This document shows, one piece after another, positions 1-64,000 of a stretch of DNA of 64,000 nucleotides. Within the stretch, counting starts at the first letter, position 1; every line of letters starts with the position of its first letter. Source of the stretch: Chloranthus sessilifolius. Taxonomy: Eukaryota > Streptophyta > Magnoliopsida > Chloranthales > Chloranthaceae. A model generated the notes under the pieces. It was not told the origin of the DNA. It searched no databases and was given only the letters and a program-made list of their open reading frames with translations. The stretch is taken from NCBI GenBank assembly GCA_021018995.1, contig CM037587.1:61602104-61666103 (forward strand). The letters are read 5' to 3'. A program made the translations under genes and the position numbers.

Positions 1-529
1 TGTTCTAACCCATCTATGGACTGTGGTTCCCCTATTGGATAGCCTGTGACCATTTGAGTGGATAGGTTATAGCCATAAGCGATTGGATCATGGCACAGGG
101 GTGAGTGGGATCCTTTCTCCTCTGTGGTGATAATGTAGCCATTGGATAGGACTTCTACAGCAGCAAATCTGAGGCTGAGTTATAAAACCCATCAGATCTG
201 TACCTAATAGCTTACTTCTCACCCTTTTTATATTTATTTTCTCACACTCCATCATGCTTCTCAACCATTTCTGTAGTTTAGGCATTAGGTTACCATAGGA
301 TTTAAACAATAGTGACCTTAAATCCCCTTCCATTTAGGATTGCCAGATCTGTAGTCAGATCTGGAGGGCCTAATAAAGATGGCTCCCTTGGAGCTTTAGA
401 CCATTTTCCCTATGGGACAAACTCTTACTTATTAAAACTTGCTTCAACAGGCCCTGTATCTTATAGGTCTTGATTTCTTTCAGATGTGCTGAATCCATCT
501 TTGTTTCTTTTCACACTGGAGAAATAACA
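1..529 (+). repeat. Truncated LTR, right end (Athila-like family B/C type)
   Basis: The sequence matches the 3' part of the B and C LTRs found elsewhere in the window, in sense orientation (compare 33480-33960, and the reverse strand of 21602-22200 and 57421-57990). Shared blocks include the runs around the Asp-type 'gatcatggcacaggggtgag' and 'ccctccatttaggattgccagatc' segments. It ends in ...ATAACA at 529, where the next bases return to chromovirus gag. The left part lies outside the window, so a solo LTR and the 3' LTR of a full element cannot be told apart. Confidence 0.8.
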
Positions 530-654
530 ACAACAACATCGCTGCCACCCTTGCCTCCTAGACCTCCAAGACTCTTCACTACCTCCAACCCTAAGACAAC
601 AAGAGTACCAAAAGCCCAATCAATGGCTTCTCACATAGCATTTGCTGCACCCTA

Positions 655-895
655 GATTTCGTGTGCAAAGTGTGGGAGACCACACAAAATCGAGGAGTGC
701 AAAAAATCTACCAGGGATGAAGGGTACCGCATCTGAGAGTGTGGGCAAATAGGGCACTGTATCTGAGAGTGCCCGGAGATGAAGGGTTTGCAACCACTAC
801 AGCGCCGAATCGAAGAGCTACGCGACCCACGATGTAGGGCCGGGCATATGCAGTCTCTGCACATGATGCCCAAGCCGGCATTGAGGTCATACAAG
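655..895 (+). pseudogene. Chromovirus gag tail with zinc knuckles (broken)
   Basis: Codons from 659 give S-C-A-K-C-G-R-P-H followed by an acidic stretch and Cys, a C-X2-C-X3-H-X4-C knuckle. A second knuckle of CGQxGH type follows near 735-775, with two TGA codons where Cys is expected. Nucleocapsid knuckles of this type bind the genomic RNA. The upstream gag (530-655) is low-complexity and frameshifted. The fragment runs into the first intron-like segment at 896. Confidence 0.65.
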
Positions 896-1015
896 GTATG
901 ATCTTTACTTGGATTGTCAATTTATTCTTTCGTATTTTAGATTAAGAAGGTGCAAAAATTATTATACTCTTTACTATAACTCGTCATACTAATTTTAAAT
1001 GTGTGTTTAATGTAG
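896..1015 (+). other. Putative spliceosomal intron 1 in the chromovirus (120 nt)
   Basis: The segment starts GTATG and ends TGTAG, is AT-rich, and has a branch-site-like TACTAAT at 987-993, about 23 nt from the acceptor. Removing it joins codons before it (...EVIQ-G) to codons after it (V-I-R-L-S) in one frame just upstream of the protease. Plant introns usually have this size, composition and branch-site spacing. Splicing itself is inferred. Confidence 0.6.
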
Positions 1016-1335
1016 GTGTCATCCGCCTGAGTAAATAAAATGATATGTGGCTACAAGGTCCTAGTGTTGATAGACCTGGGGTCTTCACACTCATTTATTA
1101 TGCCAACCCTTGCCAAGGAGATTGGCTACACACCTGAACCCCTAGATTTTGTCTTAGTTATCTCTACGCCAACAGGAAGTTCAATGAGTACGGATATAGT
1201 ATGCTGATCGGTCGTTATCACCATGGCACACCGCCAAACTATGGCTAATCTAATCCTGCTTAAAATGCAACAATTTGATGCTATACTCGGCATGGATTGG
1301 CTAACCAAATTGCGAGCCAAGGTAGATTACTTAGA
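1016..1335 (+). pseudogene. Chromovirus aspartic protease (broken)
   Basis: From about 1050 one frame reads VLVLIDLGSSHSF, the retropepsin active-site region (D-(S/L)-G-(A/S)-(S/T)-H-S-F in plant Ty3/gypsy elements), then MPTLAKEIGYTPEPLDF and a run resembling ILGMDWL near 1290. At least one frameshift lies between the intron acceptor and the active site. The enzyme would mature the gag-pol polyprotein. Confidence 0.7.
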
Positions 1336-1479
1336 GAAAATAGCCACTCTCTATCCCAAGAGGGAGAGGCCATTCATATTTATTGGCATTTGACCAACCG
1401 TTGTATCCTTTATATCAGCAATTTGAGTCGAACGACTGATCAGTAAGGGATGCCAAGGATACCTTGCCTTCATACAAGG

Positions 1480-2455
1480 ATGAAAGGATGAGAAGTTTGA
1501 CATTGCCAACATTCGGATCGCCTGCAAGTTTCCCGATGTATTCCCTGAGGAGTTACCGGGTTTATCGCCAGGAAGGGAAGTCAAATTTATAGTCGACTTA
1601 GCTCCAGGCACGGAACCAATGTCGAAGGCTCCATACCGAATGGCACTAGCCAAATTCAAAGAGTTAAAGGTGTAGTTGTAAGAGTTACTCGATAAGGGAT
1701 TCATTCGGCCTAGTGTGTCTCCATGGAGAGCACCAGTGTTGGTCGTCAAAAAGAGGGATGGTTCAATGCGATTATGCATAGATTACCGGTAGTTGAACAA
1801 GTTGACCATAAAGAACCGGTATTCACTCCCTAGAATAGATGACCTATTCGACTAGTTGTATGGAGTAAAATTCTTCTTTAAGATAGACCTACAATCAGGT
1901 TACCATCAAATGAAGGTGAGAGATGAAGATGTCCCAAAAACAGCCTTCTGCACAAGGTATGGCCATTACGAGTTCCTCGTAATGCCATTTGGGCTGACCA
2001 ACGCACCTGCATCCTTCATGGAGCTTATGAATTGGGTATTCAAGCCCCATGTAGAGTGATTCCTCATGATCTTTATAGATGATATACTCATCTATTCCAA
2101 GACGAAGGAAGAGCACAAGCAGCATCTGCTGTTAGCACTCCAGACACTTTGAGATCATCATTTATATGCAAAGTTTAGTAAATGTGATTTCTGGTCAGAG
2201 CAGGTGAGCTTTCTAGGACACATCATCTCATAATCAGGTGTAACAGTAGATCCATCCAAGGTTGAGGTTGTAGTAAATTGGGAACGGCCTAAGACTGTCA
2301 CCGAGATTCGTAGTTTTCTCGGACTCGCCGGCACTATCATAGATTTATGGAAGGATTCTCGAAGATTGATGGACCGCTCGCGCAACTCACTAGAAAGAAC
2401 ATCAAATTTGAGTGGATTGAAGCGTGTGAGAAGAGCTTTTAAGAGCATAGGAAAA
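1480..2455 (+). pseudogene. Chromovirus reverse transcriptase (broken)
   Basis: Recognisable blocks in order: a P-E-E-L-P-G-L-P-P-like start near 1535, K-I-D-L-(Q/R)-S-G-Y-H-Q near 1880, [12 protein letters not shown] near 1981, and the catalytic F-I-D-D-I-L-I-Y-S at about 2071-2097, followed by FLGHIIS near 2210 and FLGLAG near 2315. These are the RT palm motifs of Ty3/gypsy pol. A TGA just before FIDD, a TAG after MPFG... and other stops split the frame. It lies in series with RNase H downstream. Confidence 0.85.
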
Positions 2456-2459
2456 GATT

Positions 2460-2900
2460 GACGTCTGCACCCATGCTTACCATACCAGATGGCAACTAAG
2501 GATTTGTGGTATTGACTGATGCTTCTTACACAGTATTAGGCTGCGTATTGAACGAGCATGAAAAAATAGTAGCATATGGGCCAAGATAGCTGAAAGACAA
2601 TGAGAGAAATTATCCTACTCACGATCTAGAATTAGAAGCTGTTACCTTTACCTTGAAGACCTAGAGACACTACCTATATGGTGAAACATTCCAAATCTTC
2701 ATTGATCACAAAAGCCTGAAGTACCTCTTCACACAAAGAGACCTAAATCTGAGGCAGAGGAGATGGATGGAATCATTGAAAGCCTATGACTACTCAATAC
2801 AATACCATTCAGGGAACGCAAACGTGGTAGCTGATGCCTTAAGCCAGAAATCATCTGCTCTGCTGGCACACCTCGTGGCAAGAAATCACAGATGGCAGCT
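2460..2900 (+). pseudogene. Chromovirus RNase H (broken)
   Basis: The frame reads LTDASYTVLGCVL near 2510 (first catalytic Asp), then HDLELEAV (catalytic Glu) near 2622, and [12 protein letters not shown] near 2700 (third catalytic Asp), ending in a NVVADALS block at about 2821-2848. That order is the Ty3/gypsy RNase H which removes the RNA strand of the RNA-DNA hybrid. At least three TAG codons interrupt it. Confidence 0.85.
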
Positions 2901-3129
2901 ATTCGAAGACTTGGCCTCATGTGACACCACATTTGAGATGAAAGAATCATGAGCTCCGGTAGCTAGCATTAAGATCCAATCAACACTCTTCGAAAGGATT
3001 AGAGAACTTCAAGCATCAAATGTAGAAATCATGGCAATCAAACATGGAGTGCTCAGCGGAATTCACCTGGACTTCTCGATAAAGGACAATGGGTCCTTGG
3101 CGTTTAGGGGATGGGTATGAGTACCAACT

Positions 3130-3991
3130 GATGATGAGCTGAGGCATGAAGTGTTAGAAGGAGACCATAAGTCTATGTACACCATATATCTAGGCAGCAC
3201 CAAAATGTACCAGGATCTGAAAAAGAATTTTTGGTGGAAAGGAATGAAGAGAAATATCGCAGAGCACGTTGTAAAATATTTAGTATGCTAACAAGTCAAG
3301 GTCGACCATCAACACCCAACATGCCTACTGCAGCCACTATCGATTCCTGAGTGGAAATGGGAGAACATTTCCATGGACTTTAAACATGGGCTGTCTAGAA
3401 CATAGAAGGGTTACAATGCAATTTGGGTTGTTGCCGACCGTTTAACCAAATCAGCTCACTTTCTATCTTATAGCACGAGGTATGCGGCTGCTAAAATTGT
3501 AGAAATATATTTGAGGGAGACAGTTCGATTACATGGCATTCCCTCCAGCAATGTATCAGATCGGGATCCACTCTATACATCTATATTTTGGCAGAGTTTC
3601 TAGGAGGGGATGGGTTCCAAGTTAGAATTTAGCTCAACATTCCAACCTAAGTCTATGGGCAAACAGAGAGGGTGAATCAAGTGATCGAAGATATGCTGAG
3701 AGCCTATATGCAAGATTTCCAAGATCATGGGACAAACACTTGCCCTCAATCGAACTCGCATATAACAATAGTTTTCAAGCAAGTATCGGTATGGCTCCGT
3801 TCGAAGCACTCTACGATTGCCAATGTATATCTCCACTTCACTGGGAAGATGTTGGGGAGTGTGTGCTGTTGAGCCCGGAGTTAATCGAAAGCACGAATGA
3901 GACAGTTTGAGTCATTCGTGAACGGTTAAAGGTTGTTCAAAGTTGGTAGAAAAGTTATGCCGACCTCAAGAGGACCAACGATGACTTTTAG
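3130..3991 (+). pseudogene. Chromovirus integrase, zinc-binding and catalytic core (broken)
   Basis: After an HHCC-like region (H at about 3168, Cys near 3290) comes W-E-N-I-S-M-D-F with the first catalytic Asp near 3375, VSDRDPLYTS with the second near 3550-3580, and G-Q-T-E-R-V-N with the catalytic Glu near 3660-3680. This is the D,D-35-E core of Ty3/gypsy integrases. Several stops and frameshifts (for example near 3600, 3730 and 3870) break it. The last codons before the second intron read ...K-R-T-N-D-D-F. Confidence 0.85.
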
Positions 3992-4062
3992 GTAGATTGA
4001 ATATTGAGTGTGTAAAATTATCACTTCACCGCGTATGGTACTAACACTCACATTATTTTCAG
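3992..4062 (+). other. Putative spliceosomal intron 2 in the integrase (71 nt)
   Basis: It begins GTAGAT directly after a TTT-(C/T)AG codon pair and ends ATTATTTTCAG, with a perfect plant/yeast-type branch site TACTAAC at 4039-4045, 18 nt before the acceptor, and a pyrimidine-rich tail. Removing it joins ...D-D-F-(Q) to L-G-D-H-V-F-L-K, the normal continuity of the chromovirus integrase C-terminal domain. The position is therefore exact at codon level; use as an intron is inferred. Confidence 0.7.
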
Positions 4063-4414
4063 TTGGGGGATCACGTGTTCCTAAAAATCTCGCCAACAAA
4101 GGGGATCATGCATTTCGAAAATCGCAGAAAATTAAGTCCTTGCTACATTAAACCATTTCAGATCTTAGGCCGTGTTGGCGAAGTAACATATCGACTTGCC
4201 TTGCCGCCACAACTGTCAAGCGTACATGGTGTCTTTCATGTGTCAATGTTACGTAAGTACATACATGACCCGACACACATATTAGACTACTCACTGATCA
4301 AAGTCTAAAAGGACTTAACGCTGCCTGAAGAGCCAGTTAAGATATTGGATCGTAAAGAACAAGTGTTGAGGACAAAGTGCATCCCTCTGGTGCTAGTGCA
4401 ATGGCATAACCACT
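4063..4414 (+). pseudogene. Chromovirus integrase C-terminus and first half of chromodomain
   Basis: The frame 4063-4308 reads GDHVFLKISPTKG, then SPCYIKPF (a GPF/GPY-type module), then VFHVSMLRKY, typical of Ty3/gypsy integrase tails. After a TAA at 4306-4308 the same frame continues with E-E-P-V-K-I-L-D-R-K-E and L-V-L-V-Q-W-H-N-H, the opening of a chromodomain, which in chromoviruses steers integration to marked chromatin. It stops at the A-composite insertion (4415); the remaining codons are at 34844-34929. Confidence 0.85.
4410..4414. repeat. Left target-site duplication CCACT of the A composite
   Basis: CCACT here directly precedes the LTR start TGTTAATC at 4415. The same five bases follow the outer LTR end at 34839-34843. 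Removing one copy and everything between restores the chromodomain reading frame, which confirms this as the true duplication. Confidence 0.95.
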
Positions 4415-6332
4415 TGTTAATCTTTGAAAAGTATCACTTTTCACCCTCTAACATGAGCTTTGATAGACCTATGAGTGGACTAATAAATGCTTGTTGAGTA
4501 TGTCTTGTAGATAGCAGTAAAAGGCAGTCATAGTGCAGAAATCCATCTCTCAGCAGACCCAACAATGGCCCACTTAGGGCATGCAGCAATAGCAAAGCAG
4601 CTTTGAAGGAGTGAAAATAGGCTGAAAATAACTTGTCAAGAGGTTACTGGAACCTGTCGATAGGATCTGAAGGCTGAAAAAAATGAAGAAGTCATGAGGA
4701 TTGGAGTATTCGATAGGATCCAGAACCTATCGCGCAGTGGGAATAAAAAAGGGAGCATCCTATCCAATGGTTGCCTGAGCTCGATGAGAACCTATCGAGA
4801 AGTCTGGAACCTATTGATAGGAGCTAGAAGCAAACCTATCAAAATTTATTGTGTAGAGATCAACCTATCGAAAGGATTCCCTAACCTGTCGAACACACCA
4901 AATGAAGGTTGTGGATGCTGGAGCTCTATTCTGAGGAGCAACCTATCGGAACCTATCAAAAGGATCCTGAATCTTAGCAAAAGGAATAAAAAGCCTATTT
5001 GAAACTTGTCGAAAACTTGAAGAACCTATCAAAATTGACTGAAGGACTTCTAAGAAAAGCTATTGTGCACACGCTGCAAGTTGGTGACCTGCTGCACACA
5101 ATCCCAGGCACTCTGGTGACTTGCATGAAGTTTCTGGAAGTGCCCTGGAAAACCCTAACTTACCCACATGCTCTCTCCCAACTCTAACTAACTGAGAGAG
5201 CCTTCTAGAAGGGGAATAAAAGAGGGAATAATAGAATTATTCCAGCTGAGATGTGATCGGCGAAAAAAATAGATCTGAGGCTGAAGGGGAGAGCTATATA
5301 AGGAGGGAAGCTACCAGAAAAAGGGGGGATAAATTCTCGAGATAAGTGCTTGCATCGAAATTCTCTATTCTTTTGTTTTGCCCAACTATGGTTGGCTAAT
5401 TTCATTGGAGCAGTAAGGAGTGAGGTTGGATCTGTAATTGGGGAGAGTTGAGAGTGTTATTAAGGGTCAGATAAGGCACAAACTATAAATCTAAGAGCAT
5501 TTCATTGTATAGTGAGTTTATTTCAATGCAATGCTAGTTTTATTATTTTAATTAGATCCATAGTTCATCTGGTTTCATTTGGTGCTCGATCGGATTTGTG
5601 TAGATGGGATTCAGCTCACCCACTTAACTAGTAGACCTCTTGGATACCATTTGATCTCCTTAGGTCTGATATTCTTGTAATTGCCTATGTCTGTGGCCTG
5701 GCAGTTGTAGCATTTGTAGTGATTATAATGTTCTGATGGAAACCTTAGAATGGGGCGAATCTATTGGATGATTTGTGACCATTGAAGTGGACGGATCATA
5801 GCCTTAAGATCAATCTAAATCTCTTGCTTAGATCTGATCCTTTTACCCTGCAGCTGTGCTTATAGCCAGATGAGGGACTGATGCACTCTGAATTCTTTGT
5901 GGCACTGTCAGCTCAATCCAATTGTAGTAAAACCAAACTCCAAGTTGTTTCTCTCTATTTTTTATTTCCAATTTCACCAAATATTCCCCTCACTTGAAAG
6001 ATCTGAACTCTAGATTTAATCTCAATTCATTTATTCATTTAATTGTGTTTCTGTAGTTTAGTTTTAAGTGACAATCCCTTAAAACCTCTCCTCTCTCTTT
6101 TGCTATTTTAGTATTAGGTAGGGTGCCAGATTTGCCTTAGATCTGGTGATTTACTTAATTGTTACCTCACATTTCCCTGTGGAGATACCCTTACTTACCC
6201 TTTAAAACTTAGTACAACAGGCCCTAAATACTTGCAGATCTGTTTGTTTGCTTGCCTTGGTGTGTGCAACTAATATATCCTTTAAGTGTGTGATTTTAAA
6301 TCTCTTTTTGAACACCTGGTAAGAAGCCAACA
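4415..6332 (+). repeat. LTR1 of family A (1918 bp)
   Basis: It starts TGTTAATC and ends ...AAGCCAACA, followed by spacer AGTTTT and a tRNA-Asp primer-binding site. A TATA box (TATATAAG) lies at 5295-5302 and a telobox (AACCCTAA) just upstream near 5150. The region about 4660-5040 is packed with the motif CCTATCGA(T/A)AGG and its variants. The same LTR occurs reversed at 6935-8855 and 30418-34838; length agrees to within a few bases once the solo LTR is removed from the latter. Confidence 0.95.
5295..5302 (+). promoter_or_regulatory. TATA box of LTR1
   Basis: TATATAAG sits in a GC-richer setting and is kept in all three family A LTRs (reverse strand at 7964-7971 and 31445-31452). The equivalent box in families B, C and D lies at a similar relative position, so this is the likely core promoter of the element's genomic RNA. 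Confidence 0.65.
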
Positions 6333-6338
6333 AGTTTT

Positions 6339-6356
6339 TGGCACCGCTGCTGGGGA
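6339..6356 (+). promoter_or_regulatory. Primer-binding site for tRNA-Asp (LTR1 copy)
   Basis: TGGCACCGCTGCTGGGGA differs at few positions from the exact complement of plant tRNA-Asp 3' end seen at 21578-21595 in element C. It lies six bases (AGTTTT) after the LTR end, the same spacing as in families B and C. Primes minus-strand DNA synthesis. Confidence 0.85.
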
Positions 6357-6670
6357 TCTGTGTGCTTAAAATTGGTAGATCTAAGTTTGTTTTTGTATAA
6401 ATTGTAGATCTGTAATAGACTATTTAGTTTTTCACTAACTGCTTTTGAAATTTTTTGTTGTTTTGGAGTAGTTTTTGTTATTTTTAACAGATTGGAAGCT
6501 GTGTCTAAGGAGAAGCATTATGCTAGAGGTTGTGTTAAAGTTTGCATCCCTCTACTCCTTTTTTTTTCTGATATATGTGGATTTGTAGATGTATTAGTTA
6601 ATTGTGTTGTTCCTGATTGTTGTGTCAAATTTGCTCTGCATCTTGTGTGCATCAAGATTGTTAGTAGTGT
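6357..6670 (+). other. Leader between primer-binding site and gag, family A stub
   Basis: This stretch of roughly 310 bases is T-rich and non-coding. Its counterpart on the other strand lies at about 30100-30393 beside LTR3. I see no gene in it; the small frame 6492-6713 shows no retroelement similarity and overlaps the gag start. Confidence 0.7.
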
Positions 6671-6925
6671 ATGTTTGGAAGGAGAATTCTCAATCCTCAG
6701 ATTGTTCCATTAAATTCAGAGGTTGAAAGAATTCTTAGGTCTAAACAAATCTCACCCACATCTGCTGCATCTGAATATGCTGAAATGGGTGAGCAACCTA
6801 GAACCTTGAAGGAATTCAATGCACCAGGGGATTACAATTCCCCCTTTTGCATTCAATTCCCTACTGTTCAAGGGAACTATGAGATCAAGTCTTCCATAAT
6901 CCAAATGCCACCCTCATTCCATAAT
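6671..6925 (+). pseudogene. Gag N-terminus, family A, cut at the head-to-head junction
   Basis: The frame opens M-F-G-R-R-I-L-N-P-Q, matching the MLGRRSLSP start of gag in elements B and C, and continues through GEQPRTLKEFNAPGDYNSP and GNYEIKSSIIQMPPSFH. That last block is the same as in the gag of the - strand copy (29713-29958). Coding ends at about 6922, where the sequence switches to the inverted U5 end of LTR2. Only about 85 of some 450 gag residues remain. Confidence 0.85.
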
Positions 6926-6934
6926 CCAAAAACT
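6917..6934. other. Head-to-head junction: gag fragment joined to spacer and primer-site remnant of LTR2
   Basis: Bases 6926-6934 are CCAAAAACT, the reverse complement of the six-base spacer AGTTTT plus the first three primer-site bases TGG. They directly abut the U5 end of LTR2. The string TTCCATAATCCAAA occurs at 6892-6905 and again at 6917-6930, so the junction contains a short copy of nearby gag sequence, as seen when broken ends are joined with templated filler. Confidence 0.7.
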
Positions 6935-8855
6935 TGTTGGCTTCGTGCCATGTGTTCAAAAAGAGGTTTAAAATCATACAATGAAAGGATCTATTGGTTG
7001 CACACACCAAGGCAAGCAGACAATCAGACTTGCAAGTATTCAGGGCCTGTTGTAGCATGTTTTAAAGGGTAAGTAAGGGTATGTCCATAAGGAAATGTGA
7101 GCGAAAAATTAAGTAAATCTTCAGATCTAAGGCAGATCTGGTGCCCTACCTAATAATAAATAGCAAAAGAGAGAGGAGAGGTTTTAGGGGGTTGTCACTT
7201 TAAACTAAACTACAGAAAAACAATTAAATGCATAAAGGAATTGAGAATAAATCCAGAGTTCAGATCCTGCAAGGGAGGGGAATATTTGGTGAAATTGGAA
7301 ACAGAAATTTGAGAGAAACAACTTGGAGTTTGGTCTTACTGCAATTGGATTGAGCTGACAGTGTCACAAAGAATTCAGAGTGCATCAGTCCCTCATCTGG
7401 CTATAAGCACAGCTGCAGGGTAAAAGGATCTGATCTAAGCCAGAGATTTGGATTGATCTTAAGGTTATGATCCGTCCACTTCAATGGTCACAGGTCATCC
7501 AATAGATTCACCCCATTCTCAGGTTTCCATCAAAACATTATAATCACTACAAATGCTGCAACTGCCAGGCCACAGACACAGGCAAATGTTGGAATATCAG
7601 ACCTAGGGAGATCAAATGGTATCTAAGAGGTCTACCAGTTAAGTGGGTGAGCTGAATCCCATCTACGCAAATCTGATCGAGCACCAAATGAAACCAAATG
7701 AACTATAGATCTAATTAAAACAATAAAACCAGCATTGCATTGAAACAAACTCACTATACAATGAAATGCTCTCACATTTATAGTTTGTGCATTATCTGAC
7801 CCTCAATAACACTCTCAACTCTCCCCAATTACAGATCCAACATCACTCCTTGCTGCTCCAAAGAAATTAGCCAACCATAGTTTGGCATAAAGGAAGAATA
7901 GAGAATTTTTATGCAAGCTCTGATCTCGAGAATTGATCCCCCCTTTTTTTGGCAGCTTCCCTCCTTATATAGCTCTCCCTTTCAGCCTCAGATCTATTTT
8001 TCCCACCAATCACAACTCAGCTAGAATAATTCTATTATTCCCTCTTTTATTCCCCTTTTAGAAGGCTCTCTCAGTTAGTTAGAGTTGGGGGAGAGCACAT
8101 GGGTCGGTTAGGGTTTCCCAAGGCACTTCTTGAAACTTTGTGCCAGTCACTAGAGTGCCTCGGATTGCATGCAGCAGGTCACCAACTTGCAGCGTGTGCA
8201 CAACAGCTTTTCTGAGAAGTCCTTCAGTCGATTTCAATAGGTTCTTGAAGCTTTTGACAGGTTCTAAATAGGCCTTTTAGTCCTTTCGCTAGGATTAAGG
8301 ATCCTTTTGATAGGTTCCGATAGGTTGCTCCTGAGAATAGAGCTCCAGCATCATCAGCTTTCATTTGATGTGTTCGACAGGTTGTGGAATCCTTTCGATA
8401 GGTTGATCTCTGCGTAATAAATTTCGATAGGTTTGCTTCTAGCTCCTATCGACAGGTTCTAGACTTCTCGATAGGTTTTCTTCGAGCTCAGGCAACCATT
8501 CAATAGGATGCTCCCTTTTTGTTTCCGACTGAGTGATAGGTTCTGGATCTTATCGAATACTCCCATCCTCACGACTTATTCCTTTTTTTCAGCCTTCAGA
8601 TCCTATCGATAGGTTCCAGTAACCTCACGACAGGTTGTTTTAAGCTTGTTTTCACTCCTTAAGCTGCTTTACTATTGTTGCATGCCCTAAGTGGGCAATT
8701 GTTGGGTCTGAACTGCACTGAGAGATAGATTTCTGCACTATGACTGCCTTTTACTGCTATCTACAAGACATACTCAACAATAATTTATTAGTTCACTCAT
8801 TGTCTATCAAAGCTCATGTTAAGGGGTGAAAAGTGGTACTTTTCAGAGATTAACA
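6935..8855 (-). repeat. LTR2 of family A (1921 bp)
   Basis: Reverse of LTR1: begins TGTTGGCTTC on the + strand and ends ...GAGATTAACA at 8855. It is flanked on the U3 side (8856 on) by a polypurine tract and on the U5 side by a spacer remnant. It acts as the 3' LTR of the - strand element. TATA box at 7964-7971; the CCTATCGA array is at about 8225-8640. Confidence 0.95.
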
Positions 8856-9043
8856 TTCCCCCATACCTAAGCTTTGCTAGTCCCTGAGCAAAGGAAGAAT
8901 AAAGAAAACTAAAATGCCACTTTTGTAGGGAGCATAAATGCATTTAGCATATGCATCAAGCCTTTTAAACCCCTAGGTGATCCCTAGTGGAGGAGTGAAG
9001 TCTCCTGAGGGTTTTCAGTGAAGGTACCCACAAACTTCTCCAA
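8856..9043 (-). promoter_or_regulatory. Polypurine tract and conserved stem-loop module, family A
   Basis: Reading on the - strand toward the LTR: AGGAG/CTCCT stem (about 8989-9004), CTAGG/CCTAG stem (about 8971-8985), hairpin I at 8938-8956 (ATGCAT, loop ATGCTAA, ATGCAT), hairpin II at 8872-8893 (CTTTGCT, 8-nt loop, AGCAAAG), then the purine tract TAGGTATGGGGGAA touching the LTR. The purine tract primes plus-strand DNA. The hairpins recur at the same place in B, C and D; their function is not known to me. Confidence 0.8.
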
Positions 9044-10629
9044 TAAAATAAGTTAATACTTATGCAACATGTTAAAATAGAGTTTAAGTGAAATGAAATA
9101 AATTCCACACCATGTCCCTTCAATTTTTGAGGATTTCAGCAGAAAATCATCAGTTTAAAACTTGTAATTCTGTTGTAATTCCTTCATCAACAATCAGTTC
9201 ATGTCAAGGCATTGTGCTTGAAAATTGATGCAGAGCCCACCTTTAATTTAAGAATTCTATTTTGATAATACCCCAAACAACTTTGATTCCAGACCCAAAT
9301 CTTACCAGGGTTGTTCACTCACAACAAAAGTAGAAGGGTGCATCATTTCTCACACAGCTTAAGAACAGTAGCAGCCCTCAAATAGGACTGCAAGCATGAG
9401 CATAGGCATTGCTCTAACTTCTAAAATTTTCTAACTCTTTTCACCATAGATTAAATAAATGCTCATCTCCACATGACAGCTCAATCCATTTCAGATCAGT
9501 AGGGTCTTTTTTTATTGGGTTGTAATGTGGCTTATGGGTGAAATTTGTAAAAGAATAATGGGGTAAAAAGGATAAAAATTGAGAAATCAGTAACAGTAAG
9601 GAGGTGGTCTAGACATCACCTTCTTCATTTCAGCACAATTCCATCTACTTCTTGAATTTTTAGATTTGAAGTGGCCAGTTTCTAATCCTCTTTTCAGTCT
9701 TTCAATGAAATGACTTCTCTTTCTCATTCCTTTTCTTTGATTTTCTGTTTTTCCTTTTCTTTTTGTATGTTTTTCTTTTTGTATTTTTCTCCATTTTTTT
9801 TTATGGGTTGGAATGCCACAACACCACCAAATGTGCTGTCTTCTTTCTCAACCAACGATCAAACCAGCTCTACCTTCTGAAATCTCAGAGTGAGGGTCAG
9901 GCTATATCAGGTCACTGAGGTTTTGGGTACAAATTTTCTAGTTTTTATCAAAGAAGACTGAAAATTTTAAGGCTCAAATGGTGTGTATCAAGGGCAGTTC
10001 AAAGGTGGGACATTTTAAGCTCAAACTGTCCAAGGAATGGCCTTACTTCATGTCTTCAATGTCATGAATGTTGTTCAAGTTATTTTAATTTTTATTTGCC
10101 TAATTTCTAGTGATCGAAACTAGATCCAATCAGTCCTTAGAGCAGAATGATTGCCAAGACAGTCTTCAAAGAAAAATTTTCAGGCCCAAATCTCACTGGG
10201 TATGGCCTTCCATCAAATTTCTGGGGTGTATACTCACAATTTTCTCTCCTTTCAGGTTCACTAAACATCACTTTTTGAAAATTCTTGACATTTGCTTCAT
10301 GAAAAATGCTAAAACTATAGCTCATTTCAGTTTTTTAAAGTTTTTAATTACCTTTTTTTTTTCAAAAAATCAGGTGGGAAATGACTTTATTTTCAAAAAA
10401 AATTTCAATATTGCTACACTAGCATTAACTCATTTCATTAGCATACCTGCCATACCCCCAAACCTAAAACAAACAGTGTCCTCACTATGCAGAGAGCATG
10501 GTATCAATGAACTGGGTATATGAAGAAACAGATGGAAGAATAAGCACAAAGAAAAGAAATTACGATTAACATCTAAAATTTGTACATGGTCCAAAGAAGT
10601 AAGGGAAAAAAAACGAACATAAACTATAT
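9044..10629 (-). other. 3' non-coding region of family A
   Basis: About 1.6 kb between ORF3 and the stem-loop module. It is AT-rich with T-runs (9700-9800, 10340-10400) and shows patches of similarity to the same regions of C (16423-18126) and B (38323-40016), for example the block 'ttctcagagtgagggt' and the block 'ggctcaaactgtccaa'. The frame 10110-10523 on the + strand has no recognisable product and I do not call it a gene. Confidence 0.7.
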
Positions 10630-13622
10630 TTATTGACAGGCATCATCAGGCCAATCATACAAATCTGCCAAAAATTTCAAATCATCCTTGGATAAAGGTG
10701 CTTTTCTTTTAGGTTGGGACTTCTTGGTGGACTGAGTGGGGGCCTCCTCAAACTGGGCAGCAGATTTCTTATCATTCTTAGCAGAAGCAGCAAGAGAATC
10801 AGAATCGGAATCAGAAGGGAAGAGGGCAGTAGGATCTAGGCCAAGGCCAGCAGCAGCTTGCCTTCTCTCCTCCTTGGAGAGTAGAGTGGAGGAGGTGCCT
10901 TATGGGGGTGGGGGCTTGGTGGGGGCTACCTCTTCAGACTGGGTAGAAGGTTCCTTCCCTATACTATGAGTAGAAGCAGAGGAAATAGATCTCTTTGCAG
11001 TAACTTTTCTCTTTGTATAAGTCCTCTTAGGTTTTGGGGGATTAGGTTGAATGGAAGGAGGATCTTGGGCTGGAGGAGGGGGCACATCTACAGGCAGGGT
11101 AGGAGTAGGTTGAGTGGCAGGAGGGTTGAAAGGAGGAGCGTAGTAAGAGAGGTTGGTTGAAATGGTTGAGAGGTTAATGATGCAACTTTTCTCTCTAGAA
11201 TGTCGATTTTCTTCACTGCCCAAAGCAAGTTGGACTCAAAGAGTTCCTAGGTGGCCGTAAGTATCTCCTGAGCATTGGCTAATTTATTTTGGAGAAGCTC
11301 AGCAGTCTTCTTCTCAAACTTGGCAATGCGAGTATGAGCATCAGCAAGTAGTTTGGCGGACTCATAACGAGTCAGGATTTCCTTCCACCCCTGGGAGATA
11401 TCCCAGAGCTGGATTCTTTGCTCCAATTCCATGAGAGAAATCCTCTCCTCATAGGAAACTTTCAGGAATGCTCGGAGGGCAGCCATACCAGTCAGGACAT
11501 TCCGACGGATGTAGGGGTTGTCCCTCATTGCATACAGCAGAGTGAGGTAAGGGGAAATGTAGATGGGGGATCTGAGTACAATGGGTAAGGAAAGGGGTGG
11601 AGTGGAAGATGAGGAGGTGGTGGAGAAAACCAATTCCTCAAGTGGATCAGTTTGAGTTGAGGCATCTGTGAAGACAGGTGGAGTGAGAGTGGGTGGTTGG
11701 GTGGTAGGTGACACAGAAACTTCAGTGGCTACTATTGGAGGTGATGGAGGGGTAAAAGATGGGGATGAGATAGGTATGGGGGAAAATGGAGCTGCTACCT
11801 CCTCAGATTGGGTAGCAGCTATGGGAGGTGGAGCTATGGGTGAAGATTGAGGAGATAAATGAAGAGGTGATTGGACAGGAGAAAGAGGGGAAGTGTGAGG
11901 GGGTTGGGGAGTTGAAGAGGATGGGGTAAGGGTGAACTGAATGGATTGAAGGCAGGAGCTCATGAGGGCTTGGTTATTGGTGTTGGTGGTCAATTGAGTT
12001 TGAATGGACTATAATAGGGAGAGGATTTAAGTGAAAGTATCAGGAATGGTGGGATTAGAGGGGACTGGTGTTTGAATAGGGTGGAAAGGGGAGGAGGGTG
12101 CATGGTTGAAATGAGGGGGGTTGGGGTGTGGGGATTCAGGGAGTGGGGTGTACTCATGCCCAACATCTTCCACAATATATGTCATGAGGGCAGTGAACCC
12201 AGTAGTGGTAAACTGGTCTAAGCCCTGGGTATGAAGGAAGGGTTGGTGAGGGGGAAAGTCAGAAATGGGTTGGTCAAAGGGTGGAGAAGAAAGGGTATGG
12301 GTAGGCTCTGGTAGTGTTGGAGGTTCAAGGACTTTAAGTTCGAGAATTTGAGTGGTGGGTAGAGGTAAAACTGGCTCAGAGGTAGGGGGAGGGGGGTCTG
12401 TTGGAAGAGGGACTAATACAAAGGGGAAAAGCAAAGTCGGTGGAGGTGTTGATGATGATGTAGGTAAGGTAGGTGAAAGGATGGACGAGGGTATCTCAGC
12501 AGTAAGATCCGCTGCAGTGGTAGTGGGCACCTCCTCCAACTCACCTGGCTTACTCTTCTTAATCAAGGTTAGGCTGGTGGACCATGCCCTTCTTCCATAC
12601 ACTTTTGGAGTCAGCTTCTCGATTGGCTTATTCCTTTTAACCAAATATTTCCCAGCCTTGAGAAAACATGTAATGAGTCTGTTGAAAGGCAACCCAGCAC
12701 CTTTAGCAAATGCATGTCTTTTAAGCACCTTATCATTAATGTCTACCATTATCTCCAAAATCAGTTGTGGTGCACTTAAAAAATACCTTTTTGAAGAGTA
12801 GTACAAAGCATCTACAACTAGGGTCCTTCTCTTCTGCAGGTGCCCAGTGACATACACATTCTTTCTCAGAATAGTGTCGATGAATCTAAGGTAAGGTTGG
12901 AGGTCTCTTCTCATCAAAGATTCACCAGATCCCACAATTTCATTGGCGAGATGTTTAGCCATTTCTCTGGATGTAGCCCATTTGGGTGCTCCCTCAGATC
13001 TAGTGGAGTCAAATTGATGTGGAACTCCCAAAGCCATCTCAATGTCTTTGCAATCCACAGTGATTTGTCAATCATCAATCAGAATTTCCAGCAAAGCCTC
13101 ATTCCCAGGCACCACCTTATTTTTCAAATTCTGGTACCACAATTTAACCAGCTTGGGGTACACAGTCTCCTTCAAGGGTTTAAGTAGGGGTAACAATCCC
13201 TCCTTTAGATATATTAGTGTCCCCTAGCATTCCTCTATCTCAGTAAAGTATGCAAGATCAAAATCTGTGTCAGGGATAAGGCTCAACCCATTCACAAACT
13301 CATTAGGGGTGGTTAATGCAGTAGGAAGCTCCACTGCATGTAATATGTCAGGGTTGGGCAAAGGTGTTTCCCCAGTTGGAGCAGATCTCTCCATAGGTAT
13401 TTCTGCATCAAGCTCCTGAATTGCAACAGACTTGGCTTTTTTTGCTTTAGAAGCCTTCTTTAGCTTCCCCTCAGGAAGTTTCCTCTTGGTAGGTGGGTTT
13501 GTGGTAGGCTTTGATTTTTTGGATGACTTTGAGGTGGAAGAAGTTAGTTGCCAAAATACGTCACCTAGGGTTTCTTCAGAATCGACCATTATGCTCTCAG
13601 AAATTGATCTCTTAAAGCTCAC
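10630..13622 (-). pseudogene. ORF3 (env-position ORF with plant transposon protein-type domain), family A
   Basis: One long frame of roughly 1000 codons reads leftwards from an ATG at 13622 to TAA at 10630, interrupted by in-frame stops near 13221, 13060 and 12020 and one frameshift near 11225. Order: Ser/Lys-rich N-terminus with a KKSK/KKAK basic stretch; a conserved core with YPKLVKLWYQNL, then DIEMALGVP, LQPYLRFIDTILRKNVY and H-L-Q-K-R-R (about 13150-12530); a very Pro/Ser/Thr-rich middle (12500-11000); an acidic tail ending LADLYDWPDDA. The core resembles the 'putative plant transposon protein' domain found in Athila third ORFs. No signal peptide or membrane segment is evident, so an envelope role is not supported. 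Confidence 0.75.
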
Positions 13623-13854
13623 TCACCAATTTGAATTAAAATTCTGAAGTAAACAACGAGGAAAACAACAGAGTGAAGCAGAGAGACAGCTTACCGAAAA
13701 CTCCTAGGGTTTTGCAAAAATCGTGATGCACAACTCCATTTTCCCAAAAATAGGTGCAAAATGCTCCTCTGTGCAGGCTGAATGAACTTGAGGAGTGGCA
13801 AAATCAGTGGCGAAAGGTCCTTACAGTATTTGGCAGAAAATGAGAGCAGCGACC
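13623..13854 (-). other. Family A spacer upstream of ORF3 (left of nested C)
   Basis: Non-coding part of the integrase-ORF3 spacer. It continues at 23976 after element C is removed: the sequence on both sides aligns with the intact spacers of C (18849-19100) and B (41013-41260), including 'gctagggtttcg/tgc'. No gene seen. Confidence 0.7.
13850..13854. repeat. Left target-site duplication of element C (CGACC)
   Basis: CGACC here pairs with CAACC at 23971-23975. The single difference is CG to CA, as expected from deamination of a methylated CpG. Confidence 0.8.
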
Positions 13855-16232
13855 TATTGCGATCTCCAGTGTGCTTACTTTATTTGTTGGTGGTAAAAGT
13901 AATTTAAAATCAAAGTAAAATAGGGGATGGAATCAGCACAACTGAAAAATCTTAGACCTACAAGATACAGGGTCCATTTGTAGCAAGTTTTGATAAGTAA
14001 GAGTTTGTCCGATAGGGAAAGGTGATCAACAGCTCCAAGGGAGCCATCTCTAGTAGTCCCTCCAGATCTAACTACAGATCTGGCAGTCCTAAAAGGAGGG
14101 GAGTTTAGGGTCACTTATTCTAAGTATCCTAAGGTAGCCTAATGAACTAACTACATAAAAGGATTGAGAAGATGGATGGAGTGAGGGAAAATAAATATAA
14201 AAGGGTGAGAAGTATGCTATTGGGTTCAGATCTGCTGGAATTTATGACTCAGATCCAGATCTACTGGTATAGAAATCTTGTCCAATGGCTACATTATCAC
14301 CAAAGAGGAGAAAGAATTCAACTCATCCCTGTGCCATGATCCAATCCCTTAAGGTTATAACATGTCCACTTAAATGGTCATAGACTATCCCAAAGGGGAA
14401 CCACACTCCAGAGATGGGTCAAAACAAGTTAATCATTGTAGGCACTACTTCATCCAGGCTACAAGCTCAGGAATCCATAGGGAACCTCAACCTCTAAAGC
14501 TCTATGTGTGGGACTAAGGCTGTATAGGACCATGATAGCCCAGACACATAGAACCAGCAAGAGATTGAGTACCACCTTAGAGCTAGCCGTCCATTGCTTG
14601 AGTGGGCCTACAATGGTCCAGTCACAAGCCTACAATCTCCATACCCAGATTAGATCTGCCATCTGATGGCAGGTCTATACTAATATGGGGGAGTCTGCCT
14701 CTGTACAATCTCCTACCAGGCTACAAGCTCAGGCTCGGAGAAGAAGGATCCATTTTGGATCGGCAGATTGGATTCACCCTAAGGCTATAACCTGTACACT
14801 TAAATGGTCACAGACTATCCCAGAGGCTATCCTCCTCACGGAGCCCAAAACAAAACAAGAATATTGCTGCCACCACCATGGTCACGAGGCTACCAGCTCA
14901 GGCTTCCATGGGGATTTTAGATCTAGTGGGTCCTGTGGTGGAGCTAAGGCTGTAAAGGACCATGATAGCCTAGACACATAGGTCACTTGGATCTAAATAG
15001 GACCTTAGAATCAGTCCTCCATTGCTTTGAATCACAGCCAAAGCAATGGGGAATCACAAGGCAGCAGCCTCGCACAGAGCAACTCACAAACACATGAATC
15101 CCATAAAAGTACAACACCCAATCACAAATTCCGTTAATCTAATCTTAATAAGCATACAAAGGCATGGCCAGCAAGTGCTGGGCCATGGAGAGAAGAAGAA
15201 GAAAAAGGAAAACTACTTACGGCTACAGAAAAACAAGACTACAATGCTAAAAATAAAACAGAGCAAAAACTGAACTCTTCCGGCCTCCTCTTTCAGCCTT
15301 CTTAAACATAAACCAGGCTTAGGTTTATATAGCAGTGGGTGTGGCAGCGCATTAGGGTTAGGAAACCCTAATTTTAGCGATGCCACGTGGCCTATTAATG
15401 ATCCTTAGATGCCTCGGGGCACGTGCACAGAGATTTGAGCATGGGAGTGTGTGCCCTGATCCTTAGAAATTCTCAGAAAGTCCTCTGTAGAATGATGGAA
15501 GTTAGAGTTTAGAGGTTCCCTAGGTTGCAGTTGATTCCCAGACTTGTCGTGTGGTAGCTCTGTTCTTCGCACGGTTGCGTTTAACATTAAAACTTCAGAC
15601 ATCGCAGGGTAGCAGCTTCTTAATGCTTTGAGCAATCGCGAGGTAGGTAGTTAAGCTCTCGCTGGATTGGGCTTCGCGCGATTGGATTGCTACTTGTGAA
15701 TAGCGCGAGAACTGCGCAAGCATTCCATTTCACAATAGATCTTTGCGAGGCTAACTTTTGACTTCGCGAGGCTGCTTTCTTCCTAAACCGCACGATAGCT
15801 TCTTTTCTTGATAGATCTTCGCGAGGATCCTCGCGATAGCTTTAAGGCTTTTCTGAACTGCGCGACAGGTTCTCTTAACATTTGCATCCCGCGGCTACTG
15901 CGCGAAGAATCTCCTGAAGCTCTCTCTCCTCAGCGGTTCTGAGTGAACTGCGTGAGGTTGATTTCAGGTCTTCTTGAACTGCACGAGACTACGCGACCAT
16001 TTACTCCTGAACTTCGCGAGAGCTATGCGAGGTTTGCTTCAGGTCTGGATTCATGGGTCATTCTTCTGAGGGACTTCTGGTGCCAATACAGGCTCCTTAA
16101 CATGATTTCTGGCCTTATTGTACTGCTGTTTATTATCTACAGAAAACACTTAACAAAACTTTATTAGATGGCTAAGGGTTTAATTAAAGGCTAAGTTAAG
16201 GGGTGAAAAGTGGTACTTTTCAGGTCTTAACA
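13855..16232 (-). repeat. 3' LTR of element C (2378 bp)
   Basis: Begins TATTGCGATC on the + strand (terminal TG mutated to TA) and ends ...GGTCTTAACA. It matches 21602-23970 throughout with scattered, mostly transition, differences. TATA-like TTTATATA at about 15324-15331, with the telobox 'ttagggttaggaaaccctaa' beside it. The region 15640-16040 is full of TCGCGA/GCGCGAG motifs. Confidence 0.95.
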
Positions 16233-16424
16233 CACCCCCAAACCTAATCTTTGCTAGTCCCTTAGCAAAGCTACATTAAAATAACTACAGAATTTAAATG
16301 CCACTTTCGTAGGGAGCATGGATACATTTAGCATATGTACCAAGCCTTTTAAACCCCTAGGTGATCCCTAGTGGAGGAGTGCAGTCTCCTGAGGGTTTTC
16401 AGTGAAGACACCCACAAACTTCTC
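16233..16424 (-). promoter_or_regulatory. Polypurine tract and conserved stem-loop module, element C
   Basis: Purine tract (- strand) TTAGGTTTGGGGGTG abuts the LTR. Hairpin II is at 16249-16270 (CTTTGCT, loop, AGCAAAG). Hairpin I is at 16322-16340: stem GTACAT/ATGTAT (one G-U pair) and loop ATGCTAA. The CTAGG/CCTAG and AGGAG/CTCCT stems follow at about 16355-16390. Same order and spacing as in A, B and D. Confidence 0.8.
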
Positions 16425-18126
16425 AGTGAGACAGTTAACAAAAATGCATTATTATCAAGTGAGCAGTCAAGAAACAGAGTTAATTCACCCTTGAATCATT
16501 TAAAATATAAGAAATTCAAACACATTGGCTGCACAGAAATTTAAACAGTATAAGCTTCTCATTAAAGCACAGCATTTCCAATCAGTTTACACCAAAGATA
16601 CTACACATGTGTGTCAACATTGAGCTCATTACTGGATCAAAAATTAGGTTGTAGATCATACTTAATGCATTCAATATCAGACCCAAAACTCTCCAGGGCA
16701 TACTCTCATAAAGAACTGTTGAGGGTTTCATTTTCTCTCAAGCTCAAGAGCAGTTACATCCCCCAAATGGGTCTGTAAGCATGAGTATAGGCATAGCTCT
16801 GATGTTCTGGCATCATTGACAGATCCTCACCATAGATTGGATAACTTTTTATCTCCACATGACAGCTCACTCAACTTTGGATCACAAGGGCTTTTTAACT
16901 AGTCTGTAATGTGGCTTATGGAGTGGGGTTAAAAAGAATGGAAGGTTGAAAAGCGGTTCAAAATTGAGAAATCAGTAGGTGAAGGAGGTGATTCATGACT
17001 TCACCTTCTTTAATTCATCTCCTTTCATCTTCTTTGAGGTTTTCATATTTGAAGTGATCACTTTCTCTTCTTGATTTCGATTTTTCCAATGAAAGTTCCC
17101 TCTTGATTCCTCTCTTACTCCTCTTTATTATTATTTTGTTTCTTTTTATGCATTTTTCTTCTTTTTATTTTGTTTTTGCTTTTCTGAAATGCCACCATTT
17201 TCTCAGTTACCATACTGCCAGACTTTGAGGTACTTCTTTCTTCACCTAATGTTGACCGTAGCTAATCCATCTTCAACTCTTTCTCTTTTACCTTCTGAAT
17301 TCTCAGAGTGAGGGTAAGGTTAAATCAGATACATAGGTTCAGGTGCAAGTACTCAGGTGCATTTTGAAGAAATTTATGATTTAAGCCTCAAAGGGGGTAT
17401 GGACAAGGGCAGTTGCTTAAGGTTGGTCTATTTAGGCTCAAACTGTCCAAGAGAAGGCCTTGATCCTTTCCTAAGTCTCATGAATGTTGTCAGTAGTTTC
17501 AACTTGGAGTTTCCTAACTTCTAGTGAGCACAGTGACTCAGCCAGTCCTTAGAGCTAGAAGAAATTGCCTTAGTCACTCCTCAAAGAAAAATTTTTGTAT
17601 AGTAGGCCCAAATCTCACTGGTTGTGGTCTTCCTTTGAATTCTTAAGTATGTCCTTACCTTTTTCTCTCTCTAGTGATTCACTAAGCGTTGATACAAGTG
17701 AGTGTCCTTGGTGATCTCATCATGGAAATGTGAAATATTAAAAGTTTATACTGTCTAAAGTCTAGAAAATTTTTTAAATTTCATTATTTTTCTGATTCTC
17801 TAGTGAACATGGTTCCATTTCCATATTACTAACATGATTCTGCTGCACTTAGGTTAACTATTCCATTGGTAGGATCTGCCTGCCACACCCCTAAACCTAG
17901 GAGGAGCAGTGTCCTCACTGGTTTAAAGGTGGGTGTGCAGCAAATTTATTAAGGGCATAATAGAAGGACATAACATGGAACAAACAAAAAAGAGACAAGG
18001 GAAAATAGTAATGACAAAAGGAGAAGATCTATTATAAGAGAGAAAGGTACAAAATGAAAGACAAAAGGAGAAAACAAAAATGCAGAAACAGTAAAAATCC
18101 TAGGTACAAGCTAATCAGAGCCTGAA
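16425..18126 (-). other. 3' non-coding region of element C
   Basis: About 1.7 kb without a gene. It aligns in patches with the equivalent stretches of A and B (for example the block 'ttctcagagtgagggtaagg' near 17300 and 'ggctcaaactgtccaa' near 17435). It has T-rich runs at 17100-17190. Confidence 0.7.
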
Positions 18127-18848
18127 TCAAAACCGGTCCCAACCCATCCTCTTGGCATGCTCTTGAAGGAGAGCCTCTTCCTCCTTCTTCTTTCGTGCCC
18201 GCTCTTCCTTTCGTTGGGCATCAGTTTTGGGCATGGTTGGTGCCCTGACCCTCATTTTTAGGGTCTTTGGTGCAGGAGGGATCACTGAAGATTTGTCTGT
18301 GGTTTGCTCCGATGATTTGATAGGACTTTTGCCTTTGGGAATCTTCCCTTTTAAGCCCTTCCCTTTGGAGGCTGGCCCTTGCTGAGTCTGAGGGGGAATA
18401 AGAGGAGATTTTACTTTTTCTGGCTCAGGAGGGACAAGTGGGCTCTTGCCTTTATCTTTCAGTGGTGGTGCCTCCTCAGACTGGGCAGAGTGTTCTTTTC
18501 CAATTTTGATAGAGGCAGCTGTATGAATAGTCCTCATAGCTGTAACTTTCCTTCTCTGAGGATAAGTTTGCTCAGCAGGGGGGTCAAACCCGCTTTGCAC
18601 AGGAACTCAATGGCAGGGGCTGACAGAGGTTCTGTCTCAAAGAAAGATAGGTCAAAAACAGCTTCAGGCTCCAAGGGAAGGGGAGTCAGGAGCTCGGAGG
18701 GTGTAGAGTAATCAGGTGTTAGTTCGGCCCCTTTTTGAACCACTTCTTTCCCTTTTTGCGATGCCGTTGAGGACTTGGCCTTCTTGGGAGTGGGCTCCAC
18801 GGGGGCCTTATCCCTTGCTCTTTTCACAGGTGCGCTCTTAGGGGCCAT
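18127..18848 (-). pseudogene. ORF3 of element C with central domain deleted
   Basis: Starts M-A-P-K-S-A-P-V-K-R at 18848 (the longer frame to 18980 adds unrelated residues). The N-terminal part runs to E-F-L-C-K-A-G near 18600 and then jumps to D-P-P-A-E-Q-T-Y-P-Q-R-R, which corresponds to the region after the Pro-rich middle in family A. The core with YPRLV..LFYQ and DALYSFS-type blocks is missing, and the join changes frame. The tail is Lys-rich with a coiled, charged stretch and ends E-H-A-K-R-M-G-W-D. Compared with B the product lacks over 200 residues. Confidence 0.75.
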
Positions 18849-19780
18849 GGAACTTCTCCTCTGTGAATGTGTAGTTTGAAAAATGAAAAGCAAAGGTTGA
18901 GAGCTGAGTCTTACCCTAAAACTTAGGGTTCTATTCAATCGGATGCACGAAAAACCGCAAGAGCTCCAATCAGAGGGCAACTGGTGGAGGAGGCTTTAGG
19001 AGCAAATCCCCAGAATTTGAAGGTGAATGATGGACTGTAGAAAGGATGCTGGAGGAGAGAGATTAATGGGAGTCAGAGCTAGAGTTTCGTTGGCTGGAGA
19101 ATAAAGAGAAAACAGAAAGGAAAGCAGCGCGGGGTTGGATTATATAAATCGCGGGGCTCGGCGCACTTTGAAAATGTCAGCTCGTTGGATAGAAATGAGT
19201 GGGTCGAGAGATTGGACTTTCATTTGGATTGCGCGAGAGAGTCTACACAATTGTATTGAATCTCGCGACAGCTTAGCAGGCTAACATCTTATGAACTGCG
19301 CGAGAAGAAACCACTCCTATTTTTCAGAACCTCGCGACAGCTAAAACAGTGACAAGGATCACACACCCATTAGTCTATCATTTTCCTTTGTTTTGTGGGT
19401 GGATTCTCTCACATTCTCTATTCCATAGACACCCACAGTCATTCTAAAAAAAGGGATTCCCTCATGCGTTCCCCACATTTAAGCATGCAATTACGCAAAA
19501 AGCATTTAACCAAAACATCAAATTCAAACAGTATTCTCATTATCAAAACAGTACAATCATCATTCATTTACTCAAAATCATCAATTCAAAGGGAATGAGA
19601 ACCAAAGCAGGCAGAATAATTCTCAGGTCATATACATTCAGACTCCGACGAGATCACTAGAAATTCCTATAAACAGAAAAAAATGAACCATACTAAAATA
19701 CATAACATACACAATGCACAATTCTGTGAATCAAGTCAATGAAAGATCCCCTTGCCCCTCAAGGTTTGAGGATCCTTCAC
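18849..19780 (-). other. Spacer between gag and ORF3 in element C, with TCGCGA motifs
   Basis: Non-coding. At 19150-19350 it holds several TCGCGACAG / GCGCGAG motifs like those in the C LTR. The gag side (19640-19780) has the short 'catggaacatgcatagtac'-like AT stretch that joins gag remnants to the spacer; this is where pro-pol is missing. No gene seen. Confidence 0.7.
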
Positions 19781-21245
19781 CAATCAAAAATTGGCCCTTG
19801 GGATTAACCAGCGTTGGTGGGCAACCTCCCTCCTCTCTTTAGCTAAGGCATTCGCTAGTTAGCCAATCTGCTCTTCCATCTTCTTTATGCTCGACCATGA
19901 GAATTCATCGACCGAGCGGACACCGGTCCTCGAAAGAAGTATTTTTGGGTTAAGATGGGGGTAAGACCAATTGATTTTATTGCTGATGGGGCTACTGCTG
20001 GTGTTGGAAATTAGACCTAGGGGCATATCCCTGATTGAACTGCTGCTGAGGCCTTTGGGGTAAAGCCAACATTTGCTGGGGCTGCATATAATTGTCTTGC
20101 CTCCACCTCAGATTTGGGTGGTCTCTCCATTGGTAACCAGCATTTTGGTGCTGGTATCCATATGACTGTCTGTCGTAGCCACTTGATTGTTGCTGGCCAA
20201 AAGATTACGCAACAGCAGCATGTTCCAATACCAATTCAGGATATTGCCCGACAAATGGACATTCCTCTACTGTGTGCTGTGGGGACTGGCATATCAGACA
20301 TGCCTCCACCACTTGAGCAGCCCTTCTGGGTTGCATCACAGTCAGTAATTTGTCAAACTTCAAAGAGAGGTTTGCCATCTGCAGCTACAGGTCATTGTTC
20401 CCAGACACTTCATAAACTTTTCCTCTTGACGATGTGGCAGGCTCCACTTTTGACACAGACTCCTGACTAGTTCTTGCCAGGGATAGCTTTCGAATAGCAT
20501 TTTCACTGATTACTTCAAACAATTCCCATGCCTCATCAGCAGTCTTGTGCATGTAGGTTCCACCACAAGAGGCATCAACCATATCTCTATTTTTTTCATC
20601 AATCCCATTGTAGAAGGTTTATACAAGCTGCCAGTCTGGGATCTTGTGGTGGGGGCATTATTTGAGCATTTCCTTAAACCTATCCCAGGCTTGATTAAAA
20701 TCCTCAGTTGGGGATTGGGCGAAAGCAAGAATTTCTTTCCTCAACTGGCTCGTTTTGGTCTCAAGGAAGAACTTTTTCAGGAACTTGGTCTGTAGGTCTT
20801 TCCAAGATGCAATGCTATTGTTGGGAAGAGTGGCCAACCAGGTACTAGCCCTATCCTTCAGAGAGAAGGGAAAGAGCCTAAGCCTAGTAGCCTCAGGTCC
20901 CAAACCAGTGATATTGAATGTGGTGCACAAGGCAAAAAATTGATCAATATGCTTGTAAGGGTCCTCCTTGCAATGCCCATGGAAAGAGGGCAGCATCTGG
21001 ATGATGGAATTTTTAATTTCATAATTCCCTTGAACATCAGGGAATTGAATGCTAAATGGAGAGTTATAGTCATCCAGAGCATTCAACTCCTTGAGAGTTC
21101 TAGGTTGTTCTTCACCCATGAGTACTGTCTCAGATTCAATTGGGGGCTCTACTGTAGTGTGCCTGTTCCTTCTAAGTCTTCTACCCCTTTCTAGCTTGGG
21201 GTTGAAAGGCTCTAAAGTAGGACTAAGAGATCTCCTACCTAGCAT
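19781..21245 (-). pseudogene. Gag of element C
   Basis: Start chosen at MLGRRSLSP (21245), which aligns with MFGRRILNP in family A; the frame extends upstream to 21284 through a Cys-rich stretch (CPCWCCVC) that may not be translated. Blocks: GEQPRTLKELN, YKHIDQFFALC, ATRLRLFPFSLKDRA, W-KDLQTKFLKKFF, QLRKEILAF, F-Y-N-G-I-D, DASCGGTYMHKTADEA, and a CCHC knuckle C-L-I-C-Q-S-P-Q-H-T-V-E-E-C near 20285. This is the Athila capsid-nucleocapsid. Stops after EMLK (20657) and near 20628 break an otherwise open frame, so it is likely dead now but was kept until recently. Confidence 0.85.
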
Positions 21246-21577
21246 ACAAACACAGCACCAGCAGGGACAACTCCTTGCAGGCACATTGCACTTGACTCAA
21301 AGAATTTATCTAACAAATTGACAGCTATTTAAGAAAACATAAATTTACAACTATCCTAAATACTGCTATGGAAATTGTAAGAGAAACAGACAGAGTTTTA
21401 AAGGTTTAGAGAATTTGCAAACAAAGATAGCTAATCTCCAAATGTAGTCCACTGTTCTTCTTTGCTGCTGTCTAGATCTGCAAGAAAGTTTCAAAATTAC
21501 ATCAGCAGTATCAATTATTCAAAGCTACAAAGAACACTAAAAATACAAAAACTAAGGGTCTACTAATAGATCATCTT
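21246..21577 (-). other. Leader of element C
   Basis: About 330 non-coding bases from primer-binding site to gag start. It aligns with the leader of B (60997-61293). Confidence 0.75.
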
Positions 21578-21595
21578 TCCCCGGCAACGGCGCCA
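21578..21595 (-). promoter_or_regulatory. Primer-binding site for tRNA-Asp, element C (perfect)
   Basis: On the - strand TGGCGCCGTTGCCGGGGA, the exact complement of the 3' end of plant tRNA-Asp as I know it. Six bases (AGTTTT) separate it from the LTR end at 21602. Confidence 0.9.
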
Positions 21596-21601
21596 AAAAC
21601 T

Positions 21602-23970
21602 TGTTGCGATCTCTAGTGTGCTTACTTTATTTGTTGGTGGTAAAAGTAATTTAAAATCAAAGTAAAATAGGGGATAGAATCAACACAACTAAGAAATCTT
21701 AGACCTGCAAGATACAGGGTCCATTTGTAGCATGTTTTGATAAGTAAGAGTTTGTCCCACAGGGAAAGGTGATCTACAGCTCCAAGGGAGTCATCTCTAG
21801 TAGTCCCTCCAGATCTGGCAGTCCTAAAAGGAGGGGAGTTTAGGGTCACTTATTCTAAGTATCCTAAGCTAGCCTAATGAACTAACTACAGAAAAGGGTT
21901 GAGAAGATGGATGGAGTGAGGGAAAATAAATATAAAAGGGTGAGAAGTATGCTATTGGGTTCAGATCTGCTGGAATTTATGACTCAGATCCAGATCTGCT
22001 GATATAGAAATCTTGTCCAATGGCTACATTATCACCAAAGTGGAGAAAGAATTGAACCGATCCCTGTGCCATGATCCAATCCCTTAAGGTTATAACCTGT
22101 CCACTTAAATGGTCACAGACTATCCCAAAGGGGAACCACACTCCAGAGATGGGTCAAAACAAGTTAATCATTGTAGGCACTACTTCATCCAGGCTCCAAG
22201 CTCAGGAATCCATAGGGAACCTCAACCTCTAAAGCTCTATGTGTGGGGCTAAGGCTGTATAGGACCATGATAGCCCAGACAAATAGAACCAGTAAGAGAT
22301 TGAGTACCACCTTAGATCTAGTTGTCCATTGCTTGAGTGGGCCTACAATGGTCCAGTCACAAGCCTACAATCTCCATACCCAGATTAGATATGCCATCTG
22401 ATGGCGGGTTTATACTAATATGGCGGAGTCTGCCTCTGTACAATCTCCTACCAGGCTACAAGCTCAAGCTCGGAGAAGAAGGATCCATTTTGGATCGGCA
22501 GATTGGATTCACCCTAAGGCTATAACCTGTCCACTTAAATGGTCACAGACTATCCCAGAGGCTATCCTCCTCACGAAGCCCAAAATAAAACAAGAATATT
22601 GCTGCCACCACCATGGTCACAAGGCTACCAGCTCAGGCTTCCATGGGGATTTTAGATCTAGTGGGTCCTGTGGTGGAGCTAAGGCTGTAAAGGACCATGA
22701 TAGCCTAGACACATAGGTCACTTGGATCTAAATAGGACCTTAGAATCAGTCCTCCATTGCTTTGAATCACAGCCAAAGCAATGGGGAATCACAAGGCAGC
22801 AGCCTCGCACAGAGCAACTCACAAACACATGAATCCCATAAAAGTACAACACCCAATCACAAATTCCGTTAATCTAATCTTAATAAGCATACAAAGGCAT
22901 GGCCAGCAAGTGCTGGGCCATGGAGAGAAGAAGAAGAAAAAGGAAAACTACTTACGGCTACAGAAAAATAAGACTATAATTCTAAAAATAAAATAGAGCA
23001 AAAATTGAACTTTTCCGGCCTCCTCTTCCAGCCTTCTTAAACCTAAACCAGGCTTAGGTTTATATAGCAGTGGGTGTGGCGGCGCATTAGGGTTAGGAAA
23101 CCCTAATTTTAGTGATGCCACGTGGCCTATTAATGATCCTTGGATGCCCGGGGTGCATGCACGGAGATTTGAGCGTGGGAGTGCATGCCCTAATCCTTAG
23201 AAATTCCCAGAAAGTCCTCTGCAGAATGATGGAAGTTGGAGTTCAGAGGTTTGCCAGGTTGCAGTCGATTCCCAGACTTGTCGCATGGTGGCTCTGTTCT
23301 TTGCGTGGTTGAGTTTAACATTAAAACTTCAAATGTCATGGGGTAGCAGCTTCTTAATGCTTTGAGCAGTCGCGAGGTAGGTAGTTAAGCTCTCGCGGGA
23401 TTGGGCTTTGTGCGGTTGGATTACTACTTGTGAATAGCGCTAGAACTGCGCGAGCATTCCATTTCACAATAGATCTTCATGAGGCTAACTTCTGACTTCG
23501 CGAGGCTGCTTTCTTCTTGAATCACGCGACAGCTTCTTTTCTTGATAGATCTTCGCGAGGATCCTCGCGATAGCTTTGAGGCTTTTCTGAAGCGTATGTG
23601 AGTTCTCTTGACATTTGCATCCCAGTTGTTTGCGACTCTGTGAAGAATCTCTTAAAGCTGTCTCTCCTCAGCGGTTCTGAGTGAACTGCGTGAGGTTGAT
23701 TTTAGGTCTTCTTGAACTGCGCGAGACTGCGCGACCATTTACTCCTGAACTTCGCGAGAGCTGCGCAAGGTTTACTTTAGGTCTGGATTCATGGCTCATT
23801 CTTTTGAGGGACTTCTGGTGCCAATGCAGGCTCCTTAACATGATTTCTGGCCTTATTGCACTGCTGTTTATTATCTGCAGAAAACACTTAACAAACCTTT
23901 ATTAGATGGCTAAGGGTCTAATCAAAATCTAAGTTAAGGGGTGAAAAGCGATACTTTTCAGGTCTTAACA
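21602..23970 (-). repeat. 5' LTR of element C (2369 bp)
   Basis: Begins TGTTGCGATC on the + strand and ends ...GGTCTTAACA. Partner of 13855-16232. TATA box (- strand TATATAAA) at 23059-23066. The TCGCGA motif array is at about 23370-23775; several CpGs of the array differ from the 3' LTR by C-to-T or G-to-A changes. Confidence 0.95.
23059..23066 (-). promoter_or_regulatory. TATA box of the C 5' LTR
   Basis: TATATAAA on the - strand, with a telobox-type AACCCTAA / TTAGGGTTAGG pair within about 50 bases upstream. The same arrangement is in the 3' LTR (about 15324). Confidence 0.6.
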
Positions 23971-23975
23971 CAACC

Positions 23976-24554
23976 ATTGAGGAGGAGAGAGCTAGGGTTT
24001 TGCAGGAGGTCTTGAATGAGCAAAAATGACCTAACGACAGGTGTATAACGAGTGAAAATTGATTTCAATAGGATGAGCTGAGTGATTTCGATAGGTCAAG
24101 GGGTCCTATCGAACACTAGAAAGAATACAGCGTGCAGATGAGATGCTTTGATAGGCCAAATCCTTCCTATCGATAGGGTCATGTAGTACATGATTCATCC
24201 TCTCAATAGGTTCCTGATAGGTATTCAGAACCTATCGAAGAGTTGTTTTCACCTATCGACAAGTCTCAATGCCTATCGAAATCCTCAAATGACTTATCGA
24301 AAGGTCCCATATGCTCATAAAAACTATATTTTTGCGTTGTGTTCAGCCTCAACACCCAACAAACTCCTTTGTTGTGCTTCCATTTACGTTGTTTTCATTA
24401 TTGACATACTCCCATGATCCCTGGACTACTGACAAGATTGATATGATGACCGAATTCTAGCATGGCAATTCTATTGTAAATGAACAAAACATCAAAACGG
24501 AAAGTAATCACTTAAAACATAACCAAAATATAATATATATGATACACACTGAAA
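23976..24554 (-). repeat. Family A integrase-ORF3 spacer with CCTATCGA motif cluster
   Basis: Continuation of the A spacer to the right of element C. Between about 24030 and 24310 the motif CCTATCGA and variants (CTATCGATAGG, CCTATCGAAC) recur many times, mirroring the array inside the A LTRs. Non-coding; the + strand frame 24190-24417 is an accident of the repeats. Confidence 0.75.
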
Positions 24555-25746
24555 TCAGGTATAAATTGGAGGGTCCTGAAGATCAATGGTCTGCTCAGGC
24601 TCACGAATTTTTTCAACACAAATCTTTAGCCTCTGCCCATTGCCTATCATGACTCTACCATCTTTGGAGTCCATGATTTCTACAGCCCCGAATGGGGAAA
24701 CATGTAAAACTGTGTAAGGCCCATCCCATCTGGACTGCAATTTTCTTGGAAAGAATTTTAATCTTGAATTGAACAACCATACCTTGTCACCTATTTTGAA
24801 TTCTTTCCGCAGCAAATGCCTATCATGAAAGGCTTTAGTTTTTTTCTTGTAGATCCGGGCATTTGAATATGCTTCCATCCTTAACTCATCAAGCTCAGAT
24901 AATTATAGTTTCCTATTCACACCAGCAGAAGTTAAGTCAAAATTTAATGCTTTAATGGCCCAATATGCTATATCTTCTAACTCAACAGGCAAGTGACATG
25001 TCTTGCCATATACTAGCCTGAATGGAGACATCCTTATCGGGGTTTTGTAGGCAGTCCTATAGCCCACAACGCATCTGACAGTTTTATGAACCAATCTCTT
25101 CTATCAGCTCGCGTAGTCTTCTCTAGGATGTGTTTGATTTCCCTGTTGGAAATCTCTACTTGCCCACTGGTTTGTGGGTGGTAGGGAGTAGCAATTCTGT
25201 GGGTCACAGAATATTTTTCCAACAATTTTTCAAAAGGTTTGTTGCAAAAGTGGCTTCCTCCATCACAAATAATAGCTTTGGGGGAGTCAAACCTAGAGAA
25301 GATGTTGTCCTTTAAGAACTTAATGATAACCTTATGATCATTTGTTCTTATAGCTATGGCCTCTACCCATTTGGACGCATAGTCCACAGCTACAAGGATG
25401 AAATTATATCCATAAGAGGGGGGAAAAGGTCCCATAAAATCAATTCCCCATATGTCAAATAGTTCAACAACAAGCACAGGTTGCAAGGGCATGGAGTTTC
25501 TTTTTGTAATACTTCCCATTTGCTGGCATTTAGAACAAGCTTTGCAATGCTGTATGACATCTTGAACAGAGTGGGCCAATAGAAACCACTTTGAAGCACC
25601 TTTCCAGCACTCTTGTTGCCACTGAAATGGCCCCCACAAGCCTGTTCATGATGCATGGTTAGAATGTTTTCAAACTTAGTTTCTGGAACGCATTTTCTTA
25701 TTACTTGGTTTGCACAATACTTAAAAAGGTAAGGATCCTCCCACAT
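24555..25746 (-). pseudogene. Integrase, family A
   Basis: Reads leftwards. Zinc-binding part: H-H-E-Q-A-C-G-G-H and C-S-K-C-Q-Q (about 25700-25510). Catalytic core: G-I-D-F-M-G (first Asp, about 25440), I-C-D-G-G-S-H-F (second Asp, about 25265), G-Q-V-E-I-S-N-R-E (Glu, about 25155). C-terminal part: [15 protein letters not shown] and RWDGPYTV, then QRLK near 24620. Athila-type integrase joining cDNA ends to the target with a 5-bp stagger. Two or three frameshifts (near 25560, 25080 and 24900) break the frame. Confidence 0.88.
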
Positions 25747-26472
25747 GTAATTTCAAATTTGTGAGAAGAACAGATTCCTATCATCCTTACTCTAATGTGG
25801 GGGTACCCTTCCCACAGTAAGATAGTTTACTATGTTGGCAAACCAGGGCATACTTATCTCCATAGCAAAAAGCTACTCATCTGGGAAAGAATCATTGATG
25901 GGCAAGCTCTCTATTTCAGCATCTGGAATCCTAGATAAGTGGTTTGCAACCACATTTTCAACTCCCTTCTTGTCTTTGATTTCCAAGTTGAATTCCTACA
26001 GAAGAAGAATCCATCTGATTAGTCTAGCTTTAGCCTCCTTCTTAGACAAGAGGTATTTCGGGGCTAAATGGTCAATAAACACAGTGATCTTAGATCCCAA
26101 CACATATGATCTGAACTTTTCCAAAGCAAATACAATGGCTAGCAGCTCCTTTTCAGTTGTGGTATAATTTAATTGAGCATTAACCATTGATTTACTAGCA
26201 TATGGCACCACACATGGTACTTTGTCTTTCCTTTGTCCTATTACTGCACCAATGGCAAAGTCTGATGCATCACACATCAGCTCAAATGGCAGAGAAAAAT
26301 TAAGAGCTTGCAATATAGGAGCAGTAGTCAAATAGGTTTTCAGAAGTTTAAAAGCAGCTAGGCATTCATCATTGAACACAAATGGAATCTCTTGGCACAA
26401 CAAGTGGCAAAGAGGCCTGGAAAGTTTGTTAAAGTCTTTGATGAACCTCCTATAGAAACCAGCATGGCCCAA
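25747..26472 (-). pseudogene. RNase H region, family A
   Basis: Blocks [13 protein letters not shown] (catalytic Asp, about 26280), [14 protein letters not shown] (Glu, about 26145) and VFIDHLAPKYL (Asp, about 26075), then K-E-A-K-A-R-L-I-R-W near 26025. The His in the usual D-H-(S/L)-A-L-K-Y block is retained though Leu-Lys context varies. A frame break occurs after 25996. Confidence 0.85.
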
Positions 26473-27304
26473 GAATGACCTGACTTGTTTGACAGTTTGA
26501 GAGGGGGAAAATGTGCTATTAAATAAATTTTAGCTTGATCAACCTCTATTCCTCTTTGGGAAACAACATGTCCTAGGACAATACCTTGAGTCACCATGAA
26601 ATGACTCTTTTCCCAACTCAAAACTAGATTGGTCTCCTCACACCTTTGCAGCACAAGGCTGAGATGGTGAAGGCATTGGCTAAAATCATCCCCATAATAG
26701 AGAAATCATCCATAAAAATCTCTAGAAACTTATCAATCATGTCAAAAAAGATAGCATACATGCATCTTTGAAAAGTGGTAGGTGCATTACATAGCCCAAA
26801 TGGCATCCTTTTGTATGCAAAGGTTTCAAATGGACAAGTGAATGTGGTTTTTTCTTGATCTATAGGGTAAACAGGAATCTGGTTGTATCCTGAATAACCA
26901 TCAAGAAAATAGTAAAAAGCCTTACCTACCAACTTATCTAAGATCTGATCTATAAAAGGCAATGGGAAGTGATCTTTGCTAGTTTTCTCATTGAGCTTGC
27001 GATAGTCTATGCATACCCTCCAACCAGTGGTTTGTCTGGTTGGAAATAGCTCACGTGAGTCTGCTTCAACTACTGTGATCCCAGATTTCTTGGGCACCAC
27101 CTGGGTAGGGGCCACCCATTGAGAATCTGAGATAGGGTAAATGACCCCAGCATCAAGAAGTTTGACTACTTCCTTTATTACAACTTCCTGCATGTGTGGG
27201 TTGAGCTTCCTTTGCATCTCTCTAGAAGGTTTAGAGCCCTCTTCAAGATAAATTTTATGCATGCACACAGTTGGATTTATCCCCCCAAATCTGCAATAGT
27301 CCAC
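26358..27304 (-). pseudogene. Reverse transcriptase, family A
   Basis: Starts with ...LDAGVIYPISDSQWV and VVPKKSGIT, then WRVCIDYRKLN, DHFPLPFIDQILDKL, YFLDGYSGYNQIPV, MPFGLCNAPTTFQRCM and the catalytic F-M-D-D-F at about 26705. This wording (ISDSxWV..VPKKSGIT) is characteristic of Athila pol. It is split by a frameshift near 26650, after which the G-I-V-L-G-H-V-V-S block follows in another frame. Confidence 0.88.
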
Positions 27305-28160
27305 CCTATTGCTCTCTTATGCCTTTTTAACACACAAAGCAATTCTTCTTCCTCCTCAAGAGTGAGGGAGGAAGAGATTATCACTCGCAGTTTGTGATTG
27401 GCTCCTAGAAAGGCATATTTTAAAGATTTTGGGAGTTGTTTTAACTCCACATCTGGGGGACTGATGAGTGAAGGCAGTAGGGGTGCCTTAGAAGGTGGTG
27501 GAAGAGGTAATAAAGTAGGAGTCCATGGGTGATGCTTTGCTAGCCCTGCTTCAAAATTTACACTTTCCACATGCTCAAGCTCAGATGTGGAAGCTTTCTC
27601 TTCCACTGTTTCATTCAATACTTCTTCAAAAATATTAAACAAATCATTACCATGCAGCAGCTGAGGCAGATTTTCTTGCACAAACTCATCCAGTACATCA
27701 ATGGAAAAACAATCCTCATTCTCTAAGTGGGGCTGATGGGCTACATTGTACACATTCAACTTGACTTTCATATTGCCAAAAGATACTTCCATGACCCTTA
27801 ATCTACATTGTATACGAGCATTTGCAGTGGCTAAAAAGGGCTTGCCTAAGATCACAGGGATAGAAGTAGCACACTTGCTCGGCTCCATATTCAGCACCAG
27901 GACATCAGTAGGATAAAAGAATTTGCCAACCCCATACAAGACATCATCAATGATTCCCACATGCTTCCTTTTAGATTTGTCAGCTAGTTGTAAGACCACA
28001 TCTGTGGGCTCCAACTCTCCTAAGTCCAACTTCTCATATACTGAATATGGAAGCAAATTCACACTAGCTCCCAGATCTAACAAGGCTTTTTAAATGGTAT
28101 GATCCCCAATGATACAAGGGATAGTAGGGACTCCAGGGTCATGGAGTTTTGTTGGAGTTG
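27277..28160 (-). pseudogene. Aspartic protease and protease-RT linker, family A
   Basis: The open frame begins L-D-L-G-A-S-V-N-L-L-P-Y-S (28077 on), the D-x-G-A retropepsin active site, preceded in the same frame by I-G-D-H-T-I-x-K-A-L with one stop (TAA at about 28090). Then P-V-I-L-G-K-P-F-L-A-T-A-N-A, the second conserved protease block, near 27850. A long acidic linker follows before K-Q-L-P-K-S-L-K-Y-A-F-L-G that leads into RT. Cleaves gag-pol. Confidence 0.85.
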
Positions 28161-28173
28161 TGATAGTCAGTAT

Positions 28174-30098
28174 TTATTTCACTTTTTCTACTGAAAAGAC
28201 TTTCTTGGACAGATGTATCCTTGATTGTCTTTTGTGGGTGCAAAGGTCTTTTAAAAACTTGGCATAGGCTAGAATCTGCTTGATTGCATCAAGTAGAAGC
28301 AGGTTGATCTTCACTTGCTTAAAAGTTTCCATCATTTCCTCTATTTTGGCATGCCCTTTATCAAAAGAGGAAGGTGCTTGCATTGCCTTAGGAAATAGAA
28401 AATGTGGGACTGTTCCCCCATTTGTAGCCTTAGCCAACTCATCATCTCTTTTTTTAATTTTATTTTTTTCTTGAGGACCATCATTATCCTTTTTATTCAA
28501 CATGGGTTGCTCCTGTTGTACCTTCTCTTTTTCTTTTTCTGAATTTTTCAAAGGCCCACAGCCTACTTGATTGTCCACCAACCTTCCACTTCTTAATGTG
28601 GTGACAAATTTGGCTTCCTCATGGGAAGAAGAAACCTCACCTACCATATATTGTCTCCTTGGGTTGTCCATGGGTTGGCTAGGCAGCCTCCCTTCCTCTC
28701 TCTTGGTCAAAACATTAGATAGCTGACCAAGATGGTCTTCTATCTTTTTAATGCTTTGCTATGAGAGTGTACAGTTTGAGATAAGAATCCTAAGTTTTGC
28801 AATGAGGCCAGAACTTGTTCCTCAAAAGAAAGTGATCTAGCAACTGGTGGGGGTGCAACTTGCTGCACAGGCTGAGCCATAGGCTGAGTCATAGGCTGAG
28901 TCATGGGTTGTTGACGGTGGGGCCTTGGAAAGTAATTCTGGTGGTAGGGCTGAGCATTTTGTAAGGCATGTGCTGCTGTGGCTACTATATGGGTTTGAAA
29001 AAGTATCTTGTCTCCACCTCAAGTTGGGGTGGTTTCTCCATTGGTAACCAGTAGTAGGCTGTTGCCTGAAAGACTGAGTGGCAGCCACATGCTCCATCAC
29101 AAAATCTGAAAATTGAACAGCTGAAGGGCATTCCTTAAGGGAGTGAGTGGGGGACTGGCATATAAAACATGCCTCCTCCACTTTAGCAGGCATGGGTGAC
29201 TGCATTGCTCCCATGAGCTTATCAAACTTCTGGGTCAAACTGTCCACTTTCCTTTCCAAATCATTGTGCCCACTCACCTCATACGTCTTTCCTCTTGTAG
29301 TATTTTCATTCACCATTCTAGGGATGTCCAAGTCCCTAGACAATGTCTCTCTCTGCATAGAGTTCTCACTGATGATGTCGAACAACTCTCAATCCTCCTC
29401 AGCAGTTTTGTGGAGGTAAGTACCACCACAACAGGCATCTACCATATCTCTACTTTTAGAATCAATTCCCTGATAGAAACTTTGAACAAGCTGCCATTCA
29501 GGGATTTGATGATGGGGCCATTTATTCAGGAGTTCTTTGAATCTCTCCCATGCTTGGTGAAAGTCCTTAGTTGGATCTTGAGCAAATGAGATAATGCCCT
29601 TCCTCAACTGGCTTGTCTTGGACATAGGAAAAACTTGACAAAAAACTGACATTGAAGATCACTCCAGGGCTAAATACTGTTGGGTGGGAGCATTGACAAC
29701 CGAGTCCTGGCTCTATCCTTCAATAAAAAAGGAAAGAGTCTCATCCTGATTGCTTCCTCCCCCAAAACCTATTATATTGAATGTAGTGCACAGTCCTAGA
29801 AATTCATCAATATGCTTATATGGGTCTTCTTTGGTCAAGCTATGGAATGACGGTAGCATTTGGATTATAGAAGACTTGATCTCATAGTTCCCTTGAACAG
29901 CAGGGAATTGAATGCTGAAGGGGGAATTGTAAACCCCTGGTGCATTGAATTCCTTCAAGGTTTTAGGTTGCTAACCCATTTCAGCAGATTCAGATGCAGC
30001 AGATGTGGGTAAGATTTGTTTAGACCTAAGAATTCTTTCAACCTCTGGATTTAATGGAACAATCTAAGGATTGAGAGTTCTCCTTCCAAACAAACACC
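28174..30098 (-). pseudogene. Gag, family A (- strand copy)
   Basis: One reading frame with several stops. N-terminus near 30098 corresponds to MFGRRILNP of the 6671 stub but its ATG is changed to TTG. Then KEFNAPGVYNSPFSIQF, GNYEIKSSIIQMLPSFH, YKHIDEFLGLC, QLRKGIISFAQ, DACCGGTYLHKTAEED, and the CCHC knuckle C-F-I-C-Q-S-P-T-H-S-L-K-E-C at about 29170-29128. The tail (28710-28174) is rich in Lys/Glu and contains EEMMETFKQVKINLLLLDAI and FLKDLCTHKR, seen also in B. It continues in frame to protease. Confidence 0.85.
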
Positions 30099-30393
30099 AC
30101 TCACAATCTTGATGCACACAAGATGCAGAGCAAATTTAACACAGCAATCAGGAACAACACAATTAACTAATACGTCTACAAATCCACAGATCAGAAAAAT
30201 AAAAGGAGTAGAGGGATGCAAACTTTAGCACAATGCTCCTCCTTAGACACAGCTTCCATTCTGTTAAAAATAACAAAACTATTCCAAAACAGTAAAAACT
30301 TTCAAAAGCAGTTAGTGAAAAACTAAATAGTCTATTATAAATCTATAATCTATACTAAAATAAACTTAGATCTACCAATTTTAACCACACAGA
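30099..30393 (-). other. Leader of family A beside LTR3
   Basis: Non-coding counterpart of 6357-6670 on the other strand. No gene. Confidence 0.7.
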
Positions 30394-30411
30394 TCCCCTA
30401 TAGTGGTGCAA
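30394..30411 (-). promoter_or_regulatory. Decayed tRNA-Asp primer-binding site beside LTR3
   Basis: The - strand reads TTGCACCACTATAGGGGA, several changes (mostly G to A type) from the functional sequence. Position and spacer to the LTR end at 30418 match the other families. Confidence 0.75.
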
Positions 30412-31571
30412 AATACTTGTTGGCTTCTTGCCTTGTGTTCAAAAAGAGGTTTAAAATCACACAATTAAAGGATCTATTGGTTGCACACACCAACGCAAGC
30501 AGACAAACATACCTGCAAGTATTCAGGGCCTGTTGTAGCAAGTTTTAATGGGTAAGGGTATGTCCACAAGAAAATGTGAGCTGAAAATTAAGTAAATCTT
30601 CATATCTAAGGCATATCTGACATCCTACCTAATACTAAAATAGCAAAAGAGAGAGGAGAGGTTTTAAGGGGTTGTCACTTTAAATTAAACTATCGAAATA
30701 CTATTAGATGCATAAATGAATTGAGATTAAATCTAGAGTTCAGATCTTGAAAGTGAGGGGAATATTTGGTGAAATTGGAAACAAAAAATGGAGAGAAACA
30801 ACTTGCAGTTTGGTCTTGCTGCAATTGGATTGAGCTGACAGTGTCACAAAGATTTCAGAGTGTAACAGTCCCTCATCTGACTATAAGCACAACTGCAGGG
30901 TAAAGGGATCTAATCTAAGCCGAAGATTTGGATTGATTTTAAGGCTATGATCTGTCCACCTCAATGGTCACAGATCATCTAATAAATCCACCCCATTCTC
31001 AGATTTCCATCAAAACATTATAATAACTACAAATGCTGCAACTGCCAGGCCACAGACACAGGCAATTGTAGGAATATCAGACCTAGGAAGTTCAAATGGT
31101 ATCCAAGATGTCTACCAATTAAGTGGGTGAGCTGAATCCCATCTATACAAATCCGATTTAGCACCAAATGAAACCAGATGAACTATGGATCAAATTAAAA
31201 TAATAAAACTAGTATTGCATTGCAATAAACTCACTATACAATGAAATACTCTCAGATTTGTAGTCTGTGCATTATCTGACCCTTAATAACACTCTCAACT
31301 CTCCCTAATTACAGATCCAACCTCACTCCTTATTGCTCCAATGAAATTAGCCAACCATAATTAGGCAAAAAGGAAGAATAGAGAATTTCAAATTCAAGCT
31401 CTAATCTTGAAAATTGATCCCCCCTTTTTCTAGCAGATTCCCTCCTTATATAGCTCTCCCCTTCAGCCTCAGATCTGTTTGTCCCGCCAATCATAGCTCA
31501 GCTGGAATAATTCTGTTATTCCCCCTTTTATTCCCCTTCTAAAAGGCTCTCTCAGTTAGTTAGAGTTGGGG

Positions 31572-31576
31572 GAGAG
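31572..31576. repeat. Target-site duplication GAGAG of the solo LTR
   Basis: GAGAG occurs at 31572-31576 and again at 34071-34075. The uninterrupted LTR2 has a single copy at the matching position (near 8090), proving a clean insertion. Confidence 0.95.
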
Positions 31577-34070
31577 TGTTAGGACCTAAAAAGTACCACT
31601 TTTCACCCCTTAACTTAATCTCTGTTAGACCCTTAATCATTTAATAAATGTGTTTTAAGTCTATTCTGTAGGTAATAAGCAGCAGCTGTAAATAAACCCC
31701 TAACCATGCCATGAAGCTCACTGTTGCCCCAGAACTACCTCAACAGAATGAAAGATGAACCCAGACAGAGAGTTGGCTGCAGCATAGGCACAGCAAAGCA
31801 GAAACAAACCAAGAAGAATGCCTCGCGCAGATGTCACAGGGTTCAATTGAACCAAAGATAATGCCTTCGCGCAGTTGTCACGGGCTTCTGAAGACAGCAC
31901 ACAAACTGGTCGTGCAGTCTTCGTGCCGTTCTCGATGCGGTTTGGTGCCAGAAAGAATTGAAATGCAGACTTCGTGAGGTCCTCACGAGGCTCAGTCTTG
32001 AGCGCTCATGCAGTCTCGCACAGCTCAAGAAAGGAGTCTTCAATCATTGCGCGATTCACTAAAGAGAGAGAGCTCCAGGCACTCCCGCGCACAGTTGTCG
32101 CGTAGTGGCCACGAGATACAAACCTTCAAGGAAATACTCGCGCGATCCATAGGCTCATGAACATTGCTTCTTCGCAAGGATTCGTCACAAGATTCACCAA
32201 GGGACGAACTGCGTGAGCAATTCCCACGCCATTCAAAGCTGAAAGAGCAATCTCGCGATAGCCATTAGTATCTCGCGATGACCAAAATATCAATCCCGTG
32301 ACTGCATGAGCTTCAAGTCAATTCAACCTCGCGACGCCAATTCTACCACGCGGAAAGATCTGCAAATCTTCTCTACTCAGCGAGGATCAGGTTCTTAACT
32401 TCACCCCACTTCTTCAGGGGTAATCTGGGAACTCCCAGCAACTAGGGCATGCACTCTAATGCTCCAATCTCTATGCACATGCCTGGAGGCATCCAAGGGA
32501 TAGGAATGGGCCGCAATTGAAAAGATGAAGTTAGGGTTTTCCTTACCCGAATTCACACACAGCCGATTGCTATATAAGCCTAAGCCTAGCTTAGGTTTGA
32601 GGACCTTTTGACGGACTTTAGACTTAGACTTTTTTTCAGAGTTCGTCTTCTCGATTAAGCTGTAAATTTCAGTAGGCTAAGGTTAGGTTCTAGGTAGTTT
32701 CTTTTTCCTTTTTCTTTCTCTCCATAGTCCAGCACTTACTGGCTATGCCTTCTGTATGATTATATGGTATAGTTTTTAATAGAGTTTTGTAATAGAATTT
32801 ATTACATGTATGGGATGATGTTTTTGTTGTGAGTTGTTCTGTACAAGGCTGCTGCCTTGAGATCCCCCATTGGTAAGTTGTATTGTAAACAATGGAGGAT
32901 TGTTTTTAAGGTTTTATTTAGATCCAAGTGACCTGTGTGTCCAAGTTAGGCACATTGCAGGCCTTCTCCCTCCACAGGATCCACTAAATTTGAATCCCCA
33001 TGGGAGCTTGAGCTGGTAGCCTTGTGAACATGGTGGCGACAGTAATGTCCTCGTTCTATCTTAGACCTCTGTGAGGAGGATAGCCTCTGTGGATAGTCTG
33101 TGACCATTCAAGTGGACAGGTTATAGCCCTAGGGTGAAGCCAATCCACAGATCTAAGACAGATTTTTCTTCTCTGCACTTGTGCTTATAGCCTTGTGAGA
33201 GATTGTGCAGAGATAGACTCCCCTATATTTGTATAGATCCACTATCAGATTACAGATCTGATATGGTTGTAGAGATTGTAGGCTTGTGACTAGGTCACTA
33301 CAGTCTTTCTAAAGCAGTGAACAACCATACTTAAAAGCTAGTACTCAAACTCTTGCTGGTCCTGTGTGTCCAGGCTCGTATACTTTGTAGGCCTAGCCCC
33401 ACACACAGAACTTTAGAGGATGAAGTTCCTACGAATTCTTGAGCTTGTAGCCTGGATGAAGTAGTGTCTACAATGATAAACTTATTCTGACCCATCTCTG
33501 GATTGTGGTTCCTCTATTGGATAGTCTGTGACCATTTAAGTGGACAGGTTATAGCCTTAAGGGATTGGATCATGGCACAGGGGTGAGTTAGATTCTTTCT
33601 CCTCTCTGGTGATAATGTAGCCATTGGACAGGAATTCTATAGCAACAGATCTGAGCCTGAGTTACAAGACCCATCAGATCTGTACCTAATAACATACTTC
33701 TCACCCTTTTATATTTATTTTCTCACTCCACCATTTGTCTTACCCCTTTCTATAATTTAGACATTAAGCTACCTTAGGATTTAGATTATAGTGACCTTTA
33801 ATCCCCTTCCATTTAGGATTGCCAGATCTGTTGTCAGATCTGGAGAGCCTACTAAAGATAGCTCCCTTGGAGCTTTAGATCAACTTTCCCTGTGGGACAA
33901 ACTCTTACTTATCAAAACTTGCTACAACAGGCCCTGTATCTTGCAGGACTGTGCATATTTTAGGCTTGCTACTCCGTAATTCTCACTCCACCTTTCATTC
34001 ATTTTCATTCACCCGATTCTTATCACTGTCTTCAATAAAGTCAGTAGCAAGCACTTAAAATAGCCTAACA
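31577..34070 (+). mobile_element. Solo LTR of Athila-like family B (2494 bp)
   Basis: Begins TGTTAGGACC, ends ...AATAGCCTAACA, and is flanked by perfect GAGAG repeats with no internal region, the outcome of recombination between the two LTRs of an inserted element. TATA box TATATAAG at 32571-32578, telobox near 32530. The TCGCGA-type array runs about 31820-32350. It aligns with the B LTRs at 35743-38144 and 61318-63743 on the opposite strand. Confidence 0.95.
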
Positions 34071-34838
34071 GAGAGCACATGGGTCGGTTAGGGTTTCCCA
34101 GGGCACTCCTAGAAACTTTGTGCTAGTCACTAGAGTGCCTTAGATTGCGTGCAGCAGGTCACCAACTTGCAGCGTGTGCACAGTAGCTTTTCTGAGAAGC
34201 CCTTCAGTCGATTTCGATAGGTTCTTAAAGCTTTCGCCAAATTTCAAATAGGCCTTTTATTCCTTTCGCTAGGATTCAGGATCCTTTCGATAGGTTTCGA
34301 TAGGTTGCTCCTGAGAATAGAGCTCCAGGATCCACAGCCTTCATTTGGTGTGTTCGATAGGTTGGGGAATCCTTTTGATAGGTTGATCTCTGTGTAATAA
34401 ATTTTAATAGGTTTGCTTCTAGCTCCTATCGACAGGTTCCAGACTTCTCGATAGGTTCTCTTCGACCTCAGGGAACCAGTCAATAGGATGCTCCCTTTTC
34501 ATTTTCGACTGTACGATAAGTTTCGGATCTTATCGAATACTCCCATCCTCACGACTTCTTCCTTTTTTTCAACCTTCAGATCCTATCGACAGGTTCCAGT
34601 AACCTCTTGGCAGGTTGTTTTCAGCCTGTTTTCACTCCTTCAAAGTTGCTTTGCTATTGCTACATGCCCTAAGTGGGCCATTATTGGTTATGCACTGGAC
34701 TGAGAGATGAATTTCTGCACTATGACTGCCTTTTACTACTATCTACAAGACATACTCAACAAGCATTTATTAGTCCACTCATAGGTCTATCAAAGCTCAT
34801 GTTTAGGGCTAAAAAGTGGTACTTTTCAGAGATTAACA

Positions 34839-34843
34839 CCACT
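34839..34843. repeat. Right target-site duplication CCACT of the A composite
   Basis: Second copy of 4410-4414, directly after the U3 end of LTR3 and directly before the rest of the chromodomain. Confidence 0.95.
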
Positions 34844-34929
34844 CCACCGCCGAAGCGACATGGGAGAGTGAATCCAAGATTTGCAATCAGTACCCCTACC
34901 TTTTTGGATGATGTGGTGTCTACAAAATA
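34844..34929 (+). pseudogene. Second half of the chromovirus chromodomain
   Basis: With the left CCACT the frame reads H-S-T-A-E-A-T-W-E, the signature (E-A-T-W-E) of chromovirus chromodomains, then N-Q-Y-P-Y-L-F-G and a TGA at 34913-34915. The chromodomain is the last domain of pol in this clade. It is the direct continuation of 4063-4414. Confidence 0.9.
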
Positions 34930-35689
34930 ACTATTAGAATTAGTTATGCTGTTTTGAAATTTTAATCGGATGTACTTGTTGCACATTTTCATTCACCAGC
35001 ATGTCTAATTGAACAAGTTTGAGTCTTTAAATTTGAAACAATATAGTGCCGTAAATTTTTAGGACATGGGTACAAAAGACGGTCACCAAAATAAAATCAC
35101 ACCCATCCCGCTTCCTTCTATATCAAAATGAAATGGTATTACTTGTATAGTTGCACAAAATTTTATTGCACAAGTTCAAAATGGTATGGATTAGGGATTA
35201 TTAATTTTATATGGATAGGATTCAATGCAAGTTAATAAAAGACTCTGGATGAAGCCTGAGAAGTGGAAAAAACAAGGCAAGACCGCCTAGTGGGCCTCAG
35301 AACTCGCCCAGGCGACACCTTCAACACCATTTCAAGGTAAAAAATTTCCTCAATTATAGCCCCTGGCGACTTTTAAGGCACTTTCTTATTAATAAAACTC
35401 GTTGTTGCCTGGGCGAGATTGGGAGTGTTTAAGGGTTTCGAAACCCTCTTCCCCTCATTTTTCAATGCGAATCAGTGTGGGGTATTGGGTCTTTTCTTTT
35501 TCTCCTTGTCTTCTCCTGTGGATTTCTCCCCCCGTCAACGGAGATCGCCATTGCAGCCACCGAAATCGCCACACTAGAGCATTTCTTCCTCGAAGATCTT
35601 CTTTCCTACTCTAGGATGTGACAAAGGTAACTTTTGTCACCTTTTCTTGTACAAATTTTTGATTTTCTATGCACATACCCACGTTTTGC
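34930..35689 (+). other. Non-coding stretch between the chromovirus end and the interrupted ORF
   Basis: Probably chromovirus 3' untranslated/LTR sequence followed by upstream sequence of the next ORF; the border is not visible because no second LTR copy is in the window. It has an inverted repeat CTCGCCCAGGC(G/A)AC at 35303-35316 and 35404-35417, and a short hairpin with arms GTGACAAA/TTTGTCAC at about 35616-35639. The + strand frame 35402-35614 is not convincing. Confidence 0.5.
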
Positions 35690-35742
35690 ATGGCTTCAAA
35701 GAAGCAATCCACCTCAAGACACCCACGCGAGAGAGTGCCTAC
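35690..35742 (+). pseudogene. Start of an ORF3-like reading frame, split by element B
   Basis: ATG at 35690 opens a frame rich in Ser, Lys and Arg (M-A-S-K-K-Q-S-T-S-R). It is cut at 35742 by element B and resumes at 63749 without loss of frame when one CCTAC copy is removed. The short basic start resembles M-A-P-K-S-A-P-K-K-R in ORF3 of B and C. No stop occurs in either piece. Confidence 0.6.
35738..35742. repeat. Left target-site duplication CCTAC of element B
   Basis: Repeated exactly at 63744-63748. Confidence 0.95.
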
Positions 35743-38144
35743 TATTAGGATATTTTAAATGCTTGCTGTTAACTTTATTTAAAACAGTGATAAGAATGCG
35801 TTAGTGAAAATAAATCAAAGGTGGATTGAAATCTACATAGCAGCAACTTTAAAAATACACAGACCTACAATATATAGGGCCTGTTGTAGCAAGTTTTAAT
35901 AAGTAAGAGTTTATCCCACATAGAAAAGTGATCTAAAGCTCCAAGGGAGCTATCTTTAGTAAGCCCTCAAGATCTGACTACAGATCTGGCAATCCTAAAT
36001 GGAAGGAGATTTAAGGTCACTATTGTTTAAATCCTATGGTAACCTAATGCCTAAACTACAGAAATGGTTGAGAAGAATGATGGAGTGTGAGATAATAAAT
36101 ATAAAAGGGTGAGAAGTAAGCTATTATGTACAGATCTGATGGGTCTTATAACTCTGATTCAGATCTGCTGCTATAGAAATCCTGTCCAATGGCTACATTA
36201 TCACCAAAGAGGAGAAAAGATCCAACTCACCCCTGTGCCATGACCCAATCCCTTATGGCTATAACCTGTCCACTTAAATGGTCACAAACTATCCAATAGG
36301 GGAACCACAGTCTAGAGATGGGTCAGAACAAGTTTATCATTGTAGGCACTACTTCTTTCAGGTTACCAGCTCAAGAATCCATAGGAACCTCAACCTCTAA
36401 AGTTCTATGTGTGGGGCTGGGCCTACAATGTGCACTAGCCTGGACACACAGGACCAACAAGAGTTTGAGTACTAGCTTTAGGTCTATCCGTTCACTGCTT
36501 TAGAAAGACAGCAGTGATCCAGTCACAAGCCTACAATCTCTACAGCCAGATTAGATCTGCCATCTGATGGTGGGTTTATACAAATACAGGAGTGTCTATC
36601 TCTGCATAATCCCTCACAGGGCTACAAGCACAAGTGCAGAGAAGAAGAATCTGTCTTAGATCTGTGGATTGGCCTCACCCTAGGGCTATAACCTGTCCAC
36701 TTAAATGGTCACAGACTATCCACTGGGGCTATCCTTCTCACAGAAGTCTGAGACAGAACAAGTAGATTACTACCACCACCATGTTCACAAGGCAACCAGC
36801 TCAAGCTCCCATGGGGATTCAGATTTAGTGGATCCTGTGATGGGGCATAGGCCTGCAATGTGCCTAACCTGGACACACAGGTCACTTGGATCTAAATAAA
36901 TCCTTAAAAAGAATCCTCCATTGCTTACAATAAAACTTAGCAATGGAGGATCTCCAGGCAGCAGCCTTGTACAGAACAACTCTCAAACATCAATCCCATA
37001 CATGCCTAAGATCCGATTATAAAACACCATTAAAATTGTTCCAAATTAACTTACAAAGGCATAGCCAGCAAGTGCTGGGCTATGGAGAGAAGAAAAAGGA
37101 AAAGAAGCTGCCTAAACCCTAACCTTAGCCTACTGGAACTATACAGTCGATTCAAGAAGAACAACCTCCCTCAACCTAAACTTGGCTTAGGGTTATATAG
37201 CAGTCGGTTGTGCGAGTATTAGGGTTAGGAAAACCCTAATTTTAATAATGTAAACGTGGCCCATTACTGTTCCTTGGATGCCTCGAGGCGTGTGCACGAA
37301 GACTGGAGCATTAGAGTGCTTGCCCTAGTTCTGGAGGTTCCCAGACTGCCCTTGTAGAAGTGGGGGAAAGTTAAGATCTCGAGGCTCGCTAGGTAGTAAG
37401 GATTTTCAGGTCTTATAGCGTGATAGAGTTGGCGTCACAAGATTGAATTGACTTGAAGCTCTTGCAGTCACGGGATAGATGGTTTGGTCATCGCGCGATT
37501 GCCCTGATCATCGCGGGATTACGCTTTCCATTGGAATGGCGCGAGAATCGCGTGCACCATTCATTCCTTGGTGAATCTCGCAGGGATCCTCACGAAGAAG
37601 CAATGTGCATAGGCCTCTGGATTCCATGAGCAATTCCATGAAGATCTACATCTCGTGGCCACTGCGCGACAGCTACACGCAGGAATGCTTGGAGCACTCA
37701 CTCCTCAATGAATCGCGCGAAGATTAAATGCTCCTCTCTTGAGCTGCGTGAGACTATGCGAGGCTGCGTGAGAGCATTCAATTGAGCCTCGCGAGAACTG
37801 TACGAAGTCTGCTTTTTAATCCCTTTTGTCATCAATCTGTGCGAGAACAGCGCGAGCAGTTGGTGTGCTGCCTTCAGAAACCTGTGACATCTGCGCGAGG
37901 CTCACTTCTTGACTTGTTGCTACTATGCTGTGCCTATGCTGTAGCCAATTCTCTGTCTGGGTCCAACTTCCTTTCTTCTGAGGAACTTCTGGGGCAAAAG
38001 TAAGCTTCTTGGCATGGTTAGGGCCTTATCTACAGCTGCTGCTTATTACCTACAAACTGGGCTTAACACACATTTATTAAATGACTAAGGGTCTAACAGA
38101 GATTAAGTTAAGGGGTGAAAAGTGGTACTTTTCAGGTCATAACA
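35743..38144 (-). repeat. 3' LTR of element B (2402 bp)
   Basis: Begins TATTAGGATA on the + strand (terminal TG changed to TA, as in element C's 3' LTR) and ends ...GGTCATAACA. TATA near 37192-37200, telobox near 37220-37240. CGCGAG/TCGCGA array about 37430-37880. Partner 61318-63743. Confidence 0.95.
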
Positions 38145-38325
38145 CACCCCCAAACCTAATCTTTGCTAGTCCCTTAGCAAAGCTTTAACTAATTAAATGC
38201 CTCTTACGTAGGGATCACGGGTACATTTAGCAAATGTACCAAGCCTTTTAAACCCCTAGGTGATCCCTAGTGGAGGAGTGAAGTCTCCTGAGGGTTTTCA
38301 GTGAAGATACCCACAAACTTCTTAA
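38145..38325 (-). promoter_or_regulatory. Polypurine tract and conserved stem-loop module, element B
   Basis: Purine tract TTAGGTTTGGGGGTG (- strand) touches the LTR. Hairpin II 38161-38182 (CTTTGCT, loop, AGCAAAG). Hairpin I 38221-38239: stem GTACAT/ATGTAC, loop TTGCTAA, extendable because of the adjoining A/T bases. Then CTAGG/CCTAG and AGGAG/CTCCT stems to about 38290. Confidence 0.82.
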
Positions 38326-40016
38326 TAAAAATAGTTAAAAGTGGTGCAATCAATGGTAAAATAAATTTCAATGAATAAAGCATCAATCCACTTTCCTTTG
38401 GACTTCAGAGGAAATTGTAGCGGTAATGCAGGCCATTTAAAACTCAAAATAATTTTTGCATGTGATTGCATTTCCACCAATCATTTTACATTAGAAGTTC
38501 AATGTGCACATATCAGTACCATGCTTGCCTTAAATTCAAAAATCAGATTGGATACAACCCTAATGATGTTACAAGTCAGACCCAATTCTCACCAGGGCTA
38601 TCTCTCAACAGTGAATATCTAGGGGTGTTCACATTTAAAGCAGCTCAAGAGCAGTTACAGACCCTAAATGGGCCAGCAAGCATGAGCATAGGTAAGGCTT
38701 CTAATTTTTGACATCCTCATGGCTTTTCACCATAGAATAGGCACTCCCTCATCTCCACCTGACAGCTCATTTCACTTTGGATCTTCAAGGTCTTTTTGAA
38801 CGGGTTGTAATGTGGCTTATGGGTGAGGGATATAAAGAATGAAGGGGTAAAAAGGAAATCAAAATTGAGAAATCAGCAAGGTAAGGAGTGACTCATGACT
38901 TCACTGCCTTCATTTCAGCACAACTTCATCTTACTTGATGTATTTCAGAATCAAAGTGGCCAGTTTCTCCTCTTCTTTTTAATTTTCAGATGATGTTCTT
39001 CTCCAAACTTCTCTTCCTTTTTCTCTTTTTATTATTTTTCTTCTTTTTATTTTTATGATTTTTATGATGAACTGCCACACAAATAACACCAACACACTGT
39101 TGTTCATAGGTTACTTTTCTTCTCCTTCTACCAAATGTTGAACCACTCTCACTTCCTTCAACTCCTCCTTTACCTTCTGATTTCTCAGAGTGAGGGTAAG
39201 GTTGAATCAGGTCATGAGGTTAAGGTGCAAGTACGCTAGTGTTTGTTAAAGAAAAATAGGACTTTTTGAGGCTCAAAGAGTGTATGCAAAAGGATAGTTT
39301 TAAAAGGTTGGGTTTTCAGGCTCAAACTATCCAAATGAGGGCCTTGAATCATTTCCTTAGTGTCATGAGTGCTGTCAAACAGTTTTGATTTGGAGGTGCA
39401 TAACTTCTAGTAAAAAGTGCTAAGTCAATCAGACCTTAGAGTAGAAAAAATACCAAAACACTCTTCAACAGACATTGATGGGCCTAAATCTCACTAGGTA
39501 TGGTCCTCTTTTTAACTCATGGAGTGTATTTTCACCTTTTTCTTTCCTCGTAGGTTTACTAGGTACTAATTTAACATTTCTGATGTTAGCTTCATGGTGG
39601 TGCCAAGATTTTAACATTTTCAGTTTTGAAATGTCTGCAAAAATATTTTAATTTTTTATAATTTTCCTCACTGCAGCAAGTTAAGTGAAAATTAACTTTA
39701 TTCATCCCAATTATTCCACCACTACTGTACTAAAGTTAACTATTCTATTAGCAGACCTACCCTGCCACACCCTCAAACCATTAGGAGTAGTGTCCTCACT
39801 GTTTCAAAGGTCAGAAAGTGCAGGGTAATAGGCAGGAAAAAAAAAAGTAAACACGCACAGATAATAGACACAAAGCAATAGACAACAAAACTTCTATTAA
39901 CTTAGAAAGAAATGTACAACTGTAATTATAATGACAAGAAAAGAAGTGGAAAAGAAAGAAAATCCTAACTACATTCTAGTTTAAGAGGAGGAGGAATCGG
40001 AATCTGAATCTATGAA
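38326..40016 (-). other. 3' non-coding region of element B
   Basis: About 1.7 kb without a gene; aligns in patches with 16425-18126 of C (for example 'ttctcagagtgagggtaagg' near 39185). T-rich run at 39020-39065 and an A-run at 39835-39850. Confidence 0.7.
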
Positions 40017-41012
40017 CTAGTCCCAGCCCATCTGTTGTGCATGTTTCCTAAGTTTAGCTTTGTTCTCAGAACTAAACTTGGACTTGGTTCTGTCAGTGGG
40101 AGCTTTGATTTTTTTCTTCTTTTGGGTTTCCATCAGGCTCCTGCTGATTCCCCATTTCCTCTTAGCAAACGTTGTAGGGGCAAGGGTGGTAGTCTCCTCT
40201 CCTTTTGGTATCTTGTATCCCCCCCTCAAAAGCAAATTAGTGATGACTCTGGCATATGGGAGTGTGTGTGGATTCTTCTTCTGCCCTAGCTTCTCTACCA
40301 AGTCCTTCATTGCTTCAAAAATTAACCAGGCTGCATGAAAGCCATGGCCCAGAGAGAAGGAGTAAAGAGCATCTGCAATAGGGGCCCTCCTCTCTTGCTG
40401 ATGGCCTGAGCAGTAGATGTTCTTTCTCAGGACCTGGTCAATGAAAAGGAGGCTTGGCTCCAACTCTCTTCTTCTTATGAAATCCCCAGAGGCCTTTAAT
40501 CCTCTAGTAAGCGCCCTTGCAATGGCATCAATGGAGGCACTCAGGGGAGGGCCATATCCACAGCTAGTGTCAAATGCAGCTAGGATGCCCAATACTTCTA
40601 CAATCAGCTTGGGGTTAATCAACATCTCGAAATCATCAATCAGCACGAGGAAGCCTGATTGTCCATCTTTATCCTTGGTGACCTAATGTGTTGATAAAAA
40701 AGTTGCACTAGCCTAGGGTAGGCTAGTGTCGGAATTCCTTTCATCAAGGGTGTCAGACTAGCCTTGCTCATAAACTCAATGGCAGGGATAGAGAGAGGCT
40801 CCTTCTTGAAGAAGGGTAGGTCGAAAGCTGTTTTAGGCTCTAAGGGGATTGAAGCCATGAGCTCAGAGGGTGTAGAAAACTTAAGGGTTGGCTCCTCCAC
40901 CTCAACCACATCCTTCCCTTTTTTCGGTGCCTTAGAAGTCTTGACCTTCTTAGGAGCGGGCTCAACATGGGCCTTATCCTTGCCCCTTTTCTTTGGTGCA
41001 CTCTTAGGGGGC
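40017..41012 (-). pseudogene. ORF3 of element B (plant transposon protein-type domain)
   Basis: ATG at 41012 (M-A-P) is followed by one extra C that shifts the frame relative to element C. N-terminus is Lys/Ala/Pro-rich, then F-D-L-P-F-F-K-K-E-P-L-S-I-P-A-I-E-F, YPRLVQLFYQHI, D-F-E-M-L-I-N-P, GDFIRRRELEPSLLFIDQVL, H-Q-Q-E-R-R-A-P-I-A-D-A-L-Y-S, LLRGGYKIPKGE, ending H-A-Q-Q-M-G-W-D. About 330 codons against about 1000 in family A: the Pro-rich middle is absent. Stops at 40681 (TAG) and 40017. Role unknown; no membrane segment seen. Confidence 0.78.
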
Positions 41013-41831
41013 CATTACAAACTCTACTTTTAAAGATGAAAAAGGGGGATTGAGATCTGAGTGCTTACCCTAAAATCGTAAGATTTGGTTCGATCTGATG
41101 CACAGTGCACCACGAGATCTCTGAGCAGAGGGCAACTAATGGGGATGACATTTGGAACAATCTATAGGATCCTGGTGTGAATAATGGGTTGGACAATGGA
41201 CGCTGCATGAGAAAGGTAGAAGAGCGTCGGAAGCTAGGGTTTCGCTAGATGGAGAGAAGAGAGAGAACTAGGAAAGGAGATAATCGCGGGTTTAAAATAC
41301 ATGTCGCTAGGCTTGGCGCGCTTTGGAAATATCTGGTCGTGGGATGGGAAATGAAACCTAGCGACGATGTAATTGCCACTTGGATTGCACGAGAGTCTCC
41401 CAGGTTTACTTTGAATCTCACGACAGCTCGTGAAGAATTCTATTTGGATTGTGCGAGAGTCTCTTAGGCCACTTATTGGACCCCGCGACAGTAAATCATT
41501 AAACAGAGAGCATGCGCTCTTCATTCTGCCATTTGCATTTGTGATGTGGCTGGATCCTTGGTAACACTCACCACTAGGGGCAACCCCAGACACTTTAAAC
41601 TCAAACATTCAGGTATAGAAAGTAAAAACCATTATCCAATATAGTGCATTCAAGCAAAAACCACCAATTCAAGAGCAGTAATCAGCAAACCAAGCATAAA
41701 GAAAAATCAGACTAGACAGATTCAGACTTAAGTGAGGCCACTAAAATTTCCCATAAAATTTGAACAAAAGAAAGCAATACAAACCTAACAAAACCAAAGA
41801 ATATATAATATAATATTGACACACCTGTGGA
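41013..41831 (-). repeat. Integrase-ORF3 spacer of element B with CGCGAG motifs
   Basis: Non-coding. Several CGCGAGAGTCTC / CCGCGACAG motifs lie at about 41280-41500, the same kind as in the B LTR array. The frame 41234-41608 has no recognisable product. Remainder AT-rich. Confidence 0.7.
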
Positions 41832-43701
41832 TCAGTTTAATGAATGGTGCCCTTGAAAGTGAATGGTATCCATAGGTTCAGCAGGTTTTTCTAAACAAGG
41901 CTTAAGCCTCTGACCATTCACCTTTAAGGTTTTCCCAGACTTGGGATCCTTGATTTCTACAGCACCAGATGGGGAAACATTCATGACAATATAGGGACCT
42001 TCCCATCTAGATTTCAGTTTGCCAGGAAAAAATTTAAGTTTGGAGTTAAACAACCAAACCTTATCACCAGCCATGAAGCTCTTTCTTAATAAACCCTTGT
42101 CAAAGAAAGCCTTGGACCTTTCCTTGTATATCCGGGCATTGGCGTATGCATCCATCCTCAGCTCATCCAATTCTGACAACTGCAACAACCTGTGATGACC
42201 AGCAGAAGTTAGGTCTAGATTTAAATTTTTAATGGCCCAATAGGCCCTGTGTTCTAACTCTACTGGGAGATGGCAAGCCTTGCCATAAACCAGTCTGAAT
42301 TGGGACATCCCAATGGGAGTCTTATAGGCAGTCCTATATGCCCACAATGCATCATTTAGCTTTTCAGCCCAGTCCTTTCTTTCAGTCCTCACAGTCTTCT
42401 CAAGGATGTGCTTGATCCCCCTGTTAGAAATTTCAACTTGCCCACTGGTTTGCGGGTGGTAGGGAGTAGCTCTCGCAATGGGAGTAGTCCTTTCTGTCTA
42501 TGGGTGACAGAATATTTCTTGAGCAAGCTCTTGAAAAGTTGTAGAAATGGTTACCCCCATCACTGATAATGGCTCTAGGGGTGCCAAATCTGGAGAAGAT
42601 ATTCTACTTTACAAACTTGGGGACAACTTGATTATAATTGGTTCTTATGGAAATAGCTTCTACCCATTTTGAAACATAATCTACTGCCACTAAGATGAAA
42701 TGATAACTATTTGAAGGAGGAAAGGGGCCCACAAAGTCAATACCCTAGACATCAAACAGTTCCACAACAAGGATGGGCTGCAAAGGCATTGAGTTTCTTT
42801 TGGACAGCCCTCCTAATTTCTGACATCTCTCACATGTCCTGCAGTGTGTATTGACATCTCTGAATAAAGAAGGCCAATAGAACCCACACTGCAAGATTTT
42901 ATCAGCTATTTTTCTTCCACTAAAGTGGCCCCCACAGGCATTTTCATGGCACATGGCCAGAATACTAGGGACATCACTTTCTGAAATATATTTTCGAATG
43001 ATTTGGTCTGCATAGTACTTGTATAAGTAAGGTTCCTCCCAGAAAAAGAATTTGACCTGTGAGAAAAATAGGTCTTTGCCCATTTTGGTCCAATGGGCAG
43101 GAATCTTGCCTATAACTAAATAATTTACAATGTGTGCATACCAAGGAACCAAGGATTGGATGGCAAACAATTGCTCATCTGGGAAAACATCATTTGCAAG
43201 GTCATCAACACATTTTTCTAACACAATTCTGGACAAATGGTCAGCCACCACATTTTCTACACCCTTTTTGTCCTTGATTTCAATGTCAAACTCCTGCAAC
43301 TGGAGTATCCATCTAATCAGCCTGGGCTTAGCATCTTTCTTGGAAAATAGGTATTTTAATGCTGAGTGGTCTGTGAAGATTCTAGTTTTAGACCCAAGTA
43401 GGTAAGGTCTAAATTTATCAATAGCAAAAACCACTGCCAGAAGCTCTTTCTCAGTTGTGGTGTAATTCAGCTGAGCTTCAGCAAGTGATTTGCTGAGATA
43501 GGCAATGACCATTGGCAGCTTATCTTTCCTTTGGCCCAAAACAATACCTATTGCCAAGTCAGATGCATCACACATCAGCTCAAAGGGTAGTGCATAGTCA
43601 GGTGTTTGGAGTACAAGGGCAAAGGTGAGGCATATCTTTAAAGTTTCAAAAGCCTTAAGATATTCAGCAGAAAAATCAAAGGGCACATCCGGACATAGCA
43701 G
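41832..43701 (-). pseudogene. RNase H and integrase of element B
   Basis: Open frame 43701-42745 carries [39 protein letters not shown] (RNase H catalytic D, E, D), VVADHLSR, then the integrase zinc part H-E-N-A-C-G-G-H and C-R-T-C-E-R-C, ending at a TAG in L-F-D-V. Core motifs follow: G-I-D-F-V-G, I-S-D-G-G-N-H-F, with a frameshift near 42470-42540, then G-Q-V-E-I-S-N-R. The last frame 42392-41832 has [15 protein letters not shown] and RWEGPYIV. Frame is continuous with RT at 55111 once D and one TSD are removed. Confidence 0.88.
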
Positions 43702-43706
43702 GTGGC
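43702..43706. repeat. Left target-site duplication GTGGC of element D
   Basis: Exact repeat at 55106-55110; interrupts the RT-RNase H linker of B. Confidence 0.95.
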
Positions 43707-45110
43707 TGATGAGTAGTGAAATATGATGATATTTCACCCCTAAATACCTATATTTAGCCGTCCGATGAAGGCTATCTGATGAGATTTGCTAGATTTGAAG
43801 TGTTTCAGGTAAATACAGTCCAAGTTTCTAAAACAGCCCAAGAATCCCGAAAATAATGTCAAAACACTGCTATTTTGGGTCATTGAGAACTTAGTGCGAC
43901 TTGCAGCTCAATTTGGACCTTCAAGACGTCAGATTCAGGAAATTGCTAAAACATAAAAGTTGTAGAGCTCGTCGTCAGCTTTCCAACGCCTCAAGAATCA
44001 CCTCAATCCGAGTTCGGTACAGAAAGTTATGAGCAAAATACCGAGGCAGTATCTGATGCAAAGCTAGGCGGGAATTCACGAAAATTACTCTTAGATGTCA
44101 ATCGAGAGAGGTATTAGGGTTAGGCTATTATAAAAAGGGAAGCCACGAGTTTCTTAGGATCATTATTATTTTTTGCAATTAGAATATTATTCATTCTTTC
44201 TTTTTAGTTTTTAGGGCTCTTCACTTTGGGGGAATATTTTCTTCATCTTTTCAAGTCTTCTTCTCTCCTTCTTCTAGGGTTTATTCAGGGTAGATTGTAC
44301 CTAGGATTTGCATTATTTTTCTCTGTGAAATTCATAGATTGTATTTAGGAAAAACAATTGCAAATATCTTTTGGAAGAAATAGAAGAGGAATGACTTTGA
44401 AAGAAAAAGGAGATCAAACACCAAAGATGAGCGGCTAAATCAGTAGATCGGGGAAGATGCGATCCCCAGATAAGTACCTATGTTTATGATTAATACCACA
44501 GTCTATTATTGTTATCATGGAATCGTTTTGCTCAAAGTTTGTGTGATTGAAAATATTTTAAATGCTTTGTTATGACCGTTGATTGCGCGTATCAACGGCC
44601 GTAATCGCTAGATCTGGACCTGCAGGCTGATCTAGGCTGTAGAGCGATTATGTGCTGATTGTCGTGATCTAAATATCATGAGATACGCTATGCTTTTTAC
44701 ATGACTCATACCGCAATGTTAGGCTGAGTCATTGTTTTTAGATAGGGTATGCCGGATTGATGAACATATTTTATTTCAAGTCATTTGTCTAGATGAATGA
44801 TGGTGTGAATGATGATTTAATGAAGCGTGGGTTTTAATGATAGAAAAGTGTCGAATAAGGTAGCATATTCCTTGATCTCATTTAATATTGTTCGTAGATT
44901 TATCGATAATTAATTGTTTAGATTAATTTATTTTTACGCATTTAGGAAAAGTGCGTTAAGTTTTGGTAAAATTGAATCGCCTTTGGTACTTCCTTAGGGA
45001 TGTTTTAAAATCTCTAAAGAATTAATTAAAATTCACGTTTCCTGGGTTCGACACTTCTTGCCATATGATAGATCTTGTGCACTTGCAAGGGTTACATTCT
45101 AAATCGATCA
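43707..45110 (+). repeat. 5' LTR of element D
   Basis: TGATGAGTAG...AAATCGATCA. Near the 5' end an inverted repeat GTGAAATAT/ATATTTCAC (43717-43738) is followed by CACCCC. Telobox TTAGGGTTAGG at about 44114-44124 and TATA box TATAAAAA at 44129-44136. Confidence 0.95.
44129..44136 (+). promoter_or_regulatory. TATA box of the D 5' LTR
   Basis: TATAAAAA five bases after a telobox-type TTAGGGTTAGG. The same pair is in the 3' LTR at about 54110-54131. Confidence 0.65.
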
Positions 45111-45942
45111 AGTTTTTTAGGCGCATTCTTGAAATCGGTGAAATTTTGATTAATTCGGATAGGGATTTTTCTGTTTTGAGTGTTTAAAAAAAATAAAAAT
45201 AAAAAAAAATAATAATTATTAAAATTTATTTCCCTTATTTTTCTCTCTTTGATAAGATTTTGTGGAGTCTTTTTAGGAAGTTTAGATTGTTAGGATACCT
45301 TCCTTAGGAAATTTAGGAAGTAGAGATTTTAGGACTTTTATTTTAGATTTGGTAGGACTCTTTTCCTTATTTTCCTCTTTTAGATATTTTTAGGATTTTC
45401 TAAATTTAGTCATTAACTTTATTGGGTCTTTTGTTTTAGGATTTTTAGGAATCTTTCATTCTTCTCCTTATTTTTCTCTTTTAGGAAAGATTTTATAGGA
45501 TTTTCAATTTTAATTTTTAATTTTCGAATTTAATAAAAAAAAAAAAAAAAATTAAAATTAAAAAAAAATTTAAAAATTTAATTCAATTTAAAAAAAAAAA
45601 AAAAAAAAAAAGAAAAATTTAATTAATTTAAATTGAATTTTAATTTTAATTTGAATTTAAAAAAAAAAAAAAAATTTTTTAATTTAAATTGAATTTTAAT
45701 TTTAATTTGAATTTAAAAAAAAAAAAAAATTTTAATTAATTAATTACTTAATTTAAAGTTTAATTTTAATTTTAATTTTAATAAAAAAAAATTAATTTAA
45801 AATTGGATTTTAAGTATAAAAAAAAAAAAAAAAAAAAAAAGAAATCTTTCCTGGATATTGACTCATTGTTGTTTAAATCGTTTGAAGCAGAATTTTGTGG
45901 GTTCGTTGTGGATTCTTCAACCCTGTTTGTGAGTGTTGGTGT
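45111..45942 (+). other. Leader of element D: decayed primer-binding site and long A/T-only tract
   Basis: Spacer AGTTTT at 45111-45116 is normal, but the primer site reads TTAGGCGCATTCTTGAAATC and matches tRNA-Asp only over GGCGC. From about 45186 to 45840 the sequence is nearly pure A and T with many A-runs; a unit of about 55-60 bases ('aattgaattttaattttaat') is repeated at about 45620-45670, 45680-45725 and partly 45755-45805. No gene. Confidence 0.75.
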
Positions 45943-47520
45943 ATGAGCTTTACTCGTTCTCATCACCCACAACTGCTACCGCTTAATCTTGAGACCGAAA
46001 GAGCTTGTAGAGAGAATCGAAGAGTCAGGAGGAATCAATATCAACAAACGAGACCATGGCGGACCAAAGGCAAGAGAGATGAGAATAACAACAATGGGAA
46101 TGTCAATAATGGAAATAATAGGAACAATAATTTTGATGAGGCCCTAGAACCGGAGTATTATAACGATCCTGGTTTTACGAGGATCGAGAATGTATTATGC
46201 ATGCTCCCATTCAGGAACCACTATGAATTCAAATCAAAGAATGATTCAAATGCTACCAATTTTCCATGGGTTAGCAAATGAAAATCCATACGTTCACTTA
46301 AATGAATTCAACGGGTATGCAAAATGTTTGAGTCCACAATGTCACGATGAGATAGCGAAGCTCAGGAGCTCTTTCCGTTCTCTTTAAGAGATAAAAAAAA
46401 CATGGTTCTATTCCTTAGAACCACAATCTATTCGAGTTGGGCGTAGCCGCATCGCCGCCTTAAAAATATTTTCCCATGACTAAGGCCATTGAATTGCGTC
46501 GGAAGATCCAGTTCTTTTCCCAACAACCTCTGAAACATTCCATGAATGTTGGGAGCGTTTAAGGAATTGATCGAAGTTGCCCAAATCATCAAGTTCCAAG
46601 GTGGCAACAAGTCCAAAGTTTTTACAATGGATCGATTCTCAAGAGACGCATGGTTGATGCATCTTGTGGTGGATCTTGTGCCACGAAGAAGCCGATTTAA
46701 TTGGGCATTGTTTGAAAAGTTATATCAAACTTGATACAAAGTGAGACATCACGAACCAACTTGAACTGGCACCTAAATCTCATGTGTTGACAAAAGGCGG
46801 ATTGTACGATGTCAACAATAATGCCTCAGATCTCTCAACAAAGTTTTACATGCTGTCCAAACAGATGAAAAAGTTGTTAGCTGCTACCAAGCAAGCTAAA
46901 ACTCCTGTCACCCCCACAGTGTGGTCCATTTGTGACCACCCAGGTCATAAGGCTAATGAGTGCCCTACTACCTTGTCATTCTTCCCTGATGAACCTAATC
47001 CTCAACAGCAGGTAAATGTGACTCAATCTTATCGGTGGTAGAAACATGTACTCCAATTCCTACAATCCGGAATGGAAAAATCACCCCAACTTAGGATGGG
47101 GTGAATCGAACCAAACTGGCCAGGTAAACCAGCATCATAGAGCCAACACAATGGGTGGACAACAACCTTTTCAACCAAATTTTCAACACAATTTTCGTCC
47201 ACAATGTAATTTCCGGTGAATTCTAATTTCCAAGCAATTCCAATTTCAGAATGCTCAGTATTATCATCCAAATTCGACTCTAGAAAAATCGAATTTCAAT
47301 CAGAATCTTAATCAATCTCATGCCAGTACTTCGAAAGATTCTGATCTGGAAGAAAAGCTTATGCGAAGCATGCAATCTTCGAGATGATAATGGACCAAGT
47401 CATCAATTGGCCAATCAACCGAGTCAAGGTAGGCTCCCAACCCATCAATAATCCTCGAGGCCAAGCACCATCTCAAGCGGGACCATCGAATAGTCAAGCT
47501 TGAAAGTCACATTACGGTCT
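45943..47520 (+). pseudogene. Gag of element D (broken)
   Basis: Start at M-S-F-T-R-S-H-H-P-Q (45943), inside a longer frame from 45895. Blocks in changing frames: Arg/Asn-rich N-terminus with an N-N-N-N-G-N stretch, M-L-P-I-F-H-G-L, LRLFPFSLRD-like near 46365, VDASCGGS near 46650, and a knuckle I-C-D-H-P-G-H-K-A-N-E-C near 46930 whose first Cys is Trp-Ser. About six frameshifts. The tail 47520-47760 is a purine-rich Glu/Lys-coding run. Confidence 0.75.
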
Positions 47521-48560
47521 TTGAGAAGTGGACGAGAGGTTCATAATCAAGTGGAAATGCACTGTAGAAGCGATGAAGAAAGACAATAGAGGAAAAGAAT
47601 CGGAGAAAAGAAAGGAGAAAGGAAAAGGAAAGAGAAAGAAAGAGACAAAGAGCAGGAGATAAGAAAAGTGCAAGAGCAAGGAAGAGAGAAAGGAAAAGAA
47701 AAGTAATAGAGGAAGAGTTTCCTTCAACCGTCCAACAAGGACGTGAAAAGAATCGAAATGGAATGCACCTTATGTCCCAAAGGCACCATTCCCTCAATGC
47801 CTAACTCCTCCATCTAGAATGGGAAAGGGCCGACAAAATGGAAGAAATTTTGAAACATTCAAGCAAGTAAAGATAAATCTTCCATTACTTGAAACAATCA
47901 AACAAGTCCCCGAGCACGCCAAGTTTTTCAAAGATTTGTGCACTCGGAAGAGAAAGGCACGCATCACGTTTCAAAGAAAGTGTTCCTAACAAATCAAGTC
48001 GATTCGATATTGCGATTGGAAACCCCACGAAAACCGAAGACCACAGGTCCCAACTGTTCCATGTGTCATTGGTGGGCAACCAATTGGAAAGGCGTTATTG
48101 GATTTGGGAGCAAGTGTTAATCGATCCCATACTCAATGTCGAGAAACTTCGGATTGGGTGAATTGAAACCCACGACGGTCACACTCAACCGGCAGATAGA
48201 TCGAAAAGAAGACCGAGGGTGTTATCGAGGATGTTTTGGTTGGAATAGACAAGTTTGTCTTTCCGGTGGACTTCGTTGTCTTAGACATGGAACCACCCGA
48301 AATCAATCAATCAAGTCCCAATTATTCTTGGACGTCCCGTTTCTCGCCATCGCCAACGCTTGCATTAATTGTCACACAGAGTCATGGACGCGTTTCTTTT
48401 GGAAACATGAAAGTCGCTTAACATATTCCATGCGATGAACCATTTCCCTAATGAGGATGAGGTCGAATGTTTTTACATCGATCGGATGGGGCGAAGTGGT
48501 GGATGAAGCATTACCATCAATGCTCACCAAAGAGGAATTTGAAACCGCTTTGTTAGCCAT
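47521..48560 (+). pseudogene. Gag tail and aspartic protease of element D (broken)
   Basis: FKQVKINLPLLE-like and F-L-K-D-L-C-T-R-K-R blocks lie near 47865-47955, then K-A-L-L-D-L-G-A-S-V-N at about 48085-48120 (retropepsin site) and L-G-E-L-K-P-T-T-V-T-L. V-L-V-G-I-D-K-F and P-V-D-F-V-V-L-D-M follow near 48235-48290. Frameshifts between each block. Confidence 0.75.
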
Positions 48561-49660
48561 CTATGAGGACAAAGGGCTTGAAAGGAAGCGGAAGAGAAAA
48601 GTCAATCTCATCATGTGAGGATGATAAGTTATCTGAAGTTGTGACTAAGGTAGTACCACTACCTACTGAGGTAAAGGATGTGCTGACTCCATCAATTGAG
48701 CAGCCACCAACTGTGGAATTGAAACAATTGCCTAAGTCCCTCAAATATGCTTTTCTGGGACCTCGAGAAACACTTCCAGTGATAATTTCATCCACATTAT
48801 CGGAAGAACAAGAGAATGATTTGTTGAAGGTCTGCCGAAGAGCACAAGGAGGCCATCGGATGGACCTTAGCGATCTCAAGGATTGACCCATCGGTATGTA
48901 TGCATAAAATACATCCGGAGGATGAGAGTAAACCATCGAGGGAACCACGAGGCGACTTAATCCGAACATGCAAGAAGTCGTTTTAAAGGAAATCATTAAA
49001 CTCCTCGATGCTGGAATCATCTATCCGATCTCTGATAGTGAATGGGTTAGTCCAGTACAAATCGTTCCGAAAAAGTCTGGAATTACAGTGAAAGAAACTA
49101 CGGAGGGAGAATTGGTGCCCGCTCGTGAACCTACTGGATTGCGTGTGTGCATTGATTATCGAAAATTGAACACGACCACCGAAAGATCATTTTCCCTTCC
49201 GTTCATTGATCAAATTCTTGAGAAGTTAGGGCAAGAGTTTTATTGCTTTCTTGATGGTTATTCGGGATACAATCAAGTGCGTTTTCCGGTGATCAAGAGA
49301 AGACAACATTCACGTGTCCATATGGTACGTTTGCATATCGAAGGATGCCATTCGGCTTATGTAATGCTCCGGCCACGTTTCAACGATGTATGTTGGCCAT
49401 ATTCTCGGACATGATCGACAAATTCATCGAAGTCTTCATGGACGACTTCTCGGTATTTGGAAAAACATTTAATTCTTGTTTGAATCATCTTTCACAGTGT
49501 TGCAACGCGTTGTGTAGATTCCAAACTTGTTCTCGGGAAAAGAGCCATTTTATGGTTCAACAAGGAATTGTGTTGGGGCATATTGTTTCAACGAAAGGAA
49601 TTGAAGTTGATAAAGGCGAAGGTCGACTTAATTGCAAATTTACCACCTCCTAAAAGTGTT
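48561..49660 (+). pseudogene. Reverse transcriptase of element D (broken by small indels)
   Basis: KQLPKSLKYAFLG (48720) leads in. The frame 48968-49414 holds LLDAGIIYPISDSEWVSP and VPKKSGITV, LRVCIDYRKLN, then FSLPFIDQIL where the usual HFPLPF is shifted by one missing C in a C-run. F-L-D-G-Y-S-G-Y-N-Q, MPFGLCNAPATFQRCM (49345) and catalytic F-M-D-D-F (49435-49449) follow. Athila-type RT. Confidence 0.85.
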
Positions 49661-50370
49661 GACAAATTCGATCATTTTTGGGGCATCTTTGGATTTTATA
49701 GAAGATTCATTAAGGATTTTAGCAAGGTGGCTAAACCATTGTGCACTTTGCTTGGCAAAGATGTTCCTTTTGATTTTGATGAGGATTGCATAAAGGCATT
49801 CCTAAAATTGCGTGAACTCTTATCAAATGCACCAATAATCCAACCACCGGATTATTCTTTACCATTCGAACTCATGTGTGATGCATCTGATTATGCGATC
49901 GGAGCTGTCTTAGGGCAAAGGGTGAATAAATTACCTCACGTAATTTATTATGCTAGCAAGACATTAATTGATGTGATCAACTGAATTCCACCACCACCGA
50001 GAAGGAATTATTAGCTGTGGTGTATGCTCTGGACAAATTCCGTTCCTATTTGCTTGGATCGAAAATAGTGGTCTTTTCAGACCACTCTGCTTTGAAATAT
50101 CTTTTAGTAAAGAAGGATGCGAAACCAAGGCTGATCCGTTGGATCCTGCTTCTCCAGGAATTCAACTTTGAGATTAAAGATAAAAAGGGGGTTGAGAACG
50201 TTGTGGCTGATCATCTGTCTAGAATTCTGCCTGAAGAATCATCTATACCTGAGACCATCCGTGACACATTTCCGGATGAACATTTGATGGCAATTGATGT
50301 AGGTGCAAAAGTTCCGTGGTTTGCTAACATCGTGAATTATCCGTCATCGCGTAATTCCCAAGTGGGGTAA
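49661..50370 (+). pseudogene. RNase H of element D
   Basis: [18 protein letters not shown] near 49870, [15 protein letters not shown] near 49990 (a one-base indel before it), [12 protein letters not shown] near 50070, then [17 protein letters not shown] and [13 protein letters not shown]. All three catalytic acids are present. The single break near 49980 is a missing base. Confidence 0.85.
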
Positions 50371-50399
50371 GAATGATAAGAATCTCTTTTCTCCCAAAT

Positions 50400-51567
50400 A
50401 AAATACTATTTGGGATGAACCATATTTGTTTAAATTCTACTCGGATCGGATCATTAGAGATGCGTGCGGAAGACGAGCAACTAAGCGTCTAAATTTTTGC
50501 CATCTTTGGGGCTGTGGAGGCCATTTCGAGACGAAGACCGCATGTAAAATCCTTCAAAGCGGATTCTGGCCCTCAATCTTTCGTGACGCTCAATCGCAAG
50601 GAATGCCAGCGGTGTCAACTTGGCAATATTTCCTGACGAAATATGATGCCCTTAATCCAATTCGATTGTTGAAATTTTCGATGTTTGGGGATTGACTTTA
50701 TGGGTCCTTTTCCACCATCCTTTGGGTATTCATATATTTACGGTGGTTGACTATGTCTCCAAATGGATTGAAGCTGGCAACCCGATCAAATGATCACAAG
50801 GTTGTGGTCAAATTTACGAGAGAACATGTGTTTAACCGATTCGGGATCCCAAGAGCAATCATCGGTGATGGCGGTTCGCATTTTGCAATAGCCATTTTGC
50901 CACTTTAATGAAGAAATGCACGTCACTCACAAAGTCGCTTCGCCGTACCATCCACGAACTAGTGGTCGTGGAAGTGTCTAACCGGAAATCAAGCGAATTC
51001 TAGAAAAGACTGCAACGGATAGAAGAGATTGGTCAAACCGGCTATCTCGATGCTTTAGGGCCTATCGTGATCGCATTCAAGACACCGATCGAATGTCTCC
51101 TTGAATTGTCTACGGAAGGCATGTCATCTTCTGTCGAATTGGAGCATAAGGCATTACAGGCGATCAAACGATTTAATTTCGATATGCAAGCAGCAGGGTC
51201 GAATCGCCGGTTACAGTTGAGTGAATTAGAAGAGTTACGCTACGATGCGTATGAAAATTCAAAGATGTACAAGGAAAGGTACAAAAAGTTGCACGATCAA
51301 TTAATTTCTCGGAAGGAGTTTCATGTTGGCCAAAAAGGTTGGTTATTCAATTCCCGACTTAAGCTTCATCGTGGGAAATTGAAATCTAGATGGGAAGGCC
51401 CGTTTCAGGTTGTTTCCATTAGTGAGCACGGTGCAATTGAAATTCAAAGCCTTCAGGACAATCGAGTTTTCAAAGTGAATGCCCAAAGACTCAAACCAAT
51501 GTTTGAGCCGATGACCCGATTTAAGATTGAGGCGATGCACCTTAGTGATCCAGTTCTTGATCAATGA
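50400..51567 (+). pseudogene. Integrase of element D
   Basis: C-G-G-H-F-E zinc region near 50512, first catalytic Asp in [10 protein letters not shown] (50690-50715), V-D-Y-V-S-K-W near 50748, G-D-G-G-S-H-F near 50866-50886 (second Asp), then Y-H-P-R-T-S-G and a shortened Glu region near 50955. The C-terminal frame 51067-51567 is intact: [45 protein letters not shown]. Frameshifts near 50690 and 50930. Confidence 0.85.
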
Positions 51568-53497
51568 AGAGGTCGGTATCGACACTTAAACTTCGGTAAC
51601 TTCACGGGAGGCAACCCAGTGTGTTTTATTTAGGAGTTGGACACGAGGTTTAGTTTAGGATTTAGGATTTATTTCTCTTTCGTATGTTTAGTTCTAGAAT
51701 ATTAGTTTTAGTTTAGTTTAGGTTATTTTAATTTCCAAATTAGTGTAGCCACATTACCTTCAATCTATTTTTGGTCATGTTCTAATTTGATGCCCATATT
51801 CTCTTTTGATCTTTGTGTTGAGGTACTTTTCAACAGTTTGGGGTACCTACTTATTTCAAACAATGAGGACATTGTCATTTTTAGGTTTGGGGTATGTATG
51901 ATTATCTATCTTTCATCACTTATTTTGATTTTCTTTGAAAAAAAAAAAAAATTTTTTGGAACCATCATACATGATTTACTTTGCAATAGTTTTCAAACTT
52001 TAGTTGATGATGCATGTGAATTTAATTTTGAGAATATTGATGTCATATTTTGAATACTTGTATCTAGGATGATGAGGCTTAATGTGATAATTTGTGGAAG
52101 ACTCAAATTCATGCTTAGAATTTTGCACTTATACCAAGCTAAGACTTAGAAATCGATGAACTATTTTGAGCGTTGAATCTTAGGTTCTTAGTGGAGACTA
52201 AACCCGATAGCTTTAGAGCTAATTTCCGTCATTGATGAGTGAATATATAAACTCGAGTTTTCTTTGAATCTGAATTATTTTGCATAATCTCATACATTTT
52301 ATTTTGGCTTGTGACTTTGCATGATATCAAATTCATATTATTGTGTTAGAACGTACTGTATATCTACTCAAGACAAATAGGCAAGGTTACCATCTTTTAA
52401 GGAAATGATTGAAGGCCATCTTTGGCTCGTTTGTGCTTGAAATGCCCCACCTCATATAAATTTATCCTTCTAGTACCCCTTTGAGCCTATAGAAAAATTT
52501 ACCCTTATACATTCTTTGATAAGCCACGTTAACTTTAACCCTTCACAATTTCTGAAAATTTAGCTTTACCTTCTTATTTCGAGAAATTAGGAACGAGGGA
52601 TGAAAATGAGCGAAAAGAGAGTAAGTGGAGAGATAATGAGTTATGGTGTTTCGAGAGTGTATGGCAAATATAAAAAAGAAAAAAGGAGAGAAAAAAAAAA
52701 AAAAAAAAAGGAATGAAAATGAGGTGCTTCAAGAAAAGAAAATTCAAAGAGAAGAAAGAATGAGAAAAGAAAATATTGAAAAAAAAATGGTGAGAAATTA
52801 GAAAAGAAAAAAAAAAGAAAAGAAGAGAAATAAAAAAATAAAAAAAAAAATCAGAAGTTAGTTCCTTTTCCAATTTCTCAGAAATTTTGAATCACAATTC
52901 CCTTTCTTTCTTACCCTTACCTGAGCCCCATTACAACCCTACAAAAGACCTTCATGATCCGATCTTGCATTGGTAACTGTCTTGTGGAGAGTCAATATAT
53001 AATACTTATGACACTTGATATGACATGCTTAGGATATACAAGTATCTGTTCTTATGAGATTTATTTTTGTTCATTGATTGCATCGTGTTTCATTTATCAT
53101 GTGAGACCTTTTTATTTGCTTTGTATTGATCTCTCACATGTGCGAAAACTTACCAATCATCGGAGTGATTTTATTTTGAGAGTATACCTAAAGTGAGGAT
53201 TGAGTCAAGACAACAGATCCGATGATTTCCCGTTTGGACTAGTTCTGAGATGGATGAATCTTGGTTTTGGTATGCACACACTACACGTTTAAGCATGAAT
53301 GGATGAGTTATCTAACGATTTGGAGCATTAGACTAATTTGAATGGATATTGGTATGATTAGTGTAACATTGTTATTTAAAATTGAGAATTTGCATGTTGA
53401 ATTGATTATTGATTTTGAGCTTTGAAGTGAAATATATGTTATACAAATCACATTTCCAACCCTCAATTTCACCGATGGTCTGAAATCTTTGGAAGTT
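51568..53497 (+). other. 3' non-coding region of element D
   Basis: About 1.9 kb with no ORF3. It begins with 'cacgggaggcaacccagtg', then AT-rich sequence with a purine-rich, A-run stretch at 52570-52860. The + strand frames 51787-52053 and 52954-53196 have no known features. Athila-type elements without ORF3 are known. Confidence 0.7.
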
Positions 53498-53701
53498 TGT
53501 GGGTAACTTCACTGCAAACCCCCAGGAGACACAACTCCTCCACTAGGGATCACCTAGGGGTTTAAAGGCTTGTTGCACATGCTAAGTGCAATCGTGTTCC
53601 CTACGAAAGTGGCATTTAAATTTTAGGATGTTAGTTTGATTTGCTTTATATTTCTATCATTCTCTTTGCTCGAGGACTAGCAAAGTGTAGGTTTGGGGGT
53701 G
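53498..53701 (+). promoter_or_regulatory. Polypurine tract and conserved stem-loop module, element D
   Basis: AGGAG/CTCCT stem at 53524-53539, CTAGG/CCTAG at about 53543-53557, hairpin I at 53573-53591 (TTGCAC, loop ATGCTAA, GTGCAA), then CCCTACGAAAGTGGCATTTAA, hairpin II at 53664-53685 (CTTTGCT, CGAGGACT, AGCAAAG), and purine tract TAGGTTTGGGGGTG ending at the LTR. Same order as A, B and C although the rest of the 3' region does not align. Confidence 0.85.
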
Positions 53702-55105
53702 TGATGAGTAGTGAAATATGATGATATTTCACCCCTAAATACCTATATTTAGCCGTCCGATGAAGGCTATCTGATGAGATTTGCTAGATTTGAAGTGTTT
53801 CAGGTAAATACAGTCCAAGTTTCTAAAACAGCCCAAGAATCCCGAAAATAATGTCAAAACACTGCTATTTTGGGTCATTGAGAACTTAGTGCGACTTGCA
53901 GCTCAATTTGGACCTTCAAGACGTCAGATTCAGGAAATTGCTAAAACATAAAAGTTGTAGAGCTCGTCGTCAGCTTTCCAACGCCTCAAGAATCACCTCA
54001 ATCCGAGTTCGGTACAGAAAGTTATGAGCAAAATACCGAGGCAGTATCTGATGCAAAGCTAGGCGGGAATTCACGAAAATTACTCTTAGATGTCAATCGA
54101 GAGAGGTATTAGGGTTAGGCTATTATAAAAAGGGAAGCCACGAGTTTCTTAGGATCATTATTATTTTTGCAATTAGAATATTATTCATTCTTTCTTTTTA
54201 GTTTTAGGGCTCTTCACTTTGGGGAATATTTTCTTCATCTTTTCAAGTCTTCTTCTCTCCTTCTTCTAGGGTTTATTCAGTAGATTGTACCTAGGATTTG
54301 CATTATTTTCTCTGAAATTCATAGATTGTATTTAGGAAAAACAATTGCAAATATCTTTTGGAAGAAATAAAGAGGAATGACTTTGAAAGAAAAGGAGATC
54401 AAACACCAAAGATGGCTAAATCGATAGATCGGGAAGATGCGATCCCCGGATAAGTACCTATGTTTATGATTAATACCACATCTATTATTGTTATCATGGA
54501 ATCGTTTTGCTCAAAGTTTGTGTGATTGAAAATATTTTAAATGCTTTGTTATGACCGTTGATTGCCGTATCAACGGCGTAATCGCTAGATCTGGACTGGT
54601 GATCTAGGTGTAGAGCGATTATGTCTTTGATTGTCGTGATCTAAATATCATGAGATACGCTATGCTTTTTACATGACTCATACCGCAATGTTAGGCTGAG
54701 TCATTGTTTTTAGATAGGGTATGCCGGATTGATGATCATATTTTATTTCAAGTCATTTTTCTAGATGAATGATGGTGTGAATGATGATTTAATGAAACTG
54801 TGGGTTTTAATGATAGAAAAGGGGTACGAATCTGGGGTAGCATATTCCTTGATCTCATTTTAATATTGTTCGTAGATTTATCAGTAATTAATTGTTTAGA
54901 TTAATTTATTTTTCTGCATTTAGGAAAAGTGCGTTAAGTTTTTGGTAAAATTGAATCTGCCCTTTGGTACTTCCTTAGGGATGTTTTTAAAATCTCTAAA
55001 AGAATTAATTAAAAATTCACGTTTCCCTGTGGGTTCGACACCCCTGTTCTTGCCATACTGCAATAGATCTTGTGCACTTGCAAGGGTTACATTCTAAATC
55101 GATCA
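53702..55105 (+). repeat. 3' LTR of element D
   Basis: TGATGAGTAG...AAATCGATCA, followed by GTGGC. Identical by eye to the 5' LTR over the first 480 bases, then differs by many 1-4 base indels and few substitutions. Confidence 0.95.
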
Positions 55106-55110
55106 GTGGC
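55106..55110. repeat. Right target-site duplication GTGGC of element D
   Basis: Exact copy of 43702-43706. Confidence 0.95.
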
Positions 55111-55840
55111 TCAATGGTTTAGCAATTTTGCTGAAGTTTTTAATGAACCTCCTGTAGAATCCTGCATGTCCAAGGAAAGATCTGATGTGTTTGACTGTTC
55201 TTGGAGGGGGCAAATTTGTAATGAGGTCAACTTTGGCCTTATCTACCTCAATCCCCTCTCTAGAGACTACATGGCCCAACACAATACCTTGTGTTACCAT
55301 GAAGTGGCTCTTTTCCTAACTTAAGACCAGATTGGTCTCCTCACATATTTTCAAGACCAGGTGGAGGTGCTGCAGAGATTGGCCAAAACTGTCCCCATAT
55401 ACAGAGAAATCATCTACAAAAATTTCTAAGAACTTGTCAATCATATCAGAGAACCTGGCATACATACACCTCTGAAAGGTGGTCATGACACATGTACAAA
55501 AGGCATCCTTTGGTAAGCAAAGGTACCAAAAGGGCAAGTAAATGTAGTTTTCTCTTGGTCATGAGAGTGCACAGGGCTCTGGTTGTACCCTGAGTACCCA
55601 TCAAGACAGCAGTAAAAAGCTTTTCTATCCAACTTATCCAGAATTTGATCTATGAAGGGGAGAGGGAAGTGGTCTTTTCCGGTCTTAGAGTTGAGCTTCC
55701 GATAATCTATGCAAACCCTCCAGCCAGTGGTCTCCCTGGCTGGTCTCAAGCTCTAGACTCAGTTGTAACGACTGTTATGCCAGATTTCTTGGGTACCACT
55801 TGGATAGGTGCCACCCATTCAGAATCAGAAATGGGGTATA
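55111..55840 (-). pseudogene. Reverse transcriptase of element B
   Basis: Reading leftwards: WRVCIDYRKLN and DHFPLPFIDQILDKL (55720-55630), C-L-D-G-Y-S-G-Y-N-Q, F-A-Y-Q-R-M-P-F then a frame break in the LCNA block near 55500, TTFQRCMYA, the catalytic F-V-D-D-F near 55415, then G-I-V-L-G-H-V-V-S and GHAGFYRRFIKNFSK, ending K-P-L-S-H at the D insertion. The usual FMDD Met is Val here. The ISDSxW block (55820-55850) contains stops. Confidence 0.85.
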
Positions 55841-56246
55841 TTACTCCAGCATCTAGCAATTTAATGATCTCTTTGAGGACCACTTCCTGCATGAGGATTC
55901 AATTTCCTCAGCATTTCCCTAGAGTGTGTTGAGCCCTCCTCTAAATGGATCCTGTGCATATAGATTGATGCATCTATCCCTCCTAGTTCTACAATGGTCC
56001 AGCCAATTGCCTTTTTGTGCTTCCTCAAGACTGCTAGTAATTCTTCCTCTTGCTCATTGGTAAGAGAGGAGGAGATAATTACAGAAAGTTTTTCACCTTT
56101 CTCAAGGAAGGCATATTTTAATATTTCTGGAAGCTTCTTGAGATCCAGATCAGGGGCTTGTTGGGTGGATGACAAGATTGGTGCTTTGTTAGTTTGAGGA
56201 AGAGGCAGCAATGTAGGTTTCCAAATGGAATGCTGCGCTGAGCCTA
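55841..56246 (-). pseudogene. Protease-RT linker of element B
   Basis: Contains K-K-L-P-E-I-L-K-Y-A-F-L, S-V-I-I-S-S-S-L-T-N-E-Q-E-E-E-L-L and AIGWTIVELGGID, the conserved lead-in to Athila RT, then M-H-R-I-H-L-E-E-G. A frameshift near 55890 (Asn-Pro-His) breaks the LNPHMQEVV block. Confidence 0.8.
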
Positions 56247-57412
56247 CAGAAGGCTTTAATGTGGTCATGTCTTCTGTCATAACAACTGGGCTTCCTTCCT
56301 CTACCATGTCCCAAACATCAATTAAACTTTTGACAATGCTGCCCCAATCCAGCAGAGTGGGCAATTATTCTTCAACAACTTCCTCTAGTACATCCACTGC
56401 AAAGCTTTCCTCATTGTCCAGCTGAGGGTACTTTGTACTGTTGTACACATTAAGTTCAACCTTCATATATCCGAAAGTTACCTCCATAATCTCTGACCTG
56501 CATTGAATGCATGCATTGGCTGTGGCCAAGAATGGCCTGCCTAAAATAATAGGTATAGGGGTTGTACTCTTGTTGTAGCCCATGTCCAAAACCAGGAAGT
56601 CTGCAAGGTAGAAGAACTTGTCCACCCCTACTAAGACATCCTCAACCACTCCCATAGGTCTCCTTTCAGACCTATCAGCCATTAGCAATACAATGGGGGT
56701 GGGTTTTAGCTCCCCCAAACCTAGCTGCTAAGACACACTGTATGGCAGCAGGTTTACACTGGCTCCAAGGTCTAGAAGGGCCCTTCCAATTGTGTGGTCT
56801 CCAATTATGCAGGGAATAGTGGGTATCCCTAGGTCTTGCAACCTCTCTGGCATTGTTATGTTTAATACAGAATTAACTATATTAGTTACAAAGACCTTTC
56901 TGGACAAATGGCCTCTAGCTTTTCTTTTCTGGGTACAAAGGTCTTTCAGAAATTTGGCATAGGCTGGGACCTGTCTAATAGTATGAAGTAGGGGAAAATT
57001 AATTTTTACCTGCTTAAAGGTCTCCATCATTTCCTCTGTCTGTGCATTCCCCTTATCAAAAGGGGCAGGGTCACTCAAAGCTTAAGGAAATGGCAACTGA
57101 GGTACTGCTAGTTCCTCGGCTGCTAGCCTACGATTAAACTTTTGCTTTTTTTCTTTTTTCACCTTTTATTTCCTGCTGAGGCTCAACTACAGCCTCTTTA
57201 TTTTTCTCTTGTTGCAAGGTAGCAGGCAACTCTTGGCTTTGTGCTCTAACAAATTCTTTTTCACTTTCATTTAAAAATTCTTTGGAAATGACCTCTACTT
57301 GTTCCTTTCCAACTTGGTTGTCCACCTGCCTGCCAGACCTTAGGGTTGTGATGGCATTAGCTCCCTCAAAACATGAGGAACCTTCTCCAATCAAATATTG
57401 GCCCTTAGGGTT
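56247..57412 (-). pseudogene. Gag tail and protease of element B, copy 1
   Basis: Carries Q-T-E-E-M-M-E-T-F-K-Q-V-K-I-N, FLKDLCTQKRKARGHLS, L-L-D-L-G-A-S-V-N-L-L-P-Y-S (active site, about 56770) and P-I-I-L-G-R-P-F-L-A-T-A-N-A (about 56550). Stops after PYSVS and in E-E-(stop)-L-P. It is the copy in series with RT. It duplicates 58373-59534 with roughly one difference per 15-20 bases. Confidence 0.85.
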
Positions 57413-58371
57413 GGTGTTCCGAAATCCCAGTGTGCTTACTTTATTTATTGGTGGTAAAAGCAATTTAAAATCAAAGTAAAACAGGGGATGGAATCACCAC
57501 AACTGAGAAATCCTAGACCTGTAAGATACAAGGTCCATTTGTTGCAAGTTTTGATAAGTAAGAGTTTGTCCCACAGGTAAAAGTGATCTACAGCTCCAAG
57601 GGATCCATCTCTAGTAGTCCCTCCAGATCTGACTACAGATCCAGCAGTCCTAAAAGGAAGGGAGTTTAGGGTCACTTATTCAAAATATCCTAAGGTAGCC
57701 TAATGAATTAACTACAGAAAGGGTTGAGAAGATGGATGGAGTGTGGGAAAATAAATATAAAAGGGTGAGAAGTATGCTATTGGGTTCAGATCTGCTAGAA
57801 TTAATGACTCAGATCCAGGTCTGCTGGTATAGAAATCCTGTCCAATGGCTACATTATCACCAAAGAGGAGAAAGAATCCAACTCATTCCTGTGCCATGAT
57901 CCAATCCCTTAAGATTATAACCTGTCCACTTAAATGGTCATAGACTATCCCATAGGGGAACCACAATCCAGAGATGGGTCAAAACAAGCTTATCATTTTA
58001 GGCACTACTTCATCTAGGCTACAAGCTCAAGAATCCATAGGGAACCTCAACCTCTAAAGCTCTATGTGTGGGGCTAAGGCTGTATAGGACCATGATAGCC
58101 CAGACACATAGAACCAGCAAGAGATTGAGTACCACCTTAGATCTAGCTGTCCATTGCTTGAGTGGGACTACAATGGTCCAGTCACAAACCTACAATCTCC
58201 ATACCCAGATCAGATCTAACATCTGATGGCGGGTCTATACAAATATAGGGGAGTCTGCCTCTGCACAATCTCCTACCAGGCTACAAGCTCAGGCTCGGAG
58301 AAGAAGGATCCATTTTGGATCGGCGGATTGGATTCACCCTAAGGCTATAACCTGTCCACTTGAATGGTCAC
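57413..58371 (-). repeat. Internal piece of a C-type LTR between the two protease copies
   Basis: From about 57425 ('cagtgtgcttactttattt') to 58371 it follows the U5-side 950 bases of the C LTR (compare 21612-22552). It has neither LTR terminus: the U5 end GATCGCAACA is missing and the other side stops in mid-LTR at 'tggtcaca'. No target-site duplication or primer site is present. Confidence 0.85.
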
Positions 58372-58372
58372 A

Positions 58373-59534
58373 TACAGAAGGCTTTAATGTGGTCATGTCT
58401 TCTGTCATAACAACTGGGCTTCCTTCCTCTACCATGTCCCAAACATCAATTAAACTTTTGGCAATGTTGCCCCAATCCAGCAGAGTGGGCAATTCTTCTT
58501 CAACAACTTCCTCTAGTACATCAACTATAAAGCTTTCCTCATTGTCCAGCTGAGGGTACTTTACATTGTTGTACACATTAAGTTCAACCTTCATATGTCT
58601 GAAAGTTACCTTCATAATCCCTAACCTGCACTGAATGCATGCATTGGCTGTGTCCAAGAATGGCTTGCCCAAAATATCAAGTATAGGGGTTGTACTCTTG
58701 TTGCAGCCCATGTCCAAAATCAGGAAGTCTGCAGGGTAAAAGAACTTGTCCACCACTACTAAGTCATCCTCAGCCACTCCCATAGGTCTCCTTTCAGACC
58801 TATCAGCCATTAGCAGCAAAATGGGGGTGGGTTTTAGCTTCCCTAAACCTAGCTGCTGATACACACTGTATGGCAACAGGTTTACACTGGCTCCAAGGTC
58901 TAGAAGGGCCCTTCCAATTGTGTGGTCTCTAATTATGCAAGGAATAGTGGGTATCCCTGGGTCTTGCAACTTCTCTAGCATTATTTTATTTAATACAGAA
59001 TTAACTGTATCAGTTGCAAAGACCTTTCTGGACAAATGGCCTCTAGCTTTTCTTTTCTGGGTACAAAGGTCTTACAGAAATTTGGCATAGGCTGGGACTT
59101 GTCTAATTACATCAAGCAGGGGCAAATTGATTTTTACCTGCTTAAAGGTCTCCATCATTTCCTCTATCTATGCATTCCACTTATCAAAAGGGGCAGGGCC
59201 ACTCAATGCTTGAGGAAATGACAACTAAGGTATTACTGGTTCCTCAGCTGCTAGCCTATGATTAAATTTTTGTTTTTTTCTTTTTTCATCTTTTATTTCC
59301 TACTGAGGCTCAACTACAGCCTCTTTATTTTTCTCTTGTTGCAAGGTAGCAGGCAACTCTTGACTCTGTGCTCTAACAAATTCTTTTTTACTTTTATTCA
59401 AAAATTCTTTGGAAATGACCTCTCCTTGTTCCTTTCCAACCTGGTTGTCCACCCTCCTGCCAGACCTTAAGGTTGTGATGGCATTAGCTCTCTCAAAACT
59501 TCAGAAACCTTCTCCAATCAAATATTGGCCCTTA
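58373..59534 (-). pseudogene. Gag tail and protease of element B, copy 2
   Basis: Continuous with gag upstream. Same blocks as copy 1, with L-L-D-L-G-A-S-V-N-L-L-P-Y-S near 58885 and D-I-L-G-K-P-F-L-D-T-A-N-A near 58660; the open frame 59035-58334 runs on into the LTR piece. Ends at the join 58371/58373 within T-T-L-K-P-S-V. Confidence 0.85.
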
Positions 59535-60996
59535 GGTGGCTTGGCAACCTGCCCTCTTCTCTTTTGGCCAAGGCATTGGATATTTGTCCTAGCTGCTCTT
59601 CCATTTTCTTTATGCTTTGACTGTGAGAGTTTACAGTCTGAGTCAAGGTTCCAAGGTTTTGCAATGAGGCCAAAACCTGATCCTCAAAATAAGCATTTCA
59701 GGGCTGAGGTGGGGGAACTACCAACTGATTTTACTGCTGGGGCAGTTGCTGATGCTGGATTTTTGACCTTGGGGCATATCCCTGGTTAAATTGCTGTTGT
59801 GGCCTTTGAGGTAAGGCCAACATCTGTTGTGGCTACATGTAATTATCTTGTCTCCACCTCAAATTTGGGTGGTCTCTCCACTGGTAACCAGCATTTTGGT
59901 GTTGGTATCCAAATGGTTGCTTGTTGTAGCCAACTGATTATTGTTGGCCAAATGATTGGGCAGCAGTAGCTTGTTCCATCACATACTCAGGATATTGCCC
60001 TACAGATGGGCACTCTTCCACTGTGTGTTGTGGTGATTGGCATATCAAACATGCCTCCATCACCTATGCAGCCAATCTGGGTTGCACCACAGTTAATAGT
60101 TTATCAAACTTATCAAAAAGATTGGCCATCTGCATTTTTAGGTCATTATTCCCAGTTACTTCATACATCTTTCCTTTAGAAGTTTCAGCTAGTCCCATTT
60201 TAGGAGAAGGCTCATGAACAATTCTTGGCAAGGAAATCTTTTGGAAAGCATTTTCATTACTGACCTCGAACAAATTCCATGCCTCATCAGCTGTTTTGTG
60301 CATGTAAGTTCCACCACAAGAGGCATCTACCATGTCTCTGCTTTTCTCATCAATCCCATTATAGAAGTTCTGGACAAGCTGCCAGTCAGGGATCTTGTGG
60401 TGGGGACATTGTTTGAGCATCTCCTTGAATCTATCCCATGCTTGATTAAAATCTTCAGTTGGGGATTGGGCAAAAGCAAGTATTGCTTTCCTCAACTGGC
60501 TGGTTTTTGTCTCTGGGAAGAATTTGGTCAAAAATCTTGTCTGGAGGTCTTTCCAAGAAGTGATGCTGTTGTTTGGGAGAGTAGCTAACCAGGTGTTGGC
60601 CTTGTCCTTTAGGGTGAAAGGAAAGAGCCTTAATCTAGTGGCTTTTGGTCCCAAACCAGTAATGGAGAATGTTGTGCACAGGGCCTAGAATTGGTCAATG
60701 TGCTTGTAGGGGTCTTCCTTGCTGAGCCCATGGAAAGAGGGAAGCATTTGGATGATTGAGGATTCAAACTCATAGTTTCCCTATACATCTGGGAATTGAA
60801 TGCTGAATGGGAAATTATAATCATTAGGTGCATTCAATTCCTTCAATGTTCTGGGTTGCTCTTCACCCATGACTGCTGTCTCAGTTTTAGTAAGGGGCTC
60901 AACTGTGGTGTGTTTGGGCCTTCTTGGTCTTCTGGCCTTTTTTATCTCAGGGTTAGGAGGCTCTAATGTGGGACTAAGGGATCTCTTTCCTAACAT
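59535..60996 (-). pseudogene. Gag of element B
   Basis: Start M-L-G-K-R-S-L-S-P at 60996 (frame open upstream to 61035 through a Cys-rich run). GEEQPRTLKELNAP, SSIIQMLPSFHGLSKED, then a 196-codon open frame 60654-60064: ATRLRLFPFTLKDKANTW, KDLQTRFLTKFF, FYNGIDEKSRDM, DASCGGTYMHKTADEA. Stop before the CCHC knuckle C-L-I-C-Q-S-P-Q-H-T-V-E-E-C (near 60045). The tail has Q-N-L-G-T-L-T-Q-T-V-N-S-H-S-Q-S-I-K-K, a coiled-coil-like stretch near 59640. Stops are few (60785, 60688, 60063 and others). Confidence 0.87.
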
Positions 60997-61293
60997 GCAC
61001 ACACACCAACAGCAGGGAAGACTACTTGCAGACACATTGCAATTAACAAAATTACAACTATCCTAATCAACTGTTATGAAATTTGTAAAGGAGAAATAGA
61101 CTGGGTTTTTGAGGGTTAGAGAAATGCAAACAGAGGCAGCTAAACTCCAAGTGCCGTTCAACTTTCCTCTCTGCTCTTTTCCAGATCTGCAAGAAAAATT
61201 CCAAATGTAAATCAGCAGTATCAGTTATTCACAAGCACAGCTACTAAAGAATAAAAAAATACAAAAATCTAGGGTCTACTAATAGATCAAGAA
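60997..61293 (-). other. Leader of element B
   Basis: Nearly 300 non-coding bases between primer-binding site and gag; aligns with 21246-21577 of C. Confidence 0.75.
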
Positions 61294-61311
61294 TCCCCGG
61301 CAGCGGTGCCA
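61294..61311 (-). promoter_or_regulatory. Primer-binding site for tRNA-Asp, element B
   Basis: TGGCACCGCTGCCGGGGA on the - strand, two changes (both CG to CA/TG-type) from the exact complement in C. Six-base spacer AGTTTT to the LTR. Confidence 0.9.
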
Positions 61312-61317
61312 AAAACT

Positions 61318-63743
61318 TGTTAGGATATTTTAAATGCTTGCTGCTAACTTTATTGAAAATAGTGATAAGAATGTGTTAGTGAAAATAAATCAAAGGTGGA
61401 TTGAAATCTACATAACAGCAAGTCTAAAAATACACATACTTGCAAGATACAATGTCTGTTGTAGCAAGTTTTAATAAGTAAGAGTTTGTCCCACAGGGAA
61501 AAATGATCTAAAGCTCCAAGGGAGCTATCTTTAGTAGGCCCTCCAGATCTGACTACAGATCTGGCAATCCTAAATGGATGAGGATTTAAGGTCACTATTA
61601 TTTAAATCCTATGGTAACCTAATGCTTAAACTACAGAAATGGTTGAGAAGAATGATGGAGTGTGAGATAATAAATATAAAAGGGTGAGAAGTAAGCTATT
61701 AGGTACAGATTTGACGGGTCTTATAACTCAGACTCAGATCTGCTGCGACAGAAATCCTGTCCAATGGCTACATTATCACCAAAGAGGAGAAAGGATCCAA
61801 CTCACCCCTGTGCCATGATCCAATCCCTTATGGCTATAACCTATCCATTTAAATGGTCACAGACTATCCAATAGGGGAACCATAGTCCATAGATGGGTCA
61901 GAACAGGTTTATCATTGTAGGCACTACTTCTTCCAGGCTATGAGATCAAGAATCCATAGGAACCTCAACCTCTAAAGTTCTGTGTGTGGGGCTAGGCTTG
62001 CAATGTGCACTAGACTGGACACACAGCACCAGCAAGAGTTTGAGTACTAGCTTTAGGTCTAACTGCTCACTACTTTAAAAAGACAGCAATGATCCAGCCA
62101 CAAGCCTACAATCTCTACAACCAGATCAGATCTGTCATCTAATGGTGGGTCTATACAAATATAGGGGAGTCTGTCTCTACACAATCTCTCACAGGGGTAC
62201 AAGCACAAGTTCAGAGAAGAAGAATTTGTCTTAGATCTGTGGATTGGCCTCACCCTAGGGCTATAACCTGTCCACTTAAATGGCCACAGACTATCCACAG
62301 AGGCTATCCTTTTCACAGAGGTCTAAGACAGAACAAGTAGATTACTGCCACCACCATGTTCACAAGGCTACCAGCTCAAGCTCCCATGGGGATTCAAATT
62401 TAGTGGATCCTGTGGTGGGACATAAGCCTGTAATGTGCCTAACCTAGATACACAGGTCACTTGGATCTAAATAAATCCTTAAAAACAATCCTCCATTGCT
62501 TACAATACAACTTAGCAATGGAGGATCTCCAAGCAGCAGCCTTGTACAGAACAACCCTCAAACATCAATCCCATACATGTATATGATCCGATTATAAAAC
62601 ACCATTAAAACTGTTCCAAATAAACTTACAAAGGCATAGCCAACAAGTGCTGGACTATAGAGAGAAGAAAAAGGAAAAGAAGCTGCCTTAACCCTAACCT
62701 TAGCCTACTGGAACTATACAGTCGATTCAAGAAGAACAGCCTCCCTCAACCTAAGCTAGGCTTAGGCTTATATAGCAGTCGGCTGTGTGAGTATTAGGGT
62801 TAGGAAAATCCTAATTTTAATGTTACAAATGTGGCCCATTGCTGTTCCTTAGATGCCTTGGGGCGTGTGCAAAGAGATTGGAGCATTAGAGTGCATGCCC
62901 TTATTCTGAAAGTTCTCAGACTGCCCCTATGGAAGTGGGGGAAAGTTAAGATCTCGAGCCTCGCTAGGTAGCATGGATTTCCAGATCTTGTCGCGTGATA
63001 GAGTTGGTGTCACGAGATTGAATTGACTTGAAGCTCTTGCAGTTGTGAGATAGATGGTTTGGTCATCGCGGGATTGCTCCGATCGTCGCGGGATTGCGCT
63101 TTCTATTTGAATGGCGTGGGAATTGTGCATCGTTCATTCCTTGGTGAATCTCACGGGGATCCTCACGAAGAAGCAATGTGCATAGGCCTCTGGATTGTGC
63201 GAGCAGTTCCCTGAAGATCTGCATCTCGCGGCCACTGTGCGACAGCTGGGAGCAGGAATGCCTAGAGCTCTCTCTCCTCAATGAATTGCGCGAAGATTAA
63301 ATGCTCCTCTCTGAGCTGCATGAGGCTGCGCAAAACTGCGTGAGAGCTTCCAACTAAGCCTCATGATAACTACGTGAAGTCTACTTTTTAATCCTTCATC
63401 AATCAATGAGAAGCAGTTCAAGCTTGTTGTGTTTCGTAAAAACGTGACAATCGAAGCATTATTTCTGATTCAATTGAACCATGCGACATCTATGCAAGGC
63501 TCACTTCTTGACTTGTTGCTGCTGTGTTGTGCCTATGCTGCAGCCAATTCTCTGTCTGGGTCCAACTTCCTTTCTTCTGAGGAACTTCCGGGGTAAAAGT
63601 AAGCTTCTTGGCATGGTTAGGGCCATATCTGTAGCTGCTGCTTATTACCTACAAACTGGACTTAACACACATTTATTAAATGACTAAGGGTCTAACAGAG
63701 ATTAAGTTAAGGGGTGAAAAGTGGTACTTTTTAGGTCTTAACA
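61318..63743 (-). repeat. 5' LTR of element B (2426 bp)
   Basis: Begins TGTTAGGATA on the + strand and ends ...GGTCTTAACA at 63743. TATA at about 62768-62775, telobox near 62795-62815. TCGCGA/CGCGGG-type array about 62930-63490. Partner 35743-38144. Confidence 0.95.
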
Positions 63744-63748
63744 CCTAC
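63744..63748. repeat. Right target-site duplication CCTAC of element B
   Basis: Exact copy of 35738-35742. Confidence 0.95.
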
Positions 63749-64000
63749 CTCCAAGGCCAAGGTCTCGGCATCAAAACACCCTATGGATGACCCACCACCA
63801 CCACCCCCGAAAGAACAACCCTCGGAGTGGTGGGAAGCCAACTTCTTTGAACCCGAATGGTCATTCGAAGGGAGTCTTTTTAATGACCAACCCCCCACTA
63901 TGTGTGTGAGAAATTACATTGAGAAAGCTCTCCTACAAACCCTCCTTCAACCATTTTACGACCACTATTATCCCCGACTGGTCATATTATTCTACCAGAA
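63749..64000 (+). pseudogene. Continuation of the split ORF3-like reading frame, open to the window edge
   Basis: In frame with 35690-35742 after removal of B: S-K-A-K-V-S-A-S-K, a run of six Pro, then E-W-W-E-A-N-F-F-E-P-E-W and Y-Y-P-R-L-V-I-L-F-Y-Q. The last block matches YPRLVQLFYQ in ORF3 of B and YPKLVKLWYQ in A, the start of the plant transposon protein-type core. No stop in about 100 codons in total, unlike everything else here. It may be ORF3 of yet another element, or a derived gene; the window ends too soon to say. Confidence 0.6.

Follow-up and report, generated by a model that had tools for sequence, protein, structure and literature searches.

A short hairpin with compensated stem changes near the 3′ ends of Ty3/gypsy retrotransposons in Chloranthus sessilifolius

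In the 3′ non-coding region of plant Ty3/gypsy retrotransposons from C. sessilifolius we find a 7-bp hairpin (hairpin I) whose stem letters change between copies while the pairing is kept, more often than a tree-aware null predicts. Hairpin I is very probably a selected hairpin of the sense RNA. The best overall explanation, to which we give a probability of about one half, is that hairpin I acts in cis as a stem-loop within the genomic RNA, where it is most likely recognized by Gag in trafficking or packaging; we file it under the known class of cis-acting RNA stem-loops of retroelements. The matched stem changes suggest that the RNA of these elements needs the hairpin shape to copy itself. 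To our knowledge, the signals that act in cis in plant LTR retrotransposons have been little mapped, though such elements fill plant genomes. A short hairpin that is backed by covariation and present in tens of thousands of copies is a concrete target for studying how such RNAs get selected, and a structural marker for divergent relatives once their LTRs cease to align.

Hairpin I in four nested elements

The window, that is, the whole stretch of DNA analysed, comprises 64,000 nt of the forward strand of C. sessilifolius (assembly GCA_021018995.1, CM037587.1, positions 61,602,104-61,666,103). It contains nested plant Ty3/gypsy LTR retrotransposons, in direct and inverted copies. A Pfam scan of 20 of its 21 ORFs detected pieces of RT, RNase H, integrase and gag, with protease matches that were weak and under the curated cut-off, and a protein search with the window ORFs gave named relatives from plants. 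The RT/RNase H and integrase domains are of the Ty3 type and place the elements in Ty3/gypsy, an assignment made from the domains of each ORF and not from their order across stops. Specifically, the ORF at 42745-43788 (-) holds RT_RNaseH and Integrase_H2C2 domains and, going by its place and strand, we infer that it belongs to element B, while element D carries an RT_RNaseH_2 domain at 49484-49984 (+). The name 'Athila' for these elements is plausible but unproven; Pfam ATHILA had no match among the 20 of 21 ORFs scanned. Element D is an LTR retrotransposon by its LTR pair and short target duplication:

43702 to 43706 and 55106 to 55110: target duplication of element D, 5 bp, GTGGC
43707 to 45110, + strand: 5′ LTR of element D
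53702 to 55105, + strand: 3′ LTR of element D, 95.6% identical to the 5′ LTR

The sequence AGTTTTTTAGGCGCATTCTTG follows the 5′ LTR of D and does not clearly match the tRNA-Asp end. Directly after this LTR, the region 44000-46000 has a GC content of 0.283 and nested poly-A/T repeats.

A preliminary description of this DNA had placed hairpins at 53573-53591 (+) in D and at 38221-38239, 16322-16340 and 8938-8956 (all -) in B, C and A, and we located all four at these positions. A seventh, basal pair extends the stem by one position on either side, formed by the G (or A) that precedes it and the T or C that follows:

53572 to 53592, + strand: hairpin I of element D, 7-bp stem of a basal G.U and TTGCAC/GTGCAA, loop ATGCTAA
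38220 to 38240, - strand: hairpin I of element B, basal G-C and GTACAT/ATGTAC, loop TTGCTAA
16321 to 16341, - strand: hairpin I of element C, basal G-C and GTACAT/ATGTAT including one G.U, loop ATGCTAA
8937 to 8957, - strand: hairpin I of element A, ATGCAT/ATGCAT, loop ATGCTAA

The separate words are not unusual in the window, WTGCTAA being found 25 times (25.4 expected) and AAGGCTTG 5 times (3.9 expected). It is their arrangement that is unusual: AAGGCTTG-N6-WTGCTAA occurs 18,695 times genome-wide, against 2 for the reversed pattern. All genome counts refer to the window's own genome (2.17 Gb), a single genome, and those for large families are lower bounds. Searching the window with a covariance model returned the four known hairpins (E 4e-6 to 2e-4), the next best hit having E=1.5; the model was trained on 56 typed, hand-picked hairpins with many unpaired forms left out, and the four window hairpins are in this training set or one letter away, so the search shows only the absence of a near-scoring fifth copy. 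A search of the window against Rfam, at gathering thresholds, yielded 0 matches.

Compensated changes in the stem

The stems seen include TTGCAC/GTGCAA, TTGCAT/ATGCAA, GTACAT/ATGTAT, GTACAT/ATGTAC, GTGCAT/ATGCAT, ATGCAT/ATGCAT and TTACAC/GTGTAA. Pairs 1, 3 and 6 covary, pair 1 taking the states T-A, A-T, G.T and G-C, pair 3 the states G-C and A-T, and pair 6 the states C-G and T-A; pairs 2, 4 and 5 hold one main type each, and the basal pair 0 occurs as G.T, G-C and A-T.

We compared these changes with a null based on a tree of the block from which the hairpin had been removed; in each of 2,000 runs every column received as many changes as it shows, placed randomly on the branches, which sets the floor of p at 0.0005. 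The hairpin had been named beforehand from the four window copies, and these make up 4 of the 146 distinct blocks obtained from 152 sequences, all of which could be placed. Across the 146 blocks, 95.2% of the stem cells are paired vs 76.2% under the tree-aware null (p=0.0005), and the seven pairs taken jointly reach p=0.0005 both for association and for pairing. Association of single pairs in this set is carried by pair 1 (p=0.0005), pair 6 (p=0.0045) and pair 3 (p=0.019); pairs 0, 2, 4 and 5 give no association signal, with p=0.31 for pair 0, whose pairing has p=0.021. The sense pairing also has p=0.0005 in 126 rows, after removal of 20 picks with rare stems, and in a subset of 48 rows not searched by loop; five other seeds, run 1,000 times each, all gave the lowest attainable value, p=0.001. 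When the register is slid, only 21-49% of cells pair in the 146 blocks and 13-48% in a set of 94 distinct hairpins.

Likewise, all 94 distinct hairpins are paired in 93.2% of cells vs 82.4% in shuffles and contain 80 double-side changes vs 35.1, values reached by 0 of 500 shuffles in either case. No excess over shuffles is seen in this set for the count of doubly changed pairs (3 vs 3.7) or for that of pair types (12 vs 12.6). These figures supersede a count on the 56 hand-picked hairpins (94.1% paired and 55 double-change cells, vs 83.6% and 23.5). A blind scan of 19,110 column pairs in a wider alignment of 85 distinct rows, from the 91 of 92 sequences that could be placed, ranked pairs 1 and 6 first and third; their E-values, E~0.5 and 1.8, reflect the small number of independent events.

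Compensated stem changes exceed the tree-aware null, as expected of a structured RNA under selection. The preliminary description had read stem changes that stay paired as pointing to selected structure, a reading that would fall if changes in many copies were compensated no more often than by chance. This comparison has now been run, within one genome, and the reading survived it (p=0.0005) and is supported.

Counts over the whole genome bear on single pairs. For pair 6 in the TTGCAY/RTGCAA context, T-A occurs 5,033 times, C-G 2,393 times, T.G 63 times and C.A 34 times (T.G vs C.A, binomial p=0.004). Changes on the left side of pair 2, by contrast, were found in just 267 copies; among the 100 listed, the partner is by reading nearly always unchanged, as expected from decay after insertion, and at least one of them, C5:18227394, has a compensated C-G.

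Fixed G.U and A.C states bear on which strand folds. In one reconstruction, considering clades of at least three rows, pair 1 changes from T-A to A-U, from A-U to G.U in three clades and the reverse in two, and from G.U to G-C in two; pair 3 changes twice from G-C to A-U; pair 6 changes once from U-A to C-G and has one U.G clade of three; and the steps at pair 0 lead from G.U to G-C and A-U, while a single one, in a clade of 4, leads to G.A and is the sole break at this clade size. The clade-level steps in the stem mostly keep pairing. An alternative tie-break takes one pair 1 path via T.T, so the ancestral steps of this pair are not unique. Clades of two include one C.A at pair 6, and changes at pairs 2, 4 and 5 are confined to single rows. 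At pair 1, G.U is fixed in three clades, of 53, 4 and 4 rows, and at pair 0 it is the root state; because G.U is fixed in these larger clades and A.C in one two-row clade only, the sense RNA is favoured.

Over the 146 rows, the sense reading, with G.U counted, gives 0.952 vs 0.762 under the null (p=0.0005), and the antisense reading, with A.C counted, 0.873 vs 0.716 (p=0.016); antisense pairing has p=0.001 with 126 rows and 0.0585 with 48 rows. The sense RNA is thus favoured as the folding strand, while antisense pairing also beats the null in the two larger sets. Among changed cells in the 146 rows, A.C outnumbers G.U at pairs 3, 4 and 6 (10, 13 and 5 over 3, 7 and 2), which we read as decay of single copies.

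Predicted folding energies do not set hairpin I apart from shuffled sequence. Its sense z-scores are -0.49 (D), -1.57 (B), -1.50 (C) and -1.04 (A), and its antisense z-scores, -1.13, -2.19, -1.56 and -0.47 in the same order, are equal or better in three of the four copies. A 231-nt 3′ region of D likewise has a z of only -1.09, and neither this region nor the hairpin I copies were more stable than shuffles. The minimum-energy prediction for A is a different fold, and that for C keeps the inner pairs and shifts the outer ones. The prediction for this D region is a series of stems, AGGAG/CTCCT, CTAGG/CCTAG, hairpin I and a second hairpin (hairpin II), in addition to which a CCCYCA stretch pairs with the polypurine tract (PPT).

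The loop, the 3′ block and copies across the genome

The loop had been described as an invariant (A/T)TGCTAA, and this was not borne out genome-wide: its first two positions vary, so that the loop is better written NNGCUAA. In 96 rows, position 2 is T in 70, C in 14, G in 8 and A in 4, and GCTAA is nearly constant; these rows were kept for CTAA or TTAA, the other 4 of the 100 listed having no hairpin. Several loop variants are common to the C-G and T-A states of pair 6 among the listed places. A fixed GCUAA on a partly free stem looks, from the sequence, like a putative recognition site.

Hairpin I lies in a conserved non-coding block that in these Ty3/gypsy elements stands upstream of hairpin II, followed by the PPT and the 3′ LTR, and it is ~60-100 nt upstream of the PPT in each of the four copies. 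In element D the parts are:

53493 to 53628, + strand: non-coding block holding hairpin I, ~136 nt, conserved among A-D
53524 to 53539, + strand: upstream stem Ha, AGGAG/CTCCT, stem conserved and loop variable
53543 to 53557, + strand: upstream stem Hb, CTAGG/CCTAG, nearly invariant
53664 to 53685, + strand: hairpin II, CTTTGCT/AGCAAAG, nearly invariant
53690 to 53701, + strand: PPT adjoining the 3′ LTR, nearly invariant, limits by reading
53712 to 53731, + strand: further hairpin close to the start of the 3′ LTR, with matching LTR starts in A, B and C

The four copies of the block agree pairwise at 112-124 of 135-136 positions (83-91%), whereas the ~109 columns upstream of it have just 33-57 identities of 90-95. 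Hairpin I itself, with 12-17 of 19 identities, is mostly below the block average, yet its pairing is kept. By BLAST (E 1e-3), the LTR of D has no similarity to the ~1.5 kb that follow the PPT in A, B and C. Protein coding by the block was rejected: all four copies have stops in every frame, variation is highest at codon position 2, and the upstream open stretches span 0-33 codons in 57 copies. At 53493-53546 (+), a 17-codon open stretch before a common TAG reads alike in the four copies; its codon positions are un-gene-like.

The neighbouring structures show too little variation for covariation to speak much either way. This holds for Hb and hairpin II, for Ha, in which three loop columns are 46-50% variable and differ between families vs at most 10% in stem columns, and for the conserved CCCYCA stretch ~170 nt upstream of the PPT, whose possible pairing with it extends, pair by pair, to 73-81 of 79-83 cells and has one double-change cell only. 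The hairpin at the LTR start reads TGAAA-UAU..AUA-UUUCA in D and TGAAA-AGU..ACU-UUUCA in B, C and A. In an uncontrolled count it fits 34 of 42 distinct LTR starts, and it shows matched changes at inner pair 1 (A-U 20, U-A 10) and inner pair 2 (A-U 16, G-C 9).

Genome-wide, a pattern with free stem and free loop has 24,711 matches vs 50 for its reversed control, and one that requires CTAA in the loop and excludes T as the first stem base has 12,274 vs 0; 99 of the 100 listed rows of the latter were used in typing stems and loops. An A preceding the stem adds 1,402 matches. A pattern with one changed flank has 390 copies, of which the ~100 listed are, by reading, known stems or decayed forms. 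The PPT pattern occurs at 13,498 places. Among the first 40 listed, 31 are by eye near a listed hairpin and the other 9 carry the hairpin once fetched; another 11 fetched PPT places carry hairpin I as well, by reading and some with a broken pair. Since the PPT places checked carry it, hairpin I is tied to this PPT and not merely to the search pattern. The loci fetched for several of these searches, those with 18,695, 24,711 and 12,274 matches and that for rare stems among them, all come from contig C1 and are not a random draw. On contig C5 (G000:C5:48509123-48563836), one strand carries five copies within ~55 kb that share a single decayed stem, which suggests local tandem amplification of an element-bearing segment.

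As to short non-autonomous carriers, the 3-kb loci L019-L086 with a placed hairpin were uninformative, only one of them, L033, having a direct repeat on both sides. Viral contigs had 0 matches for three specific patterns, and the flanks of 6 viral matches of a short PPT word look unrelated by reading. In bacterial and archaeal sequences the block had 0 matches and a short word 12; plasmids and phages gave no match.

Proposed role and relation to known systems

In a large group of plant Ty3/gypsy elements, we propose, hairpin I acts in cis as a stem-loop of the full-length sense (genomic) RNA, within its 3′ non-coding part. The 7-bp stem, with letters partly free as long as they pair, would present the single-stranded NNGCUAA loop, and GCUAA together with the near-fixed pairs U-A, C-G and A-U at positions 2, 4 and 5 would make up the putative binding site. 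Hairpin I may act as part of a 3′ module formed by Ha, Hb, hairpin I, hairpin II, the PPT and the hairpin at the start of U3. Recognition of this module by Gag, or by a host RNA-binding protein used by the element, would mark the full-length RNA for trafficking and packaging ahead of reverse transcription. The Gag/packaging role is tentative, clearly short of an even chance, and is suggested by analogy with Ty3 as far as the available text of the Ty3 papers describes it (PMC11381356, PMC4974528). A wider version is possible, if rather doubtful: a genome-sorting signal of plant endogenous-retrovirus-like elements, in which Gag or a host factor would select full-length RNA by the multi-hairpin 3′ module, with the NNGCUAA hairpin at its centre. 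As the module outlived the turnover of LTR sequence between families, this lineage could have had such a handle since ancient times, possibly throughout plants.

Hairpin I might instead serve mainly in RNA export, stability or translation, as a plant counterpart of the constitutive transport element, which in simple retroviruses lies between env and the 3′ LTR. Its place in the 3′ non-coding sense RNA, the lean towards the sense strand and the conserved loop suit such a role, but the retroviral element is much larger and the Rfam search of the window returned nothing at gathering thresholds; we regard this as possible and doubtful. A help in plus-strand priming, with 3′ structures that hold or expose the PPT, is unlikely. 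PPT cleavage acts on an RNA-DNA hybrid, where an RNA stem should be gone, and hairpin I leaves the PPT outside, at the distance given above. Nearness to hairpin II and the PPT speaks for it, as does the CCCYCA pairing, weakened by its single double-change cell; so does the Sirevirus inverted repeat, as described in the available part of PMC2829016. The Ty3 3′ UTR holds primer-binding parts, in the accessible portion of PMC4974528, and hairpin I could by that model be a second part of the primer binding site or, alternatively, a kissing partner of U3. This is very improbable: the best match of the block to this genome's tRNA-Asp is 6 nt, reached by 205-239 of 300 shuffles, a chance level that applies to tRNA-Asp only, which may not be the primer of D. 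TTAGC or TTAGT does occur in 29 of 42 LTR starts vs 14.1 in shuffles, but kissing of the loop GCUAA with UUAGC/U in U3 was set aside, the word being absent or displaced in the A-type copies read (such as window A, L066-L069).

Two further explanations dispense with an RNA structure under selection. As double-stranded DNA the stem is a palindrome with symmetric half-sites TRCAY, and Watson-Crick pairing alone beats the null (p=0.001), as a site for a dimeric DNA-binding protein might. The two half-sites would have to change together, however, the nearly constant GCTAA loop is asymmetric, and the fixation of G.U in the pair 1 clades and at the root of pair 0, against a single two-row A.C clade, speaks against a DNA site; we consider it improbable. 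Common descent with recombination among a few master elements, the pairing being unselected, could draw on the handful of clade-level events and on all-pairs E-values that are never below 0.1. Descent is already contained in the tree-aware null, albeit one without recombination, and pairing still exceeds it at p=0.0005, while slid registers pair far less than the true one, so this too has little probability. The cis-acting stem-loop of the genomic RNA remains the reading we prefer.

A hairpin of this form was not found described in the literature on the 3′ ends of Athila and plant LTR retrotransposons, coverage of which is thin for subscription journals. The constitutive transport element and packaging stem-loops of retroviruses mark the unspliced genome; hairpin I is, like them, a stem-loop of retroelement RNA and differs in size, sequence and host. 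At 7 bp, its stem falls short of what a microRNA precursor needs. In Athila6, a region 3′ of gag/pol, comparable in place to that of hairpin I, gives rise to a different product, the small RNA siRNA854, according to the available text (PMC3276544). Yeast Ty3 belongs to the same superfamily and has a structured genomic RNA, whose localization and packaging require both UTRs and POL by signals that are not precisely defined in the accessible parts of the reports (PMC11381356, PMC4974528). The 3′ elements named there are parts complementary to the primer tRNA and the PPT, and no such hairpin is among them in those parts; the window block, in contrast, lacks tRNA-Asp complementarity above shuffles. 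The nearest precedent, as far as the available text of PMC2829016 goes, is the PPT-side inverted repeat of Sireviruses (Ty1/copia), which carry it with multiple PPTs on the side of the 3′ LTR. In both cases conserved non-coding motifs, a stem-loop among them, persist at the 3′ LTR of otherwise divergent plant LTR retrotransposons; in Sireviruses the PPT lies within the stem, whereas hairpin I is free of the PPT, stands upstream of it and belongs to Ty3/gypsy elements.
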